64,000 bases of DNA from Alphaproteobacteria bacterium (GTDB lineage: Bacteria; Pseudomonadota; Alphaproteobacteria; Rhizobiales; Rhizobiaceae): positions 1,240,001-1,304,000 of the forward strand of contig JANSYK010000002.1 in NCBI GenBank assembly GCA_024742485.1, given 5' to 3'. Below, piece by piece: positions 1 through 64,000 of this stretch (within the stretch, counting starts at the first letter, position 1; each line of letters opens with the position of its first letter). The notes under the pieces are model-generated. The model was given only the letters and a program-made list of their open reading frames with translations. It was not told the origin of the DNA and made no database searches. The translations under genes and the position numbers were made by a program.

Positions 1-201
1 CTCGGACTGGCTACCGTCCTCGAACTCGTCAAACACCGCGGTGATCGCAAACCCCGTTGCGCTGCTCGCAGCCGTCTGGAAAATCGGTGTGGCACATTCG
101 GCCAGGGCGAGCCCAAGCGCCTCGAGCGTCTGTCGGTCTCCCGATTGTCCGGTCATCCGCGCCAGGAGAGTGCTGTCCATTTTGGATTTTGATTGCGTCA
201 T
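1..201 (-). CDS. fliM: Flagellar motor switch protein FliM, N-terminal fragment
   Basis: The reading frame starts with ATG at 201 (a second in-frame ATG is at 180), four bases after the motA stop, and stays open to the left edge of the window, so only about 67 residues are visible. The residues near the N-terminus, LLARMTGQSGDRQT, resemble the LLARLTG-type start of rhizobial FliM. FliM forms part of the cytoplasmic C-ring and binds the chemotaxis regulator CheY. The location directly after motA fits the rhizobial motA-fliM-fliN-fliG arrangement. Identification rests on this short segment and on context. Confidence 0.65.
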   Translation of the reverse strand, partial: MTQSKSKMDSTLLARMTGQSGDRQTLEALGLALAECATPIFQTAASSATGFAITAVFDEFEDGSQSE

Positions 202-205
202 CGGG

Positions 206-1084
206 TCAGGCCGCTTGCGATTCTGCGCCAGTGCCAGCGTTCATCATTTCCTGTTCGACGGCATCGATCGACGGCCGCTCGTAGGACGATATTGTTTTGC
301 GCCCATGCTCGAGCGCCACTTGAGGAACGGAGCCGTTCATGTAGGCAAGCAAGGTCTGCTTGACAATCACATAGAGCCTGTTTTGCTTGTCACGGACGAT
401 TTTGACCTGGGCCGCAATCGGCGCCAGGATCGAGTATGAAAGAAAGATGCCCAAAAATGTTCCTACCAGTGCGGCGCCGATCAGCCCCCCAAGAATTTCA
501 GGTGATTGATCGATCGCGCCCATTGCCTTGATCACGCCGAGAACGGCAGCCACGATGCCGATGGCCGGACAGGCGTCCGACACGGTGACGATGGCGTGAT
601 AGGATTTCAGCTTGTCGTGCTCAATCGTGTTTATTTCCTCATCCATCAAGGCTTCGATTTCATGCGGTCTGGCATTGCCGATGATGATCAGCCGAACATA
701 GTCACAGACAAAAGCGGTGAGGTCCTTGTTCTTCAGGACGGATGGAGAGGCCAGAAAGATCGATGATTCTTCGGGATTGTCGATATGGGCTTCGATTTCG
801 TTGCGGGATTTGGAGCGCAGATCGCGCATCAACCCGTACAGGACGGATAGCGTGTCCAGATAATCACGTTCCTTGGGCACGGCGAATTTGAATGCCTCGG
901 CGATGGCCTTGCCGGAATCCTTGATGGTTTTCATCGGGTTGGCGACCAGAAACCCGCCAAATGCTGCGCCGCCGATAATCACCAGCTCCCAGGGTTGCAT
1001 CAGGACGCTGAGATAGCCGCCCATGGCCATGTATCCGCCGAGGATACAGCCGAATGTGACGACGAGACCGATGATAATGTTCAT
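206..1084 (-). CDS. motA: Flagellar motor stator protein MotA
   Basis: The 292-residue product has the four hydrophobic segments of MotA: two near the N-terminus (about residues 2-22 and 33-48) and two near residues 165-225, around a charged cytoplasmic loop. MotA pairs with MotB to form the proton channel that drives flagellar rotation. The length is normal for rhizobial MotA. The gene is leftmost in a leftward unit with fliM. Its promoter lies in the 245-bp gap shared with the divergent DUF1217/flgF operon, where a copy of the repeated flagellar promoter motif points towards it. Confidence 0.95.
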
Positions 1085-1121
1085 GGGCTGGTACAGCTCC
1101 CTTCCATCTACCGTCTAACTG

Positions 1122-1144
1122 GTACGGTCCGTGCCTTGCGTGAA
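1122..1144 (-). promoter_or_regulatory. Flagellar promoter motif, copy facing motA
   Basis: On the minus strand this reads TTCACGCAAG, nine bases, then GTAC. It matches five other copies before flagellar transcription units (CAAG to TA spacing fixed at nine). It ends 38 bp before the motA start codon. The fixed spacing suggests a promoter or an activator site next to a -10 element. Assignment to Rem is inference. Confidence 0.55.
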
Positions 1145-1207
1145 GCTGGACCGGATCGGAATTTCGTGGGGATTTCGGGGCGGACTGGCGGCGGACCGGC
1201 GAAAGCT

Positions 1208-1229
1208 TCGCGCAAGGATGCGTCCTTAG
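1208..1229 (+). promoter_or_regulatory. Flagellar promoter motif, copy facing DUF1217-flgF-fliI
   Basis: TCGCGCAAG, nine bases, then TTAG. It lies about 100 bp before the DUF1217 start and 63 bp from the oppositely oriented motA copy, so the divergent gap carries one copy per direction. No other clear element was seen in 1085-1329. Confidence 0.55.
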
Positions 1230-1329
1230 CATCGTTTTCGCAGCAGTCCGGCCGAAAATGGCACCGGATCGTCCGCCCTCGCTGCGGTGCGATCAGAAGG
1301 CCTGCGCATATCGTCACCGGGGTAGCGGC

Positions 1330-2103
1330 ATGCTGACAACCTATACAAGTTATCTGCAGATAACGGCGGATCTACCAAGATCCATAGAACAGGTGGGCGA
1401 GCAACCGCTCGTGGCCCGCGAAACGGAATATTACCGGGACAACATTGCCAATGTGAAATCGATCGATGATTTCATGGCCGATCGCCGGATCTATGAATAT
1501 GCGCTCAAGGCTCACGGGCTGGAAGAGATGAGCTATGCCAAGGCGTTTATCCGCAAGGTCCTGACCGAGGGGATAGAGACCGATAGTACGTTTGCCAATC
1601 AGCTGGCGGACAAACGGTACAAGGCCCTGGTCGAGACTTTCAATTTCTTTCGGAACGGTGAATCGACCACCATCTTTACCAAGGCGCAGCAGGGCACGAT
1701 AGACAAGTATATGCGGCAGACGCTGGAGGAAGATGCCGGCGATGACAACGAAGGCGTCCGCCTGGCGCTCTATTTTCAGCGCAAGGCCGAGGAGATCACC
1801 GAACCCTATCAGATCCTGGCCGACACGGCTCTGTCGACCGTTGTCCGCACGGCGCTTTCGCTGCCCGATGAATTCGCGCTCACCGATGTCGACAAACAGG
1901 CGGAGTTCTTTACGCAGAGCCTTGATTTTGCGGATTTTCAGGACCCGGAAAAACTCGAGCGCTTTCTGCAGAGATTCACCAGTCTCTGGGAAGTCGCAAA
2001 TCCGACGGTCGACACGTCCAATGTCCTTTTGAACGGTTCCAGCGGATTTGGCATCTCCGGCGATCTCCTGCTTTCCATCAACAACCTGAAACTTGGTGGC
2101 TGA
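1330..2103 (+). CDS. DUF1217-family flagellar-locus protein
   Basis: A 257-residue soluble protein starting MLTTYTSYLQITADLPRSIE, with a body matching the DUF1217 family (paired segments of the type YY..NIA.V.SIDDF..D.R...YAL.A.GL). The family is found in alphaproteobacterial flagellar clusters, often between motA and flgF, and has no established biochemical role. An upstream in-frame start at 1258 would add 24 residues that look non-coding. The stop at 2101-2103 is one base from the flgF ATG, which indicates translational coupling. A flagellar role is inferred only from position. Confidence 0.8.
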   Translation: MLTTYTSYLQITADLPRSIEQVGEQPLVARETEYYRDNIANVKSIDDFMADRRIYEYALKAHGLEEMSYAKAFIRKVLTEGIETDSTFANQLADKRYKALVETFNFFRNGESTTIFTKAQQGTIDKYMRQTLEEDAGDDNEGVRLALYFQRKAEEITEPYQILADTALSTVVRTALSLPDEFALTDVDKQAEFFTQSLDFADFQDPEKLERFLQRFTSLWEVANPTVDTSNVLLNGSSGFGISGDLLLSINNLKLGG

Positions 2104-2104
2104 C

Positions 2105-2818
2105 ATGCAATCATCCCTCTACGTTGCCTTGTCCTCGCAGATTGCATTGGAAAACCGGCTCAACACGATCGCCGACAATGTCGCCAACAGCAGTACCATT
2201 GGATTCCGTCCGACTGAAATCCGGTTTTCGTCGCTGGTGGGCGACGGCACAGCCTATGTGACCGAGGGGGAAACCTATCTGTCGACCACCGGGGGTGGCC
2301 TGACCCAGACCGGAAGCATGCTGGATTTTGCAGTACAGGGCAGCGGCTGGTTTGCAATTGAAACCCCTTCCGGTCTGGCTTTGACGCGAGACGGGCGGTT
2401 CACCATCTCCGATGGTGGCGAACTGGTGACATTGGGTGGATATCCGGTGCTCGATCCGGGCGGCGCGCCAATTCAGCTCAATGGCAATGCCGAACCACCG
2501 GTGGCATCCAGGGATGGTCTGCTGCGGCAGGAAGGTGCGGTTGTTGGGTCTTTGGGATTATACGAGCTGGATCCGGATGCCCCATTCGTACGTCTTGAAA
2601 ACAGTGCCATTTTGCCGAAGGGCGATCCGGAGCCAATTGTCGATCGCGCCGATTCCGGGATTATCCAGGGTTATCTCGAACAATCCGGAGTCAATGCGGT
2701 GTCCGAGATGAGCCGCCTGATCATGGTGACCAAGGCCTTTGAAAATGCCGCAAACCTGATCAAGGAGGGCGAGACGGCTTTGGACAAGGCCGTGCAAACC
2801 CTGGGTGGCACACGCTAG
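2105..2818 (+). CDS. flgF: Flagellar proximal rod protein FlgF
   Basis: The 237-residue protein has the N-terminal rod/hook signature (ALSSQIALENRLNTIADNVAN) and the matching C-terminal helix (SEMSRLIMVTKAFENAANLI) that form the D0 coiled coil of axial proteins. FlgF is a proximal rod subunit exported by the flagellar type III apparatus. The ATG at 2105 is preferred to a TTG at 2093 because it follows the DUF1217 stop directly. The length fits FlgF and is shorter than FlgG (262 residues, also in this window). Confidence 0.93.
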   Translation: MQSSLYVALSSQIALENRLNTIADNVANSSTIGFRPTEIRFSSLVGDGTAYVTEGETYLSTTGGGLTQTGSMLDFAVQGSGWFAIETPSGLALTRDGRFTISDGGELVTLGGYPVLDPGGAPIQLNGNAEPPVASRDGLLRQEGAVVGSLGLYELDPDAPFVRLENSAILPKGDPEPIVDRADSGIIQGYLEQSGVNAVSEMSRLIMVTKAFENAANLIKEGETALDKAVQTLGGTR

Positions 2819-2878
2819 TGTCGCGTCCGCAGACCCTTGCAAAGAGTGTTTTTCCGACGTGCCAATGGATGATGTGGT

Positions 2879-4264
2879 ATGCCCGATGAACCGCAAAGGC
2901 GGATGGCATCCGTCACGCTCGGCGCCTTGGAGACACTGACTGGCCGGTTCTCGAACCCGGATAATCTCGTGCGCCGGGGCGGGGTTGTTACAACCATCAC
3001 GCCGGCCAATTACCATGTCAAAGGTCTGTCGGCCCATGTTTGCCTGGGCGATTATGTCGAACATCACGGCAGGAATGGGGTGTTTCTGGGTGAGGTCGTC
3101 AAGGTCGAACCGGAAGCCGTGATCGTGTGTCCGATCGAACGCAATGCGGCGATCGGAATTGGTGACCCCGTCATACGGTTTGGTGCCTTTCGCATTGCGC
3201 CTGATCCGGCCTGGTGCGGTCGAACGATCAATGCCCTCGGGCAGCCCATCGATGGGCATGGGGCGATGGCGCCGGGCAAGCAGCGCCGGTCGGTTGCTGG
3301 TCAGGCGCCGGCATCCATGACGAGGCAACGGGTCAAGACACCGCTGAAGACCGGTGTCCGTGCCATCGACATATTTTCACCCCTTTGCCTTGGGCAACGC
3401 CTTGGAGTCTTTGCCGGATCCGGTGTCGGAAAATCCACCCTGCTGTCCATGCTGACTCGGGCCGACGCCTTTGACCGGGCCGTGATTGCCCTTGTGGGTG
3501 AACGCGGGCGTGAGGTCCGCGAATTCATCGAGGACACACTCGGCGAACATATGAGCAAGTCCGTTGCGGTTGTCGCCACCAGCGATGAGAGTCCGATGAT
3601 TCGGCGCATGGCGCCGCTGACGGCCATGACCATCGCCGAGCATTTTCGCGATGCCGGGGAAAATGTCCTTTTGATTGTCGACAGCATCACCAGGTTCGCG
3701 CATGCCATCCGCGAGGTTGGAGTGGCATCCGGAGAACTGCCAGTGGCGCGCGGTTATCCGGCATCCGTTTTCACGGAGCTCCCGCGTCTGCTGGAACGCG
3801 CCGGACCCGGAGCGGCCGGCACCGGTTCGATCACCGCGATCGTGTCGATCCTGGTCGATGGCGATAATCACAACGATCCGGTCGCCGACGCAACGCGCGG
3901 CATCCTCGATGGTCATATTGTGCTGGAACGCGGACTGGCTGAGGAAGGGCGGTATCCGCCGATCAACCCGCTCGCTTCGATCTCTCGACTCGCCCGCGCG
4001 GCCTGGGAACCGGAAGAGGAAAACCTCGTCATCAAACTGAAGTCCCTTATACAGCGCTATGAGGAGACCAAGGACCTTCGCCTGCTCGGCGGCTATCGTC
4101 CCGGCACCGACCCTGACCTGGATATGGCCATTCGGCAGGTTCCCGTGATCTATGAGGTGCTCAAGCAGCAACCGGATGCCAAGCTTGCCCGTGATGCCTT
4201 TGCCGATCTGGCGGAGGCAATGAAACATGCCGCCGCGCAGGCCGATCCTGCTACTCAGCAATGA
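2879..4264 (+). CDS. fliI: Flagellum-specific ATPase FliI
   Basis: A 461-residue F1-beta-like ATPase that energises unloading of chaperone-bound substrates at the export gate. Walker A is GSGVGKST (about 180-187) and Walker B is VLLIVD (about 263-268), with the conserved DSITR segment following. It lies 60 bp after flgF in the same direction. FliH, its usual regulator, is not adjacent; a FliH-like gene lies at 17682-18335. Confidence 0.96.
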   Translation: MPDEPQRRMASVTLGALETLTGRFSNPDNLVRRGGVVTTITPANYHVKGLSAHVCLGDYVEHHGRNGVFLGEVVKVEPEAVIVCPIERNAAIGIGDPVIRFGAFRIAPDPAWCGRTINALGQPIDGHGAMAPGKQRRSVAGQAPASMTRQRVKTPLKTGVRAIDIFSPLCLGQRLGVFAGSGVGKSTLLSMLTRADAFDRAVIALVGERGREVREFIEDTLGEHMSKSVAVVATSDESPMIRRMAPLTAMTIAEHFRDAGENVLLIVDSITRFAHAIREVGVASGELPVARGYPASVFTELPRLLERAGPGAAGTGSITAIVSILVDGDNHNDPVADATRGILDGHIVLERGLAEEGRYPPINPLASISRLARAAWEPEEENLVIKLKSLIQRYEETKDLRLLGGYRPGTDPDLDMAIRQVPVIYEVLKQQPDAKLARDAFADLAEAMKHAAAQADPATQQ

Positions 4265-4280
4265 ACGGATGATGTGAACC

Positions 4281-4838
4281 ATGTCAGAGGATGAAGACGG
4301 CCTGAAAGAGCCGCTGGTCCCGGAAATCGGGGGCAAACGACCCGAAAAAACCGATCGCATGTTGCTCGCAACCGGCTTGTTGATCGCGGGATTTGCGGCG
4401 TTCTTTCCGTGGTATGTTTTTCTCAACCAGGAACAATTCGGCGTTCGTCCCATGGGATTTGCATCGAACAGAGATTTGCCCGAGCTTCCTGCCAGGAGCG
4501 TGGTAGCCGCTTCGCCTCTGGCAATTCCCGATTCCGACACGGACTCGACGGGAGAAACGCTGGATACGATCAGCACCGCAACGGTCAATATCGACGGTGA
4601 GCGCCGCCAGCCGGAAACCGATGCGGACGCGGGTCCCGAGCAACAGTTTCCCGGACAGAAATCGAGTTTCCGGTTGCTGCACGTGGTCAACGGCCGGGCA
4701 CTGATTGAAGATGGCAGCGGCATGTATGTCGTCCGCATCGGGTCGATCCTTCCTGACAACAGCCGCCTTGCAACACTGGAAATGCGCAATGGCAGTTGGG
4801 TGATCGTCACATCCGATGGCGATGTCATCGAACGGTGA
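4281..4838 (+). CDS. Conserved single-pass membrane protein between fliI and flgB
   Basis: A 185-residue protein with a short acidic cytoplasmic start, one hydrophobic segment (about residues 30-52) and a Ser/Thr/Asp-rich linker. A compact C-terminal beta-rich domain spans about 130-185 (FRLLHVVNGRALIEDG..MYVVRIGS). That tail resembles small SH3-like periplasmic domains, but I do not recognise a named family. It starts 16 bp after fliI. Rhizobial flagellar loci often carry a poorly conserved membrane protein here, so a flagellar role is likely but not shown. Confidence 0.6.
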   Translation: MSEDEDGLKEPLVPEIGGKRPEKTDRMLLATGLLIAGFAAFFPWYVFLNQEQFGVRPMGFASNRDLPELPARSVVAASPLAIPDSDTDSTGETLDTISTATVNIDGERRQPETDADAGPEQQFPGQKSSFRLLHVVNGRALIEDGSGMYVVRIGSILPDNSRLATLEMRNGSWVIVTSDGDVIER

Positions 4839-4874
4839 TGCGCATTGGCAACGGCTGACCGGCAGCCGCAAGTC

Positions 4875-4896
4875 CCACGCAAGATTGAATCCGTAA
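4875..4896 (+). promoter_or_regulatory. Flagellar promoter motif, copy facing flgB
   Basis: CCACGCAAG, nine bases, then GTAA, ending 25 bp before the flgB start. It is the most divergent copy on its left side but keeps GCAAG and the nine-base spacing. A second GCAAG lies 10 bases upstream, one helical turn away. Confidence 0.5.
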
Positions 4897-4921
4897 CCTG
4901 TGATCTCCACGGGAGATTCGG

Positions 4922-5302
4922 ATGCAGCCGATTCAGCTATTTCAACTCGCATCGAGCCAGGCACACTGGCTGTCGGTTCGCCAGAGCGTCGTGTCCGGAA
5001 ACATCGCCAACGCCAATACGCCGGGCTTTGTCGCCATGGACGTCGAGCCGTTTCAGTCCGTGCTGGAAGCCGTTGGATCTCGCCAGGCCGCAACACACCC
5101 GATGCATTTCACCGAGGATGGAGCAAGCAGTGGCGTCCGGCCGGGTCAGGGTGGACCCGATGTTGGTGTCTCACCGTCCGGCAACACCGTGTCACTGGAA
5201 CAGGAATTGATGAATGCCGGCGAAGTACGTCGCGCCTATGAGCTCAATACGGGCCTGGTCAAATCATTCCACCGCATGATGCTGCTGACGGTGCGCAAAT
5301 GA
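4922..5302 (+). CDS. flgB: Flagellar proximal rod protein FlgB
   Basis: At 126 residues it is a typical FlgB, the smallest rod protein. The rod signature is present as [19 protein letters not shown] near residues 19-37, and the C-terminal helix carries [19 protein letters not shown]. FlgB sits at the base of the rod next to FliE. It opens the flgB-flgC-fliE-flgG-flgA-flgI-motE-flgH run and overlaps flgC by four bases (ATGA). Confidence 0.94.
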
Positions 5303-5724
5303 CCGTGGATCCTCTATCAACCGCACTCAAGGTGGCGGCTTCGGGCCTTGAAGCCCAGTCCCTGCGGCTGCGCATCGTATCCGAAAACATGGCCAATGCT
5401 CAGTCAACCGGGAACACCGCCGGCGGCGATCCCTATCAGCGCAAGACGATCGAATTCATGTCAGAACTCGATTCATTGTCCAACGCGGCAATGGTACGGG
5501 TGAACGGTATCGGTCGCGATTCTTCCGAATTCGGGGTTCAATACGATCCGGGAAATTCTGCAGCTGATGCAAATGGAATGGTCAAGCTGCCCAATGTCAA
5601 CGTGCTGGTCGAAATGGCCGACATGCGCGAAGCCAATCGCTCCTATGAAGCAAATCTGCAAACGGTCAAACAGGCCCGTGAACTCATCTCCATGACCATT
5701 GATCTCTTGAGGTCGTCAACATGA
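5299..5724 (+). CDS. flgC: Flagellar proximal rod protein FlgC
   Basis: The 141-residue product has the rod signature ([22 protein letters not shown]) and the typical FlgC C-terminus ([24 protein letters not shown]). FlgC is a proximal rod subunit that stacks on FlgB. ATGA overlaps on both sides, with flgB and with fliE, indicate coupled translation. Confidence 0.95.
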
Positions 5725-6050
5725 TCGACACCATTCAAACCGCCACGGCCTCCTCCTTCACCCGTCAGTTGGGCAACATCGAGGAATCTGTTGGCGCCAG
5801 CATTGTGCCTGCACCGACACCGGACGTTCAAAGTTCGGATTTCAGCACCGTCATGTCCAATGTCGCCAATGACATGGTTGCTGCAATTCAGCGCGGCGAG
5901 CAGGCCTCGATGGATGGACTGAACGGTCAGGCCACCACTCAGGAAGTGGTCAGCGCCGTCATGAATGCCGAGCGCACCCTGCAGACCGCGCTGGCGGTTC
6001 GCGACAAGATCGTGACCTCCTATCTCGAAATCAGCCGCATGGCCATCTGA
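5721..6050 (+). CDS. fliE: Flagellar hook-basal body protein FliE
   Basis: A 109-residue product of normal FliE length. FliE joins the MS ring to the rod and is an early export substrate. The C-terminal half has the FliE pattern, with [21 protein letters not shown]-like spacing followed by [22 protein letters not shown]. It overlaps flgC by four bases and is followed 25 bp later by flgG. Confidence 0.93.
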
Positions 6051-6075
6051 GGGCCGGGGTAAGGGAAAGACGTCG

Positions 6076-6864
6076 ATGAAAGCACTGGCCATAGCCGCGA
6101 CCGGAATGAATGCCCAGCAACTGAACCTGGAGGTGATCGCAAACAATATTGCGAATATCAACACGACCGGCTTCAAGCGCGCCCGCGCGGAGTTTTCGGA
6201 CCTTCTCTATCAGGTTGAAAAGGCGCAAGGGGTGCCCAGCAGGGCCAATCAATCCATCGTGCCCGAGGGCGCGCATGTCGGCCTGGGAGTGCAGACCATG
6301 GCCATTCGCAATGTCCATGTTCAAGGCTCGCTGGTCAGCACGGGCAACAAGCTTGACCTGGCTCTCGTTGGTCGAGGATGGCTCCAGGTACAAAGTGCAG
6401 AAGGCGATACGCTTTACACAAGGGCCGGTGCGCTGAACACCAATGCCGATGGCGATGTGGTGACTGCCGACGGCTATCTGCTCGAGCCGCAGATCACCAT
6501 TCCACAGGGCACCAGCGAAATCGTGATCAGCAAATCAGGCCAGGTCTTCGTCCGTGTGGGTGACGATCCCGATCTTCAGGAAATTGGCCAGATGACCATT
6601 GCGAATTTCGTCAATGAAGCCGGTCTCGAACCGCTGGGAGACAGCCTCTTCCGCGAGACCGAAGCGTCCGGCCCGTCGATCGTCGGTGTGCCCGATGATC
6701 CGGGATTTGCTGCCATTCAGCAAGGATATCTTGAGGCATCCAATGTGGATGCGGTCAAGGAGATCACTGATCTCATCTCAGCGCAGCGTGCCTATGAGAT
6801 GAACTCCAAGATCATTCAGGCCGCCGACGACATGGCGTCGGTCATATCGCGCAATCTGGGATAA
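6076..6864 (+). CDS. flgG: Flagellar distal rod protein FlgG
   Basis: The 262-residue protein carries the full FlgG N-terminus ([20 protein letters not shown] followed by [10 protein letters not shown]) and the C-terminal [24 protein letters not shown] helix. FlgG builds the distal rod that crosses the periplasm to the P and L rings, whose genes follow downstream (flgI, flgH). The length and both terminal motifs are standard. Confidence 0.97.
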
Positions 6865-6871
6865 GGTCGAT

Positions 6872-7324
6872 ATGATCCGCACGGCTCTTTATTGTTTAGT
6901 CTTCCTGCACCTGGCTGTAACCGGCCCGGCCTGGGCGGAACCGGTTGCGGTCATACCGACACAAATCATCTATCCGGGTGACACGGTCGACGCCGGGTTC
7001 CTGAAGACAGTCGAAGTGACCAACAAGCGCATTCGACGGGACTATGCGTCGTCGGTGGATCAGGTCGCCGGCATGGTGGCCCGGCGCACGCTTTTGCCCG
7101 GCAGGGTCATTCCGGTTTCCTCCGTTCGTGAACCCTATGTGGTCGAACGCGGCTCGACGGTCACCATGGTGTATTCCAAGGACGGATTGACGATCACCGC
7201 GCCCGGCAGTCCGCTGAAGCCCGGTTCCGTCGGCGATTTGGTTCGTGTCCGCAATCTGAACACCGGTGTGATGGTATCCGGCACAGTCATGGCTGACGGC
7301 ACGGTCAGGGTGGTGGTCCGATGA
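6872..7324 (+). CDS. flgA: P-ring assembly chaperone FlgA
   Basis: A 150-residue secreted protein. An N-terminal signal peptide (about residues 1-22, ending near AWA) is followed by an SAF-type domain with the FlgA pattern of RTLLPGRVI and a C-terminal beta segment GDLVRVRNLNTGVMVSGTV. FlgA is the periplasmic chaperone for FlgI, whose gene overlaps by four bases. It is shorter than enterobacterial FlgA (about 219), as is usual in rhizobia. Confidence 0.93.
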   Translation: MIRTALYCLVFLHLAVTGPAWAEPVAVIPTQIIYPGDTVDAGFLKTVEVTNKRIRRDYASSVDQVAGMVARRTLLPGRVIPVSSVREPYVVERGSTVTMVYSKDGLTITAPGSPLKPGSVGDLVRVRNLNTGVMVSGTVMADGTVRVVVR

Positions 7325-8421
7325 TCCGATGGCTTCTGGCCATAGTGATGTCCATTTCGATGGTCGCGCCTTCCGGTGCGACTTCACGCATCAAGGACAT
7401 AACATCACTGCAGAGTGCGCGGGAAAACCAACTGATCGGATACGGCCTTGTCATCGGTCTTCAGGGCACCGGCGACAGTCTGCGAAGCGCACCCTTCACC
7501 GAGCAGTCACTACGGGCGATGCTGGAGAATCTGGGGATTGCCACCGTCGGTTCGGCGGCACGGGTCAACAATGTCGCCGCCGTGATCGTGACGGCCAATT
7601 TGCCGGCCTTTGCCAGCGTTGGCGCACGGATCGATGTGAACGTGTCGTCGATGGGCGATGCGACATCCCTGCGTGGCGGAACATTGGTCATGACACCACT
7701 GACCGCAGCGGACGGACAGATATACGCCGTCTCCCAGGGCTCGGTCGTCGTTTCGGGGTTTTCCGCGGCAGGGGATGCCGAAACACTGACACAGGGGGTT
7801 ACCACCGCTGGCCGCGTTCCAGGCGGTGCGATCATCGAGCGCGAAATCCCCATGCACTTCAGTCAGAGCAGCCATCTGACCTTTCAACTGCGCAATCCCG
7901 ATTTTACCACGGCGATTTCAATTGCCGATGCCATCAACACCTATACCGGCCGCCGCTTTGGCCAGGTGATGGCCAGTGCCAATGATTCGACCACAGTACA
8001 TGTGAAACGGCCGAAAAACATATCGCTGCCCCGCTTTGTCGCCGAGATCGAGCGGCTGGTCGTCGCGACCGATTCACCCGCCCGCGTGGTGGTCAATGAG
8101 CGGACGGGAACAATCGTCATGGGGCATGACGTGCGCATCTCAAAGGTTGCGGTCAGCTACGGAACCCTGACGATCCGCGTCACGGAGTCCCCGATCATTT
8201 CACAGCCGCTTCCGTTCAGTGACGGCGTGACGGCGGTAGAGCCTCTGACGGATATAGAAGCCATGGCCGATGGTGGGCCGGTGGCCATTCTTGATGGCCC
8301 CAATCTGCAGACCCTTGTTGCCGGTCTCAACAGTATCGGCGTGCAGCCTGACGGCATCATTTCAATCCTGCAGGGCATCAAATCGGCGGGTGCCCTCCAC
8401 GCGGAGCTTGTGTTGCAATGA
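7321..8421 (+). CDS. flgI: Flagellar P-ring protein FlgI
   Basis: A 366-residue protein with a signal peptide (about 1-21) and the FlgI start SRIKDITSLQSARENQLIGYG, which continues into the LVIGLQGTGDSL segment. FlgI polymerises in the peptidoglycan layer as the P ring, a bushing around the rod. The C-terminus has the family-typical LNSIGVQPDGIISILQGIKSAGALHAELV. It is coupled to flgA upstream and motE downstream by ATGA overlaps. Confidence 0.97.
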   Translation: MIRWLLAIVMSISMVAPSGATSRIKDITSLQSARENQLIGYGLVIGLQGTGDSLRSAPFTEQSLRAMLENLGIATVGSAARVNNVAAVIVTANLPAFASVGARIDVNVSSMGDATSLRGGTLVMTPLTAADGQIYAVSQGSVVVSGFSAAGDAETLTQGVTTAGRVPGGAIIEREIPMHFSQSSHLTFQLRNPDFTTAISIADAINTYTGRRFGQVMASANDSTTVHVKRPKNISLPRFVAEIERLVVATDSPARVVVNERTGTIVMGHDVRISKVAVSYGTLTIRVTESPIISQPLPFSDGVTAVEPLTDIEAMADGGPVAILDGPNLQTLVAGLNSIGVQPDGIISILQGIKSAGALHAELVLQ

Positions 8422-8966
8422 GAGATTTGAGGTCAATTGCCAATCGGATTTCTCATCCAGCCGCGCGGTTGGCGGCGCTCATTTCAGTCGGCCTGTGCCT
8501 GGTACCGGTGACCGAAACCGCGGCCCAGAAATCACCGAAACTGGATATGAAGGGCGAGATATCCGAAGAAATCCGCGCCTTCTGCAGCAATATCGCCGAT
8601 GCGGCCCGGGACCAGCGCTACCTTCTGCAAAAGAAAGAGCTGGACGGACTTCAGACCGACATTGAAAAGCGGATTGCAGAGCTGGAAACACGGCGAATCG
8701 AATATGAGCGCTGGTTAAATCTTCGCAATGACTTCCTCGAAAGAGCCGAGGACGGACTGGTCGAGATTTACAAGAACATGCGCGCCGATTCCGCTGCCGA
8801 AAAACTGGAACTCGTCGACATCAATGTCGCGGCGGCCATCGTCATGAAACTCAAACCGCGTCTTGCAAGCCAGATCCTCAACGAGATGGACAACAAAACC
8901 GCCGCGCACCTGACGGGCATCATTGCCAGTGCAGCGGACAGTTCGATCCCGAAAGAACCGTCATGA
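8418..8966 (+). CDS. motE: MotE, periplasmic chaperone for MotC
   Basis: The 182-residue product has a signal peptide (about 1-35), a central coiled coil (about 65-115, rich in K/E/R/L) and a C-terminal AAAIVMKLKPRLASQILNEM segment related to the MgtE-N fold. In Sinorhizobium, MotE is a periplasmic protein needed for folding and stability of MotC. MotE occurs with MotC in the rhizobial lineage, and motC is present at 19629-20891. The gene is coupled to flgI and flgH by four-base overlaps. Confidence 0.88.
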   Translation: MRDLRSIANRISHPAARLAALISVGLCLVPVTETAAQKSPKLDMKGEISEEIRAFCSNIADAARDQRYLLQKKELDGLQTDIEKRIAELETRRIEYERWLNLRNDFLERAEDGLVEIYKNMRADSAAEKLELVDINVAAAIVMKLKPRLASQILNEMDNKTAAHLTGIIASAADSSIPKEPS

Positions 8967-9676
8967 AAACAAGCCTGATGGCCGTGATTCCACTGCTGCT
9001 CATTGTCGGGTGCAGTTCGAAGACGTTGAGTGACATCGGACGGGCGCCGGCCATGAGCCCGGTCGGCAGTGGCCTGCGGTATGGCCAGACGCCCCAGATG
9101 GCACTCTATCCCAAGGCGCCACGGAAGGCCGGCAACACCTATTCGCTCTGGACGGACACGCAAAGCGATCTGTTCAAGGACGCGCGTGCGATGTCGGTTG
9201 GCGATATCCTGACCGTCAATATCGCCATCGATGACAAGGCATCCTTCGACAACAAGACGGACCGCGACCGCAAGAACTCCAGTGGCATTAATGCCGACGG
9301 AACCTATTACGGTTCGAGTGGTGTCGGGCCTGCCGCCGGGCTTGGTTTGACATTCGGGTCGAGTACCAAGACCCAAGGCAAGGGAACGACAGCACGTTCA
9401 GAGAAACTTGAACTGCGGGTCGCGGCCGTTGTCACCGGCATCCTGGACAATGGCAATCTTGTGATCAGCGGATCCCAGGAGGTTCGGGTCAATTTTGAAA
9501 TGCGCATCCTCAACCTGGCGGGCATCGTCCGGCCGCGCGATGTCGATGCCTACAACACGATTGCCTATGAAAAAATCGCAGAGGCGCGGGTGTCCTATGG
9601 TGGACGGGGTCGACTGATGGAGGTTCAGCAACCACCAGTGGGTCAGCAGATCGTCGACATTTTCTCGCCGATCTAG
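8963..9676 (+). CDS. flgH: Flagellar L-ring lipoprotein FlgH
   Basis: A 237-residue outer-membrane lipoprotein. The signal ends in a lipobox LIVGC with the acylated Cys at residue 17. The core has the FlgH pattern: SLWTDTQSDLFKDARAMSVGDILTV, and later SGSQEVRVNFE.RIL.LAGIVRPRD. FlgH forms the L ring around the rod in the outer membrane. The operon run appears to pause after this gene: 141 bp separate it from fliL. Confidence 0.96.
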   Translation: MKTSLMAVIPLLLIVGCSSKTLSDIGRAPAMSPVGSGLRYGQTPQMALYPKAPRKAGNTYSLWTDTQSDLFKDARAMSVGDILTVNIAIDDKASFDNKTDRDRKNSSGINADGTYYGSSGVGPAAGLGLTFGSSTKTQGKGTTARSEKLELRVAAVVTGILDNGNLVISGSQEVRVNFEMRILNLAGIVRPRDVDAYNTIAYEKIAEARVSYGGRGRLMEVQQPPVGQQIVDIFSPI

Positions 9677-9690
9677 ATGGACGTATGAAC

Positions 9691-9710
9691 GTGGCCGGAC
9701 GGACGGCCAC
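9691..9710 (+). other. Hairpin between flgH and fliL
   Basis: Perfect 7-bp arms GTGGCCG and CGGCCAC with a 6-base loop, 14 bp after the flgH stop. There is no T-tract, so it is a weak terminator or an mRNA-end/stability structure rather than a clear Rho-independent terminator. Confidence 0.4.
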
Positions 9711-9817
9711 CCGACAATTGAACGAGCAACGACAAGCAACAGGAAACCCCGGAGCAACCACGCAGTCAAAGAAGGTGATTGGGCGCTCCGATCAACGGAC
9801 ACGGTGAAAAAGGTGAC

Positions 9818-10357
9818 ATGACGACACCTGACACAGACATCAAGAAACCTGCAGAAGTCTCGCTGGCGATGACCGGTGCGGTTCTGCTTGTCCTGTCTGC
9901 CCTGGGTGGTGGGGCCGGGTGGTTCCTTGGAATGTCGGCCGGTGACCGAATGCCGGAACCCGAGGCGGTGACCTCACAAACTGCCGCATCCTATACCGAA
10001 CTGGACAAGGCCGAGGAAGAACTCAAGGCAGAAGAAGAGGCAAACAGGGAGCGGTTGGAACAGGCTGACGCAGCGCCGCAAATTGTTCCCCTGTCGCCCA
10101 TCACCACAAATCTGTCGTTCCCGTCGGACAGTTGGGTCCGGCTCGAAATCGCATTGGTCTTCGAAGGTGAAGCCGATCTCAACATGGCGGAAACCATCCA
10201 CCAGGATCTGCTCTCCTACATGCGCACGGTTTCGCTGCAGCAGATCGAAGGCGCGCGGGGATTTCAGCACCTGCGCGATGATCTGTCAGAGAGGGCAACC
10301 ATCCGATCCGAGGGACGTGTCACCGACCTCCTGTTCAGGACCTTTTTGATCGAATGA
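9818..10357 (+). CDS. fliL: Flagellar basal body-associated protein FliL
   Basis: The 179-residue single-pass inner-membrane protein has a short cytoplasmic N-terminus, a TM helix (about 17-40) and a periplasmic domain containing LEIALVFEGEADLNMAETIHQ and a C-terminal ..TDLLFRTFLIE. FliL associates with the stator ring. The ATG at 9818 is preferred to an in-frame start at 9779 because AAAAAGGTG lies just upstream and the extra 13 residues do not look like FliL. It overlaps fliP by four bases. Confidence 0.9.
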   Translation: MTTPDTDIKKPAEVSLAMTGAVLLVLSALGGGAGWFLGMSAGDRMPEPEAVTSQTAASYTELDKAEEELKAEEEANRERLEQADAAPQIVPLSPITTNLSFPSDSWVRLEIALVFEGEADLNMAETIHQDLLSYMRTVSLQQIEGARGFQHLRDDLSERATIRSEGRVTDLLFRTFLIE

Positions 10358-11091
10358 TACGATTGATACTGGCAATAGTCGCCATGATGGCGATGAGCAT
10401 CGCAGCCCCGGCGCAGGAACTTGCCCCGGGATTGCTGACACAGCCCGTCGAGGGATCCGTGGCCAGCTGGATTATCCGCACCTTTGGTTTGCTGACGGTC
10501 TTGTCCGTGGCGCCTGGGATCCTGATCATGGTGACGAGCTTCCCGCGGTTCGTCATTGCATTTGCCATTCTGCGGGCCGGCATGGGTCTGCAAACGACCC
10601 CGGCCAATCTCATTTTGATCAGCCTTGCCATGTTCATGACATTCTACGTCATGGCACCGACGTTCGACCGGGCGTGGCAGAACGGCATTCAGCCTCTCAT
10701 AGACAATCAGATCAGCGAAGCCGAAGCGTTCGACAGGGTCAGTGATCCCTTCCGAGAATTCATGCTCGCCAACACGCGGGACAAGGATCTCAACCTGTTT
10801 ATCGATCTCGCGGCCGAGCGCGGCCAGGAGGTGGCGACGGATGGCGAGGTCGATTTGCGTGTTCTGGTGCCATCCTTCATGATCTCGGAAATTCGCCGGG
10901 GTTTTGAAATCGGCTTCCTGATTGTCCTGCCGTTCCTGGTCATTGATCTGGTCGTGGCGACCATCACGATGTCGATGGGCATGATGATGCTGCCGCCGAC
11001 GGCGATCTCGCTACCCTTCAAGATTCTGTTCTTCGTGCTGATCGACGGTTGGAACCTGCTTGTCGGCAGCTTGGTCCGCTCGTTCATCTAG
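10354..11091 (+). CDS. fliP: Flagellar export gate protein FliP
   Basis: A 245-residue polytopic protein with a cleavable-type signal (about 1-21) and the FliP signatures TSFPRFVIAFAILRAGMGLQ near residues 54-73 and FLIVLPFLVIDLVVATI...SMGMMMLPP near 190-215. FliP with FliQ and FliR forms the export gate pore; fliQ and fliR are at 28984 and 31479. The gene ends the flg-fli run and is followed by an intergenic repeat. Confidence 0.97.
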   Translation: MIRLILAIVAMMAMSIAAPAQELAPGLLTQPVEGSVASWIIRTFGLLTVLSVAPGILIMVTSFPRFVIAFAILRAGMGLQTTPANLILISLAMFMTFYVMAPTFDRAWQNGIQPLIDNQISEAEAFDRVSDPFREFMLANTRDKDLNLFIDLAAERGQEVATDGEVDLRVLVPSFMISEIRRGFEIGFLIVLPFLVIDLVVATITMSMGMMMLPPTAISLPFKILFFVLIDGWNLLVGSLVRSFI

Positions 11092-11144
11092 ACCGATTCA
11101 CGATTTGTCAGTAACGGGACAACGGTGTCGGTCTTTGGTTTTGT

Positions 11145-11189
11145 TGATGCATTCAGGCTTTGCCGATTCCGCCAAAACCTGAATTGCTC
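11145..11189 (+). repeat. Dispersed 45-bp inverted repeat, copy 1
   Basis: The element starts TGATGC, has arms ATTCAGGCTTTG (11151-11162) and CAAAACCTGAAT (11173-11184; one mismatch to a perfect inverted repeat) around a 10-base loop, and ends TGCTC. It begins 53 bp after the fliP stop and has the same orientation as fliP. Three further copies lie at 37574, 38556 and 39756. Confidence 0.75.
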
Positions 11190-11286
11190 TGGCTACCGGT
11201 GAAGTCAGATCGCGTCGGATCGGTTGTCTGCGGTGGTGATGGTCGGCAGGGTTGTCAGCAATTAGCAGTGTTTGCCGGCTGACGGA

Positions 11287-13236
11287 TCAGTCCGTCGCGC
11301 AACCAAACTCGTGGTCCAGGCGATCGGGTCCGGATTGATCGGACACAGCAGACTCGACGCGATGTGGTTTCGCATCCTCCGGTGTCACGTCTTTCGCCCA
11401 GGCGAGGATGGCCGGCCATTGATCCACGATGCTTGCGATGGCGCCATCACCGCCATGTGGCGGCATGCGAACCGATTTGCAGGTCGGGAACCAGGGAACG
11501 TGATCGGTTCCAAGGTAGATTTCTTCGTGTTTGCTGGATATCTGCACGACTGGAACGCCCATCCCAGCTGCCAGATCCGCCACAGACACACCGACGGATA
11601 TGACAAGGTCGCAGGCGCCCAGAAGGCTGCAGGCTCCCACCAGGTCGTTTTTCTGGTCCAGGTCAGTGAAGTGGTGAAGATCAAGTCCGAGACCACGTAC
11701 CGCCTCGACCTCTTCCTGTGCGCAGTCATACTGCACGTTGAGCCAAGTGCAATTCGGCAAGGCCCCGAGCGGCGCAATCTGTTTGCTGTCCATGAGGTAG
11801 AGGTCTCGCGAGGTCACCTGATAGGACGAACGCCAACACACACCGATCACCATTTGATCCGGTTTGACCTGAAGCTGCGCGCGCACCCGGTTTTCCGCGG
11901 CTGCGTATCGTCGGATCCAGGGGGTCTGCTTCTGGTGAAAATCGCTGACCGTCGGTCGAAAGATTGACCCGAGCGAGCCGACGGGAATCTGGTAGTCGAA
12001 TTCCGTGTAAGCCTCTTCCCCGCGGCAATCGAGCTCACCTTCGCAGCGAATCGTCGCCCAGGGAAATGAATGTTCCCAGAGTGGCAGGAGCTTGGGGGAA
12101 CATTCGAACGTCACGTCGCATTCAAGCGCCTGCAAATCCGCGATGACGGAGGCGAAGCGAACTTCATCACCGATTCCCTGCTCGCGCCAGACGAGAAGCC
12201 TTTTGCCACCGATGGATTCTCCCTGCCAACGCGGCAGGTCAAACAGTCGACGCTTGGAGGGAAATTCAGGCCAGCGCCAGCGCGCCTCGTAATTCTTGAA
12301 GCCCTCGGCGACATCGCCGTTCCGAAACTGGAGGAAAGCCAGATTATATCGCCCGGAAACGTGTTCCGGGTTTTTCTCCAGCATGGCTTCGTGGAGCGCT
12401 ATGCCATCAGCCAGGCGGCCCATTTGAGCATAGCACCAGCCAAGATGGGTGATGCACTGGTCCTGTTGAGAGGTCTCCTTTTCGACCAGATCCTCAAGGA
12501 TATCGACGGCGTCTTCGATCCGACCGTGCATCCTGAGATAATAGGCCCAGATGTTGTCGAGTTCGGTCACTTCATCCTGGTTCAGGCGTGACCGATCGAC
12601 GGCATCGCGGTGCCTGGCGATATAGTCAAAGTCCTCCAGGCGTGATGCAACAAACATCCTCCTGAGCAAGAGGCTGGGCGTGACATTGCCTTTGTCGGCA
12701 AGCAGCTTGTCCATCACCTCTTCGGCCTGTTTGTACAAACGCAGGTCGATCAGCATCAGCATCAGATTGATCTGCGGCTCCAATCGGGTGCTGTCGATAT
12801 GATGAGCGCAGGTGAACGCCAGCAGGGCTGCCTGATACCGTTCGGCCATCTTGAGGGCGATGCCGAGATTTTTCCAGGGATCGTAGAGTTTTTCATCGGC
12901 CTTGGTCGCGCGCTTGAAAATTTCGATGGCGACCTCAAGTTCTTTCAACTGAAGAAAGACCACGCCCAGTGAGTTCAGCATCAAGGCATCATTGGGTCGT
13001 TGTTCGACCGCCGCGTTGATCTTGACCAGGGCACCGGTCAGATCGTTGCAGGCGCGCAGGGCCAACCCATGAAAGTGCAGCAGATCAGGGCTCTGGAAGC
13101 CTTGCGTCGCGAGTTTTTCACACAGCGCGAGGCTTTCCTTGTACTTGCCCTTTTTTTGCAGCCTGTGGACCTTCTTCAGCAGTTTCCCCGGAGGCAAAGA
13201 AGTGTCCGGTAGATTTGGCGCGTGCATCGTTTTCAT
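11287..13236 (-). CDS. TPR-glycosyltransferase protein, candidate flagellin glycosyltransferase (FlmG-like)
   Basis: About 649 residues. The N-terminal half (roughly 15-320) is built of tetratricopeptide-type helix pairs (for example DALMLNSLGVVFLQLKELEV and YDPWKNLGIALKMAERYQAA). The C-terminal half starts at KRLLVWREQGIGDEVRFASV and resembles the ADP-heptose-type GT-B domain found in TPR-glycosyltransferase fusions. Caulobacter FlmG has the same layout: its TPR part binds flagellin and its GT part glycosylates it. The gene sits between fliP and the three flagellins, on the opposite strand. The start is uncertain: TTG 13248, ATG 13236 and ATG 13227 are all possible, with no strong ribosome site. 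The FlmG role is inference from architecture and position. Confidence 0.65.
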   Translation of the reverse strand: MKTMHAPNLPDTSLPPGKLLKKVHRLQKKGKYKESLALCEKLATQGFQSPDLLHFHGLALRACNDLTGALVKINAAVEQRPNDALMLNSLGVVFLQLKELEVAIEIFKRATKADEKLYDPWKNLGIALKMAERYQAALLAFTCAHHIDSTRLEPQINLMLMLIDLRLYKQAEEVMDKLLADKGNVTPSLLLRRMFVASRLEDFDYIARHRDAVDRSRLNQDEVTELDNIWAYYLRMHGRIEDAVDILEDLVEKETSQQDQCITHLGWCYAQMGRLADGIALHEAMLEKNPEHVSGRYNLAFLQFRNGDVAEGFKNYEARWRWPEFPSKRRLFDLPRWQGESIGGKRLLVWREQGIGDEVRFASVIADLQALECDVTFECSPKLLPLWEHSFPWATIRCEGELDCRGEEAYTEFDYQIPVGSLGSIFRPTVSDFHQKQTPWIRRYAAAENRVRAQLQVKPDQMVIGVCWRSSYQVTSRDLYLMDSKQIAPLGALPNCTWLNVQYDCAQEEVEAVRGLGLDLHHFTDLDQKNDLVGACSLLGACDLVISVGVSVADLAAGMGVPVVQISSKHEEIYLGTDHVPWFPTCKSVRMPPHGGDGAIASIVDQWPAILAWAKDVTPEDAKPHRVESAVSDQSGPDRLDHEFGCATD

Positions 13237-13248
13237 TCGCAAACCCAA

Positions 13249-13727
13249 ACTGTGTTTTGAAAGGGGCGTGCCGAGGAGGGCGGTGCTTCGCTGCGATGTT
13301 CAATCTTGAGAAAGGCCATCATCCCAATTCAATCTTGTCGCTCCATAGCTAGGGGATGAAGCTTGCGTGTGCCTGAACCGGCGTTCGATAGGGTCCAGGC
13401 CTGGATTGTCTTCCCGTGGCAATCGAATGTTTGAACACAATTCCCGCAGTGCCCAGGAATGCGTTGGATCGTCGGTTGGCAACACCGGTCCGCATGCATA
13501 CGGACGGCTGTCCTTTCAAAGCACTGTTCCCGGGCCGTTGAAAAACCCGCGTCTTCCAGGTGTTTAGAGTTCGTTTACCATAATCTTGTGAAGCGGCACC
13601 CAATTTCGGGCCGCTGGCCTGCTGTTAGCTATTTCGTAACGGGAGGCTGCGAGTGTCGCACCTGCATGACGGCAAAAGCTTTCGACACGATGTTGGGCGC
13701 TGGAGGGCATGACGCCAAACCGCCATC
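13249..13727. other. Intergenic region upstream of the first flagellin
   Basis: No convincing gene. A frame from 13459 runs into the flagellin start but has no family resemblance and biased composition. The stretch holds an imperfect CtrA-type box (13563-13579) and a small inverted repeat AGCGGC/GCCGCT (13592-13615), then enters the flagellin 5' leader. It presumably contains the promoters of both the leftward glycosyltransferase gene and the rightward flagellin. Confidence 0.5.
13563..13579 (+). promoter_or_regulatory. Imperfect CtrA-type box upstream of flagellin 1
   Basis: TTTA, seven bases, TTTACC. It matches the CtrA full-site pattern TTAA-N7-TTAAC with one mismatch per half, about 200 bp before the flagellin start. 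It is weaker than the boxes before flagellins 2 and 3. Confidence 0.3.
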
Positions 13728-13782
13728 ACCGGAATATAGCCCGGTATGTCCCTTCTGTAATGCGTATCTCGGGGACACATAG
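13728..13782 (+). promoter_or_regulatory. Structured 5' leader of flagellin 1
   Basis: Two potential RNA stems precede the start codon. Stem 1 pairs ACCGG (13728-13732) with CCGGT (13741-13745). Stem 2 pairs TGTCCC (13747-13752) with GGGACA (13772-13777), and its 3' arm overlaps the Shine-Dalgarno GGGGA. The other two flagellin leaders have GCCGG/CCGGC in stem 1, so this copy differs by a compensated base pair. This is a plausible target for FlbT-type control. Confidence 0.6.
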
Positions 13783-14748
13783 ATGACCAGCATTAACACC
13801 AATACCGCCGCGATGGCGGCCCTTCAGACCCTTCGGGGCATCAACTCGGGCATGGAAACGACACAGGCTCGTATTTCGTCCGGCCTGAAGGTTGAAACTG
13901 CTTCTGACAACGCCGCCTACTGGTCCATTGCGACCACCATGCGTTCTGACAACAAGGCTTTGGGGACTGTCAAAGACGCACTCGGCCTGGGCGCCGCGAA
14001 AACAGACATTGCTTACACCGGTTTGAACAGTGCCATCGATGTTGTGGACGAAATCAAATCGAAGCTTGTGGCCGCCGCTGAGCCGGGCGTCGACAAGACA
14101 AAGATCGATTCAGAACTGACGGAACTGAAGAACCAGCTGGTCTCGATCACCGAATCGGCATCCTTCTCCGGTGAAAACTGGCTGTACAACACGGCTACAG
14201 CTGCCGCTGGCACCGCGTCCATCATCGGTTCGTTCAACCGTTCGGCAGCCGGCAACGTTTCGACAACAACACTGGATGTTGACGTCAGCGCCACGATCCT
14301 GATCGACACCGCCGATGCCAATCGCGGCCTGCTGACAACCGACATTGATGCCGACCAGCTGCTCGACACACCGACGGCGACGCCGGACAACTACTTCCTG
14401 ATCGACGCCAGCTCGACCGTCGCTGCGACCGGTACAGAAGTATCGCTGTCCGCTGCCACGACCGATGCAGAAGTTGAAGCCATGATCCGGGTCGTCGATT
14501 CGATCATGACCAGCCTGACAGATGCCGCTGCGGACCTTGGTGCCGTCAACTCGCGCATCACCATGCAGGACGACTTCGTTTCGAGCCTGATGGACTCCAT
14601 CGACAAGGGCGTGGGCCGGCTGGTCGATGCTGATATGAGTGAAGAGTCGACCCGCCTGACAGCCCTGCAGACACAGCAGCAGCTCGGTATCCAGGCACTG
14701 TCGATCGCCAACTCCAACTCTCAGAGCATCCTGTCGCTCTTCCGTTAA
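13783..14748 (+). CDS. Flagellin (first of three)
   Basis: A 321-residue flagellin with conserved N-terminal D0/D1 helices (TNTAAMAALQTLRGIN... AYWSIATTMRSDNKAL) and C-terminal helix (GRLVDADMSEESTRLTALQT ... QALSIANSNSQSILSLFR). The variable middle (about 165-230) is short and Thr/Ala/Asp-rich, with no large D2/D3 domain. Flagellin forms the filament and is exported through the FliPQR/FlhA gate. It is about as close to its two neighbours as duplicated paralogues would be. Expression is probably set by the upstream CtrA-like box and the leader structure. Confidence 0.97.
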   Translation: MTSINTNTAAMAALQTLRGINSGMETTQARISSGLKVETASDNAAYWSIATTMRSDNKALGTVKDALGLGAAKTDIAYTGLNSAIDVVDEIKSKLVAAAEPGVDKTKIDSELTELKNQLVSITESASFSGENWLYNTATAAAGTASIIGSFNRSAAGNVSTTTLDVDVSATILIDTADANRGLLTTDIDADQLLDTPTATPDNYFLIDASSTVAATGTEVSLSAATTDAEVEAMIRVVDSIMTSLTDAAADLGAVNSRITMQDDFVSSLMDSIDKGVGRLVDADMSEESTRLTALQTQQQLGIQALSIANSNSQSILSLFR

Positions 14749-14783
14749 GCGCCAGGCACAGCTCTTAAATCCACACCTCCAGG

Positions 14784-14813
14784 CGGGGCGGTCTGAAAGG
14801 ATCGCCCCGTTTT
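14784..14813 (+). terminator. Rho-independent terminator after flagellin 1
   Basis: Perfect GC-rich arms CGGGGCG (14784-14790) and CGCCCCG (14803-14809) with a 12-base loop, followed by TTTT. It lies 36 bp after the flagellin stop, so this flagellin is probably transcribed alone. Confidence 0.75.
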
Positions 14814-14955
14814 CTGTGTGCATTGCCCACAATTTCAAAAAAAATTGTCGGTGCTTTGAACGATCGCGATCCCTAATCCGGGGCGCGATCCTTCGCATTC
14901 TGGATGCCGGCTTTCCCGGAATAGCGGGTTTTTTGCGCCCCGCGATGGTCTAATC

Positions 14956-14987
14956 TTAACAAGAGTTTAATCTTAACAACAAATTAA
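14956..14987 (+). promoter_or_regulatory. Two tandem CtrA-type boxes upstream of flagellin 2
   Basis: Two exact TTAA-N7-TTAA sites stand in series: 14956-14970 (spacer CAAGAGT) and 14973-14987 (spacer CAACAAA). They share the repeated block TCTTAACAA and lie about 200 bp before the start codon, in a locally AT-rich tract (14950-15050). The pattern is the known full CtrA recognition site of alphaproteobacteria. Binding here is inference. Confidence 0.55.
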
Positions 14988-15130
14988 TTATATAAAACAA
15001 GTGGTTATGGTGTTTCTTGTTCAGGATTGATTAACCTTAATATAGTGTTGTGTTGTCATCGAATGACGGACCGGGTTTTGGCCCTTTTGTAGGGGTAAGC
15101 CGTAGGTGAGCATGATGCGACACCGTCGTT

Positions 15131-15186
15131 GCCGGTAACAGACTCCGGCATGTCCCTTCAAGTAAACTGTCAAAAGGGGCAGACAA
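15131..15186 (+). promoter_or_regulatory. Structured 5' leader of flagellin 2
   Basis: Stem 1: GCCGG (15131-15135) with CCGGC (15145-15149). Stem 2: TGTCCC (15151-15156) with GGGGCA (15176-15181), fully paired if one U-G wobble is allowed; its 3' arm overlaps the AGGGG ribosome site. The element keeps the layout and spacing of the other two leaders although the loops differ. Confidence 0.6.
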
Positions 15187-16152
15187 ATGACAAGCATTAT
15201 GACGAACACCGCCGCCATGGCGGCGCTCCAAACCTTGCGGACCATCAATTCGGACCTGGAAATGACACAGGCGCGTATTTCATCCGGATACCGGGTTGAA
15301 ACCGCTTCCGACAATGCGGCCTACTGGTCCATTGCCACGACCATGCGTTCCGACAACAAGGCACTTTCAACGGTCAGCGATGCGCTCGGACTTGGCGCAG
15401 CGAAGGTCGACGTTGCCTATACCGGCATGAACAGTGCAATCGATGTGGTTGATGAAATCAAATCGAAACTGGTCGCAGCCGCTGAACCGGGTGTCGACAA
15501 GGACAAGATCAACTCGGAACTGACGGAACTGAAAAACCAGCTGGTCTCCATAACGGAGTCTGCTTCCTTCAGTGGTGAAAACTGGCTGTACAACACGGCA
15601 ACGGCCGCGGCCGGAACCGCCTCGATCGTTGGATCTTTCAATCGATCATCCGCCGGCAACGTCTCTATCGCGACGTTGGATGTGACGATATCCAGCACGA
15701 TCCTGATCGACACGGCCGATGCCAACCGGGGTATCTTGACCACGGATATCGACGCCGATCAGTTGCTCGATTCTCCGACGGCAACGCCATCCAACTACTT
15801 CCTGATCAATGCCAGCTCGACTGTCGCGGCGACAGGCACTGAAATTGCCCTGTCGGCCGCAACAACCGATGTCGAGGTTGAGGAAATGATCCGTGTGGTC
15901 GACTCGATCATGACGACACTGACCGATTCAGCATCGGATCTGGGTGCGATCAACAGTCGGGTCGGTATGCAGGAGACTTTCGTTTCCAACCTGATGGACT
16001 CGATCAACAAAGGTGTCGGTAGACTTGTCGATGCCGATATGAGCGAGGAGTCGACCCGATTGACCGCGTTGCAGACGCAGCAGCAGCTCGGCATCCAGGC
16101 CCTGTCGATCGCCAACTCCAGCTCGCAGAACATTCTCTCGCTCTTCCGGTAA
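15187..16152 (+). CDS. Flagellin (second of three)
   Basis: A 321-residue paralogue of the flagellin at 13783, nearly co-linear without gaps. The N-terminal (MTSIMTNTAAMAALQTLRTI) and C-terminal (QALSIANSSSQNILSLFR) helices are intact, and differences cluster in the central segment. Long runs of identical residues shared with the first copy point to recent duplication or gene conversion. It has its own upstream region with tandem CtrA-type boxes and a structured leader, so it is an independent transcription unit. Confidence 0.97.
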   Translation: MTSIMTNTAAMAALQTLRTINSDLEMTQARISSGYRVETASDNAAYWSIATTMRSDNKALSTVSDALGLGAAKVDVAYTGMNSAIDVVDEIKSKLVAAAEPGVDKDKINSELTELKNQLVSITESASFSGENWLYNTATAAAGTASIVGSFNRSSAGNVSIATLDVTISSTILIDTADANRGILTTDIDADQLLDSPTATPSNYFLINASSTVAATGTEIALSAATTDVEVEEMIRVVDSIMTTLTDSASDLGAINSRVGMQETFVSNLMDSINKGVGRLVDADMSEESTRLTALQTQQQLGIQALSIANSSSQNILSLFR

Positions 16153-16160
16153 GAGCAGTT

Positions 16161-16263
16161 GATCGGGCCAGGAATTGAGGGCCCGATCGGATCCACCCAT
16201 TTCGGTTGATCCGCGAGGCAAATTGAAAAGTTAAGATACCGTGCCGGCAAGCTGGCGCGGTAT
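16161..16263 (+). terminator. Tandem hairpins after flagellin 2
   Basis: The first hairpin has 9-bp arms GATCGGGCC (16161-16169) and GGCCCGATC (16180-16188). The second has 10-bp arms ATACCGTGCC (16236-16245) and GGCGCGGTAT (16254-16263; one wobble). Neither has a good T-tract, so termination may be Rho-aided or the hairpins may protect the mRNA end. Confidence 0.5.
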
Positions 16264-16339
16264 TCGCCGTTTAAAAACAAGAGTTTACCTGATATTCGTT
16301 TACGATTTGGTGACGAAATTTAACAACTTGCAAACCCGG

Positions 16340-16355
16340 TTAAGGGTCTGTTAAC
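16340..16355 (+). promoter_or_regulatory. CtrA-type box upstream of flagellin 3
   Basis: An exact full site, TTAA, GGGTCTG, TTAAC, about 143 bp before the start codon. It continues as CCAT, which agrees with extended CtrA sites. Confidence 0.55.
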
Positions 16356-16440
16356 CATAGTTTCGGTATCTCTGATGCCAGAACGGTGGGTTGATCCCTT
16401 CTCGACAAGTGGTCAGCAAGCATGATGCGCAATCACCGTT

Positions 16441-16497
16441 GCCGGTGATTGAAACCCGGCATGTCCCAACAAGATATCTGTCTACAGGGACAGCCAG
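16441..16497 (+). promoter_or_regulatory. Structured 5' leader of flagellin 3
   Basis: Stem 1: GCCGG (16441-16445) with CCGGC (16456-16460). Stem 2: TGTCCC (16462-16467) with GGGACA (16487-16492), overlapping the ribosome site AGGGA. A block AGCATGATGCG lies 25-30 bp further upstream and is shared with the leader of flagellin 2. Confidence 0.6.
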
Positions 16498-17466
16498 ATG
16501 ACCAGCATTATGACCAACGCAGCCGCCATGGCTGCTCTGCAGACCCTCCGCAGCATCAACAATGATCTTGAGATGGTACAGGCACGGATCTCATCGGGTT
16601 ATCGTGTCGAGACAGCCGGTGACAATGCGGCTTATTGGTCCATTGCAACCACCATGCGTTCCGACAACAAGGCCCTGTCCACTGTCAGCGATGCGCTTGG
16701 TCTTGGGGCCTCGAAAGTGGATCTGGCCTATACCGGCATGAACAGCGCCATCGAGGTTGTGACCGAGGCGAAGGCCAAACTGGTGGCAGCGCGGGAACCC
16801 GGTGTCGACAAAACGAAAATCGACAAGGAGCTGGTTCAGTTGAAGAGCCAGCTGATATCGGTCGCCGAATCGGCATCGTTCAGTGGTGAGAACTGGCTGT
16901 TCAACGCCGCGGCGGGCGGTGCCGGAACGCGCTCCATCGTTGGCTCCTTCAACCGGTCGACGGCCGGTAATGTGTCGGTTGCGACGCTTGATATCGATGT
17001 CAGCCAGACAATTCTGATCGATACGGACGATGCGCTGGGCGGCATTCTGACCAAGGACATTGATGCGGATTTGCTGCTGGAAACGCCGACGACAACACCG
17101 GACAACTGGTTCCTTGTGGATGCGGGATCCACAACCGCGGCAACGGGACAGGAGATCACGCTGACGGCTGCGACGACTGACGCCGAGGTCGATGCGATGA
17201 TCCGTGTTGTCGACTCGATATTGACCCAACTGACGGATGCGGCCTCAAATCTCGGCGCCATCAACAAGCGTGTCGCCATGCAGGAAAGTTTCGTGACCAA
17301 CCTGATGGATTCCATCGACAAGGGCGTCGGCCGTCTTGTTGACGCCGACATGAACGAGGAATCGACACGGCTACAGGCCCTTCAGACGCAACAGCAGCTG
17401 GGTATTCAATCCCTGTCGATCGCAAATTCGAATCCGCAGAACATCCTGACATTGTTCCAGCGATAG
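16498..17466 (+). CDS. Flagellin (third of three)
   Basis: The 322-residue flagellin is the most divergent of the three. It has VTEAKAKLVAAREPGVDKTK in place of the VDEIKSKL segment, a central AAAGGAGTRSIVG, and a C-terminus ending LTLFQR rather than LSLFR. The D0/D1 helices are intact and the mid-domain is short. Like the others it has a private promoter region and leader. A short hairpin (GGACGC/GCGTCC, 17473-17491) follows the stop. Confidence 0.96.
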   Translation: MTSIMTNAAAMAALQTLRSINNDLEMVQARISSGYRVETAGDNAAYWSIATTMRSDNKALSTVSDALGLGASKVDLAYTGMNSAIEVVTEAKAKLVAAREPGVDKTKIDKELVQLKSQLISVAESASFSGENWLFNAAAGGAGTRSIVGSFNRSTAGNVSVATLDIDVSQTILIDTDDALGGILTKDIDADLLLETPTTTPDNWFLVDAGSTTAATGQEITLTAATTDAEVDAMIRVVDSILTQLTDAASNLGAINKRVAMQESFVTNLMDSIDKGVGRLVDADMNEESTRLQALQTQQQLGIQSLSIANSNPQNILTLFQR

Positions 17467-17551
17467 GTTACCGGACGCACTGAAGGCGTCCATTTGATCG
17501 ACTGCAATTTGGCCTGTTGAACGGTCGGCTCGCTCCAAGCTTGCATCACTT

Positions 17552-17573
17552 TCGCACAAGTTTCGCTTTCTAA
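17552..17573 (+). promoter_or_regulatory. Flagellar promoter motif, copy facing the fliH-like/motB operon
   Basis: TCGCACAAG, nine bases, then CTAA. The half-site TTCGC recurs 11 bases downstream, so this copy shows a direct repeat at helical spacing. It lies about 110 bp before the fliH-like start codon. Confidence 0.55.
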
Positions 17574-17681
17574 TGTCGGGGTGGATGGGATGCACCGCGT
17601 CGACGGCGCGCGGACGTCGTTGAATGTCTGTTTTGTCCTGACTGCCAGGGAATTATCCCGACACCGCGCGGAGGCCGATCA

Positions 17682-18335
17682 ATGGTGATGGCAATAGAAC
17701 GCTATCTGAAAGATTTCAGCCAGCCGGACCAGTTTGTGCTCTCTGCAGATCTCGCGCCCGATTCCGACCCTCTTCCATCCCTCGCACCCGAACCGGTTGA
17801 ACCCGTCATACCCGAAGAGCCGGCTATCGACATCGAGGCGGAACGGTCCGCTGCATTCGAACGCGGATCAAAAGAGGCTGCGGACCTTCTGGCCGCCACC
17901 CATGAAGCTGAAATGGAAGCCGAGCGCAGCCGGCATCTTGAAGAAATCAACGAAATGCGGACCCGTTTCGAGCAGGATATTTCGACGACCATCGCGGAGC
18001 GATTTGATCAGCTGGCCGGCGAGTTGTCCGAACAGATCGGAGCACAGGTTGCACGGGTCATCGCCCCGTTTCTGGAACAGGCACTGAGCGAACAGATGAT
18101 CGCTCAACTTGCCGAGGCGCTCGCACCTGTCCTGTCGGATCGGGAAGGAATGCACATCACGGTGTCCGGTTCGCAATCCATGTTCGACTCGCTGCAAGCC
18201 GTTCTTGGAGACAAGGCAGCACAGCTTGATTTCGTCGAAGCAGACATATTCGATCTGACGGTCAAGCTCGAGGACACGGTACTGAGCACAAGGCTAACCG
18301 AATGGGCCGACACGCTGCGTGAGATTCTGGCATGA
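17682..18335 (+). CDS. FliH-like protein preceding motB (candidate FliI regulator)
   Basis: The 217-residue protein has an acidic Pro-rich N-terminus, a long charged helix (about 50-125, rich in E/A/R) and a C-terminal globular part (..LAPVLSDREGMHITVSGSQSMF..), the layout of FliH and V-type ATPase E subunits. FliH binds and restrains the FliI ATPase. No other FliH candidate is visible here. The start at 17682 is supported by GGAGG seven bases upstream. It overlaps motB by four bases. The identity is inferred from architecture; I see no diagnostic motif. Confidence 0.55.
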   Translation: MVMAIERYLKDFSQPDQFVLSADLAPDSDPLPSLAPEPVEPVIPEEPAIDIEAERSAAFERGSKEAADLLAATHEAEMEAERSRHLEEINEMRTRFEQDISTTIAERFDQLAGELSEQIGAQVARVIAPFLEQALSEQMIAQLAEALAPVLSDREGMHITVSGSQSMFDSLQAVLGDKAAQLDFVEADIFDLTVKLEDTVLSTRLTEWADTLREILA

Positions 18336-19624
18336 GCGAGAACCAGTCAACTTTTCATACGTCCAATGAGATTGTCATCGTCAAGAAAAGAGGCGGTGAT
18401 CATGGCGGACACCACGGTGGCGCCTGGAAAATTGCCTATGCGGATTTCATGACTGCGATGATGGCGTTCTTTCTCGTCATGTGGCTGGTCAATGCGTCAA
18501 ATGACGAGACGCGGGCAGCTGTCGCCAGCTATTTCAACCCGATCAGATTGACCGACAACAAACCGGCGACCCGTGGTCTGCGCGAACTCGATCAGTCGAC
18601 GCAAGGCAGCGTGGTTGGCAACAATCAGGGTTCGTCGGATGGAGTCGGTTTCAGTGCCGGTCCGCAATCAGGCGGCGGTGACGATCCAGACTCGTCGACC
18701 GGCAAGGTTTCTGAATTCTCGGATGCCGACTATTTCGAGAACCCTTACTCGGTTCTGGCCGAAATTGCGCTCGAAACCGGTCAGCAAACCAATGTCAGCG
18801 CCGCCGGCGAGGGGGGCGCGAGCACTGCCGGTCCGGCAACCGGCGCGTCTGGTGGAGAAGCCTACCGGGACCCGTTCGACCCGGACTTCTGGTCCAAGGC
18901 CGTCGAGATCAAGGCCGGCGCTGAAGAAGAGGGTGAAGGATCGCTGGAGGCATTGGCAAATTCCGGCAGTCGGGAGGCCATCGAGGAGGCACTGGCAGCC
19001 GGGCGGGAAGAAGAAGCCGAACGTCAGGCCGCAGAGACAGCGCCGGAAACCACGGCCGAAGAGCAATCGGCCAAGGAATCCGTAGCGGAAATGGCCGAAA
19101 AGGTTGGCGGTGACTCATCCGCTGCTGCCGCAGCCAACGGTGAGGCGCTGACAGCCGAACTTATCAAGGCGACGAAATTGCGCGAGCAGCTCGAGAGTTC
19201 GCTGACCGGCCGCAATGTTCAGTTGGGAGAAGGCATGTCCGTCGAACTGGCGGAAGGTGGATTAATGATCTCACTCACCGGCGAATTGAAGGGTGGCATG
19301 TTCAATGTGGGTTCGGCTGTGCCGAAACGCGACATGGTCCTGGCGATGGAGGAAATCGGCAAATTGCTGTCGGAGCAGGATGGCAGCGTATCAATCCGCG
19401 GACACACGGACGCCCGCCCCTTCGCCGGCACCGAAGAAGACAATTGGACCTTGTCGATGGACAGGGCACGCAGTGCCTATTTCATGCTGGTGCGTGGCGG
19501 GCTTGCCGAAGACAGAATTGAGCAGGTATCGGGCTTCGCCGATCGCCGCCTCAAGGTCAAGGATCGTCCGTTCGACGACGCGAACCGGCGCATCGAAATT
19601 CTGATTCAAACACCGGCCGGATAA
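18332..19624 (+). CDS. motB: Flagellar motor stator protein MotB
   Basis: A 430-residue protein. The N-terminal cytoplasmic tail with a Gly/His-rich patch (about 21-30) is followed by one TM helix starting AWKIAYADFMTAMMAFFLVM, where D38 is the expected proton-carrying Asp. A long acidic, Gly/Ala/Glu-rich linker (about 95-290) follows, and then an OmpA-like peptidoglycan-binding domain with SIRGHTDARPF (about 350-360). The long linker is typical of rhizobial MotB, which works with MotC. The gene is coupled to the fliH-like gene and followed four bases later by motC. Confidence 0.95.
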   Translation: MSENQSTFHTSNEIVIVKKRGGDHGGHHGGAWKIAYADFMTAMMAFFLVMWLVNASNDETRAAVASYFNPIRLTDNKPATRGLRELDQSTQGSVVGNNQGSSDGVGFSAGPQSGGGDDPDSSTGKVSEFSDADYFENPYSVLAEIALETGQQTNVSAAGEGGASTAGPATGASGGEAYRDPFDPDFWSKAVEIKAGAEEEGEGSLEALANSGSREAIEEALAAGREEEAERQAAETAPETTAEEQSAKESVAEMAEKVGGDSSAAAAANGEALTAELIKATKLREQLESSLTGRNVQLGEGMSVELAEGGLMISLTGELKGGMFNVGSAVPKRDMVLAMEEIGKLLSEQDGSVSIRGHTDARPFAGTEEDNWTLSMDRARSAYFMLVRGGLAEDRIEQVSGFADRRLKVKDRPFDDANRRIEILIQTPAG

Positions 19625-19628
19625 CCGC

Positions 19629-20891
19629 ATGGGTGCGCCGAATACAAAGGTTGATCAAGGTTTCAAGGGGCTCGGGCGCCGCTGGGCGGCGATTGTCCTC
19701 GGGCCGGTTTGGACCCTGACATTGCTGGTTCTATCGGCACAGCCTTCAGCCGGGGCCTTTGACGGAATTGATCCGTTCAAGATGGTTCGCTCGTTGCAGT
19801 TCGTGCAGGATTCAGTGGTGCTTGGAGATCATTCGGCCGGCGAAATGCAACGGCATTTGCTGGCGTTGATCGATGAGCGGTTGCGGGCCTCTGACAAAGC
19901 GGTCTTCAGTGACAAACGCAATGTGGACGCGGCGCTGATCTATTCGATGAGCGGAGGCAATCCGGAAACCCTCGCGCTGCTGATGCGCAGCGAGGGACGG
20001 ACCTATTTCAATGCGGATCTGGCGCAAACGCTGACCACCTATTTTACCGGAAATCCCGAAAAGGCGCGCGTCAAGCTGATCAGCCTCCTGGATGAATACA
20101 AGGGAAGCCGGATTGAATCCTATCTCACATTGGTAGCCGCCAATGTCACGGCGCCCAGGGATGCTTTGGGTGCGCTTAAGCTATTCGATTGGGCCCGGCT
20201 GTTGGCGCCCGGCACGATCATCGAGGAATCCGCACTAAGGCGGGCAACCCACATTGCCTCCCGGGCCGGTCTTGTCGAACAGGCCATGGACAATGCGGAG
20301 CGCTATGTGCGGCGTTACCTCCATTCACCCTATGCCAGTCAGTTCGTCGATATATTTGTCTATGCCGTGGTTGAACATTCCGATGAAGTGGATGCGCAGC
20401 GGATGGAGTATATTCTTTCCTTGATGGACGCACCCCGGCAGCGCGAAATCTACCTGCGCATGGCCCGTATGAGCACGATCGCCGGCAAGGAACAACTGGC
20501 GTTGCTGGCCGCCAGGCGGGCCGAAGCCCTGTCCGGGGAGAAACGGGATATTGTGCGCGATCTGGCCGAGTTTTATGCCGGCGTCGCATCCGTGCCCACC
20601 GACAATCTGAGCGAAGCGGTCGAAGCCATTGCTTCGGTGCCGGACGGAAGACTGTCCGAACGTGACCGCGCTTTGCGTGATGCGGCGCGCATTATCGCCG
20701 AGGAAGTCACGCGGCAACCGGTCCTGTCACAAGTGGCCGAACCGGCGGTTGTTTTGGAAGACGCTCCGTCTGAACAAACAGTGACCGAAATGACGCTGCC
20801 TGAAAACGATCCGATCAAGGCCTTCATGGCCGCCAAACGATCCACACTGGATGACATCGATCAACTTCTGGATGGAAACAATGACCAGTAG
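19629..20891 (+). CDS. motC: Periplasmic motility protein MotC
   Basis: The 420-residue product has an N-terminal hydrophobic signal (about 17-40) and a helix-rich periplasmic body beginning FDGIDPFKMVRSLQFVQDSV. MotC is confined to rhizobial-type motors; in Sinorhizobium it binds MotB and affects motor speed. Its partner chaperone MotE is encoded at 8418-8966. The gene overlaps the start of fliK. Confidence 0.93.
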   Translation: MGAPNTKVDQGFKGLGRRWAAIVLGPVWTLTLLVLSAQPSAGAFDGIDPFKMVRSLQFVQDSVVLGDHSAGEMQRHLLALIDERLRASDKAVFSDKRNVDAALIYSMSGGNPETLALLMRSEGRTYFNADLAQTLTTYFTGNPEKARVKLISLLDEYKGSRIESYLTLVAANVTAPRDALGALKLFDWARLLAPGTIIEESALRRATHIASRAGLVEQAMDNAERYVRRYLHSPYASQFVDIFVYAVVEHSDEVDAQRMEYILSLMDAPRQREIYLRMARMSTIAGKEQLALLAARRAEALSGEKRDIVRDLAEFYAGVASVPTDNLSEAVEAIASVPDGRLSERDRALRDAARIIAEEVTRQPVLSQVAEPAVVLEDAPSEQTVTEMTLPENDPIKAFMAAKRSTLDDIDQLLDGNNDQ

Positions 20892-22299
20892 CGCGACCTC
20901 TGCCGCAGCATTTGTCGGTAATCTCAAAGCACCTCCCGCTCCTGACAGGCAGGCATCCAAAGATCCTGCAATGGACGGTGAAAACCTGTCTGAGGAAAGC
21001 TTTGGGGCGGCTTTCGAAGCGATCATTCGGTTCAGCAAGGAAGCGGCAGATAGCACCCAACCTGCTCAACCGACGCCGGCAGATGGATCGGCAGACCATT
21101 TGGATCGATCCGACGCAGAATATGCAGCCTGGACGCTGCTTGATGGTGTAGATGGGTCACCGGCCGCCGGAGATTTGCTCTTGGCAGGTGGAGCGCTGAC
21201 ACCTGAGGGCAATGCCCACGGATTGGATGCCAGGCAGGGGCCATCGCCGAAGATTGAAGCAAACGATACTGCAATGATTGCCGGCAAGGCGGAGGTTTCA
21301 GAGGCAGAACCGGAGGCCGCCACGCCGGCGGTGGCCACGAATTCTGCCAGGGTGGCCAACACCGTGACGGAGGACCAACCACCGACAAACACAATTGCAG
21401 CGGCGGTGATCGACGGAGAAACCTCGACAAAACGCGTTGCACCCGGAGCTGACGCCCGAGTGGTGGGTGAACAGCCTGCCCCAACGCAGCCTCGGGCAGA
21501 CCCGTTCGAAGGACTGCGGAATCTCGTGCGCGCGGTCGACCGACCATCCGCGCAGGCGCGAGTGAACGATGCGCCCTCGAATGTCATGCCGGGCCCCGAA
21601 CAATCGGAAATCAGGTCGCCGGGCGCCCTGTCAGAGGACCGGCTGGCATCCAGTTCGACTGCGGCCGACCGATCGAACCAGGCGATGGTGCGGGAGCCGG
21701 TACCGGCGCCAACAGCCAATCTCACGGTCGTTGAAGCCCGTCAATTCCCGGGAATCGCGCCATCACAATCCAATACCGCTGCAATTGTCAGCGCCATTTC
21801 CGGAAATGAGAACTGGCATGCGATGTTGCGCGGCGGTGATACGATTGCTGCGCCAGCAGCCAGCCGGCCCGGTACACCATTGAATACATTGATGATTCAG
21901 TTGCGCCCGGCCGAACTGGGGTCGGTCAATGCGGTTCTGCGCCTGTCCGGAGATCAACTCGTTGTCGAAATGAAAGTCGAAACGATCGAGGCATACCGCC
22001 AGCTTTCCGACAACCAGACCGCAATCGTCAAGGCGCTGAAAGGGCAGGGCTATGCCATTGAGCAAATCTCCATCCTTCAGATGGCCGTGGATCGCCCCGT
22101 TTCCCAGCAGGGTAACGGACAAATGGCAAATGGGGCTGCCGGTCAGCAAAACCATGAGAACTTTACACAATCGAACGGTGGGCAAACCGGGCGGGGTAAC
22201 AGTCATGACGACGCCTATGGGCAGGAGGGTCGCGGCCCTGAAGATCTGTCGGGTGGCCATTCTTCCCGTGGTCCTGCTGACGGCGCTGTTTATCTTTGA
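20881..22299 (+). CDS. fliK: Flagellar hook-length control protein FliK (rhizobial MotD)
   Basis: A 472-residue protein with a low-complexity, Pro/Ala-rich N-terminal two thirds and the Flg_hook domain near the C-terminus (LMIQLRPAELGSVNAVLRLS... AYRQLSDNQ). FliK measures hook length and switches export specificity; the rhizobial gene was first called motD. The start at 20881 overlaps the motC stop; an in-frame ATG at 20872 is also possible. The 3' end overlaps the next gene by 95 bp in another frame. Confidence 0.9.
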   Translation: MTSSATSAAAFVGNLKAPPAPDRQASKDPAMDGENLSEESFGAAFEAIIRFSKEAADSTQPAQPTPADGSADHLDRSDAEYAAWTLLDGVDGSPAAGDLLLAGGALTPEGNAHGLDARQGPSPKIEANDTAMIAGKAEVSEAEPEAATPAVATNSARVANTVTEDQPPTNTIAAAVIDGETSTKRVAPGADARVVGEQPAPTQPRADPFEGLRNLVRAVDRPSAQARVNDAPSNVMPGPEQSEIRSPGALSEDRLASSSTAADRSNQAMVREPVPAPTANLTVVEARQFPGIAPSQSNTAAIVSAISGNENWHAMLRGGDTIAAPAASRPGTPLNTLMIQLRPAELGSVNAVLRLSGDQLVVEMKVETIEAYRQLSDNQTAIVKALKGQGYAIEQISILQMAVDRPVSQQGNGQMANGAAGQQNHENFTQSNGGQTGRGNSHDDAYGQEGRGPEDLSGGHSSRGPADGAVYL

Positions 22300-22825
22300 C
22301 GCAGGTGCCTGGGCAGCGTCCCGGACCAAGGCCACATTGTGCGAACGGGAGATTGTCGCAGCCTCCCGCAAACACGGGATTCCTGTCGGGATTCTCTATT
22401 CGGTGGGGTTGACAGAAACCGGGCGCAAGGGATCGCTCCAGCCCTATGCCCTCAATATTGAAGGCAAGACCGTGTTTGCCGGCAGCCTTTCAGAAGCATT
22501 GAAGGTTTTCCACCGAGCCCGGCGGAATGGTCGCAAACTGATTGACCTGGGGTGCATGCAGATCAATCACCACTATCATCGGCAGGAGTTTTCTGATGCC
22601 AGGTCGATGCTTGATCCGCGTCTCAACGTCGACTACGCGGCGAGATTTCTGATCGATCTGAAGCGGCGTCACAAAAGCTGGACCATGGCCGTCGCAAGGT
22701 ATCATGCTGGTCCAAACAACAATCCGGCGCAGCGAAAATATGTCTGCCGGGTCATCACGAACCTGGTCGCGACAGGCTATGGGCAGTGGACGCAACCAGC
22801 CCGGAAGTTCTGTAAAAACAACTAG
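22205..22825 (+). CDS. Flagellar-locus lytic transglycosylase
   Basis: A 206-residue exported protein. The signal is at about 1-38. It is followed by an SLT-type domain with GILYSVGLTETG, where E71 is the likely catalytic Glu, then LGCMQINHHYH and AVARYHAGPNN, the standard lysozyme-like motifs. It probably opens peptidoglycan for the rod. The rod-binding FlgJ-like protein at 32699 lacks an enzymatic domain, so the two together could replace the bifunctional FlgJ of enterobacteria. The ATG at 22205 lies inside fliK; ATG 22217 is an alternative. Confidence 0.85.
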   Translation: MTTPMGRRVAALKICRVAILPVVLLTALFIFDAGAWAASRTKATLCEREIVAASRKHGIPVGILYSVGLTETGRKGSLQPYALNIEGKTVFAGSLSEALKVFHRARRNGRKLIDLGCMQINHHYHRQEFSDARSMLDPRLNVDYAARFLIDLKRRHKSWTMAVARYHAGPNNNPAQRKYVCRVITNLVATGYGQWTQPARKFCKNN

Positions 22826-23100
22826 AGGTTGATAAACACCCTCAGATGCACATCTGGAACAGCGGGCCAGTGTGAGTCAATCTGTCAAGACACATTTGGT
22901 TAATGATCGTGAAAAACAGTTAATTTTTCCACAGCTATTATGGGTTTATCCACAGGCAGCCACTATATCTTGTGCCAAATCACCATCCGAAAACAATTCT
23001 ACTACGAAAAAGTACCCTTAACTTTCTGTAATTGTCGGTGAATCTCGCGTGCAGTTACCAATTGATTAATGCGGCGGGGCAGTGATTCGGGGGCAATTTA
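22826..23100. promoter_or_regulatory. AT-rich promoter region of rem, with DnaA-type and CtrA-like sites
   Basis: This is a 275-bp AT-rich gap. It holds a perfect DnaA box TTATCCACA (22946-22954), a near match TTTTCCACA (22925-22933), and TTAC-N7-TTAA (23055-23069), one base off the CtrA full site, 32 bp before the rem start. The six-copy flagellar motif is absent, so rem appears to be controlled from outside the circuit it is thought to drive. Confidence 0.45.
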
Positions 23101-23772
23101 ATGATCGTAGTGGTTGATGAGCGGGAGCTCGTAACGGAGGGCTACACCTCCCTCTTTGGAAGAGAAGGTGTTCCTTCTGCGGGATTCGATCCCGATGAAT
23201 TCGGGGAATGGGTGAATACGGCGGCGGATTCCGATATTGACGCGGTGGAAGCGTTTCTGATCGGCCAGGGCAGTGACAATATGGTTTTGCCCCGCGTGAT
23301 CCGAGACCGATCGAAAGCACCGGTGATTGCAGTTAGCGACAAGCCGTCGCTTGATACGACCTTGGCCTTTTTCGATTGCGGGGCGGACGATGTCGTTCGA
23401 AAGCCCATTCATCCGCGTGAAATACTGGCTCGTGCGGCGGCGATCAGACGACGCCTGAAGCCGGAATCCGAGTACACACAAATTGGCCGTATCCGAATCT
23501 ATTCGGATGGCCGTGATCCCGAAATCGATGACGAGGCCTTTCCGCTTCCCAGGCGCGAACGCCGGATCCTCGAATATCTCGTCGCCAATCGTGGGCGCCG
23601 TGTCACAAAGGGTCAGATTTTCAACGCGATCTACGGCATTTTCGATGATGATGTCGAGGAAAACGTGGTTGAGAGTCACATCAGCAAATTGCGCAAGAAA
23701 ATGCGCATGCGCCTTGGCTTTGATCCCATCGATTCCAAACGCTTTCTCGGCTATCGCATTGACTGGAACTGA
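23101..23772 (+). CDS. rem: Rem, OmpR-type transcriptional activator of flagellar genes
   Basis: A 223-residue response-regulator-like protein with an N-terminal receiver-like domain (about 1-120) and a C-terminal OmpR/PhoB winged helix (about 130-222; [20 protein letters not shown] ... [12 protein letters not shown]). In Sinorhizobium, Rem activates flagellar and motility genes during growth. The receiver is atypical: where a phosphorylatable Asp is expected at the end of beta-3 the sequence reads AVEAFLIG (about 48-55), so control by phosphorylation is doubtful. It lies between the lytic transglycosylase and flgE, the conserved rhizobial position. Confidence 0.9.
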
Positions 23773-23820
23773 CGCCTGCTTGCGTCGCGTCCCTCCTGCA
23801 AACAGTCAAACACATCGGAA

Positions 23821-23837
23821 TGAACCGAAACGGTTCA
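23821..23837. promoter_or_regulatory. Palindrome between rem and flgE
   Basis: TGAACCG-AAA-CGGTTCA, perfect 7-bp arms with a 3-base centre, 48 bp after the rem stop and 47 bp before the flgE promoter motif. There is no T-tract. It could be an operator or a small terminator hairpin. Confidence 0.4.
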
Positions 23838-23883
23838 GCACGGGAGACGTCGCTTTAGAAGGCGGACCCGCCATAAGCCAGTT

Positions 23884-23905
23884 TCGCGCAAGCCTGCACC
23901 GTTAC
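23884..23905 (+). promoter_or_regulatory. Flagellar promoter motif, copy facing flgE
   Basis: TCGCGCAAG, nine bases, then TTAC, 32 bp before the flgE start codon. It is among the closest copies to a start codon. Confidence 0.55.
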
Positions 23906-23937
23906 GCTGCCGTCTGACACGAACGAGGAATTGCGCA

Positions 23938-25194
23938 ATGAGTCTTTATGGAATGATGCGGACCGGCGTTTCGGGCATGAATGCACAGGCCGCCCGGCTC
24001 GGAACGGTTGCCGACAATATCGCAAACGCGAACACCACCGGCTACAAGCGAAGTTCAACCGAGTTTTCCTCCTTGATCCTTCCCAATGGCGGTGGCAATT
24101 ACAATTCAGGTGGGGTCAACACGACGGTGCGCTATGCGATTTCGCAGGAAGGCGCGCTCCAGTTCACCACCTCGACCACCGACCTTGCCATCAATGGCGA
24201 TGGTTTCTTCGTGGTTCAGGATTCATCGGGCGTGTCGTTCCTCAGCCGCGCGGGGTCCTTTGTACCCGACAGCGACGGCAATCTGGTCAACGCCGCCGGC
24301 TTTACCGTCATGGGATACGATTATGGCGACGGTCTGCCTACACCAGTCGTCAATGGTTTCGATGGTCTTGTTCCGATCAATGTCTCGCAGGGTGAGTTGC
24401 AGGCAACGCCATCCACCGTTGGTGTGTTCAAGGCCAACCTGCCTTCCGATGCGCCGATCGTGACCGGAGTATTGCCGTCCGCCAACACCGCCGCGTCCGA
24501 ACACACGTCGAAGAGTTCGTTGGTTGTCTATGACAATCTGGGCCAGGAAGTTCTGCTTGATTTCTACTACACCAAAACGGCTGCGGAAACCTGGGAAGTT
24601 TCGGTCTTCGACCGGTCCGTTGCGACTGCCGGCACATCCTTCCCCTATGGCTCGGGGCCCTTGTCGACAACCACACTGGACTTTGATGCGACAACCGGCG
24701 AACTGACGGCGCTGAGCGCCAGCGACATCACTGTCGCGGTACCGAACGGCCAGAGCCTGGTGATCGATCTGGCCGACATGACGCAGCTTGCCTATGAGTT
24801 CAACGTTGGTGACGCCAATGTGGACGGCAATGCGCCGAGCAAGGTCGAAAGCATCGAAATCACCACGGACGGTACCGTCTTTGCAAAATATGAAAACGGC
24901 ACGCTCGAACCGAAATACAGGATCGCGTTGGCCGATGTGCAAAGCCCTGACCAGTTGCTGCCGCTGACCGGCAATGTCTATGCGCAGAACAGCGAGTCGG
25001 GTGTCGTGACCACCGGCTTCGCGGGTTCGGGCAATTTTGGAAGCGTCATATCGGGCGCGCTGGAATCATCGAATGTCGATATCGCTGAAGAATTGACCAG
25101 CATGATTGAATCACAGCGCAGCTACACCGCCAATTCGAAAGTGTTCCAGACCGGGTCAGATTTGATGGATGTCCTTGTCAATCTGAAACGATAA
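23938..25194 (+). CDS. flgE: Flagellar hook protein FlgE
   Basis: A 418-residue hook subunit with the axial-protein N-terminus (RTGVSGMNAQAARLGTVADN, then IANANTTGYK) and the matching C-terminus (SSNVDIAEELTSMIESQRSY). The middle holds the FlgE D1/D2 beta domains (SKSSLVVYDNLGQEVLLDFYY region). FlgE polymerises to the curved hook, whose length is set by FliK. The length fits rhizobial FlgE. It heads the flgE-flgK-flgL-flaF-flbT-flgD-fliQ run. Confidence 0.97.
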   Translation: MSLYGMMRTGVSGMNAQAARLGTVADNIANANTTGYKRSSTEFSSLILPNGGGNYNSGGVNTTVRYAISQEGALQFTTSTTDLAINGDGFFVVQDSSGVSFLSRAGSFVPDSDGNLVNAAGFTVMGYDYGDGLPTPVVNGFDGLVPINVSQGELQATPSTVGVFKANLPSDAPIVTGVLPSANTAASEHTSKSSLVVYDNLGQEVLLDFYYTKTAAETWEVSVFDRSVATAGTSFPYGSGPLSTTTLDFDATTGELTALSASDITVAVPNGQSLVIDLADMTQLAYEFNVGDANVDGNAPSKVESIEITTDGTVFAKYENGTLEPKYRIALADVQSPDQLLPLTGNVYAQNSESGVVTTGFAGSGNFGSVISGALESSNVDIAEELTSMIESQRSYTANSKVFQTGSDLMDVLVNLKR

Positions 25195-25224
25195 ACCTGA
25201 CCAGGGAATTCGTAAGAACCCAAA

Positions 25225-26688
25225 ATGTCTTTGTCATCTGCGATCAGTACCGCTCAGTCAATCCTGTCGAACACATCCCGGCAGACCCAGATCGTATCGC
25301 AAAATATCTCGAATGCCGGCAATCCGGATTATGCCCGCCGCTCCCCCGTCCTGCAGACCTCCCTCGGTGGCGCCGAGGTCATCACCATATCCCGGGCCCA
25401 GGACCAGCTGCTGTTCAAGAAATCACTGGAAAGCCATTCCATCAGCACTGCGCAAAATACGGTCACGGACGGGCTGGAGCGCATCCGTTCGACGCTGGGG
25501 GGCAACGACTACGAATTGTCTCCCTCTCGCTATATAACGGATCTGCGCGATGCCTTGCAGGCACTGTCCTCGGCACCAGGCGACCTGACGCTTCTCACAT
25601 CGGCGATCTCAAGCGCGCAGGATGTCGCCAACAGCATCAACCAGGCATCATCCGAAACACAGGCCATCCGGCTTGAAGCGGACCAGGCAATTGGTCGGGG
25701 CGTCGACACGTTGAATGGTTTGCTGGCGCAATTCGAGACCGCCAACAATCAAGTGGTCGCCGGTACGCGAACAGGCGCCGATGTTCTTCAGGAACTGGAT
25801 CAGCGCGACAAGATATTGCGGGAAATTTCCGCTCTGGTGGGTGTCCAGACACTGGACCGGGGCAACAATGACCTGGTGCTTTACACCGATAGTGGCCAAA
25901 CGCTTTTTGAAACCGTGCCCCGGCCGGTGTCGTTCATACCGACCAATGGCTTCGATGCGACGATCACGGGCAATCCGATCTATGTTGACGGCGTTCCGAT
26001 GCAGGCCGGGCAGGGTGCGCAAACCACGGCCCAGGGTGAGCTGGCCGCTCATCTTCAGATACGCGACGAATATGCGCCGACATATCAGAACCAGCTTGAT
26101 GAGATTGCCCGCAGTCTGGTGACCGCTTTTGCTGAGCAGGACCAGTCTGTCCCCGCCACATTGCCCGATATGCCGGGCCTGTTTACCTGGGTTGGTGCAT
26201 CGGTGCCTCCAGGTGGGACCATTGAGCCCGGCATGGCGGCTACGCTTGCTGTCAATCCGGCATTGATTTCCGGGCTTGGTGGCGATCCGGCGCTACTGCG
26301 GGATGGTGGCATCAACGGTGCCGCCTATGTCGCGAACACCGGTGGCGGGCAAGGGTTCTCCACTTTGCTGGACAGTTTTGTGACCGGTCTCGACGCGCCG
26401 ATCGCATTTGATGTGTCGGCGTTGGCCGGTGCGAGTGCCAGTGTTGTCGACTATGCAGGAAATTCAATCGGGTGGCTCGAGATGACCCGTTCCGAGGCGT
26501 CGATCGCAGCGGAAAACCGTGACGCGATCTACACCAGAACGCAGGAGGCACATTCCAACGCGACCGGTGTCAATCTCGATGAGGAAATGTCGATGCTGCT
26601 GGACCTGGAACAGTCCTACAAGGCCTCGGCGCAACTGCTTTCGACCATCGACGAGATGATCAACACCTTGCTGGCGGTGACACGATAA
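25225..26688 (+). CDS. flgK: Hook-filament junction protein FlgK (HAP1)
   Basis: The 487-residue product has the FlgK start (ILSNTSRQTQIVSQNISNAGN.DYARR) and C-terminus (NLDEEMSMLLDLEQSYKASAQLLSTIDEM). FlgK is the first junction protein between hook and filament. The length is normal. It follows flgE by 30 bp and precedes flgL by four. Confidence 0.95.
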   Translation: MSLSSAISTAQSILSNTSRQTQIVSQNISNAGNPDYARRSPVLQTSLGGAEVITISRAQDQLLFKKSLESHSISTAQNTVTDGLERIRSTLGGNDYELSPSRYITDLRDALQALSSAPGDLTLLTSAISSAQDVANSINQASSETQAIRLEADQAIGRGVDTLNGLLAQFETANNQVVAGTRTGADVLQELDQRDKILREISALVGVQTLDRGNNDLVLYTDSGQTLFETVPRPVSFIPTNGFDATITGNPIYVDGVPMQAGQGAQTTAQGELAAHLQIRDEYAPTYQNQLDEIARSLVTAFAEQDQSVPATLPDMPGLFTWVGASVPPGGTIEPGMAATLAVNPALISGLGGDPALLRDGGINGAAYVANTGGGQGFSTLLDSFVTGLDAPIAFDVSALAGASASVVDYAGNSIGWLEMTRSEASIAAENRDAIYTRTQEAHSNATGVNLDEEMSMLLDLEQSYKASAQLLSTIDEMINTLLAVTR

Positions 26689-26692
26689 CGCC

Positions 26693-27748
26693 ATGAAAAC
26701 AACCTTCGTCTCAACTCAGGCTATCCAGAACGCGATGCGGTTGACGATCCAGCGCGCCCAGGCCGACATTGTTCAGGCTCAGACCGAAGCGGTCACGGGG
26801 CGCCACGCCGATATCGGGCTGGAGCTGGGCGCCACCACCACGCGCAACATTTCGCTGAATCGGGATGTCGAGCGTATGAAGACGATTATCGACAGCAACG
26901 CCCTCGTCACCCACCGGATATCCGCGTCGCAAAACGCATTGACGCAGATGTCCGAAGACGCGCAATTGGTGCTGGATGCTCTCATCGGCGTGTCGGGAAC
27001 CGATGATCAGGGTCGGCTGGACATAGCCCACGAAACAGTCAGAAACGCTTTCGACGGATTTACATCGGCTGCCAACATTTCAGCAAATGGCGAGTATCTC
27101 TTTTCCGGCATCAATACGGACATTAAGCCTCTTTCTGCATATGATGACCCGGCAGGATCAGCCGCAAAAGCCAGCTTTGACACGGCATTCCTGACCTATT
27201 TCGGATTTGCGCAGAGCGATCCGGCGACGTCTGGTATTACACCGGCGCAGATGGACGATTTTCTGACCAATACCGTCGAACCTCTGATCCTGGGAGCCGG
27301 TTGGGATCTCGACTGGTCCAATGCGGACAGCACCAATATGTCCAGTCGCATCAACCGGAACGAGGTGGTGGACAGTTCGACCAGCATCAACTCTGACGGA
27401 TCGAAAAACATGGCGATGGCATCGGTCATCGTCATGGAAATGCTGTCCGTTTCACTGTCGTCCGATACCCGCCAGCAATTGGTGGAACGGGCTATCGACT
27501 ATTCCGGTTCCGCGATCACCGGAATCAATTTCCAGCGGGCGCAGCTCGGTGTTTCCGAACAGCGGATCGCCCAGTCCAATGAGTCGCTTTCGGCACAGAT
27601 CGACCTTGTCTCGCTGCATATCGGCGAGCTTGAGAATGTCGATGTCTATGAAACCTCGACCCGGTTGAACACGCTGCTGGCGCAAGTCCAGACCTCGTAC
27701 ACCTTAACCTCAAGAATCCAGCAGTTGAGTTTGACCAACTATCTGTAA
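26693..27748 (+). CDS. flgL: Hook-filament junction protein FlgL (HAP3)
   Basis: The 351-residue flagellin-related protein has N-terminal D0/D1-type helices (STQAIQNAMRLTIQRAQADI) and a C-terminal helix (DVYETSTRLNTLLAQVQTSY ... LSLTNYL). FlgL joins FlgK to the flagellin filament. Its position after flgK is universal in this lineage. A mid-sequence GEYLFSGINTDIKPL segment matches FlgL. Confidence 0.93.
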   Translation: MKTTFVSTQAIQNAMRLTIQRAQADIVQAQTEAVTGRHADIGLELGATTTRNISLNRDVERMKTIIDSNALVTHRISASQNALTQMSEDAQLVLDALIGVSGTDDQGRLDIAHETVRNAFDGFTSAANISANGEYLFSGINTDIKPLSAYDDPAGSAAKASFDTAFLTYFGFAQSDPATSGITPAQMDDFLTNTVEPLILGAGWDLDWSNADSTNMSSRINRNEVVDSSTSINSDGSKNMAMASVIVMEMLSVSLSSDTRQQLVERAIDYSGSAITGINFQRAQLGVSEQRIAQSNESLSAQIDLVSLHIGELENVDVYETSTRLNTLLAQVQTSYTLTSRIQQLSLTNYL

Positions 27749-27792
27749 ATGACACGCAGAAAGACGTAACCATGATGACGAAGGGCAGCTGA

Positions 27793-28140
27793 ATGTATCA
27801 GTTCTCATATGCGGAAGTGCAGCAAGATGCAGTTGCTGACTCCAAAGACCGTGAGCGGCAGGTTCTCGACAAATCGATCAAGATGCTGGAAAGCGCACGA
27901 GAGGCCGGACCGCGCTCGCGCGAATCGATCGAAGCCCTGTTCTTCGTCAATCGCGTCTGGGTGCGGTTTATCGAGGATCTTGGTTCACCGGAAAACGAAT
28001 TGGAGCAGGAACTGCGCGCCAACCTCATATCGATCGGCATATGGGTTCTTCGGGAAACAGAAAAGATACGGATCGGCGAGTCGGAGAATTTCGACGGCAT
28101 CATCGACATTTCCTCCATCATCCGGGACGGTCTGCAATGA
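27793..28140 (+). CDS. flaF: Flagellar biosynthesis regulator FlaF
   Basis: The 115-residue product has the FlaF layout: a short N-terminus ([20 protein letters not shown]) and a helical body ending in ..[10 protein letters not shown]. FlaF and FlbT are paired regulators of flagellin synthesis in alphaproteobacteria; in Caulobacter, FlaF is needed for flagellin production and FlbT restrains it. The gene overlaps flbT by four bases. Confidence 0.92.
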
Positions 28141-28586
28141 AGAGTTCGCTGAGAATATCCCTGAAAACCGGTGAGAAAATCTTCATCAACGGTGCTGTCC
28201 TGAAAGTGGACCGCAAGGTCGGTCTGGAGTTTTTGAACGATGTGACGTTCCTGCTGGAAAACCACGTTCTCCAGCCGGAAGATGCCTCCACGCCACTGCG
28301 TCAGCTCTACTTCATCGTCCAGATGATGCTGATCAATCCGGACGGGGCAGACCAGGCACAGGCCATGTTCCGCAAATCGGTGGTGATGCTTTTGAACTGT
28401 TTTCAAAATGAGCAGATCCTGACGGACCTCAAGCATATCGACGCGATGGTAACAGAGGGACGTGTCTTTGAGGCCCTCAAGACCATCCGCACCCTCTACA
28501 AGCTTGAGGATGAAATCCTCAGCAACCGTCAAATGCCGGTCGAAACACTGGAACAGATCACAAAGGAGATCGCACCATGGCGGTAG
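28137..28586 (+). CDS. flbT: Flagellin post-transcriptional regulator FlbT
   Basis: A 149-residue protein starting [33 protein letters not shown], the FlbT signature region. In Caulobacter, FlbT acts on the 5' untranslated region of flagellin mRNA and promotes its decay. In some rhizobial relatives it acts positively. The conserved stem structures before all three flagellins here are obvious candidate targets. It is coupled to flaF and overlaps flgD by ten bases. Confidence 0.94.
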
Positions 28587-28981
28587 ATCCGGTATCGGGC
28601 GCAACGAACACGGTCGCACAAACGGCATCCGCCGCGGCGGCAGACAAGGCGACCCTCGACTATGACACGTTTTTGAAACTGCTGGTGGCGGAGATGAAAA
28701 ACCAGGATCCGACGGAACCGATGGATTCGACAGAATACATCTCGCAACTGGCATCGTTCTCCAATGTCGAGCAGACCATTCAGACCAATGCGCGACTTGA
28801 GGAATTGCTGAAATCATCATCTATTGCCCAGGCCGGTTCACTCATTGGCCGGTCAGTGACGTCACCTGACGGTTCGATAAATGGTGTTGTACAGCAGGTA
28901 GAAATCTTCGATGACGGTGTGGTTGCCATATTGCAGGATGGACAGAAGGTCGTCGTGAGCTCAGGACTGACGGTGTCCTGA
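28577..28981 (+). CDS. flgD: Hook-capping scaffold protein FlgD
   Basis: The 134-residue short form of FlgD has the diagnostic [33 protein letters not shown]-type segment (about 27-60, given here in outline) and a short C-terminal beta region. FlgD caps the growing hook. Rhizobial FlgD is much shorter than the enterobacterial form because it lacks the large C-terminal domain. It overlaps flbT and precedes fliQ by two bases. Confidence 0.93.
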
Positions 28982-28983
28982 AC

Positions 28984-29250
28984 ATGAATGAGGCCGACGC
29001 CCTCGATATCGTCCAAAAGGCAATCTGGACAATCCTCATCGCATCAGGGCCGGCCGTTTTCGTTGCCATGTTCGTTGGTGTCGGCATCGCTTTTTTACAG
29101 GCCCTGACACAGGTCCAGGAAATCACCCTGACATTTGTCCCGAAGATTGTCGCAATCCTGGTGACAGTCGCCGTGTCGGCGCCTTTCGTCGGTGCCCAGA
29201 TTTCGACCTTCACCAATTTGGTCTTTTCGCGCATTGAAAGCGGATTCTAG
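28984..29250 (+). CDS. fliQ: Flagellar export gate protein FliQ
   Basis: An 88-residue protein with two TM helices (about 13-38 and 50-72) and the FliQ pattern ALTQVQEITLTFVPKIVAI. It forms part of the FliPQR gate. It is the last gene of the flgE run; 144 bp then separate it from flhA, which has its own promoter motif. Confidence 0.96.
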   Translation: MNEADALDIVQKAIWTILIASGPAVFVAMFVGVGIAFLQALTQVQEITLTFVPKIVAILVTVAVSAPFVGAQISTFTNLVFSRIESGF

Positions 29251-29302
29251 CAGGCCGATTGCTTTCTTTTTGGAAACGCCAATCTGGTTTCACCTGCCAT
29301 CC

Positions 29303-29324
29303 TCGCGCAAGCTTCGCGCTCTAA
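29303..29324 (+). promoter_or_regulatory. Flagellar promoter motif, copy facing flhA
   Basis: TCGCGCAAG, nine bases, then CTAA. The half-site TCGCG recurs 11 bases downstream, the clearest direct repeat of the six copies. It lies about 70 bp before the flhA start. Confidence 0.6.
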
Positions 29325-29394
29325 TGTAACCTCCTGTCAGGGAATTTTGCCGCAGGGCGCCCTGCTTACCGGTTTCATTTGAGCAAGGCGAGTT

Positions 29395-31482
29395 ATGGCG
29401 CAGACACAGGCCATCGTGATTCCACCCCTCGAAGGTCGGGGCCGCGATGTCACCTTCGCCATTGGCATCGTCATTATCCTATCCATCCTGTTTCTGCCGA
29501 TACCGCCATTTCTCATCGATATTGGCCTGGCATTTTCCATTGCCTTTTCGGTGCTGATCCTGATGGTGGCGCTGTGGATTCAAAAGCCACTTGATTTTTC
29601 GTCCTTCCCGACAATCCTGCTGATCGCCACGATGACGCGCCTGTCGTTGAACATAGCAACGACACGGGTCATTCTTGCCGAGGGCCATGAGGGGCCGACA
29701 GCCGCCGGCCATGTCATCGGCGGATTTTCCCAATTGGTCATGTCGGGCGATTTTGTCATCGGCCTTATCGTCTTCCTGATATTGGTCGTGGTGAATTTTA
29801 TTGTCATCACGAAAGGCGCCACCCGCATCGCCGAGGTCGGTGCGCGGTTTACGCTGGATGCCATACCCGGCAAGCAGATGTCGATCGACGCCGACCTGTC
29901 GGCTGGCATCATCGACGAAAAGACCGCTCAGCAACGGCGGCGCGAACTGGAAGATGAAAGCTCGTTTTTCGGGTCGATGGATGGTGCCTCGAAATTTGTT
30001 CGCGGCGACGCGATCGCCGGCCTTCTGATTACCGGCATCAATATTTTCGGCGGCATCATCATCGGCTATACGCGCCATGACATGGAAATTGGTCAGGCCG
30101 CTGACATCTTCACCAAATTGTCGGTCGGCGATGGTCTGGTTTCCCAGATCCCGGCGCTCATTGTTTCGCTGGCCGCCGGCCTGCTGGTGTCCAGGGGCGG
30201 CAATATCGGTTCCACCGACAAGGCAGTCGTCGATCAACTCAGCGGATACCCGCGCGCGCTGTTCGTTGCATCCGGCTTGATGGTTCTGCTTGGTGTGGTC
30301 CCCGGTCTGCCGTTCTTTCCCTTCGTCATTCTCGGCAGCGCCATGGCCTTTGCGGGCTGGTACATTCCCCGCCAACTGGCGCAGCGTGACCTGGCGCTTC
30401 GTCAGGGTGAGGAGCAGAAGCTGTTGGAGAGCCAGCAGCAGGAAAAGGACTCGGTCAAAAACGTTCTGCACACCTCCGAAATAGAGCTCTGTCTCGGCAA
30501 GCAGGTTTCTGCCAAGCTTTTGGGTTCCCATCAGGAACTGGCGTTCCGTGTCAGCAAGATCAGAAAGAAATTTGCCGCGCAATACGGTTTTGTGGTGCCG
30601 GAGATCAAGGTCACCGACGACTTCAACGTGCCGGACAAATCCTACCAGATCCGGATACACGGCACGACAATCGCCGCAAACGAGATGCGGGTCGGTGAGG
30701 TGATGGTGGTGACCGGCAATGGCCGCAAGCCAAGCATCCCGGGTGATGAAGTGCGCGAACCGGCATTCGGCCTTCCGGCGGTCTCAATCGTCGAGAGCTT
30801 CGCCGAGGATCTCAAGCGGGAAGGCTTTCACCCGATCGACAATGTGTCGGTTGTCCTGACCCACATGAGCGAAGTGATCCGCAACAATCTTCCACAACTA
30901 CTGTCCTACAAGGACATGAAATCACTGCTCGACCGACTTGATCCGGAATACCGCAAGCTTGCGGATGAAATCTGCTCCAATCACATGACCTATTCGGGAC
31001 TTCAGGCGGTCCTCAAACTCCTGCTGGCGGAACGGATCTCAATTCGCAACCTGCATCTCATCCTCGAGGCGGTGGCGGAGCTGGCACCGCATCTTCGCAA
31101 GACGGAGCAGATTGTCGAACATGTCCGCATTCGCATGGCGCAGCAATTGTGCGGTGATCTGACCGACAATGGCGTTTTGCGGGTTCTGCGTCTCGGCAAT
31201 CGGTGGGATCTTGCATTCCACCAGGCACTCAAGCGCGATCCGAAAGGCGATGTGGTCGAGTTCGATATCGAACCCGCATTGCTGGAAGAATTCAGCGAGC
31301 AGGCCACCAAGGTCATCCGCGAACACCTGGATGCCGGCACACGCTTCGTGCTGGTCACGGCGCCGGATGCAAGACCTTATGTGCGGATGATCATCGAGCG
31401 TTTGTTTGCGACGCTTCCCGTCATTTCCCATGTCGAGATTGCCAAGGGCGTGGAGATCAAGATCCTCGGATCGATTTCATGA
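29395..31482 (+). CDS. flhA: Flagellar export gate protein FlhA
   Basis: A 695-residue protein with eight TM segments in the first ~330 residues and a large cytoplasmic domain after about 350. Conserved FlhA segments include [35 protein letters not shown] and the [20 protein letters not shown] loop. The cytoplasmic part forms the nonameric docking ring for chaperone-substrate complexes. The gene is coupled to fliR by an ATGA overlap. Confidence 0.97.
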
Positions 31483-32231
31483 TTCTGGATCCCGAGGGGA
31501 CAGTGCTGGCGCTGTTTGCCTCGTTCTGCCGCATCGGTGCCTGTTTCATGTTGATTCCGGGGATCGGTTCCTATCGCATTCCCCCGCAGATCAGGCTGTT
31601 TGTCGCCGTGGCCGTGTCCATCGCGCTGTTGCCGCTGATGTGGCCGTCGATCTATCCGAAGGTTGCCACCGGTGCATCCACCTATGTGAGCTTGATTTTT
31701 GTCGAAATCCTCATCGGCGCAGTGCTCGGTCTTATCGCGCGTTTCTACACACTGGCCTTGCAATTTGCCGGCACCGCCACGGCCATGATGATCGGTTTCA
31801 ACGCCATGCCCGGAATGGATATTGTTGAGCGGGAATCGCAGCCGCAGATCGGCACGCTGATTGGATTTACCGGATTGTTGATCCTTTTCATGCTGGATTT
31901 CCATCACCTGGTCATCGAGGCGCTGACCGCGTCCTATGAATTCATGCCGGTGGGCGGCGGCTTCGATGTGCAAATGGCGCTGGTGACACTCGCCGATACG
32001 CTGTCGGCGTCATTCCTGACAATGCTGCGGTTGATCAGTCCCTTCGTTGTCTACGGACTGACCTTCAATATCGCCGTCGGCATGGTCAACAAACTGGCGC
32101 CGCAGATTCCGGTCTACTTCATCTCCCTGCCATTCATCCTGACCGGCGGACTGATTTTGCTGTTTTACGGTTCCAACGATTTTTTCCACGAATTTGCGGC
32201 GGGCTTTGCTCCGGTGTTCGATGGTCGCTGA
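31479..32231 (+). CDS. fliR: Flagellar export gate protein FliR
   Basis: The 250-residue polytopic protein has six predicted TM helices and the FliR motif [20 protein letters not shown] near the start. With FliP and FliQ it forms the export pore. A longer in-frame reading from 31203 lies wholly inside flhA and is not credible. The start overlaps flhA by four bases and the end overlaps the next gene by eleven. Confidence 0.95.
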
Positions 32232-32622
32232 CCCTCGCACCAAGCGGATCGCCGGTCTGCAGCGGCTTGTGACGCTGCAGCGCCAGCTTCAAAAGCTTGC
32301 TGAAGCCGACCTCGCACAGGCCAACCGTGAACGTGAGGACGTGCGCATTGCCATTGAAAACCTCGTTGCGGCCATGAGCGGCATGTCAGCCACGCACAGG
32401 CTCTTCCCTCATCTCTATGCCCGTCAGCTCAGCACTTTGAAGGCACGGGACCAAGTGTTGGTGGGGCAAATAGAACTGCACAAGGCCCGCATCAACACCG
32501 AGCGGACCCGAGGCGACCGAGTCGGAGACAGGCTGGACAAGGCCAATCAGGACTCCGAGCGGCACTTTGACGATGAGGCTCTGTTTGACATGCTCGACGG
32601 GGTCAACAAAACCGATGGCTGA
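32221..32622 (+). CDS. FliJ-like coiled-coil protein
   Basis: A 133-residue, almost entirely helical and charged protein (QRLVTLQRQLQKLAEADLAQ...) with heptad character in about 10-50 and 75-110. Size, coiled coil and position after fliR suggest a FliJ-type export component that links FliI to FlhA, but sequence motifs are too weak for certainty. The ATG at 32221 overlaps the fliR stop; a GTG-type start at 32194 is less likely. Confidence 0.5.
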   Translation: MVADPRTKRIAGLQRLVTLQRQLQKLAEADLAQANREREDVRIAIENLVAAMSGMSATHRLFPHLYARQLSTLKARDQVLVGQIELHKARINTERTRGDRVGDRLDKANQDSERHFDDEALFDMLDGVNKTDG

Positions 32623-32698
32623 AACCGGATCCTCCGCTCAAGCCTCCCGTAAGTTTCGGCGGGCATAATAACGCCTATTCGACAACGGGAGCGAAGCA

Positions 32699-33235
32699 TT
32701 GGCCATTTCTCCACCCGGTGACCTTGTATTGGACGTCGTTCGCGCGGCCGATCCGGCAAAGGTCAGGGAAGCGCATCGCAATTTGCTGGAAAAGAGCGCT
32801 GAAGGCGCACAAACGGCCTTTGATCTGGCGGCCGGGAGGCCGATTGGTGCATCCGTCCAGGCCGTAGACGGGGATTCCGTGCCACAGAGCTACCGCGAAT
32901 TCGAGGCAATGGTCCTGCAGACCTTTATCAAGTCCATGCTGCCGGAGGATGCGACGAACACATTTGGCGAAGGAACCGCCGGTGACATGTGGAAGGGCAT
33001 GATGGCAGAACAGCTTGGCCGCGCTGTGGCGGAGGGCGGTGGTGTCGGCATTGCCCGCCAATTGGCTGAGGATGCCAAACGCGCTCAGGCGGCCGCGCAG
33101 TCAGCTGAAGCAGCCGGAGGCGACATCAACTTTGCCAGCCGACTTGTCCAGCAGATTCAGATGGACATCCTGCGCGATACGGCAGCGGGTGCTGAAGGCG
33201 CCGCAGCCCTGCAGGATGGGAGATCGTCGACATGA
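32699..33235 (+). CDS. Rod-binding protein, FlgJ N-terminal domain type
   Basis: A 178-residue protein whose core (SYREFEAMVLQTFIKSMLPED ... AGDMWKGMMAEQLGRAVAEGGGVGIA) is the Rod-binding domain of FlgJ. No muramidase domain follows. FlgJ-type proteins cap the growing rod. The start is TTG at 32699, supported by GGGAG seven bases upstream and the lack of an in-frame ATG nearby. It overlaps the next gene by four bases. Confidence 0.8.
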   Translation: MAISPPGDLVLDVVRAADPAKVREAHRNLLEKSAEGAQTAFDLAAGRPIGASVQAVDGDSVPQSYREFEAMVLQTFIKSMLPEDATNTFGEGTAGDMWKGMMAEQLGRAVAEGGGVGIARQLAEDAKRAQAAAQSAEAAGGDINFASRLVQQIQMDILRDTAAGAEGAAALQDGRSST

Positions 33236-33645
33236 CACAACCGGGCTCGTTTGCATCGACAGGAGACACTGAGACAATGAATGGTTTCAGCAGCGATGGC
33301 AGGATTGTTCAGGTTCTCGGACGGCTGGATGCCATTTTGGAGGCGGAAAACAGTGCTTTGGGGAGGGACCCGCAATTCGATGTTGCAGCCTCGAATGTCA
33401 GCAAAAGCAGATGTCTCTATGAACTGACAACCCTCACCAGACAGATCTCGCCGGAAGCAATCGCGCGGTCCCATGGCAATGCGCTTCGATCACTGCATGG
33501 CAAGTTGGAAAGAAACAACATCAAGGTCAAAGCGCATCTGGATGCGGTCCGTGAAGTGACGGAATTGCTGCGTGATGCGGCGATCGACGCCGAGGCTGAC
33601 GGTACCTATACGATGGAGCAGTTCTACCTGCGTGAAGCGGTATGA
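33232..33645 (+). CDS. FlgN-like export chaperone
   Basis: A 137-residue helical protein. The central and C-terminal parts (GRLDAILEAENSALGRDPQF ... AEADGTYT) recall alphaproteobacterial FlgN-type chaperones, which bind FlgK and FlgL before export. It lies in a tight run of flagellar accessory genes with four-base overlaps on both sides. Family assignment is tentative. Confidence 0.55.
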   Translation: MTQPGSFASTGDTETMNGFSSDGRIVQVLGRLDAILEAENSALGRDPQFDVAASNVSKSRCLYELTTLTRQISPEAIARSHGNALRSLHGKLERNNIKVKAHLDAVREVTELLRDAAIDAEADGTYTMEQFYLREAV

Positions 33646-34145
33646 TTAAGCTGGTGATTTCCGGTCTGTGGATTGCCGGTGTAACGCTGGCATCGGTCTA
33701 TTTTTCCCTGCAGATGACATCAGCCAAGTCTGATGGAGATCAAAACTCCGACTTTTTCGGGGGGCTGGATTATGTCCGCAGCGACATGCTGTCGATTCCG
33801 GCCTTCGCCGACGGTCGGGTTCAGGGATATTTCATCACGAGACTGGTCTACACGGCGGAGCCGAAGGTACTGCAATCCCTGACCCTGCCGCCTCACGTAC
33901 TGATTACGGATGAACTCTATTCCCTGCTTGTTGGCAATTCCGTCATCGATTTCACCAATATGGAAACGTTCGATATGGATGCCTTCCGGACAATTGTTCG
34001 GGACCGGATGAACGAGCGACTGGGCAAGAAGGTTTTTCACGAGGTTCTTGTCGAGCAGATGGAGTTTCTGACCAAGAACGAAATTCGGAACAATGCCGCA
34101 AAGCGCCGATTGCCGCCAACGCCGACAGCACCGGAAAGCCAGTGA
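33642..34145 (+). CDS. FliL-like single-pass membrane protein ending the flagellar cluster
   Basis: A 167-residue protein with an N-terminal TM helix (about 4-24) and a periplasmic domain. The domain has FliL-like order: a beta-rich centre (GYFITRLVYTAEPKVLQSLT), then a long helix (FRTIVRDRMNERLGKKVFHE), then a short basic tail. It differs clearly from the true FliL at 9818. No function can be assigned; a stator or export role is plausible from position. Confidence 0.5.
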   Translation: MIKLVISGLWIAGVTLASVYFSLQMTSAKSDGDQNSDFFGGLDYVRSDMLSIPAFADGRVQGYFITRLVYTAEPKVLQSLTLPPHVLITDELYSLLVGNSVIDFTNMETFDMDAFRTIVRDRMNERLGKKVFHEVLVEQMEFLTKNEIRNNAAKRRLPPTPTAPESQ

Positions 34146-34167
34146 CGTTTGCGCATTGAGTTCGGGC

Positions 34168-35160
34168 TCAGTTGACCTCCGGGTTCCTGTATTGTTCGTT
34201 GATCTGGCCAAATTCGGCAATCAGCCGGCCGACTGCGACATGCAGGAAATAGCGGCCGATCGCCGCTGAACCGGTTCTCATCCACAATAGTAGTGACCTG
34301 ATCGGCGCCAGGCCGAGCAAGACAAGCGACTTGGCGAATATTCGCATGCGCCCCGCAAATCCGGGACTGCGGCGCATTTCGATCAGTGCAGAAATCGCGC
34401 CTTCCCGCTGGCTTCTGGCCGACAGCCACTTGGAAGTTGTCCGGCGTTCCGGCACGGCCTCGAAGACCGGAGCTTCACTGCACCAGGCAAAACAGAATCC
34501 CAACAGGCGGGCTCGACTGTAAAAATCCGAATCGCCACCGCCGATGAAGTTGAAGGCCGGCTCCAGGAATGGTTCAGGCAGGGCATCAAGCACGCGGCGT
34601 GTGATCAGGACATTTCCGGAGGAATAGAGGATTGGAACGCGTCCCGATACATCATAGGCCGGCATGAAGACGGGATGCAGTGCCAATTTCTCATGGTCTT
34701 TGTTTTCGAATACCGGAATTTGCGGTGCACCGACCACATCGGCGTCGAAGCGAGACCGGGCCCGCACCAGATTTTCCAGCCATGCCTCGTCGGCCAATTC
34801 ATCATCATCAATGACGGCGATGGCCTCAAGATCCGGAAAAGTCTGAAGTGTCACATGCCATCCCGCATTGTAGGCATGGCAATTCCCCCGTTGATGGGCG
34901 ATGACGACCAGTCCGGGGATCGGCGCCTCATCAAAGAACTTTCCGGCGGCCCTGGCTCCCGCCATGCCGTCGGCGTCATTCTCGATAACCACAACGGCAA
35001 ACGGCTTCGCGAATGTCTGTTTTGCCAGGGAGGTCAGTGTCTGGACCAATTGCTCCGGCCGCCGGAATGTGGGCAAGGTGACGACATATGCCACGCCCGC
35101 CGGAACCAGTCCTGGCGATCGGTAATCTACGGAAATATCCAGACTGCTGGTCTTTGCCAT
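34168..35160 (-). CDS. Family 2 glycosyltransferase
   Basis: A 330-residue GT-A enzyme. It begins with VAYVVTLPTFRRPEQLVQTL and has a DDDE-type metal motif (AIAVIDDDELADEAW, about 120-130) followed by a second acidic site (FIGGGDSDFYSRARLLG). It would transfer a sugar from a nucleotide donor, probably to a surface glycan. The ATG at 35160 follows a GAGGAA ribosome site; an upstream extension to 35298 is unlikely. It converges on the flagellar cluster and diverges from the next glycosyltransferase gene. Confidence 0.8.
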   Translation of the reverse strand: MAKTSSLDISVDYRSPGLVPAGVAYVVTLPTFRRPEQLVQTLTSLAKQTFAKPFAVVVIENDADGMAGARAAGKFFDEAPIPGLVVIAHQRGNCHAYNAGWHVTLQTFPDLEAIAVIDDDELADEAWLENLVRARSRFDADVVGAPQIPVFENKDHEKLALHPVFMPAYDVSGRVPILYSSGNVLITRRVLDALPEPFLEPAFNFIGGGDSDFYSRARLLGFCFAWCSEAPVFEAVPERRTTSKWLSARSQREGAISALIEMRRSPGFAGRMRIFAKSLVLLGLAPIRSLLLWMRTGSAAIGRYFLHVAVGRLIAEFGQINEQYRNPEVN

Positions 35161-35277
35161 CGTCAATTCCTCTTGCCCAATTCCTACCATCGTTTGGTGA
35201 ATTTTGGCTGAATACGGTGCATTCACCTTTTTCTGATATGGTCGGTCATGTGGCGGACAGGCCGAATTGTCGGTCAA

Positions 35278-36480
35278 ATGAAGAACGGTCGAATGCATCT
35301 GGTATTTGTCTCATCCCTGTTGCCGGTCAAAAAACCGGTATCAGGATTTGATATCGCGAATCGCGTCATCCTCGACGCCCTGATGGCACAAGGTGCTCAG
35401 GTCAGCTTGCTCGGTTACCTGTCACCGGATGTGCAGCCGGCCGAGGCAGCGCGGACTGTTTCACTCGGCGTTCAGGAGGTCACGACAGCCAGAGCATCAA
35501 CCGGTGACAAGATGCGGTGGCTGGCCGGTGCCTTTGCGAACGGAACCACTATCTCATCAGCCAAGATGTTGGTGTGTGGTCGCAAGAGGGTGCAGTCGGC
35601 ACTTCGATCCCTTGCACCCTTTGACGGGCTGGTATTGAATTCGGTGCAATTGGCGGGTGCGTTCCTGCCGGTCTTTTCCGAACATGATTCAATATTCATA
35701 GCCCACAATGTAGAGGCGCTAACCGCTGCAGAAAATGCTCGACATGCGTCGGGACCATTGGAACGTGTGCTGTTTCGACGCGAAGCGCGGCTGTTTGAGG
35801 AACTGGAGCGGAAACTTTGTCTTGGATCACGCTTTGTCTGGACCCTGTCGGAGGAAGATCGACGCACACTGAACATTCAAGATGACAACAAATCCGCAGC
35901 CTTGCCGATGGTAACAGGTCCACAGCCACCTTCCGCGCCTGAAGGCATGCGCGATCTACGATATGATCTGGGCATGATCGGAACCTGGAGCTGGAGACCG
36001 AACCGTGTCGGACTCGATTGGTTCTTGAATGATGTGGCCCCGCTGTTGCCGAACAACCTGACCATTGCAATTGCCGGCGACCTGCCCAATCCGCCAACCG
36101 GTCACCTTCATCCGGGCATTCGCTTTGTCGGTCGCGTCCCCGACGCGCGAACATTTCTAGCCGGCTGCGCAGTCATTCCGCTTGCCAGTACCGTCGGAAC
36201 CGGTGTTCAACTCAAGACCATCGAGACGTTCGAAATGGGCCTGCCCTCGGTTGCGACGCCAAGCGCCCTGCGGGGGGTGAAGACCACGCCGTCGAATTGC
36301 GTGATCGCGGCGGATGCCGGTCAATTTGCGGAAGCCTTGATCGGTGCCGTCAAAACGGCGCGAAAGCCGTCGGCTACGGCGTTGGACGGGCGGCCGTTTC
36401 ACAACAATCAGATTGCCGGATTGAGTGAAGCCATTGAACGTGGTCTTGTCCGACTTGGCAAGGAGCGAACCGTCAACTGA
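35278..36480 (+). CDS. Family 4-type glycosyltransferase
   Basis: A 400-residue GT-B protein. The N-terminal domain starts MHLVFVSSLLPVKKPVSGFD. The C-terminal nucleotide-sugar domain carries GTGVQLKTIETFEMGLPSVA (about 310-330) with the E-x7-E type spacing, as in GT4 enzymes. The start is ATG 35278 or ATG 35293. It is probably involved in capsule or exopolysaccharide assembly with the neighbouring genes. Acceptor and sugar are unknown. Confidence 0.75.
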   Translation: MKNGRMHLVFVSSLLPVKKPVSGFDIANRVILDALMAQGAQVSLLGYLSPDVQPAEAARTVSLGVQEVTTARASTGDKMRWLAGAFANGTTISSAKMLVCGRKRVQSALRSLAPFDGLVLNSVQLAGAFLPVFSEHDSIFIAHNVEALTAAENARHASGPLERVLFRREARLFEELERKLCLGSRFVWTLSEEDRRTLNIQDDNKSAALPMVTGPQPPSAPEGMRDLRYDLGMIGTWSWRPNRVGLDWFLNDVAPLLPNNLTIAIAGDLPNPPTGHLHPGIRFVGRVPDARTFLAGCAVIPLASTVGTGVQLKTIETFEMGLPSVATPSALRGVKTTPSNCVIAADAGQFAEALIGAVKTARKPSATALDGRPFHNNQIAGLSEAIERGLVRLGKERTVN

Positions 36481-36690
36481 TCGCCGATCGTGTTGGTTTA
36501 CCATGCTTGCATTTGTCAGTTGTAACGATGGCTAAATTTCATATTTTTATGGGCAAAATGAAATACAGAGAGCGGTTGCGCGGGTGGGTCAACAGCAATT
36601 TGTGAATTGATCTGTTGATGAACAGGTTGCGGAGTCAGGGAACGCGGTGAATGTGCCGCGCGACTCAATACTGCAAGGATACGTCTTCGT

Positions 36691-37500
36691 ATGATCGAAG
36701 GTCGCGAAACCACGAACGATGGGAGCCGTTCACCCGATGGCCTGGACCAGTGCGACATTCTCGATGTGAGCGTGGCCTGGCTTGACTGGCCGACGGCGTT
36801 CAAGCGCATCGATGAGGCGCTGGGTGCAAAGGGGCAGACAGTCATCGCCTTTTTGAACGCGAACAACGCCAATATTGCCATGCGTGACCCCAATTTTCGC
36901 GAGGCTCTGTCGGCCTGTACGGTTCTCCCGGACGGGATCGGCGTCGATATTGCTGCAAAGGCGCTTTACGGCAAACCGTTTCCGGCCAATCTCAATGGTA
37001 CGGATTTCATTCCCGCTCTCTTGTCCTATGTCACCCGGCCGCTGAAGGTGGCCCTGCTGGGCGCCCGTCCGGATGTTCTGCATGGGGCGACGGCAGAGTT
37101 CAGGCGGAAACTGCCCTGGCACAATTTCGTTTCCGTTTCCGACGGGTACTTCGACAAGGATGACTGCGAGACGGTTCTGTCGCAGCTTGCCGAGGTGAAA
37201 CCGGACGTGCTGCTGGTGGCAATGGGAAGTCCGACCCAGGAATTGTGGATCCAGCAAAATATCCGGCCGGAGCACGGAAAGGTCGTATTCAGCGTCGGTG
37301 GGCTGTTCGATTTCGTTTCCGAAAACACACCGCGTGCGCCGCAGCTGGTGCGGACATTGCGCAGCGAGTGGATCTATCGATTGTTCCAGGAGCCCCGCAG
37401 AATGTGGCGGCGCTATATCCTCGGCAACCCACTGTTTCTGTACCATGTGCTGCGCTACAAGATGTCTGGCAGTACCAAGGGCCGTGCGGGGGCTGCCTAG
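36691..37500 (+). CDS. WecG/TagA/CpsF-family glycosyltransferase
   Basis: The 269-residue product has the family pattern: FLNANNANIAMRDPNFREAL, then LPDGIGVDIAAKALYGKPFP (about 90-110), then LLVAMGSPTQELWIQQN and a C-terminal LVRTLRSEWIYRLFQEPRRMWRR. Relatives transfer N-acetylmannosamine-type sugars onto a lipid-linked acceptor at the inner membrane. It lies 210 bp after the GT4 gene; that gap shows only an inverted repeat TCAACAG/CTGTTGA (36589-36618). Confidence 0.88.
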   Translation: MIEGRETTNDGSRSPDGLDQCDILDVSVAWLDWPTAFKRIDEALGAKGQTVIAFLNANNANIAMRDPNFREALSACTVLPDGIGVDIAAKALYGKPFPANLNGTDFIPALLSYVTRPLKVALLGARPDVLHGATAEFRRKLPWHNFVSVSDGYFDKDDCETVLSQLAEVKPDVLLVAMGSPTQELWIQQNIRPEHGKVVFSVGGLFDFVSENTPRAPQLVRTLRSEWIYRLFQEPRRMWRRYILGNPLFLYHVLRYKMSGSTKGRAGAA

Positions 37501-37573
37501 GGTCAGGACTCGTGAATGTCATGCAATTCTGTTTGGTCGGAAACGTGACGACGGTGCTGAACGTTGATTTCAT

Positions 37574-37618
37574 TGATGCATTCAGGTTTTACCGATTCCG
37601 TCAGGACTTGAACTGCTC
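37574..37618 (+). repeat. Dispersed 45-bp inverted repeat, copy 2
   Basis: Same start TGATGC and end TGCTC as copy 1 and identical length, with arms ATTCAGGTTTTA and CAGGACTTGAAC, the most decayed pairing of the four. It lies 74 bp after the WecG-like stop in the same orientation and just before the next start codon. Confidence 0.7.
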
Positions 37619-37651
37619 AGCCAGGTACGGAAAGCATCACGGGGACATTTG

Positions 37652-38530
37652 ATGCGCACCGCGGTCATTACGGCATCTTACCTGCAGGATTTCGAGCGCT
37701 GCCGGTTGCTGTGCGACAGCCTCGACCAGCGTTTGCTGGGTGACTGGACGCACTATATTCTGGTGGAATCGCGGGATGTGCGGCAATTTGCTTCTCTGGC
37801 CGGCAGCCGGCGCCATATCATCAACGAACGAGACATTCTGCCGCCCTGGTTGCGGTCCTTTCCCGACCCGTTTTCAATGGGGCGGCGCAGGGTCTGGTTA
37901 AGCCCATTCGCGCCCCCCTTGCGCGGTTGGCACGTTCAACAATTACGCCGACTGGGAATTGGCAGGATGTTGTCGGAGGAGGCACTATTCTCCGCCGATT
38001 CCGATGTGGTGCTGATGCGGGAATTCGACCCGGCTGCGCTCTGGCGCAACAATGATCTCAGCTTGTACCGCAGGGATTCTGCGACAACCGCGGACATGCC
38101 GGATCATGTACGCTGGGCAGAAGCTGCAAACCGCGCTCTGACTGATCTACCGGATACCGGCCCTCCCTATCACGACTACATCAACACCCTGATCGGCTGG
38201 CGTACCGATACGCTCAATGCGATGCTGGATCATATCGAGCAAAAAAACGGTTGCGGCTGGGCGCGGGCCGTTGCTCGCCGCCGCGCAATCTCCGAATGCA
38301 CCCTCTACGGCACCTATGTCGACAGGGTGCTTGCCGGGGCCGGCCATTACCACAGCGACGAAGCCCTTTGTCTGGTGATGTGGACCGGTAAGGCAGGCGA
38401 CCGCACACCGCAGCAGGACCTTGCTGCCTTCATCCGAGGCATGAAGGCCCATCAGGTCGGCATCGGCATTCAGTCCTTCATTGGCTACAATCTGGCCGAC
38501 ATCAGGAAACTGGTCCTGCCGCAATCCTGA
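37652..38530 (+). CDS. DUF6492-like putative glycosyltransferase
   Basis: A 292-residue protein. It opens RTAVITASYLQDFERCRLLC, like a GT-A fold, and has a DSDVVL segment (about 115-120) in the position of a DxD metal motif and a Trp-rich middle. It resembles uncharacterised DUF6492-type proteins of polysaccharide loci. ATG 37652 is chosen over the TTG at 37649. The donor and acceptor are unknown. The gene is flanked on both sides by the dispersed repeat. Confidence 0.6.
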   Translation: MRTAVITASYLQDFERCRLLCDSLDQRLLGDWTHYILVESRDVRQFASLAGSRRHIINERDILPPWLRSFPDPFSMGRRRVWLSPFAPPLRGWHVQQLRRLGIGRMLSEEALFSADSDVVLMREFDPAALWRNNDLSLYRRDSATTADMPDHVRWAEAANRALTDLPDTGPPYHDYINTLIGWRTDTLNAMLDHIEQKNGCGWARAVARRRAISECTLYGTYVDRVLAGAGHYHSDEALCLVMWTGKAGDRTPQQDLAAFIRGMKAHQVGIGIQSFIGYNLADIRKLVLPQS

Positions 38531-38555
38531 TCGTCCGCGGGATAGCCATTTTCCT

Positions 38556-38599
38556 GAGCAAGCAGGTTTTGCCGGGCTCGGCAAAACCCTAATGCATCA
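38556..38599 (-). repeat. Dispersed inverted repeat, copy 4
   Basis: Read on the minus strand it has TGATGC at its start and TGCTC at its end, like the others, and is one base shorter. The inner arms are a perfect 10-bp inverted repeat, GGTTTTGCCG/CGGCAAAACC. It lies about 52 bp 3' of ppk2 in ppk2 orientation, between two convergent genes. Confidence 0.65.
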
Positions 38600-38651
38600 G
38601 CGAATTCAACAACCGGTACCGTTCTCACGTTACTGACAAACAGGAAACGGT

Positions 38652-39641
38652 TCAGCTCGGCGGGTTCCGCCGAAGTTCCGGATGGAGACTCTTACCCAAA
38701 ATATGCTGGCTGTTGTTGACCACATGCGCGCTGGCCCCGACGATCAGCGGATCCGGATAACCGACGACTTTTTCGTTGGCCCCCGAATAAGGCAGTGAAG
38801 TCAGAAAATGCTTCATGCAGTTCAGGCGCGCCCGTTTCTTGTCATTGGACTTGATGATGGTCCATGGGGCATCGGCGGTGTCAGTGTAAAAGAACATCGC
38901 CTCCTTGGCTTCCGTGTAGTCTTCCCATTTGTCGAGGGATTGCCGGTCAATGGGTGACAGTTTCCACCGTTTCAGCGGCTCGTGTTCGCGTGACTTGAAG
39001 CGGCGGATCTGCTCCTTACGCGTAACGGAAAACCAGTATTTGAACAGCAATATACCACTGCGTGTCAGCATGCGCTCAAATTCGGGTGTCTGGCGCATGA
39101 ACTCCAGATATTCGCTGGGATCGCAAAATCCCATCACCCGCTCCACTCCGGCCCGGTTGTACCAGGAGCGGTCAAAAAGGACCATTTCTCCGGCGGAGGG
39201 TAGATGTTGGACATAGCGCTGAAAGAACCACTGTGTCCGTTCCTTGTCGGTTGGCTTGTCAAGTGCGACAACGCGGGTCGAGCGAGGGTTCAAATGTTCT
39301 GTGAAACGTTTGATCGTCCCGCCTTTGCCGGCTGCGTCGCGACCTTCGAAGAGAAGGACGACTTTGCTTCCGGTCGACTTGACCCAATCCTGAACCTTCA
39401 GCAGCTCAACCTGCAATTCGGCTTTGTGATTTTCATATTGCCGCCGGCTGAGTTTCTTACGGTACGGGTATTCACCAGTTTCAAACAGCTTGCGGATGGC
39501 ACCCGTGTCGTGTCTCAGCGCTGACAGATCACGTGGTTCTTTTTTTGGCTTGAGCGGCGGCGCGTCGGGCATGCCAACAGGCTCTGCAACGGCTTCGGCT
39601 GCCGAGTCCTGAAGTGGTGCATTTTCAGGATGTTCATTCAT
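38652..39641 (-). CDS. ppk2: Polyphosphate kinase 2
   Basis: A 329-residue PPK2-family kinase. It has Walker A EGRDAAGKGG (about 99-108), Walker B-type VLFDRSWYNRAG (about 154-165) and the lid region. PPK2 enzymes transfer phosphate between polyphosphate and nucleotides; a single-domain form like this usually makes GTP or ATP from polyphosphate. The first ~35 residues are Pro/Ala/Glu-rich and probably disordered. It is placed inside a polysaccharide locus, with dispersed repeats on both sides. A metabolic link to the neighbours is not evident. Confidence 0.92.
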   Translation of the reverse strand: MNEHPENAPLQDSAAEAVAEPVGMPDAPPLKPKKEPRDLSALRHDTGAIRKLFETGEYPYRKKLSRRQYENHKAELQVELLKVQDWVKSTGSKVVLLFEGRDAAGKGGTIKRFTEHLNPRSTRVVALDKPTDKERTQWFFQRYVQHLPSAGEMVLFDRSWYNRAGVERVMGFCDPSEYLEFMRQTPEFERMLTRSGILLFKYWFSVTRKEQIRRFKSREHEPLKRWKLSPIDRQSLDKWEDYTEAKEAMFFYTDTADAPWTIIKSNDKKRARLNCMKHFLTSLPYSGANEKVVGYPDPLIVGASAHVVNNSQHILGKSLHPELRRNPPS

Positions 39642-39755
39642 AAGGACCCCTCCTTTACTGTACGGAATGGTCCATCATAGGGGAGGCCGACCCGGTTCGC
39701 GTTGACCTGAGTCAAGAAACCGATTGGCTATTTCGGGCGTAAAGGTGCCGACCTG

Positions 39756-39800
39756 GAGCAATTCAGGTTTTGACGGAAACGGCAAATCCTGAATGCATCA
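39756..39800 (-). repeat. Dispersed 45-bp inverted repeat, copy 3
   Basis: On the minus strand: TGATGC, arms ATTCAGGATTTG and CAAAACCTGAAT (one mismatch), TGCTC. It starts only about 12 bp after the stop of the flippase-like gene and shares its orientation. It also lies upstream of ppk2. Confidence 0.75.
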
Positions 39801-39812
39801 ACGGTTTTGACC

Positions 39813-41042
39813 CTAGATGACGCGTCGCATCTTGCCGCGCAGTGCGGGATAGGTGAGGAGCAGGGAGAGGAGGTACAGGAGCAGAAAGACACCGTTGAGT
39901 GGCGGCGTCCAGGCGCTGACGGAGCTGTAGGCAGCAAGAAGCGCCGCAAGCATCGCCGCCTTGGCAAGGCCGATAATCGCAAGGTTGATGGTTCGGATGA
40001 AGGTTCGGCCGGTCGCGTAGAGCAGTTCCGAATGATATTCGATCAGATTTCGGAGCGCCGGCACCGCTGCGACGAAAATCAAAAGGGGAGCGGCCGTCGA
40101 GACGTTTTCGCCCAGCGCAGTGGGATAAATGGTCAGAAATCCGGCAAAAAACAACAAGGCCACGGTTGAAACGGCTGCAATACCCGTTTCGATCAACACC
40201 CGCATTCGCACGGAGCCGATGGCATCTCCGGATCGCATGATCATTTGAACCAGAAGCATGTTGAACGAACGAATGGGCAGGGCCGTCAGATCAACAAGAC
40301 GCATGATGATGGCATACAGGCCGGCGGCGACGGGGCCGCCGATTGCCAGAACCAGCAATTTGTCGAGTTCCGACTGCAGATAGAAAAGGATTTCGGCGCC
40401 GGCAACGGCCACGCTGTCACGCCAGCGCCTTAGATAGAGCGCTGGATGCCAGCGAAGCGCATATTTGGGATAGAAACCAATGATGCCGATCATCAGGACG
40501 ATGCCGTTTGCCGCTAGATAGTACCACGCCCAAACATCAAGGCTCGAATGACCCAGCAACGAAAAGCTGATGGCCGCCGATGCGCGTATCGCTGACCCGA
40601 TGATGACCAACAGTGCTGCGCGGCCGAACCGCCCCAACCCGTTCGACACGATCATGACCATCTCGACGGAACGCCACAGGAGTGTTTCAGTGATGATGAT
40701 CAATGCAAAGACGCCGCTTCCCATGTCGGTTGCAAAAACCAGGAAATAGGCGATGGCTGAGGCGGCGAAGGCCAAGGGTAGCGATAACAGCAGCGCTGCC
40801 AGGTACCCGGCCGTATAGGTCCCGATCAGCCGGTGCTTCACGGTGGCGATGCGGTAGAGAGGAGAGGAAAATCCCAGTGCCGTGATGCGGGATATGACGA
40901 TCCCGGTTGCGGACGCCGTTGCAAACAATCCGAAATCAGCCAGCGACAGCGCATTCGCGATGGCAACGAAATAGGCCAGTGAGATGATCAGGCGTCCGGC
41001 GGAACCGCTGAGCGCCCAGACATAGCCGCGAAGAACACCCAT
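39813..41042 (-). CDS. Polysaccharide flippase-like membrane protein (MOP/Wzx type)
   Basis: About 409 residues with roughly twelve hydrophobic segments and few charged loops, as in O-unit and EPS flippases of the MOP superfamily. It would move lipid-linked repeat units across the inner membrane. The reading frame is open to 41150, but ATG 41042 (MGVLRGYVWALSG) is the likelier start because the extra 36 residues are hydrophilic and unlike the family. It is divergent from the Wzz-like gene. Confidence 0.75.
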   Translation of the reverse strand: MGVLRGYVWALSGSAGRLIISLAYFVAIANALSLADFGLFATASATGIVISRITALGFSSPLYRIATVKHRLIGTYTAGYLAALLLSLPLAFAASAIAYFLVFATDMGSGVFALIIITETLLWRSVEMVMIVSNGLGRFGRAALLVIIGSAIRASAAISFSLLGHSSLDVWAWYYLAANGIVLMIGIIGFYPKYALRWHPALYLRRWRDSVAVAGAEILFYLQSELDKLLVLAIGGPVAAGLYAIIMRLVDLTALPIRSFNMLLVQMIMRSGDAIGSVRMRVLIETGIAAVSTVALLFFAGFLTIYPTALGENVSTAAPLLIFVAAVPALRNLIEYHSELLYATGRTFIRTINLAIIGLAKAAMLAALLAAYSSVSAWTPPLNGVFLLLYLLSLLLTYPALRGKMRRVI

Positions 41043-41269
41043 GTGCGGCGCAAGGAATTCTAGCCAGGATCGTGGCACACCGTCCCACCTACAAAAAAGC
41101 GCTGTCGGATGCGCATCTCTCACGACAATCGCGGTTTGGTTGCAGGCCAACTGGATACAGCAAATGTCTTAACGCGCGGTTCCGTTTTGCCGCCGATAGC
41201 CCGACAGGGGTTGGAAAGGCTTCTGTTGCAGGTCCTTTCGCCTTGTTTACGAATTGTTTTCCATAACTC

Positions 41270-41284
41270 TTTAGGGTGCGTTAA
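41270..41284 (+). promoter_or_regulatory. CtrA-like box upstream of the Wzz-like gene
   Basis: TTTA, GGGTGCG, TTAA: one base off the CtrA full-site pattern, 45 bp before the start codon. A single imperfect match in an AT-rich gap may be chance. Confidence 0.3.
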
Positions 41285-41328
41285 TTATAGGCTTGGCAAT
41301 TGCCTGTCACAGTCTTTGGAAGGTTGAG

Positions 41329-43272
41329 ATGTTCGATCCGGAAACGGAAAAATATGGTGCCAAACGCCGCTCCCTGCTGAGTTACCGTAAGAGGCGGACC
41401 GGCGGAACGGACGCTCTGGATGTTTCCGGTCGGCCGATGCCCGATATGACCCGGAAATTCGAAGCGGCGCTGGCCGGCGACAATCAATTCGAACAATTGC
41501 CTGGCACGGAGGATGACGCATCCACCGCGACTGATCATCTGGGCGGTGCAGGCGCCGGATACGCAACAGTCGACGCACGGCCTGCCAACGGTGAAAAGCC
41601 GTTGATCGATCCGCACATCCTCGTTGCAACGGCGTGGCGATTCCGTTCTTTTGTCGCCTTCACCACGGTCCTGGGCGCCGCCGTTGGCGTGATGGTTGCC
41701 CTCTCGACGCCCCATCTCTATGAGGCGGAAAGCCAATTCGTCCTTGACCCGCGCGAACTGCGCCTGACCGATACGGACTTCCTTCCACAATCCTATTCAT
41801 CCGATTCCACGCTGGCGCTTGTCGACAGTCAGGTGGCCATCGTCGATTCAAGCCCTGTCCTTCAAGCGGTAGTGAATGATCTGAACCTGGCGGATGATCC
41901 GGAGTTCAATGGCAATGCAACCGGCGGTTTTGGCAGCGCAATTGCTATCCTGCGCGATTTGCTGACAGGCAGCAGTGATGGCGCGAGTGACAGGAATTAT
42001 CTGGCGGTTCAAGCGCTGTCACGCGCCGTGAGCGCCTCCCGTGGGGAGCGTACATTCATCGTCTATGTCTCGGCTGAGACAGAAGATCCGGTCAAATCGG
42101 CACAAATCGCCAACACGGTGGTCGATGAATACATCAAGAAACAGCAGGAATCGCAGTCCGCGCTCTTTGAGCGAACGGCCGCTTCCCTGAACACGCAACT
42201 CGATGAATTGCGCCGGGACGTTGAAACAGCCGAGCGCCGGGTCGAGCAGTATCGCGCTGAAAATGATCTGGTGAATGCCGGTGGCAATCTGATCAGTGAC
42301 ACACAATTGCTTGAGCTCAACCAGCAACTGGCCCAGGTGCGTGCCCAAAAGGTTGAGATACAGGTGCGGGCCGAGACAGCACGCCAACTGAATGTGGATG
42401 CGCTGCTGTCGGGTACAGCACCGGAGATTCTGCAATCGTCGACCATTGGCGAATTGCGTGCCGAATATGCCGGCGCCAAGCGGTCCTTTGACGCGCTGGC
42501 AACCAGCCTGGGTCCGCGGCATCCCTCACGTATCGCAGCCGAACAGGCGCTGGCGACCGCGCGCTCCGAGATCAGCAACGAGTTGAGGCGGATCGTGGAA
42601 GCCACACAAACGGAGTTGAAACGCATCATTCAGTCCGAACAGCAGCTCTCCTCCGACCTGGCTGTCCTGAAATCCCGGCAGGCAACGACGTCGACAGATC
42701 TTGTTCGATTGCGGGAACTGGAACGAGAAGCCGCGGCCACATCGCAGATTTACCAGTCCTTCCTCAGACGCGCCCGGGAGACAAGTGAGCAGCAGAATCT
42801 GAACACCAGCAACATCCGCGTCATTTCCGAGGCGACTCCACCAATCAATCCGTCAGGACCATCCCGCAAGGTAATTGCCACGGTCGGGACGCTGATCGGA
42901 TTTCTGGTCGGACTGGGCATCGCCATGCTGATAGGCGCTTACAGAAGTGTCCGCCAGAACACCGGCGATCTCTTTCGAGAGGAAACAGTTTCCTTGCCCG
43001 AGCAAAACGAACCGGTTGAACCGGAAACGTATGAAACGGACGAACCGCTGCCTGCGCAGACCATGGCAGCAGTGTCGGGCGACTGGGATCAGCCTGACAA
43101 TGACGGCTGGTATGACGAAGACGATGATTGGCCCGACGACAATGAAGGTTGGGCCGACGATCCGGATCGCGAAGCTGATGACATTCGTGCGCAAATCAGC
43201 GAGATGCGCGATATGGTCGAACGGCTCCGCGACGCCCGCAGATCCGCGCGTGAAACCGCGCGGCGAGCCTGA
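41329..43272 (+). CDS. Wzz/GumC-type polysaccharide chain-length protein
   Basis: A 647-residue protein with a cytoplasmic N-terminus (~100 residues), TM1 at about 106-126, a long periplasmic coiled-coil domain (about 130-510, including a GNLISDTQLLELNQQLAQVR-like segment) and TM2 at about 517-536. No Walker motifs follow, so no tyrosine kinase domain is fused. Instead the ~108-residue cytoplasmic tail is acidic and Asp/Trp-rich (three W-containing D/E blocks around 590-610) and ends in a basic helix. Start chosen at ATG 41329 after GGAAGG. It works with the flippase in EPS export by inference. Confidence 0.85.
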   Translation: MFDPETEKYGAKRRSLLSYRKRRTGGTDALDVSGRPMPDMTRKFEAALAGDNQFEQLPGTEDDASTATDHLGGAGAGYATVDARPANGEKPLIDPHILVATAWRFRSFVAFTTVLGAAVGVMVALSTPHLYEAESQFVLDPRELRLTDTDFLPQSYSSDSTLALVDSQVAIVDSSPVLQAVVNDLNLADDPEFNGNATGGFGSAIAILRDLLTGSSDGASDRNYLAVQALSRAVSASRGERTFIVYVSAETEDPVKSAQIANTVVDEYIKKQQESQSALFERTAASLNTQLDELRRDVETAERRVEQYRAENDLVNAGGNLISDTQLLELNQQLAQVRAQKVEIQVRAETARQLNVDALLSGTAPEILQSSTIGELRAEYAGAKRSFDALATSLGPRHPSRIAAEQALATARSEISNELRRIVEATQTELKRIIQSEQQLSSDLAVLKSRQATTSTDLVRLRELEREAAATSQIYQSFLRRARETSEQQNLNTSNIRVISEATPPINPSGPSRKVIATVGTLIGFLVGLGIAMLIGAYRSVRQNTGDLFREETVSLPEQNEPVEPETYETDEPLPAQTMAAVSGDWDQPDNDGWYDEDDDWPDDNEGWADDPDREADDIRAQISEMRDMVERLRDARRSARETARRA

Positions 43273-43456
43273 ACCGCCAAACACGCGCACAAAACCTGGC
43301 TGAATCCGGGCTGCGTTTCCAGATGTTGCGAAATCTTTTGAAAAACACCGCATCTGGACCATTTCAATTTTGAAGAATTTGGTCTAACGGCTCTGTGGTG
43401 GATGAGCATCTCTTGCTCTGATGATCCCGCACACAAGAATTGACGGAGCAGCAAAC

Positions 43457-44356
43457 ATGGCCACACGGATTGACGGAAAAGCGGTTGCGGAAGATGTCGT
43501 CGCGACAGCAAGAAAGGCATCGGATGCGCTGAAGGCAGCCGCCGGTGTGACGCCGGGAATTGCTGTCGTCATCGTCGGTGAGGATCCGGCCAGCCAGGTC
43601 TATGTGGCCTCTAAGGGCAGAAAAGCCAAGGAATGTGGCTTTCATTCCGTCCAGCACACTTTGGCGGAAACCACCACGCAAGCTGACTTGCTGCAGGTGG
43701 TGGAGGACCTGAATGCGGACCCGGAAATTCATGGAATACTGGTGCAGTTACCGCTGCCTGATCACATCGACGACAATCAGGTGATCCAGGCGATCAGCCC
43801 GGACAAGGATGTCGACGGTTTTCATGTCATCAATGCCGGGAAGCTTTCGGTCGGTGATGCCAAAAGCGCTTTTGTGCCGTGCACGCCGGCCGGTTCGATG
43901 TTGCTGATCGAAAGGGTGCGCGGAGCGGACCTTTCGGGTCTCAACGCTGTGGTGATCGGACGGTCCAATATCGTCGGCAAGCCGATGGCCAGTCTGTTGC
44001 TGGCAGCCAATGCTACGGTCACGATCAGCCACAGCAGGACATCGGATCTGCCGGCAGTCTGTCGCAATGCCGATATCGTTGTCGCTGCCGTTGGCCAACC
44101 TGAGATGGTCAGGGGCGACTGGATCAAACCCGGCGCGACGGTCATCGATGTCGGCATGAACCGGATTCCGGCCCCCGAACGGGGCGAGGGAAAGAGCCGC
44201 CTTGTCGGTGATGTCGCCTTTGAGGAGTGCGAAGCCGTGGCCGGCGCCATAACGCCCGTCCCCGGTGGTGTCGGACCGATGACCATCGCCATGCTGATGG
44301 CAAACACCGTCGTTTCCGCCTATCGCGCGGCAGGCAGAACACCGCCTGCTTTCTGA
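43457..44356 (+). CDS. folD: Methylenetetrahydrofolate dehydrogenase/cyclohydrolase FolD
   Basis: A 299-residue bifunctional enzyme that interconverts methylene-, methenyl- and formyl-tetrahydrofolate. It has the catalytic segment [13 protein letters not shown] (Lys in place), [27 protein letters not shown] and the Rossmann part [17 protein letters not shown]. The C-terminal [13 protein letters not shown] is diagnostic. Start at ATG 43457 (MATRIDGK). It is a housekeeping gene between the polysaccharide block and the accessory block. Confidence 0.97.
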
Positions 44357-44671
44357 CCGCCGGCCTAAGTTTGCAAAATCCGGTTTTGTCATTGTCAGCG
44401 GTGTAATGGACGCCGTTTCATGGCACCGCGGCAAATATCACCCGCTACTCTGGCTGCACTCAGTCTATATATGAAAAGGCATAAGTTTTGCCCCCGCATC
44501 ATCGATGCGTGATCGCCTGGATATTCAATGAACTGTGGGAATTGCCCCACCAAGGTGTAATTTTTACTAATATGTAATATGATTACCAAATTGTAATATT
44601 TTTATTGGTTGTAGTTTACTTATTCAGGCACCAAATCCAGTAAAATTATTGGAAGCAGATTCGGGGTCGGT
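44357..44671. other. AT-rich intergenic region after folD
   Basis: 315 bp without a credible gene. The right half (about 44540-44640) is markedly AT-rich and has repeated TGTAAT/TTGTAATAT words, unlike the GC-rich surroundings. It probably holds the promoter of the acyl-carrier-like gene. The composition shift may mark the left boundary of acquired DNA. Confidence 0.45.
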
Positions 44672-44935
44672 ATGTCCTGCGATGACACTGTTTTTTCGGT
44701 TCAGAGAATTGTTGCCGGCATTCTGGATAAACCGGCTGATCAGATCAATTGTGATATCCCCATTCGCCATATTCGCGGATGGGACAATATTCTCCACATG
44801 ACGCTCATTTTCAGGCTGCAGGATGAAATGGGCCAGCGCCTGACCCATGATCAGGTTGTGGATTGTGTCAGCATACGTGATTTCGCCGATCTGCTCGATC
44901 TTCACACGCATCGGGAATCCGACCGCCGACACTGA
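44672..44935 (+). CDS. Acyl-carrier-like protein lacking the phosphopantetheine serine
   Basis: An 87-residue protein with acyl carrier fold features: helix 1 QRIVAGILDKPADQI, the loop before helix 2 IRGWDNILHMTLIFRLQDEM, and a C-terminal helix VSIRDFADLLDLH. Carrier proteins read WDSL.H..L at the helix 2 start; here it is WDNILHMTL, so the Ser that carries phosphopantetheine is N39. It is therefore either a non-acylated regulator or scaffold or a degenerate copy. No synthase or ligase gene is adjacent. Start at ATG 44672. Confidence 0.65.
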   Translation: MSCDDTVFSVQRIVAGILDKPADQINCDIPIRHIRGWDNILHMTLIFRLQDEMGQRLTHDQVVDCVSIRDFADLLDLHTHRESDRRH

Positions 44936-45156
44936 ACTGTTTTTGATGGGCCGGGCACAATCGGCTGAACGATTCATCCTGTTGTCGTGTCGGCATTGCC
45001 AGTTCCGGGGTCGGGCGATCGATTATCCCCTGTCAACAGGATGCATGCTGGGCGTCTGCTGTGAAGTCTGGTTTGCCGATAGGTCGGCTTCGATTGATCG
45101 GAGTCAAATCCCCATGCTGGTCAGAAGGATAGTGTTGGACGACCGGAGGGTGAGCA

Positions 45157-45654
45157 ATGGCGGCGTCGAACAAATCCGAATTGATGGAAATTACGCAAAA
45201 GGAATTTGAGAAGCTCACGCTTATACTCGACAAGGTAGATGAAAAGTGGAGCTTGATCGGGGATGAGGATGACACGTCGATCAGGGATATTGTCATCCAC
45301 CGTGCTCATTGGATTGACCTGTTTTTGGGTTGGTATGAAGACGGGCAGGCTGGAAAAGAGGTGTTTTTCCCGGCCAAGGGTTACAAATGGAACGATCTGA
45401 AGCGATACAATGCCGACCTGAGATCACGCTGTGCAGATGTGACCTGGACTGATGCAAGGAACAGGCTCAACGCAGCCCACCGGAAGCTGGTGGGTTTCGT
45501 GCAAGACAGGTCGGAACGGGAACTCTATGGCGGCCCGATGAAAGGCGCCAACAACAACTGGACACCAGGACGGTGGGCGGAAGCTGCCGGACCCAGCCAT
45601 TTCAGGTCGGCGGCCAAATATGTACGGTCACGCGTCAAGGATTTTTCCTCATGA
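45157..45654 (+). CDS. ClbS/DfsB-family four-helix protein
   Basis: A 165-residue protein of the DinB-like ClbS/DfsB/IrcA family: SKSELMEITQKEFEKLTLIL-type helix 1 (here NKSELMEITQKEF), IRDIVIHRAHWIDLFLGWYE, a FFPAKGYKWNDLKRYNADL segment and a C-terminal AAKYVRSRVKDF. ClbS hydrolyses colibactin as self-resistance; most family members have no known substrate. No colibactin-like pathway is visible. It converges with and overlaps the downstream methyltransferase gene by six bases. Confidence 0.8.
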   Translation: MAASNKSELMEITQKEFEKLTLILDKVDEKWSLIGDEDDTSIRDIVIHRAHWIDLFLGWYEDGQAGKEVFFPAKGYKWNDLKRYNADLRSRCADVTWTDARNRLNAAHRKLVGFVQDRSERELYGGPMKGANNNWTPGRWAEAAGPSHFRSAAKYVRSRVKDFSS

Positions 45655-46341
45655 CCTGCCTCCGGGGCTGCCAGTGCAGCAATTTTGTTGCGAATTTGCC
45701 TGTTTCCCGACGCGCATGACGCCATATTGAGCATAGTCGCGATAAAGCTCCTTGTGCTCGACGGTCCCGCCATGCTTGACCGCCAGATGTCTCAGAACGT
45801 CGGAGATCCCTTCGCGCGGTGAAACATGAAACATTGCCAACCAGCTTCGCAGCAGCCGGTCGACCCACCTCGGTAACCCGGTCTGTCCTCCGAAATCGAC
45901 CAGATGAAGAGAACCGCCAGGCGAAAGGTGATTGGCGGCTGTGGCAAGTGCTGTCCGCCAGCAGGGCATCATGGACAGGCCATAGGATATGATGATCCGG
46001 TCGAACGTTGCGACACCAAAGGTTGCCTTGCCGTCGAAAGTGCAGGCGTCCGCTTGCGCCAGCTCGGCGCGTCCGTTCAGCGCTCGCCGGGCGGATTTCA
46101 GCATTTCATCGGACAGATCGAAACCATACAGTCTGGCGTCCGGGTGACGGTCGGCGATTTTTGCCAGATTTCGGCCCGTCCCGCACGCGACTTCCAGGAT
46201 TGTCCCATTCGGCTGCGCGTCCAGCCCGCCGATCAGGCGGTCACGACCGAGAAGAAAGAACTTGCGTGACAGATTGTAAATCCACCGTTGGTGTCGGTAG
46301 ATCCGGTTCATCAATTCCGCGTGGGCTGCACTTTCGGTCAT
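45649..46341 (-). CDS. SAM-dependent methyltransferase, possibly BtaB-like
   Basis: A 230-residue class I methyltransferase. Motif I is LEVACGTGRN (about 49-58), with the acidic motif II residue in LYGFDLSDEM. The N-terminal HAELMNRIYRHQRWIYNLSR followed by FFLLGRDRLI resembles BtaB, which trimethylates the betaine-lipid headgroup DGTS. BtaA, the partner enzyme, is not in the window. The neighbouring PhoD phosphatase is compatible with a phosphate-starvation setting, since betaine lipids replace phospholipids then. The BtaB label is tentative. Confidence 0.6.
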   Translation of the reverse strand: MTESAAHAELMNRIYRHQRWIYNLSRKFFLLGRDRLIGGLDAQPNGTILEVACGTGRNLAKIADRHPDARLYGFDLSDEMLKSARRALNGRAELAQADACTFDGKATFGVATFDRIIISYGLSMMPCWRTALATAANHLSPGGSLHLVDFGGQTGLPRWVDRLLRSWLAMFHVSPREGISDVLRHLAVKHGGTVEHKELYRDYAQYGVMRVGKQANSQQNCCTGSPGGRS

Positions 46342-46621
46342 ATCGTCTCCGCCTGGTTTCCGGATGCGGCCCGGCAGGAAGATGGCTCGGGATCATCGGC
46401 ACGGCATCGCGCGAGTGTACACAACCAGCCTCAGTATAGCGTGCCGCCGGTGTTGGAAACGAGCCGCGATCAATATCTCTGACCCGCTTGATTGGTCTTT
46501 TGTTGAGCTGATGTGATGCTCCGATTGATTTTCTTCGACAAGAACTGGGAAGATGGGGATCCGATCCGTGGCAGGGCCGTCCCGTGGGATAGTCTCCTGC
46601 GGGCGGACAGGTCCCCGTCGA

Positions 46622-48208
46622 TCACAACGCGGTCGCGGGTTCCAGCGTTGTTGTCCAAAGCTCCGTATTGGCGCTGTCCATCAGCCTGACGGTCATGGCG
46701 CCGGTTTCACCGTCGATTTCGACAGCCCCGAAGAACTGCAGCCCGTCGGAGGGCGGAAGATTGACCCCCTGTTCCGCGGTGGGGGCTTTGACGAATTTGA
46801 CCTGCGGTCCGAATGTCGCATCCGTCGCGTTGGGCCCGAATGTGCCGGCGTGGATCGGTCCCGTAACGAACTCCCAGAATGGATCGAAGTCCTGAAACGC
46901 GGCCTTGTCAGGATCGTAATAGTGGGCGGCTGTATAATGAACATCAGCGGTCAGCCACACCGTATTGGCGATGCCGACGGATTTGATGAAGCGCAGCAGA
47001 TCCGCAAATTCATGTTCCCGTCCCCTTGGCCGGCCACCCGTGCCATTGGAAACCGCCTCCGATCCCTTTTGGTCGCGCCAGGAATCCCAGATAATGAGAC
47101 TGATCGGCATGTCGCACGCAATCACTTTCCAGGTGGCGCTTGACCGTGCCAGTTCGCGCTTCAGCCAGGCAATCTGACGGGCGCCCATGAGGATGGTCTC
47201 AGGACCGGGCTGTTCCTGTTGGAGGTCATCATTGTCGGCGCGATAGGACCGCAGGTCGAGAAAGAAGATATCCAGAAGAGGGCCGTAATTGATGGTTCTG
47301 TACACCCGGCCGGGTTCGGTCGGCTGAAAGCGGATCGGCGTCATCTCATGGAAAGCCTGTGCGCTGCGGGCCGCCAGGAGACGAACACTCTTTTCCGTAT
47401 AACGGTCGTCACCGCTCAGATCCTTGGAACCGGACCAGTTGTCAACCACCTCGTGATCGTCCCACTGGAAAAATGTCGGCACCCGCTCATTGAAGGCTCT
47501 TACATTCCGGTCAAGCAGATTGTATTTCCACTGGCCGCGAAATTCGTCCAGCGTTTCGGCAACCTTCGATTTTTCTGGCGTCACGAGGTTCCTCCAGATG
47601 GATCCGTCTTTCAGTTCAACCTCGGCTTTCAATGGGCCGTCCGCATAGACCGAGTCGCCGGAATGAATGAAGAAATCCGGTTCATGGCGCATCATCGTTG
47701 CGTAGGTCTTCATGCCGCCCCGCGCCTTGTCGATGCCCCAGCCCTGGCCGGCCGTGTCCCCTGACCAGACGAACTTGATCGAGCGCCGCGTGGATGGAGC
47801 GGTTTTGAAAGATCCGATAATGGGTTCGGATATCGCATTGCCGTCAGCGAGATCCGTTGCCGTGGCCCGCCAGAAGATAGTCTGGTCGGATGGGAGATCG
47901 TCAATCAATCGCTTGACCGTGAAATCGCCGTTCGGAATCGCATTGAGCGGCGCCAGCCTTTTGGCGTCCGTGAAACTGTCGGTCGTGGAAACCTCGAAGG
48001 CAATGGAGCTGGGACGGTCGGTCCGTGTCCAGACCATGCCGGAATTGATGTCCACGTCACCGGATTGAACACCGTGGGTAAACTGCGGTCGACCGTTGGC
48101 CCTTGAATAGGATGGCAGAAACACACCGGATCCGGCGAGGATGGACGCCGCGCCCGCGCCGGTGAGAAATCTGCGGCGGGTTGATGGGAGGTCAATTCTT
48201 CTGGGCAT
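46622..48208 (-). CDS. phoD: PhoD-type alkaline phosphatase, Tat-exported
   Basis: The 528-residue product has a twin-arginine signal (RRRFLTG, residues 11-17) and the PhoD fold: an N-terminal Fn3-like domain with VQSGDVDINSGMVWTR and a catalytic part with VWSGDTAGQGWGID, HSGDSVYADGP, FQWDDHEVVDNW and WLTADVHYTAAHYY, which carry the metal-binding Asp/His residues. It hydrolyses phosphodiesters and monoesters outside the cytoplasm. No PHO box (CTGTCAT repeat) was seen upstream. Confidence 0.93.
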   Translation of the reverse strand: MPRRIDLPSTRRRFLTGAGAASILAGSGVFLPSYSRANGRPQFTHGVQSGDVDINSGMVWTRTDRPSSIAFEVSTTDSFTDAKRLAPLNAIPNGDFTVKRLIDDLPSDQTIFWRATATDLADGNAISEPIIGSFKTAPSTRRSIKFVWSGDTAGQGWGIDKARGGMKTYATMMRHEPDFFIHSGDSVYADGPLKAEVELKDGSIWRNLVTPEKSKVAETLDEFRGQWKYNLLDRNVRAFNERVPTFFQWDDHEVVDNWSGSKDLSGDDRYTEKSVRLLAARSAQAFHEMTPIRFQPTEPGRVYRTINYGPLLDIFFLDLRSYRADNDDLQQEQPGPETILMGARQIAWLKRELARSSATWKVIACDMPISLIIWDSWRDQKGSEAVSNGTGGRPRGREHEFADLLRFIKSVGIANTVWLTADVHYTAAHYYDPDKAAFQDFDPFWEFVTGPIHAGTFGPNATDATFGPQVKFVKAPTAEQGVNLPPSDGLQFFGAVEIDGETGAMTVRLMDSANTELWTTTLEPATAL

Positions 48209-48476
48209 GGGAATCTCCGATTGGCACGATGCAGGTTCGAGGCGGATTGATCATCCGGACGGCAACGCGCTAAGGCAACAATAGCAAAACCATGTGCGCC
48301 AAACATGTCGGCTGCATAATGATCCTGTTATTTTTTGTTGACGATCTGGCGACCTGTTCGACCATCCCACCGGGTGACCGCCGCAGCCGCGTGGGCTTGG
48401 CTTGAATGACGCACCGTTTGAGTGCGGTGGGGCCTTTGCCGTTGCGGCCCGCACGACCAGTTGAAGTGGCTGGACC

Positions 48477-49178
48477 TCAGATTACCCTCGTGCCGCCTGA
48501 AGATCTGAACAATTGCTGGCTCTCGAAGATATGGCTTCTGATGGCATGGCTTATGCCGATCGGATCATCCGCATCAATCCGCCGTACGAGGTCCATCGTC
48601 TCATTATGAACCGTGTTCAATGTTGTCTCCCACGGCATGGACGGCAGCAACAACAGCCACATGCGAGACGTCTGGAAAAACAGCTTGAGTTGTATCTCTC
48701 GCAATGTCGTGTTGTCGGTGAGTTCAATGACGCCGGTAAAGTAGCGGATATTCGTTTCAGCGAAACCAATCGTGTCACCCTTTTCCAGCGCCAGAAATTC
48801 GTTCCCGCATTTTTCGAAGAAATCTCTGGTTCCAGCAGAAATGGGCATCTTGATATATGGTCCCATGGCTTCGGCAAGGATCATGCGAACGGCATAGACA
48901 TCCTCCAGCTGATCCGGTTCGATGCGTGTTACAAGCGTGCCGATTCCGTGTTTGATTTCCACCAGCCCTTCATGCTCCAGCATGGAAAACACCCGCCGGA
49001 TCGGTGATCGGCTGACAGCGTATTCCTGCGCCAGAACCTCCTCGCGCAAGACGGTGTCCGGCGGATATCTGTTTGTGCAGATTCGATACCGGATTTCCTG
49101 GTAGATGGCGGCGATTCGTTGTTGGGGTGGTGTGCGTGCCACCCCGGAGGGGATGGCAGCTTTGAGGGAATCCTGCAT
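48477..49178 (-). CDS. GntR-family (FCD-type) regulator of the ectoine locus
   Basis: The 233-residue product has an N-terminal winged helix (about 25-90; EYAVSRSPIRRVFSMLEHEG) and an all-helical C-terminal FCD domain (about 100-225). It is last in the ehuB-ehuC-ehuD-gntR unit; its ATG overlaps the ehuD stop (TGATG). Known ectoine regulators of the EnuR type are MocR proteins with a ~350-residue aminotransferase-like domain; this one is much shorter and of a different subfamily. A TTG three bases upstream is an alternative start. Its ligand is unknown, though ectoine catabolites are likely. Confidence 0.85.
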   Translation of the reverse strand: MQDSLKAAIPSGVARTPPQQRIAAIYQEIRYRICTNRYPPDTVLREEVLAQEYAVSRSPIRRVFSMLEHEGLVEIKHGIGTLVTRIEPDQLEDVYAVRMILAEAMGPYIKMPISAGTRDFFEKCGNEFLALEKGDTIGFAETNIRYFTGVIELTDNTTLREIQLKLFFQTSRMWLLLLPSMPWETTLNTVHNETMDLVRRIDADDPIGISHAIRSHIFESQQLFRSSGGTRVI

Positions 49179-49846
49179 CAAAAAACCTGTTGTCCGGGCA
49201 GAGCCGCCTTGCGGCTGATGACTCGTGTGAGTTTGGCTGCCACGAGGCTCATGACAAGGAAGAAAACACCGGCCAAGGTTATTGGCTCCGTGTAGCGGAA
49301 GGTATCATTACCGATTATCCGTGCGGTTGCCACCAGTTCAATCACCGTGATCGCCAGTAACACCGGCGTTTCCTTGAACATGGCGACCAGATAATTGCCC
49401 AATGGCAGGATCACCGGCGGCACCGCCTGCGGAAGGATGATACGCTTGAGGGTCTGAAATGTGGTCAGATTGATGACCCTGGCAGCTTCCCACTGTCCCC
49501 GATCGACCTGCGCGAAACCCGATCGATAGACTTCCGCACAATAGGCGGAGTAGTGCATGCCAAGGGTCAATACGCCGCACACCATGGCCGGCAATACGAT
49601 CCCCACAAGCGGCAGGAAATAGTACATTGCAAACAGCTGGATCAACAGCGGCGTCGTTCGGATGAACTCGACGAAAAGCTTGACGGCGAAGCTGACGATG
49701 GGGATGTCCAGCAGGTTGATGATGGCCCATATCAGTCCCAATATGGCCGCCAGCGCGAAGCCCATCAAAGTGGCTTGCAGCGTGACGAGGGATGCCTGGG
49801 CCATCAATGGCAGGATCTCCAGCGTGTAGTTCCAGTCCCAGTTCAT
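49178..49846 (-). CDS. ehuD: Ectoine/hydroxyectoine ABC transporter permease EhuD
   Basis: A 222-residue inner-membrane permease of the polar amino acid type, with about five TM helices and the EAA loop EAARVINLTTFQTLKRIILP. It starts at ATG 49846, overlapping the ehuC stop. The assignment to ectoine uptake comes from the locus: substrate-binding protein EhuB and first permease EhuC upstream, ATPase EhuA on the facing strand. Confidence 0.88.
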   Translation of the reverse strand: MNWDWNYTLEILPLMAQASLVTLQATLMGFALAAILGLIWAIINLLDIPIVSFAVKLFVEFIRTTPLLIQLFAMYYFLPLVGIVLPAMVCGVLTLGMHYSAYCAEVYRSGFAQVDRGQWEAARVINLTTFQTLKRIILPQAVPPVILPLGNYLVAMFKETPVLLAITVIELVATARIIGNDTFRYTEPITLAGVFFLVMSLVAAKLTRVISRKAALPGQQVF

Positions 49847-50556
49847 GCTGCCCCTCCCAACCGGATTCCGCGAGAGAAGTGCTGCTCTAGCAGTTTCATT
49901 CCGATGGTGATGCACAGCCCGATTGCAAAATAGATGAACAGCACAATCGTGAAGACCTGGACGGTGAGATAGGTCGTCTGGTTGAGTTGATAGGCGGTGT
50001 AGGTCAGATCGGAAATGCCGATGAACGACACCAATGCGGTCAGTTTGAACAGCTGTATGGCCAGATTGCCGAATGGCGGAATCATGATCCGAATGGCCTG
50101 TGGCAGGATGATCCGCCGCATTCGGTTGAAATTGCTCATATTGATTGCGATGGCGGCCTCGTATTGCGCCTTCGGAACCGCGCGAATGGATGCCTCGACG
50201 ACGATTGCCGCATAGGCGCCGACATTGAGCGAAACCCCCAATACGCCCGCGGTAAACGGGTCGATCCTCGGTCCGAACAGTGGCAGAACGTAAAACAGCC
50301 AGAACAGTTGCACGAGGGCAGACGTGCCCCTGAAAATCTCAACATAGACAATGCAGGTCCAACGGATCGGCAGCCACGGCGACAGCCGGCCGATACCGGC
50401 GGTGAAGGCAATGAAGATTGTCAGGATGGCGGAAACGACCACAAGCTTCACGGTCGTCCATGCTGCGTCGAGAAAGACCCAGCCGCTGTCAACGAAGGGC
50501 GACTGAATGAAATAGATCGTTCCGGTTGCGACCGTCACGAGGAGGATGATGATCAA
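49843..50556 (-). CDS. ehuC: Ectoine/hydroxyectoine ABC transporter permease EhuC
   Basis: The 237-residue permease is paired with EhuD. It has an EAA loop EAAIAINMSNFNRMRRIILP and five or six TM segments. No ATG starts the frame: TTG at 50556 is the best visible start, about 20 bases after GTGAGGG, and it is bounded upstream by a stop. The gap to ehuB is 86 bp. Confidence 0.88.
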   Translation of the reverse strand: MIIILLVTVATGTIYFIQSPFVDSGWVFLDAAWTTVKLVVVSAILTIFIAFTAGIGRLSPWLPIRWTCIVYVEIFRGTSALVQLFWLFYVLPLFGPRIDPFTAGVLGVSLNVGAYAAIVVEASIRAVPKAQYEAAIAINMSNFNRMRRIILPQAIRIMIPPFGNLAIQLFKLTALVSFIGISDLTYTAYQLNQTTYLTVQVFTIVLFIYFAIGLCITIGMKLLEQHFSRGIRLGGAA

Positions 50557-50642
50557 AGAGCGAATGGAGATTGAAGGCCCTCACTTATGCTCAGTGTTGA
50601 TCCCGCGCCGTTTCGAGCAATCGGCGCGGGATGAATATTGGT

Positions 50643-51524
50643 TCAAAGGCCTGCGCCGCACAATTCTTTCATTGTCTTGGATGGGGCATCGGCCGGTCCA
50701 AACCCCCAGGCGGCGGCCATTTCGGCATATTGGCCGCTCTCCAGATAGTCATCCAGTACGGCCTGAAAGGCGTCGCGGAAGGCCATATTGGCTTTCAATT
50801 CGTCTCCGGTCCCTTTCGGAAATCCGATGGCGCCGTGACCCTGATAGGTCTCGCCTCCGATCTCGGTGATCGAACCGGAGCTCTCCACGCCGATCAGGTC
50901 GCCTGCTGTTCGAACAATGTCATTGATGGCGAATGCCGACAGCGCGAATCCGTCAGCGCGGCCAGAAATGACCGCCGAGATTCCGGCTGCCTTGTCACCG
51001 ACCTTGAGAAGTTTTGAATCCGGGACACCGTCTTTCTTGGCCAGTGTTTCTTCGGTTCCACCGGCCAGCAGGGCGAGCACTGCGCCGTCAGTGTTGGCGA
51101 TATCTTTGAAATTGTGCAGGTTCTTGGGATTGCCCTTCTTCACCACATAGGCCGCTCCCTGGCCCCAGGTGGGTTCGGCAAAAAGGATCTGCTCACAGCG
51201 CTTGGGTCGGATGTAGATGCCGGCCGCGCCCATATCGATCCGGCCTGCGACAAGGGACGGGATGAGCGCGCCGAAATCCATCGCCACGAATTCCAGTTCT
51301 GTGACGCCCATCTCGTTGAGAACGTGCTTGACCAATTCCACCTGTTCGCCACTGAAACTTCCATCCGCCTGTTTGTAGCCATAAGGGGCATATCCAGCGA
51401 TGCCGATTGTCGCGCCTTCCGCGCGGTACTTGTCGAGAAGCGGGTTATCGGCGGCGGAAACCGATGTTGCAATCAAGAGAAGGCCAACACCAATCGCCCC
51501 CCCGATTTTCTGGATGATGTTCAT
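50643..51524 (-). CDS. ehuB: Ectoine/hydroxyectoine-binding periplasmic protein EhuB
   Basis: A 293-residue solute-binding protein with a signal peptide (about 1-24, cleaved after SVSA) and an SBP_bac_3-type body (GYKQADGSFSGEQVELVKHV ... LIPSLVAGRIDMGAAGIYI). EhuB of Sinorhizobium binds ectoine and hydroxyectoine with high affinity through aromatic residues. The first gene of the leftward unit, it reads from a divergent promoter region. Confidence 0.9.
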   Translation of the reverse strand: MNIIQKIGGAIGVGLLLIATSVSAADNPLLDKYRAEGATIGIAGYAPYGYKQADGSFSGEQVELVKHVLNEMGVTELEFVAMDFGALIPSLVAGRIDMGAAGIYIRPKRCEQILFAEPTWGQGAAYVVKKGNPKNLHNFKDIANTDGAVLALLAGGTEETLAKKDGVPDSKLLKVGDKAAGISAVISGRADGFALSAFAINDIVRTAGDLIGVESSGSITEIGGETYQGHGAIGFPKGTGDELKANMAFRDAFQAVLDDYLESGQYAEMAAAWGFGPADAPSKTMKELCGAGL

Positions 51525-51720
51525 TTATCTCTCCTGTTTCGAAATGATTTCGTCTCAACAGATTCCAGAACCGCTTGGGATGCGGTCCATCAGAATGATA
51601 CCCAATCATCAAGATGGATACAACATCAAAAATTTTGAAAGAAAAACCGGTTTATTTGTTCAAAAATTTCAGTTACGTGATATAGATGTATATCTCTTAC
51701 GATTTTGTCCGGTGCTGAAT
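51525..51720. promoter_or_regulatory. Divergent promoter region of the ectoine locus, rich in dyads
   Basis: The 196-bp AT-rich gap carries several inverted repeats: ATGAT-N5-ATCAT (51595-51609), a large imperfect dyad (about 51629-51669) centred on a perfect 10-bp palindrome AAACCGGTTT (51644-51653), and GATATA-GATG-TATATC (51679-51694). These are candidate operators for the local GntR and AsnC/Lrp regulators. Which protein binds which site cannot be told from the sequence. Confidence 0.5.
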
Positions 51721-53460
51721 ATGCATGAAAGCAAGAAAGCTGGCGGCCGGATCCTGCACCTCTACACGGGCAAGGTTCGGGAAAGCCGCATTCAAGGTGA
51801 TGTCGAACCAACGGCCTATATCCGCTCGTCTTGCAGTCGGCCGCTTTGGCTGGCGCCGACCGGATTGTCCGGAAATGATTTGGGTACCCCGCGAAAAATC
51901 GGAGCGCAAAATCACGCTGTTTATCTGTTTCCTCAGGCTCACTATGCCTACTTTTCCGATCTGCTCGGACGACCGATTTCGCCCGGCCGGTTTGCGGAAA
52001 ATGTCAGCTATGACGGCCCGGACGAGAATGCGCTCCGCATAGGTGATCAAATCCGCATCGGGGACGCGTTGATCGAACTCACTTTGCCACGCGTGCCCTG
52101 CTACAAGATGGCGCATTTCGTCGGCACGGATCCCGGATTCCCCAGCCGCTTCTCCGGCACAGGGCGCACCGGTGTTTATGCGCGGGTGCTCACGCCCGGC
52201 CGGGTGGCGCCTGCGGATGATCTGACGGTGATCAGATCAGATTCACGCAACGCGACAATATCGGAACTCAACACCGTTTTGACGGCAGGAAAGCCGCGCG
52301 CCGACATCATCTCTCGCGTTATCGAATCTCCTTCGCTCCTGCCGGAGGTTCGAAAACTGATAGAGGATCGCCTGGCCGCACTTTGTCTCGAGAAGTCGCA
52401 TGATCCGCAACGGGTGCGCATTCTCACCCGCTCACAGGAAACGCCGAACGTCGTATCCCTGACATTCGAACTGCCTCTCATGCCGACCCAAATACCCAGA
52501 CCCGGCCAATTCGTCACATTCGGTGTCGAAGATGGACAGGGCAATCGGCATTTTCGATGTTATTCGCTGAGCCAGGGCCCCTTTGCAGGGACTGACGACA
52601 AAATCTGCCGGATCGCCGTGAAGCGTGAAAAACCGGACCGGGGAGGCTTTTCGGTTTCCAACTGGTTGCATGATCACATCACGGTTGGTGCCGTGTGTAC
52701 GGTCTATCCTCCCACAGGCGACTTCTGTTTGCCGCAACAGCCAACCGGTCCATTGGCGTTTGTCGCCGGGGGTATTGGCATCACGCCGATTTTGCCTCAG
52801 CTGCAGGCGCTCGCAGCCACTGGATATGCTGCTCCGGTTGCGATGATATACGTTGCCCGGTCACGCCGGGAACTGGCATTTCTGGACGAGGTGGCAGAGG
52901 CCGCTGCAGGTCTCGAGCACTTTGACCTGCAAGTTTTTGTGACACGCGATGACGGAACCGCCGAAGTGTCACCATTGGTTCAATCCGGCCGGCCGGATCT
53001 GGCCAGTTGGATTTCGGATCTCGATGATGCGGCGCAATTGTTCGTTTGTGGTCCGGGCGAGCTGATTGACGATGTCTGCAATGTGCATGCCAGCCTGGGA
53101 CGATCGAATGCTTGTCTTTTCTATGAGCGTTTCACCGACCAGACAGATGGTGGATTTGACACCGAGCCCGCGCCGCGCGCCCAGATCACAATCGGGCAGG
53201 GCGGTATGTCGGGTGTCTGGACACCGGATGATGGATCGCTGTTGGACTGGATTGAAACGAATACGGATCTTCGCCCACCTGCTGCCTGCCGTTCCGGCAT
53301 CTGTCGCACCTGCAAGGCAATTCTGACCCGTGGTTCAGTGGTCTATCCATCGAGCGTCTCGGCGCCGTCCCAAACAGAGGTGCTGTTGTGCTGCGCGCGG
53401 CCGGGATCCGATATCGAGATAGATATGGGACAGGTTAGCCTCGACAGAATGACCGGATAG
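51721..53460 (+). CDS. MOSC-flavin reductase-2Fe2S ferredoxin fusion oxidoreductase
   Basis: A 579-residue three-part protein. An N-terminal MOSC domain (about 10-215) has the family Cys in LPRVPCYKM (C127) and a 3-alpha extension. An FNR-type FAD/NAD module (about 250-480) has RCYSLSQGP for flavin and VAGGIGITPIL for the nucleotide. A C-terminal plant-type [2Fe-2S] domain has C523, C528, C531 and C557/C558. MOSC domains bind Mo-cofactor sulfur or N-hydroxylated substrates. It stands first in the rightward ectoine unit, 47 bp before ehuA. The ATG at 51721 has only a weak ribosome site; the frame is open further upstream to 51400, inside ehuB. The substrate is unknown. Confidence 0.8.
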   Translation: MHESKKAGGRILHLYTGKVRESRIQGDVEPTAYIRSSCSRPLWLAPTGLSGNDLGTPRKIGAQNHAVYLFPQAHYAYFSDLLGRPISPGRFAENVSYDGPDENALRIGDQIRIGDALIELTLPRVPCYKMAHFVGTDPGFPSRFSGTGRTGVYARVLTPGRVAPADDLTVIRSDSRNATISELNTVLTAGKPRADIISRVIESPSLLPEVRKLIEDRLAALCLEKSHDPQRVRILTRSQETPNVVSLTFELPLMPTQIPRPGQFVTFGVEDGQGNRHFRCYSLSQGPFAGTDDKICRIAVKREKPDRGGFSVSNWLHDHITVGAVCTVYPPTGDFCLPQQPTGPLAFVAGGIGITPILPQLQALAATGYAAPVAMIYVARSRRELAFLDEVAEAAAGLEHFDLQVFVTRDDGTAEVSPLVQSGRPDLASWISDLDDAAQLFVCGPGELIDDVCNVHASLGRSNACLFYERFTDQTDGGFDTEPAPRAQITIGQGGMSGVWTPDDGSLLDWIETNTDLRPPAACRSGICRTCKAILTRGSVVYPSSVSAPSQTEVLLCCARPGSDIEIDMGQVSLDRMTG

Positions 53461-53506
53461 AAAATGCTTGACCCGGCTTGAACCCGGAACGGTGGAAATT
53501 GGAGAT

Positions 53507-54331
53507 ATGACAATGCTCGATAAAACCTCCCAACATCCTCTGCGGCTGCAAGGCGATGACGTTCCAATGGTTCGATTTGAGAATGTCAGCAAGCGCTATG
53601 GTGCCCTGACCGTGCTGGAGGGTCTTGACCTCGATATCGCCGAAGGAGAGATGGTGAGCATCATTGGCCCGTCCGGCTCCGGCAAGACGACCGTGCTGCG
53701 CGTATTGATGACATTGGAATCGATCGATGACGGAGTGATATATGTCAACGGTGCGCCACTGACCCACATGGAGAAGAATGGTGTTTTGGTTCCGTCGAAC
53801 CAGCAATACCTCAGGGACATGCGCCAGAATATCGGCATGTGTTTTCAGCATTTCAACCTGTTTCCGCACATGACGGCTCTTGAGAACTGCATGGAGGGGC
53901 TGATTTACTCCCTCGGCATGAGCCGCGGTGATGCACGGGAACGCGCCGAAGACTTGTTGGCGCTTGTCGGCGTCGCCGACAAGCGAGACCAATACCCATC
54001 CCGTCTGTCGGGCGGCCAGCAACAGCGCGTGGCGATCGCCAGGGCCTTGGCCATGAGACCAAAGGTGATGTTGTTCGACGAAGTGACCTCGGCGCTCGAT
54101 CCGGAGGTCATCGGCGAAGTGACCAATGTCATCCGCAAACTGGTCGAGGAACTCAACCTCACGATGCTGATGGTCACCCATCAGATGGGGTTTGCGCGCG
54201 ACATTTCCGACCGCATCTGCTTCTTCTATGCAGGAAAGATCGAGGAGCAGGGATCTCCAGAGGAAGTCTTCGAACATCCTCAAAGAGAACGGACGCAACA
54301 GTTTCTCAGCGCCGTCAAGGAAGCCCGATGA
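53507..54331 (+). CDS. ehuA: Ectoine/hydroxyectoine ABC transporter ATPase EhuA
   Basis: The 274-residue ATPase has Walker A GPSGSGKT (54-61), signature LSGGQ (167-171) and Walker B VMLFDE (187-192). It powers the EhuBCD importer, whose other subunits are on the opposite strand, an unusual split. ATG 53507 and ATG 53513 are both possible; GGAG at 53501 suits the second better. It overlaps eutB by four bases. Confidence 0.9.
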   Translation: MTMLDKTSQHPLRLQGDDVPMVRFENVSKRYGALTVLEGLDLDIAEGEMVSIIGPSGSGKTTVLRVLMTLESIDDGVIYVNGAPLTHMEKNGVLVPSNQQYLRDMRQNIGMCFQHFNLFPHMTALENCMEGLIYSLGMSRGDARERAEDLLALVGVADKRDQYPSRLSGGQQQRVAIARALAMRPKVMLFDEVTSALDPEVIGEVTNVIRKLVEELNLTMLMVTHQMGFARDISDRICFFYAGKIEEQGSPEEVFEHPQRERTQQFLSAVKEAR

Positions 54332-55344
54332 ACCGTCCGATCCTCCCCAATGCCGTCTATCTGGCGCGCCACCGCATACAGTCCTTGATTCGATCAACGC
54401 CGATAGTGTCATCGCCGACGCTTTCCGAGCTGTCGAACAGCGGTGTCCATCTGAAACTTGAACAGTTGCAGGTCACCGGCAGTTTCAAGGTCCGCGGGGC
54501 GACCAATGCGGTGCTGTCCCTGTCGGAGGACCAGAAGCGTGCAGGCGTCGTCGGCGTTTCAACCGGAAACCACGGCAGGGGCCTGGCCCATGCCGCTGCA
54601 AATGCAGGCATTCGCTGTGTGATCTGCATGTCCGAATTGGTTCCCGACAACAAGGTGCAGGCAATCCGTTCTCTGGGCGCGGATGTAAGGATCATCGGAC
54701 GTTCACAGGACGATGCCCAGGAGGAAGTCGACCGCCTGGTGTCCGATGAGGCGATGGTCATGCTGCCGCCTTTTGATCATCAGGACATTATCAGCGGGCA
54801 GGGAACCGTTGGTCTGGAAATCGTTGAGGACCTCCCGATGGTCGATACGGTTCTCATTCCCGTATCCGGAGGCGGCCTGATATCGGGCGCAGCCCTCATC
54901 ATGAAGGCGATCAATCCCGGCATTACCGTGATCGGAATCTCGATGGAGCGTGGTGCCGCGATGGTGGAGAGCCAGAAGGCGGGCAAACCGGTTGCGGTCG
55001 AGGAACTGGCCACGCTCGCCGATTCATTGGGTGGCGGTATCGGTTTGGACAACACCTATACGTTTTCGATGGTCGAAGGATTGGTCGACGAACTCATCAC
55101 CGTTACGGAAGCGGAAATCGCAGCCGCTATTCGCCATGTCTACTGGATGGAAAGACAGATTGTGGAGGGATCTGGCAGCGTCGGCGTCGCCGCCCTTCTG
55201 GCCGGAAAGGTTCGTGATGCCGGCACGGTCGTCGCACTGCTTAGCGGTGGCAATATTGATATGGGATTGCACAGCCGGATCATCGGCGGAGACGATGTCG
55301 ATCTGTCCGCCAGACCCCAAATGCGGAGCAAACTCGATGCCTGA
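54328..55344 (+). CDS. eutB: Hydroxyectoine utilization dehydratase EutB
   Basis: A 338-residue PLP enzyme of the threonine dehydratase fold. The Schiff-base Lys is K54 in VTGSFKVRGATNAV, and the phosphate-binding loop is SGGGLISGA. EutB is found with EutC in hydroxyectoine-degrading clusters and is thought to act on the hydroxylated intermediate. It overlaps ehuA at the start and eutC at the end by eight bases. Confidence 0.88.
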   Translation: MNRPILPNAVYLARHRIQSLIRSTPIVSSPTLSELSNSGVHLKLEQLQVTGSFKVRGATNAVLSLSEDQKRAGVVGVSTGNHGRGLAHAAANAGIRCVICMSELVPDNKVQAIRSLGADVRIIGRSQDDAQEEVDRLVSDEAMVMLPPFDHQDIISGQGTVGLEIVEDLPMVDTVLIPVSGGGLISGAALIMKAINPGITVIGISMERGAAMVESQKAGKPVAVEELATLADSLGGGIGLDNTYTFSMVEGLVDELITVTEAEIAAAIRHVYWMERQIVEGSGSVGVAALLAGKVRDAGTVVALLSGGNIDMGLHSRIIGGDDVDLSARPQMRSKLDA

Positions 55345-56335
55345 CATCAAACTTTACACGGAAAGAGATCTGCGGGATGCCGTTCCCCTGGATCTGGATG
55401 CCATCGCCTGTGTCGAAGAGGCGTTTCGCGCCCTGGCGACGAAAGAGGTGGTCATGCCGCCGATTCTGAGCATGCACATTGCAGAACACAATGGTGAGGT
55501 GGATGTCAAAACCGCCTATGTGCCGGGCATCGACTCCTTCGCCATCAAGATGAGCCCCGGATTTTTCGATAATCCGAAATACGGGCTGCCGAGCGTCAAC
55601 GGGTTGATGGTGCTGTTCTCGGCGACCACCGGGCTGGTTGAAGCCGTGCTGCTCGACAATGGTTATCTGACCGATGTTCGCACAGCGGCGGCCGGCGCCG
55701 TCGCCGCGCGTTGGCTGGCCCGGCCCGACGCGACGCAGGCCGGCATCATCGGCAGCGGCACGCAGGCCCGATTGCAGTTGAAGGCACTCAGCCTTGTGCG
55801 CAACATTGAACGCGCTGTCATTTGGGGAAGAGATGACGCAAGGGCCCGAAAATGTGCTGAAGACTGTGCATCGGAACTGGGGATTGACGTCACGGCGGTC
55901 GCGACCGTCGGCGACGTCATGGCCACCAGTGACATTGTGGTCACCACCACGCCGTCGTCTGAGCCACTGATCGATGCGTCGCAGCTGCGACCGGGGCAGC
56001 ACATCACGGCCATGGGGTCCGACGCGGACTACAAAACGGAATTGGCGCCGGACGTCATTGCAGCCGTCGACCGGTATGTTTGCGATCATTACGCCCAATG
56101 CCTGAAACAGGGAGAGCTGCGCGCTGCGGTTGCCGCTGGTTCAGCGTCGCCCGATCTTGATTACTCGGAAATCGGTGCGGTGATTGAACAGCAAGATGGA
56201 GGCCGTGACGGGTCTTCTGACATTACGGTGTGCGATCTTACGGGAACCGGTGTCCAGGATACAGCGATTGCGGCATTTGCACGCTCCCGTGCCTTGGCCG
56301 CCGGCACCGGAACCACCTTCACCAGCGATGAGTAA
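55337..56335 (+). CDS. eutC: Ectoine utilization protein EutC (ornithine cyclodeaminase family)
   Basis: The 332-residue protein has the OCD/mu-crystallin fold: FAIKMSPGFFDNPKYGLPSV, DNGYLTDVRTAAAGAVAARW, and an NAD-binding AGIIGSGTQARLQLKALSLV. EutC accompanies EutB in hydroxyectoine use, presumably as a reductase step. The start at 55337 lies inside eutB; a longer reading from 54950 is a shadow. The AspR/EutA-type racemase-like gene that usually joins eutB and eutC is not found here. Confidence 0.87.
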   Translation: MPDIKLYTERDLRDAVPLDLDAIACVEEAFRALATKEVVMPPILSMHIAEHNGEVDVKTAYVPGIDSFAIKMSPGFFDNPKYGLPSVNGLMVLFSATTGLVEAVLLDNGYLTDVRTAAAGAVAARWLARPDATQAGIIGSGTQARLQLKALSLVRNIERAVIWGRDDARARKCAEDCASELGIDVTAVATVGDVMATSDIVVTTTPSSEPLIDASQLRPGQHITAMGSDADYKTELAPDVIAAVDRYVCDHYAQCLKQGELRAAVAAGSASPDLDYSEIGAVIEQQDGGRDGSSDITVCDLTGTGVQDTAIAAFARSRALAAGTGTTFTSDE

Positions 56336-56345
56336 TCGAGGATGC

Positions 56346-57530
56346 ATGATGCCTGAAATTGATCTGCCGTTCGATCGCGCCGAATATGCCGAGCGGATAA
56401 ACAAGGTCCACACGGCCATGGCCGAGCGCGGGTTTGACTTGCTGGTCGTCAGCGATCCGTCAAATATGGCCTGGCTGACCGGCTATGATGGCTGGTCATT
56501 TTATGTGCATCAGTGTGTTCTTCTGACGGCCGATGGCCAGCCCATCTGGTTCGGCCGCCGCCAGGATGCCAATGGGGCGTTGCGAACGGTGCATATGGAT
56601 GAAGCCCATATCACCTCCTATCCGGATGAATATGTCCAGTCGGTGGAGCGTCACCCGATGGATTACCTGAGCGCAATGATCACGGATCGCGGATGGGGCG
56701 CCCGCCAGATCGGCGTCGAGATGGACAATTACTATTTTTCCGCTGCCGCATTTGGTTCGCTGGTCAGGCATTTGCCCAACGCCCGCTTCGGAGATGCGAC
56801 CGGACTGGTCAATTGGTGCCGGGCCGTCAAATCGCCCCAAGAGCTGGAATTCATGCGCCGTGCGGCCAGGATTGTTGAACGCATGCACGAACGGATTGTC
56901 GACGTGGTCGAGCCGGGCATGCGCAAATGTGACCTTGTGGCTGAGATTTATGATGCCGGAATCCGTGGCACGGACGGCCATGGCGGTGACTATCCGGCCA
57001 TAGTCCCATTGCTTCCATCGGGGGCGGATGCGGCGGCTCCCCACCTGACCTGGAATGACCGGCCAATGAAATCCGGAGAGGGGACCTTCTTTGAGATCGC
57101 CGGCTGTTATCGCCGGTATCACGTCCCTTTGTCGCGCACGGTCCACCTGGGACAGCCGTCGCAACAATATCTCGATGCGGGCAGCGCCGTGTGTGAAGGC
57201 ATCGAAGCCGGTCTTGCCGTCGCAAGGGCCGGCAACCGATGCGAGGACATCGCGTTGGCTTTTGGCGGTGTGCTCGAAAAATGGGGCCTGTCAAAGGACA
57301 ACCGGGCCGGGTACCCCATCGGGCTCAGCTATCCGCCCGACTGGGGCGAGCGGACAATGAGTCTGAGAGCCGGCGATCGAACGGAACTCCAACCCGGCAT
57401 GACGTTTCACTTCATGACCGGCCTGTGGATGAATGATTGGGGCATCGAAACAACCGAAAGCATCGTCATTACCGACGGTGAACCGCAATGCCTTGCATCC
57501 GTTCCCCGCGAACTCGTTGTAAAGGCCTAG
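56346..57530 (+). CDS. doeA: Ectoine hydrolase DoeA
   Basis: A 394-residue member of the M24 peptidase/creatinase family. It starts MMPEIDLPFDRAEYAERINK, and the creatinase-like N-domain contains LLVVSDPSNMAWLTGYDGWS. The C-terminal pita-bread fold includes GTFFEIAGCYRRYHVPLSRT. DoeA opens the ectoine ring to N-acetyl-2,4-diaminobutyrate. The start is ATG 56346 or 56349 after GAGGA. Also called eutD in Sinorhizobium. Confidence 0.92.
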   Translation: MMPEIDLPFDRAEYAERINKVHTAMAERGFDLLVVSDPSNMAWLTGYDGWSFYVHQCVLLTADGQPIWFGRRQDANGALRTVHMDEAHITSYPDEYVQSVERHPMDYLSAMITDRGWGARQIGVEMDNYYFSAAAFGSLVRHLPNARFGDATGLVNWCRAVKSPQELEFMRRAARIVERMHERIVDVVEPGMRKCDLVAEIYDAGIRGTDGHGGDYPAIVPLLPSGADAAAPHLTWNDRPMKSGEGTFFEIAGCYRRYHVPLSRTVHLGQPSQQYLDAGSAVCEGIEAGLAVARAGNRCEDIALAFGGVLEKWGLSKDNRAGYPIGLSYPPDWGERTMSLRAGDRTELQPGMTFHFMTGLWMNDWGIETTESIVITDGEPQCLASVPRELVVKA

Positions 57531-57534
57531 CGAA

Positions 57535-58524
57535 ATGAGCAGCAATCCGATTTCATCGACTGTCGATTTTGAACGGGACGGCGTGCAACATGGCTTTTTG
57601 AAATTGCCGCACTCCCATGACGGCTCGGCGTGGGGGTCCATCATGATCCCGGTCACGGTCATCAAGAATGGCGATGGTCCGACGGCCCTGTTGACCGGCG
57701 GCAACCATGGTGACGAATATGAAGGACCGCTGGCCCTTTACGATCTTGTCAACACCATCGGAGATCGGGATGTCACCGGCCGTGTCATAGTTGTTCCGGT
57801 CATGAACGTGCCCGCGTTTCACGCCGGGCGGCGCACATCGCCGATTGACGGCGTCAATCTCAATCGCGCCTTTCCGGGCAATCCCCTCGGGACCGCAACA
57901 CAGAAGCTGGCCGATTATTTCCAACGCACATTGCTTCCCATGGCCGACTATGTCCTGGACTTTCATTCCGGCGGCAAGACGCTGGACTTCGTGCCCTTCT
58001 GCGCGTCCCACGTCCTTGCCGACAAGGCAAATGAGGAGCGTTGCGCGTTGGCGATGCGGGCATTCAATGCTCCCTATTCCGTGACGTTGCTGGAAGTCGA
58101 CAATGTCGGCATGTATGACACGGCAGCCGAGGAGATGGGCAAGGTCTTTGTCTCCACCGAGTTGGGCGGAGGCGGAACCGCAAGGGCCGAGACGGTTGCG
58201 GTCGCCAGGAAGGGAACCCGAAACTTTCTCAGGCACGCCGGAATTCTCGGCGGTGCGCTGGAGCAGAGTGCAACGATTGATCTGGACATGCCCGACGGTC
58301 GTTGTTTTGTGGAATCGCGATCCGTGGGTCTGCTGGAGCTTTGCGTCGAACTGGGTGATCGTGTGTCTGCCGGTCAGTGCTTGGCCCGCATTCATGATAT
58401 TCATCAAACTGGCGGCTTGCCGGTTGAATATCACAGTCAACTGGATGGTATCTTCATTGGCCGCCACTTTCCTGGTCTGATTGCCATGGGCGATATCATT
58501 GCCGTCATTGCCGTGCCGGTATGA
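57535..58524 (+). CDS. doeB: N-acetyl-2,4-diaminobutyrate deacetylase DoeB
   Basis: A 329-residue zinc deacetylase of the succinylglutamate desuccinylase/aspartoacylase family. Zinc ligands are H58 and E61 in GGNHGDEYEG and H144 in LDFHSGGKTL. It removes acetate from the DoeA product to give diaminobutyrate. It lies four bases after doeA. Also called eutE. Confidence 0.93.
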   Translation: MSSNPISSTVDFERDGVQHGFLKLPHSHDGSAWGSIMIPVTVIKNGDGPTALLTGGNHGDEYEGPLALYDLVNTIGDRDVTGRVIVVPVMNVPAFHAGRRTSPIDGVNLNRAFPGNPLGTATQKLADYFQRTLLPMADYVLDFHSGGKTLDFVPFCASHVLADKANEERCALAMRAFNAPYSVTLLEVDNVGMYDTAAEEMGKVFVSTELGGGGTARAETVAVARKGTRNFLRHAGILGGALEQSATIDLDMPDGRCFVESRSVGLLELCVELGDRVSAGQCLARIHDIHQTGGLPVEYHSQLDGIFIGRHFPGLIAMGDIIAVIAVPV

Positions 58525-58549
58525 ATTCCATGGATAAGAGACGGGAGCC

Positions 58550-59038
58550 ATGATCAAGCTGGATGAACGGGATCTCAAACTCCTGTCCGTCCTTCAGGCA
58601 GAGGGGCGGATCACCAAGAACGATCTGGCAAAACGGATAAATCTGTCCTCGACGGCCTGTTGGGAGCGGCTCAAGCGCCTGGAAACACATGGCGTGATCG
58701 AAGGCTATGGTGCACGTGTATCCGCCAGTGTGTTCGGTCCGCGGACAACCATCATCATGCAGGCCGAACTGGACAGTCACCGCTCGCCGGATTTCATCCG
58801 GTTCGAAAAGACGATTGAACAGATATCCGAGATTGTCGAATGTTGGGCCGTGGGTGGGGGCGTCGACTATTTTCTGAAATTTGTCTGTCGCGATATCGAC
58901 TCCTATCAGCGACTCGTTGATCGCATGCTGGACAGGAACATCGGCCTGAAGCGGTATTACACCTTTATCGTCACGAAAACCGTGAAATCGACAGCATCAC
59001 CTCTGGCCTCTCTCGAACCCGGCCAGCATTCGAACTGA
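58550..59038 (+). CDS. doeX: AsnC/Lrp-family regulator of ectoine catabolism (DoeX-like)
   Basis: A 162-residue Lrp-type protein: N-terminal HTH (KLDERDLKLLSVLQAEGRIT ... SSTACWERLKRLE, about 2-55) and a RAM ligand domain (about 65-150). DoeX-type regulators bind the doe promoter and respond to diaminobutyrate-type intermediates. It sits between doeB and the doeC/doeD pair, with 209 bp to the next start, where a second promoter is likely. Confidence 0.85.
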   Translation: MIKLDERDLKLLSVLQAEGRITKNDLAKRINLSSTACWERLKRLETHGVIEGYGARVSASVFGPRTTIIMQAELDSHRSPDFIRFEKTIEQISEIVECWAVGGGVDYFLKFVCRDIDSYQRLVDRMLDRNIGLKRYYTFIVTKTVKSTASPLASLEPGQHSN

Positions 59039-59247
59039 AGACAAGGCAACGCCCCGAATGGGCGACTTGGCTCGGACAGCGTGGGCGCTGCTTCCGGATT
59101 GACCTATCGACGAAATTTCGGAATGCATGGGCAAATTCAGGTGAATCTTCGGAATAGTTCGCGCAATGCGACGCCTCTTCGGACCGTAATCCCCTAGAGA
59201 GGAGTGGTCGTCTGTTTTGCTCCAAATGCACCAGGTAGGAGGGCCCG

Positions 59248-60738
59248 ATGGAAGAAACCGCAACCCAGTTGTCGCAATTATCCCTGGCCGATCATCTGCA
59301 GGATCCAAAGCTCATACGGGAATTCAGCTATGTCGGCGGCCAATGGGTTGCCGGGACCAATGGCAGGACCTGTGCTGTTCTCGATCCAGCGTCCGGCCAA
59401 ACCCTCGGCCATGTCGCATCGCTGGAGGCAGAGGACGGTGTCCGGGCAGTGGATGCGGCCGATAACGCATTTGCCGCATGGTCGCACATGCTGCCTCAGG
59501 GTCGTTCCGCATGTTTGCGTCGATGGTTCGAATTGATCCTGTCTCACAAGAACGATCTCGCGATGCTGATGACGCTGGAGCAGGGCAAGCCATTGTCGGA
59601 AGCCCGCGGCGAAATCGATTATGCCGCGTCCTTCCTGGAGTTTTATGCCGAAGAAGCAAAACGTCCCAACATTGAAGGCGTGACATCGCACCTGGCTGAT
59701 GCGGAAGTCGAAGTTTGGCGCGAACCGGTGGGAGTGGCCGCTCTCGTCACGCCGTGGAATTTCCCATCGGCCATGATTACGCGCAAGGCTGCAGCAGCGC
59801 TGGCCGCCGGCTGCACCACGGTCGTGCACCCTTCCCATGAAACGCCCTATTCGGCGATCGCGCTGGCGGAATTGTCGGAACGTGCCGGTATTCCGGCGGG
59901 GGTCTTCAATGTGGTGACCGGACGCGCGTCATCGATCGTACCGGCCTGGATGGCCGACTCGCGGGTGCGGGCATTGTCCTTTACCGGCTCCACGACAGTG
60001 GGCAAACTTCTTTATCGCCAATGCGCACAGACCATCAAGCGCATGGTCTTGGAACTTGGCGGCCATGCGCCGTTTCTGGTCTTTGACGATGCGGATATCG
60101 AGCTTGCAGTGGATGAGGCCATAAAGGCGAAATTTGCCACGTCGGGTCAGGATTGCCTGGGAGCCAACAGGTTTTACGTGCAGAGCCGGATCTATGACGA
60201 TTTTTGTCGTCGTTTCGCTGAACGCACAGCGGGATTGACGGTCGGCCCAGGGGTCGACGATTGTGACATCGGGCCATTGATGAACGAAACGGCGATCCTG
60301 AAACAGCAGGAACACGTTGCCGACGCGCTGTCCAGGGGATCGAGGCTGCTGACGGGCGGCGCCGTGCATGATCAGGGTCCGCTGTTCTTTCAGCCGACTG
60401 TGCTGGCCGACACGCCTGACACCGCGATGATCATGCGGGAGGAAACATTCGGTCCCGTTGCTGCAATTGCGGCCTTCGAGACCGAAGAAGAGGCATTGTC
60501 GCTTGCCAACAGCACCGAATATGGGCTCGTTGCCTATGTGCATACGCGCGATCCCCGCCGAATTTACCGTGCCAGCCGCGCGCTGCAATTCGGCATGGTT
60601 GCGATTAACCGAACAAAGGTCACTGGCGCGCCCATTCCCTTCGGCGGAATGAAGCAGTCGGGACTCGGCCGGGAAGGCGCCCGGCTCGGGATGGAGGCCT
60701 TTATGGATGTCAAATATGTATGTCGGGACTGGAACTGA
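59248..60738 (+). CDS. doeC: NAD(P)-dependent aldehyde dehydrogenase in the DoeC role
   Basis: A 496-residue ALDH. The catalytic Cys is C303 (GQDC), the general-base Glu is E269 (LELGGH), and VTPWNFPSAM is at about 167-176. By position it should oxidise aspartate semialdehyde from DoeD to aspartate. The usual K-P-x-E cofactor motif reads H194-P-S-H197, with both cofactor-contacting residues replaced by His. It resembles succinate-semialdehyde dehydrogenases too, so the substrate is inferred from the locus. Confidence 0.8.
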   Translation: MEETATQLSQLSLADHLQDPKLIREFSYVGGQWVAGTNGRTCAVLDPASGQTLGHVASLEAEDGVRAVDAADNAFAAWSHMLPQGRSACLRRWFELILSHKNDLAMLMTLEQGKPLSEARGEIDYAASFLEFYAEEAKRPNIEGVTSHLADAEVEVWREPVGVAALVTPWNFPSAMITRKAAAALAAGCTTVVHPSHETPYSAIALAELSERAGIPAGVFNVVTGRASSIVPAWMADSRVRALSFTGSTTVGKLLYRQCAQTIKRMVLELGGHAPFLVFDDADIELAVDEAIKAKFATSGQDCLGANRFYVQSRIYDDFCRRFAERTAGLTVGPGVDDCDIGPLMNETAILKQQEHVADALSRGSRLLTGGAVHDQGPLFFQPTVLADTPDTAMIMREETFGPVAAIAAFETEEEALSLANSTEYGLVAYVHTRDPRRIYRASRALQFGMVAINRTKVTGAPIPFGGMKQSGLGREGARLGMEAFMDVKYVCRDWN

Positions 60739-60764
60739 CAGCCGGCAGGGAAAGGAAATGCACC

Positions 60765-62132
60765 ATGCGCACCAATGATCAACTTGCTGAATGGGATCGG
60801 AACAATTTCTTCCATCCTTCAACCCATCTTGCACAGCATGCGAGGGGCGAGACCACTGGCCGCATCGTCACCGGCGGTTCCGGTGTGTTTATCGAAGACA
60901 GGGACGGCAATCGCCTGCTTGATGCCTTTGCCGGCCTGTATTGCGTGAATGTCGGCTATGGCCGATCCGAGATTGCCGATGCGATTGCCGAACAAGCCCA
61001 CGAACTTGCCTATTACCATGCCTATGTGGGACATGGGACCGAGGCGTCGATCACGCTTGCGAAAATGATTCTCGATCGGGCGCCGCAAAACATGTCGAAG
61101 GTCTATTTTGGCCTCGGCGGATCTGACGCCAATGAAACCAACCTGAAGCTGGTCTGGTACTACAACAATATCCGCGGCCTTCCACAGAAGAAGAAAATCA
61201 TCTCCCGCTGGAGGGGGTATCACGGATCGGGTCTGGCGACCGGATCCCTGACGGGACTGACCTTGTTTCATAACAAATTCGACTTGCCGCTCGACCGAAT
61301 CCTCCACACCGAGGCGCCCTACTATTACCGGCGGGACGATCTTTCCATGAGCGAACCGGACTTCGTTGCCCATTGCGTTTCACAATTGGAGGCGATGATC
61401 GAGCGCGAAGGATCGGAGACAATTGCTGCGTTTATCGGCGAGCCTGTCCTCGGCACTGGTGGTCTTGTGCCGCCGCCGGAGGGCTATTGGCAGGCCATCC
61501 AGGCCGTTTTGCGCAAGCACGACATATTGATGATTGCCGACGAGGTGGTAACCGGGTTTGGCCGGCTCGGCAGCATGTTCGGATCCACGCACTATGGCTT
61601 TGAAGCCGATATCATCACCATCGCCAAGGGACTGACGTCAGCCTATGCGCCGCTTTCGGGATCGATCATTTCAGATCGTGTCTGGAAGGTTCTGGAAAAG
61701 GGGACGGATGAAAATGGTGCCATCGGGCACGGCTGGACCTATTCGGCCCACCCGATCGGAGCCGCGGCCGGGATCGCCAACCTGAGACTGATCGACGATC
61801 TTGGCCTCGTCGGCAATGCAGGCGAAATGGGTCGATACCTCAATGCTGCCATGAAATCGGCGTTCCGGGACCATCCGAATGTCGGCGACATTCGCGGTGA
61901 AGGTTTGCTCTGTGCTCTTGAATTCGTGGAGGAACACGATTCGAGACGTTTCTTTGATCCGTCCAAAGGCATGGGTGCGAAGGTTGCCGCGGCGCTCCTG
62001 AAGCGCGGCGTCATTGCCCGCGCCATGCCGCAAGGTGATATTCTCGGTTTTGCGCCGCCGCTTTGCCTGAACCGGGCGGAAGCCGATCAGATCGTCGAGA
62101 AAACGGTCGAGGCGGTGGATGAGGTCTTTTAA
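60765..62132 (+). CDS. doeD: Diaminobutyrate transaminase DoeD (class III aminotransferase)
   Basis: The 455-residue PLP enzyme has the class III motif with Schiff-base K288 (ITIAKGLTSAY) and the Asp of LMIADEVVTGFGRLG (about 255-269). It converts 2,4-diaminobutyrate to aspartate semialdehyde. Start at ATG 60765; a GTG-type start at 60720 lies in the upstream gene. It is last in the rightward ectoine unit. Confidence 0.88.
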   Translation: MRTNDQLAEWDRNNFFHPSTHLAQHARGETTGRIVTGGSGVFIEDRDGNRLLDAFAGLYCVNVGYGRSEIADAIAEQAHELAYYHAYVGHGTEASITLAKMILDRAPQNMSKVYFGLGGSDANETNLKLVWYYNNIRGLPQKKKIISRWRGYHGSGLATGSLTGLTLFHNKFDLPLDRILHTEAPYYYRRDDLSMSEPDFVAHCVSQLEAMIEREGSETIAAFIGEPVLGTGGLVPPPEGYWQAIQAVLRKHDILMIADEVVTGFGRLGSMFGSTHYGFEADIITIAKGLTSAYAPLSGSIISDRVWKVLEKGTDENGAIGHGWTYSAHPIGAAAGIANLRLIDDLGLVGNAGEMGRYLNAAMKSAFRDHPNVGDIRGEGLLCALEFVEEHDSRRFFDPSKGMGAKVAAALLKRGVIARAMPQGDILGFAPPLCLNRAEADQIVEKTVEAVDEVF

Positions 62133-62141
62133 AGGCGTTCA

Positions 62142-62166
62142 GGGTTGAGCGGATCCGCTAAAACCC
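62142..62166. terminator. Hairpin between doeD and the convergent tetR
   Basis: An inner perfect 12-bp palindrome AGCGGATCCGCT (62148-62159) is flanked by GGGTT/AACCC. No T-tract on either side. Its place between convergent ends suggests a bidirectional mRNA-end structure. Confidence 0.45.
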
Positions 62167-62249
62167 GACCGCATCTGCAAAATCGACGACCGGTGCCATT
62201 GACACCCATCCAGGTGAAGTTGAGGGTTTCGGCCGATGTGGCGGACCTG

Positions 62250-62882
62250 TCATCCCGTTTTGTTCGCGGGGGCGATCCGGCCCAGAATGTCGAGCACATT
62301 TTCGATGTAGGCTTCTTCCGCCTCCCTGCCGGCAGGCAAATCAAGCTGGTCGTCAATGAGCAGGTTCGCAAGGCCGTGAACAAGGGACCAGATCGCGACG
62401 CCTGTCAGTTCGATCTGGTTGCCATCCGGCCGGTCACTTGCAGCCTGCAACAGTGAGACCGCAGCGAAACTGCGGTCCTTTGCAAGTCGCATCGCTTCCG
62501 TCAGGTCCGGAAATCGGGTTTCGTCAGAAAACAGGGGCCCAAACATGAGCCGAAAGAGAGCAGGCCGCAGACGGGCGAACTGAACATAGGCGAGTCCGAT
62601 TGCCCGTGATTTGAGACCATCTGATTTCTCGCTGATAACGGCAGCATCCATCGTGGAAACCAGATCGCGAAATCCTGTTTCCGCGACGGCGGCAAGCAGT
62701 GCGTTCTTGCTGTCGAAATGGCGGTAGGGCGCCATGTGGGAGACTCCAGCCTTTCGCGCAACCCTTCTCAGCGACAAGGCTTCGCTGCCATCTGCCTCAA
62801 TCATGTGTACGGCAATATCGATCAACTCCGAACGCAGGCCGCCGCCAGCAGAGCGTGGGTTTTTCTTGTGCGTTTCCGTCAT
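62250..62882 (-). CDS. TetR-family transcriptional regulator
   Basis: A 210-residue TetR protein with an N-terminal HTH (LSLRRVARKAGVSHMAPYRH, about 38-58) and a C-terminal ligand domain of the TetR_C type found with WHG-like sequences. Start at ATG 62882; a start at 62900 would place the first codons against the operator. It diverges from the membrane/FAD fusion gene, and two palindromic operators lie between them, so it probably represses itself and that gene. Confidence 0.88.
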   Translation of the reverse strand: MTETHKKNPRSAGGGLRSELIDIAVHMIEADGSEALSLRRVARKAGVSHMAPYRHFDSKNALLAAVAETGFRDLVSTMDAAVISEKSDGLKSRAIGLAYVQFARLRPALFRLMFGPLFSDETRFPDLTEAMRLAKDRSFAAVSLLQAASDRPDGNQIELTGVAIWSLVHGLANLLIDDQLDLPAGREAEEAYIENVLDILGRIAPANKTG

Positions 62883-62905
62883 GGCCCTCGATTGTCGCAA
62901 ATAGA

Positions 62906-62946
62906 GTTTACACTGTAAACATGCCGATGTAGTTTACAGTGTAAAC
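62906..62946. promoter_or_regulatory. Two tandem palindromic operators, likely bound by the adjacent TetR
   Basis: GTTTACA-C-TGTAAAC (62906-62920) and GTTTACA-G-TGTAAAC (62932-62946): two perfect 15-bp palindromes differing only at the centre, 26 bp centre to centre (about 2.5 helical turns). They occupy the gap between the divergent tetR and the fusion gene. Confidence 0.8.
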
Positions 62947-63015
62947 ATGGATTCCGACGACCCTGAACCGGTGGTTCACCGAATCAGATGTCGCATCGAT
63001 AGGACCGAAAACGGG

Positions 63016-64000
63016 ATGAGAACCTACATACGCATTAACCTCGCGCTGCTCCCACTTCCGTTATACCTGATGGTCTCATGGCTTGTTTCTCCGGTCGCCG
63101 CTGCCGGCGTGGCACTTGCCTATGCACTGTGTTGGTCGGTTTTTGAACGCGGGATGAAAGTGCCGCCCGTTTTCGAATGCGCCTTGATTCTTGGCCTGGC
63201 GGCGGTTTTGCTGGACCGTCTGTTCAATGTCATGCCTCTGTTGGGATCACCCAATGGCGTGGTGTTGCTGTGCCTGAGCGCCGGCGCGGCCGTGAGCATT
63301 GCGTTACGGCGACCCTGGACGGCGGAATTCTCCGCGTCGGACTATGGCGGGGCCAGTGAAACGCCGCTCTTCATGACCATCAACATGGTCATGTCCGGCC
63401 TGTGGACCATTCTGTTCGCCTGGATGGGTGTTGCCGCGATGACCGATGTTCCGCCCATCGCTTCCTGGGGGCCGGTCGTGTTGGGCGGTGTCGTGTCGGC
63501 GGTTTTGCCCAATGCCATCGTCAATTACATCCTGAAAAAGGAGGCGGCAGGCGATCAACGCAACAACTGGGATGCGCCCGTCTTTCCTGCTGTCGCTGTG
63601 AATTCACATGCCGATGACGAGGTCTGTGACGTTGCGGTTGTCGGTGCCGGTATTGGCGGTCTGACGGCAGCGGCACTGTTGGCCGATCATGGCTTGAAAG
63701 TGGCAGTGTTCGAACAACATGTCGTGCCCGGAGGATATGCCCACAACTGGTTGCGGCGGGCTCGCATTCGCGATGAGAAGACCGGCGAAAAGCTGGTATT
63801 CCGTTTTGACTCCGGCGTTCACGACGTCTCGGGCTGGCAACCCGGAGGGCCGGTGCGGCGTGTTTTCGAACGTCTCGGCATTGCCGGCGAGTGTATATGG
63901 AAGCGGCTGGATCACCGCTATGAGCTGGACGGAAAAACCGTGAATGTGCCGCGGGACTGGCGCCAATATGTGGAGACCCTCGCGGGGTACTATCCGGGCG
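63016..64000 (+). CDS. Membrane domain fused to a phytoene-desaturase-like FAD oxidoreductase (3' end beyond window)
   Basis: The frame is open to the right edge; 328 residues are visible. Residues 1-180 are strongly hydrophobic (five or six TM segments, with SIALRRPWTAEFSASDYGG between them), resembling VC0807/septation-protein-A-type small membrane proteins. From about 205 an FAD-binding start follows: VAVVGAGIGGLTAAALLADH, then VVPGGYAHNW, as in phytoene desaturases, CrtISO and retinol saturase. The start is ATG 63016; an in-frame ATG at 62947 would touch the operator. The product and substrate are unknown; a role in isoprenoid or lipid redox chemistry in the membrane is a guess. Confidence 0.7.
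   Translation, partial: MRTYIRINLALLPLPLYLMVSWLVSPVAAAGVALAYALCWSVFERGMKVPPVFECALILGLAAVLLDRLFNVMPLLGSPNGVVLLCLSAGAAVSIALRRPWTAEFSASDYGGASETPLFMTINMVMSGLWTILFAWMGVAAMTDVPPIASWGPVVLGGVVSAVLPNAIVNYILKKEAAGDQRNNWDAPVFPAVAVNSHADDEVCDVAVVGAGIGGLTAAALLADHGLKVAVFEQHVVPGGYAHNWLRRARIRDEKTGEKLVFRFDSGVHDVSGWQPGGPVRRVFERLGIAGECIWKRLDHRYELDGKTVNVPRDWRQYVETLAGYYPG

Follow-up and report, generated by a model that had tools for sequence, protein, structure and literature searches.

A putative structured RNA leader shared by flagellin and chemotaxis genes of Rhizobiaceae and related families

Introduction

In Caulobacter, FlbT acts on the 5′ leaders of flagellin mRNAs, according to two reviews (PMC3930126, PMC4347634). 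In Brucella, too, FlbT is reported to be necessary for flagellin (PMC8781033), as it is for the lateral flagellin of Bradyrhizobium (PMC8429497). In Brucella melitensis, flagellin production is described as independent of basal body and hook completion (PMC8781033). Flagellin and chemotaxis genes make up the class III set of S. meliloti, and the rhizobial class III activators named in the accessible part of a review are FliM and Orf38, not FlbT (PMC8429497).

Here we describe the leaders of three flagellin genes in a 64,000 nt stretch of a Rhizobiaceae genome (“the window”; contig JANSYK010000002.1, positions 1,240,001 to 1,304,000). A first-pass annotation had noted two stems in each leader. 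The leader is larger than first noted, with three hairpins, and recurs at flagellin genes in 14 families of the order. We hold with high confidence that it is a structured RNA element.

Results

The window encodes flagellin 1 (321 aa, 13783..14748), flagellin 2 (321 aa, 15187..16152) and flagellin 3 (322 aa, 16498..17466), with start codons at 13783, 15187 and 16498; all features reported here are on the forward strand. Sequence reading and a pair check found both previously noted stems complementary in 3/3 flagellin leaders, so the same two-stem layout indeed precedes all three starts. Stem 1 has the form xCCGG/CCGGx′, and stem 2, TGTCCC/GGGRCA, overlaps the Shine-Dalgarno, which is the G-run of its 3′ arm in all three copies, as had been proposed. 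A third hairpin, overlooked in the first-pass annotation, lies upstream of both stems in all three leaders. This hairpin A has the form GC-AUGAN-GC with a near-invariant AUGA loop, and in flagellin 1 (13706-13716) it falls outside the region originally noted (13728..16497).

In the flagellin 1 leader, hairpin A reads GGC-AUGAC-GCC (13706..13716, genome pattern site G000:C102:1253707), with a probability (P) of 0.33-0.67 in single-sequence folding. Stem 1 (13728..13745, ACCGG/CCGGT) has P 0.94-0.96 and stem 2 (13747..13777, TGTCCC/GGGACA, arms 13747-13752/13772-13777) has P 0.39-0.76; the 3′ arm of the latter overlaps the Shine-Dalgarno GGGGA. The flagellin 2 leader carries hairpin A as GC-AUGAU-GC with an unformed outer A/G pair (15110..15118); folding favours a long-range helix in this region, leaving hairpin A with P 0.0-0.01. 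Its stem 1 (15131..15149, GCCGG/CCGGC) has P 1.0 and its stem 2 (15151..15181, TGTCCC/GGGGCA, arms 15151-15156/15176-15181) has P 0.97 and keeps its pairing with one U-G, as first described. The A-T to G-C difference at the outer pair of stem 1 was likewise seen: copy 1 has A-T (13728:13745), whereas G-C closes the stem in copy 2 (15131:15149) and copy 3 (16441:16460).

The flagellin 3 leader contains hairpin A (16420..16428, GC-AUGAU-GC, P 0.0), stem 1 (16441..16460, GCCGG/CCGGC, P 0.0) and stem 2 (16462..16492, TGTCCC/GGGACA, arms 16462-16467/16487-16492, P 0.997). The lowest-energy fold of this copy is without stem 1, whose 5′ arm is taken by a competing 9-bp hairpin, CAATCACCG/CGGTGATTG (16430..16451, arms 16430-16438/16443-16451). 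Folding z values for copies 1-3 were -0.81, -2.45 and -4.48 over short stretches and 0.35, -1.20 and -3.28 over longer ones, so that folding one leader at a time gives weak evidence for structure. The ribosome site inside the stem has a mean predicted unpaired probability of 0.18-0.49, 0.004-0.005 and 0.20 in copies 1-3, respectively. Considered for a possible fourth hairpin, the 50-nt stretches 5′ of hairpin A fold slightly better than shuffles (mean z -1.18, with 48/199 below -2).

A CtrA-like box lies upstream of each leader. Scored against TTAA-N7-TTAAC, which we take to be the consensus, the box of flagellin 1 (13563..13578) has two mismatches, that of flagellin 2 (15020..15035) one and that of flagellin 3 (TTAAGGGTCTGTTAAC, 16340..16355) none. 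Such a box was found 5′ of 201/214 leaders, vs 71/214 in a reversed-sequence control, most commonly at a distance of 60-69 nt (109 leaders). We had considered GCCGGTAA as a sigma-28 site, on what is presumably the sigma-28 consensus, and dropped this reading because the sequence takes part in pairing and is situated 3′ of the CtrA-like box.

The first-pass annotation argued for RNA structure from pairing that is kept while sequence changes, with covariation among relatives as one touchstone. Covariation is present for x:x′ of stem 1 and for hairpin A, and absent from stem 2 in a tree-aware test of 297 leaders. In that test, x:x′ was the strongest covarying column pair (rank 1/3486; E 0.002 over 21 tested pairs), and two pairs of hairpin A ranked 6 and 8 of 3486, with E 0.041 and 0.076 for the same 21. 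Over all 3486 pairs none was significant, the best E being 0.33. The rank-5 pair, located two positions outward in hairpin A, is formed by just 80/263 leaders, so its signal probably reflects ancestry. Changes on both sides with pairing kept occurred on 22 branches (hairpin A 6, stem 1 11, stem 2 5), vs a null mean of 7.3 and a maximum of 12 across 30 nulls. For 223 Rhizobiaceae leaders and two trees, the E of x:x′ was 11 and 3 when all pairs were counted, and 0.03 and 0.008 over 15 tested pairs.

Among 81 diverse leaders, 93.4% of the cells were paired, vs 89.4% (sd 0.4) with shuffled arms and 30-48% with slid partners, and 51 cells had both sides changed, vs 15.4 in shuffles; neither value was reached by any of 500 shuffles (0/500). 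In 200 of 230 flagellin genes of relatives we found both CCGG arms, as defined by our own sequence rule; x:x′ pairs in 139/200 and is unpaired in 61/200. The closing pair of hairpin A is kept in 207/208 leaders and the next pair in 145/208 (107 expected), and the hairpin shows no extension past the third pair (67/208 paired vs 86 expected). The linker between hairpin A and stem 1 is 12-14 nt in 266/275 leaders with a following CCGG (282 leaders read), and the loop of stem 1 is mostly 5 to 15 nt. The AUGAN loop is asymmetric, with a fixed A and a free palindromic partner N. These patterns support stem 1 and hairpin A as RNA structures.

What is conserved in stem 2 is mainly its sequence. Some lineages, including genus g36, have lost it, and one family (f18) has the complementary pair GTCTTTC/GAAAGAC in its place. 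In the 44/208 leaders whose 5′ arm departs from TGTCCC, the arm pairs no better with its own 3′ arm than with those of others (-6.50 vs -6.44 kcal/mol; 18/303 leaders lacking an anchor were left out of this comparison). RNA pairing in stem 2 is a prediction backed by conservation and the replacement in this one family, not by covariation.

The proposed covariance-model search among related flagellin leaders matched the element at E<=0.02 in 63/249 genomes of the order, with strong matches in 14 families; 186/249 had no match at this threshold. We read 93 distinct sites, corresponding to 101 entries (73/76 matches of one search and 28 order-scan loci, with 8 sites entered twice). Of these, 77 are at flagellin starts according to a sequence rule, four more are flagellin-like and three precede chemoreceptor genes. 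A scan of the class with model R2 and stricter filters (240 genomes, a few of them from the order) gave seven weak matches besides those of the window's own genome, none at flagellin, and six of the seven are inside long ORFs. No Rfam family matched the leader element. The RF01736 model had no match in the window, at the leaders (E up to 5), in the own genome or in 10 Rhizobiaceae genomes; it does match 15/121 genomes of the order, above its cut-off in two.

Hairpin A and stem 1, without stem 2, head the che operon in 13 Rhizobiaceae genomes read, including that of the window, where they precede MCP, cheY, cheA, cheW, cheR, cheB, cheD and then fliF. This half of the element at the chemotaxis genes had escaped the first-pass annotation. 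The outer pair of hairpin A is kept at 16/16 chemotaxis-side sites read and x:x′ at 14/16. A TTAACC motif was found in 11/16 of these copies, at 51-71 nt in 10/11. In the che copies, the distance to the start codon is too long for the shared part to work through masking of the ribosome site. Among the model matches in the own genome, those at the three flagellins and the che operon rank first; six other pattern sites checked are all within open frames of >130 codons (one frame only 160), leaving aside two more that also occur in relatives. The element marks flagellin and chemotaxis genes, as the class III set does, and not basal-body operons.

The window encodes FlaF (27793..28140, PF07309, E 2.8e-35), a candidate FlbT partner, and a FlbT (28137..28586, PF07378, E 3e-43) that is the candidate ligand of the element. 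The latter belongs to the long, lateral-system type in an alignment of two types, based on six frames and the window's own (lateral G069 and G270 and subpolar G270 and G273 were left out). FlbT is encoded in 29/41 relatives, in 175/249 genomes of the order and in Caulobacter, a control genome. Among the 150 FlbT genes listed, the element is within 40 kb of 26/37 of the long type and 3/113 of the short type. This count took a single best site from each genome (two from G070), excluded weak non-flagellin matches (G036, G113, G151, G184, G237 and G277) and G281, where no flagellin was seen, and kept weak flagellin matches (G193, G260, G098 and G217). Six of the 37 listed long-type genes are in genomes without the element, and 16 element-bearing genomes have no FlbT among the 150 listed.

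In five genomes with two flagellar systems, the element is at 7/7 lateral-system flagellins and 0/23 other loci (30 loci, from 40 flagellin-domain matches). The element thus follows the lateral-type flagellar system together with the FlbT subtype of that system, not the other subtype. The first-pass annotation suggested FlbT as the factor acting on the leader, which is plausible given the flbT in the window and this association with one subfamily; FlbT is not singled out, because the whole flagellar system segregates together. The tie to hook completion that was also raised there is speculative.

Discussion

The folded leader is likely a shared control point for late motility genes. In the mechanism that we propose, nascent mRNA from a CtrA-type promoter would fold into hairpin A and, after a linker that is mostly 12-14 nt long, into stem 1, followed in the case of flagellin mRNAs by stem 2, with transcription presumably starting upstream of hairpin A and the RNA folding in the cell. 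Stem 2, with the Shine-Dalgarno in its 3′ arm, would by default occlude the ribosome site, in part or completely. A trans factor that belongs to the lateral-type system, most probably lateral-type FlbT, with FlaF or flagellin as potential partners, may recognize hairpin A and stem 1 as its platform. The bound factor would then set translation or stability of flagellin mRNA, the direction of control, like the ligand itself, being presumptive. The che mRNA would be controlled through the same platform without stem 2, and the whole may be linked to flagellar assembly.

We consider it probable that the element acts after transcription. Whether its ligand is FlbT or a FlbT complex seems to us evenly balanced, and we are half persuaded of the full explanation, in which the leader is a conserved cis-acting RNA control element of late motility transcripts. 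A bolder extension, towards which we are rather skeptical, makes the hairpin module common to flagellin and che mRNAs the missing class II to class III cis signal in rhizobia, order-wide. Its reader would be a lateral-type FlbT shaped by co-evolution with the AUGA loop; the other system in the same cell would have its own FlbT and no element, and the shape of the RNA would let the two FlbT paralogs tell two pools of flagellin mRNA apart. The element is defined and widely conserved, its loop is fixed, one stem holds the ribosome site and its target genes fall into two classes; it offers a concrete sequence for mutation, and genomes with dual flagellar systems provide a built-in control.

An unlikely alternative, though the one that fares best, is that the element works at the level of transcription. 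Hairpin A and stem 1 would be promoter-proximal RNA (for pausing, antitermination or Rho control) or a DNA operator of a class III regulator, and stem 2 a separate feature of flagellin genes. The TTAACC/CtrA-like motif is at a similar distance from the flagellin and che copies, whose spacing from the start codon differs; both hairpins are palindromic and could be read as DNA; and class III activation is attributed to FliM and Orf38 (PMC8429497). Against an operator, the loop of stem 1 varies in length in a way that does not resemble a DNA dimer site, the loop of hairpin A (AUGAN) is asymmetric, and compensatory changes preserve pairing, not sequence. All three of these observations leave RNA acting on polymerase and RNA acting on the ribosome undistinguished.

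It is decidedly improbable that the hairpins are passive, just shielding abundant late mRNAs at their 5′ ends and tuning ribosome loading with no regulator. Flagellin mRNA is abundant, and stem 2, predicted to be strong in copies 2 and 3, would by itself tune initiation; the AUGA loop, the near-constant linker and the specificity for one system point instead to recognition. We rejected a long-range switch, very improbable in our view, in which the hairpin A sequence would pair with flagellin codons 3-6 (CATGATGC with GCATTATG) and thereby shut the start region; hairpin A would be the open conformation. Folding predicts this pairing in copies 2 and 3, but native partners do no better overall than swapped ones (Rhizobiaceae -9.75 vs -9.91, sd 0.09; order set -8.19 vs -7.99, sd 0.17) and the che copies carry the element without a codon 3-6 partner. 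Least probable of all is a leader peptide controlling flagellin from the AUG of hairpin A. In copies 2 and 3 this AUG begins a reading frame of eight codons that stops at the loop of stem 1 (eight codons in 62/282 leaders); the idea was rejected since the frame relative to flagellin is unconserved (100, 96 and 86 of 282 leaders), and linkers of 12 nt are nearly as frequent as those of 13 (131 and 114).

Compared with described elements, the three-hairpin leader is distinct from the flg-Rhizobiales RNA (RF01736), which precedes an ORF that we take to be flgF-like in 6/6 loci read, whereas the leader element precedes flagellin and chemotaxis genes. Both are three-stem cis elements at flagellar genes of the same order (PMC3765529), and membership was rejected on the lack of a model match and the different downstream gene. 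The Campylobacter flaA leader is likewise a flagellin mRNA leader controlled by an RNA-binding protein, CsrA with FliW (PMC4894983). A CsrA-regulated leader was nevertheless rejected here: the hairpin A loop is AUGAN, without a GGA, and the GGA at stem 2 is unconserved because GGGGCA is about as frequent as GGGACA (139 TG vs 135 TA at that pair in 297 leaders).

The Caulobacter fljK leader is comparable as an alphaproteobacterial flagellin leader with FlbT and FlaF in the same genome and translation as the proposed controlled step (PMC3930126, PMC7591256). By description, not by fljK sequence, it differs in that the three-hairpin model had no flagellin match outside the order in the class scan (240 genomes), and in that Caulobacter flagellin genes are reported to be RpoN-dependent (PMC3930126), whereas the boxes here are CtrA-like. 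For Brucella fliC and Bradyrhizobium lafA, the available text of PMC8781033 and PMC8429497 describes no leader structure; both share with the system proposed here a flagellin production that requires FlbT (PMC8781033, PMC8429497). The element is present at lateral-type flagellins of family f35, which has two flagellar systems and looks Bradyrhizobium-like.

A leader structure shared by the three flagellin genes

The three consecutive flagellin genes of the window (starts at 13783, 15187 and 16498) have their closest named relatives in a Rhizobiaceae MAG, Nitratireductor sp. XY-223 and Hoeflea species; flaF and flbT are located at 27793-28140 and 28137-28586. The first-pass annotation described a two-stem leader before each gene, comprising stem 1 (xCCGG/CCGGx′, with outer pair x:x′) and stem 2 (TGTCCC/GGGNCA, whose 3′ arm contains the Shine-Dalgarno sequence). 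These arms were found in all three leaders and all pairs are standard. The stem 1 closing pair is indeed A-T in copy 1 and G-C in copies 2 and 3, and stem 2 of copy 2 is kept with one U-G. Partition-function folding gave probabilities for copies 1, 2 and 3 of 0.94-0.96, 1.0 and 0.0 (stem 1) and of 0.39-0.76, 0.97 and 1.0 (stem 2). Copy 3 is the exception: a perfect 9-bp hairpin in this leader (16430-16451), mutually exclusive with stem 1, captures the 5′ arm of stem 1 and is a possible copy-specific switch. The z-scores of individual window leaders are modest, and therefore the case stands on comparison.

A GC-rich hairpin with a short T-run lies 3′ of flagellin 1 (14760-14816) and is probably its terminator; this region matches Rfam Atu_C4 below threshold (20.6 bits, cut-off 80). 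Divergent from the flagellins is a minus-strand gene (11287-13248) for a 653-aa protein with Pfam TPR families, the C-terminal half of which presumably resembles a flagellin glycosyltransferase. A 4.2-kb contig of the same assembly (G000:C3, locus L291), possibly a contaminant, encodes a distant flagellin of another type with an ordinary GGAGA leader.

Compensated pairing and a third hairpin

We collected 75 Rhizobiaceae loci from a scan of named genomes, plus further loci, in which a sequence rule identified 230 distinct flagellin genes. The motif CCGG-N2-TGTCCC is exact in 176, deviates by at most two changes in 34 and is missing by that rule from 20, and genes without it are often the final flagellin copy of a Rhizobium-like locus. 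RNAalifold recovered stems 1 and 2 from an 81-leader alignment (A1) built without structure. Among 200 leaders with both stem 1 arms, the outer pair is A-T in 53, G-C in 40, G-T in 38, T-A in 6, C-G in 1, T-G in 1 and unpaired in 61.

Covariation was assessed with a tree-aware, R-scape-like null written for this analysis, in which substitutions are re-dealt along the tree. Of 5886 pairs across 223 leaders, the stem 1 outer pair ranked third, and fifth place fell to the two ends of an upstream block, GCATGANGC. This block is a mini-hairpin, N-GC-AUGAN-GC-N′ (hairpin A). In 208 leaders its closing pair is G-C in 187, A-T in 11 and G-T in 9, and one leader does not pair there. The next pair holds in 145, where base composition would predict 107, and occurs as G-C, G-T, A-T, T-A and C-G; pairs past it are not kept. 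For all three hairpins in 81 leaders, 93.4% of cells pair, compared with 89.4% after shuffling of the arms and 30-48% after sliding of the partners. Because single-sequence folding gives no preference to hairpin A in window copies 2 and 3, its formation may depend on a partner.

With 297 leaders, the stem 1 outer pair came first among 3486 pairs (E 0.002 over 21 tested pairs, 0.33 over all), and the hairpin A closing and next pairs ranked 6 and 8. Both sides changed with pairing kept on 22 branches, compared with 7.3 on average and 12 at most in the null. The earlier claim of an RNA structure kept by compensated pairing is supported by covariation in stem 1; in stem 2 no pair covaries in this test.

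In stem 2, TGTCCC is nearly unvarying and its partner arm varies on one side only (GGGACA or GGGGCA). This stem holds 5 of the 22 both-sides-changed branches, against about 3 in the null. Native arms pair slightly better than swapped ones in 208 non-redundant leaders (-10.13 vs -9.72 kcal/mol, sd 0.08), with no mean advantage among the 44 that have a divergent 5′ arm. Stem 2 is fully replaced by GTCTTTC/GAAAGAC in one family (f18), is TGTTCC with GGAACA at locus L207, and is lost in one genus (g36). Given the pairing energies, replacements, loss and lack of covariation, stem 2 is likely, in most members, to be a genuine stem at the ribosome site that is also constrained at the sequence level and dispensable in some.

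In many Rhizobium-like loci (L101, L102, L109, L110, L073, L087), TGTCCC is lost in the last flagellin copy read; by eye, GGGGCA could find an alternative partner in the GATGCCC that follows hairpin A.

Distribution across the order and class

The covariance-model search across the order that the first-pass annotation proposed found the leader at flagellin starts. At E ≤ 0.02, 63 of the 249 genomes had a match to the model (R2, three hairpins), and the strong ones came from 14 families (f1, f2, f11, f16, f18, f23, f28, f30, f35, f36, f41, f42, f44 and f45), of which only f1 and f2 were used in training. Among the 93 distinct sites read (101 entries, 8 entered twice), 77 are at flagellin starts by rule, four are flagellin-like or truncated by a contig end (L266, L281, L282, L283), three precede chemoreceptor genes identified by Pfam (L235, L236, L238), one (L277) precedes a 274-aa ORF between flagellins with no Pfam match, and eight are in other places. 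The L277 leader, from a family f45 genome (minus strand, start codon at 1617), has all three hairpins complete. A scan of 240 genomes of the class yielded seven weak matches beyond our own genome (E 7.6e-4 to 8.4e-3). None of them is at a flagellin; six fall within long ORFs.

Copies ahead of chemotaxis genes

Whole-genome scanning revealed a recurrent non-flagellin site 25-31 kb from the flagellins in the 11 genomes that have both on one contig. In our own genome it lies at C102:1223266, outside the window, which spans C102:1240001-1304000; downstream of it come the genes of a chemoreceptor, CheY, CheA, CheW, CheR, CheB, CheD and then FliF. The next gene encodes a chemoreceptor or protoglobin-domain protein in 12 of 13 Rhizobiaceae genomes read; in the other (G019) a STAS-domain protein is followed by a CheY-like one. 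These copies have hairpin A, the linker and stem 1, with the start codon far downstream, and no stem 2 was found in those of Rhizobiaceae. The hairpin A outer pair is kept in 16 of 16 and x:x′ in 14 of 16 chemotaxis-side sites compared, which were found by model or pattern and are not an unbiased sample; they include L235, L236 and L166, the last with an ORF lacking a Pfam match and a loop of six bases. Six of the other pattern sites in our own genome lie within open frames of >130 codons.

Hairpin A and stem 1 also occur at chemoreceptor genes in families f2 and f42 (L235:351-436, L236:387-472, L238:397-468); in f2 it sits immediately ahead of the chemoreceptor start codon, and the ribosome site there is G-rich.

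In S. meliloti, flagellin and chemotaxis genes are described as class III (PMC8429497), and CtrA motifs are reported ahead of flaA, flaC, flaD, mcpE and mcpY (PMC3616915). A CtrA-like box occurs in 201 of 214 Rhizobiaceae leaders, against 71 of 214 in a reversed-sequence control, most often 60-69 nt before hairpin A (109 leaders).

FlbT subtype and the candidate trans factor

By match length, FlbT in the order divides into long (369-372 nt) and short (up to 366 nt) forms, clearly different in sequence in six correctly read frames. Among the 150 matches listed, the element lies within 40 kb of 26 of 37 long forms, elsewhere in the genome for 5 and nowhere for 6; for the 113 short forms these counts are 3, 11 and 99. 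At least five genomes among the matches listed have both forms. Of 40 flagellin-domain matches in five such genomes, 30 loci were fetched. The element is present at seven, and these are the seven flagellins near the long FlbT (leaving aside a FlgL-like gene adjoining it); the other 23 lack it. A lateral flagellar system is described as common to Hoeflea, Sinorhizobium, Agrobacterium, Mesorhizobium, Methylobacterium, Bosea and Bradyrhizobium (PMC6406911), and we infer that the long-FlbT system is this one. Some dual-system genomes also carry third-type flagellins without the element (G273:C2:1645443-1649508, G270:C7:637088, G177:C22:63269).

A trans factor is called for by the compensatory pairing, the near-invariant loop, the nearly constant spacing and a distribution like that of a regulon. 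From published work, FlbT is the best candidate: in Caulobacter it acts on the 5′ leaders of flagellin genes (PMC3930126, PMC4347634), and it is reported as required for flagellin in Brucella (PMC8781033) and lateral flagellin in Bradyrhizobium (PMC8429497). No solved structure matches the window FlbT by sequence. The element's tracking of FlbT subtype is consistent with the first-pass proposal of FlbT, but the whole flagellar system tracks together. The chemotaxis copies favour the shared part as a candidate binding site over a mask of the ribosome site, and may leave room for action on transcription or on stability. In a review, class III genes are activated by FliM and Orf38 (PMC8429497), as would suit an element acting at the level of transcription. 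Given this co-tracking, the chemotaxis copies and the FliM/Orf38 account, we put the full model, in which FlbT would act on the leader element as trans factor, at roughly even chances, and regard action at transcription as unlikely.

Comparison with known RNAs

The leader element has no Rfam match, and we found no account of it in the open-access literature searched; a flagellin leader hairpin may possibly have been noticed before in a single species. In other families of the order, the known flg-Rhizobiales RNA (RF01736) occurs upstream of flgF-like genes (L111-L116).
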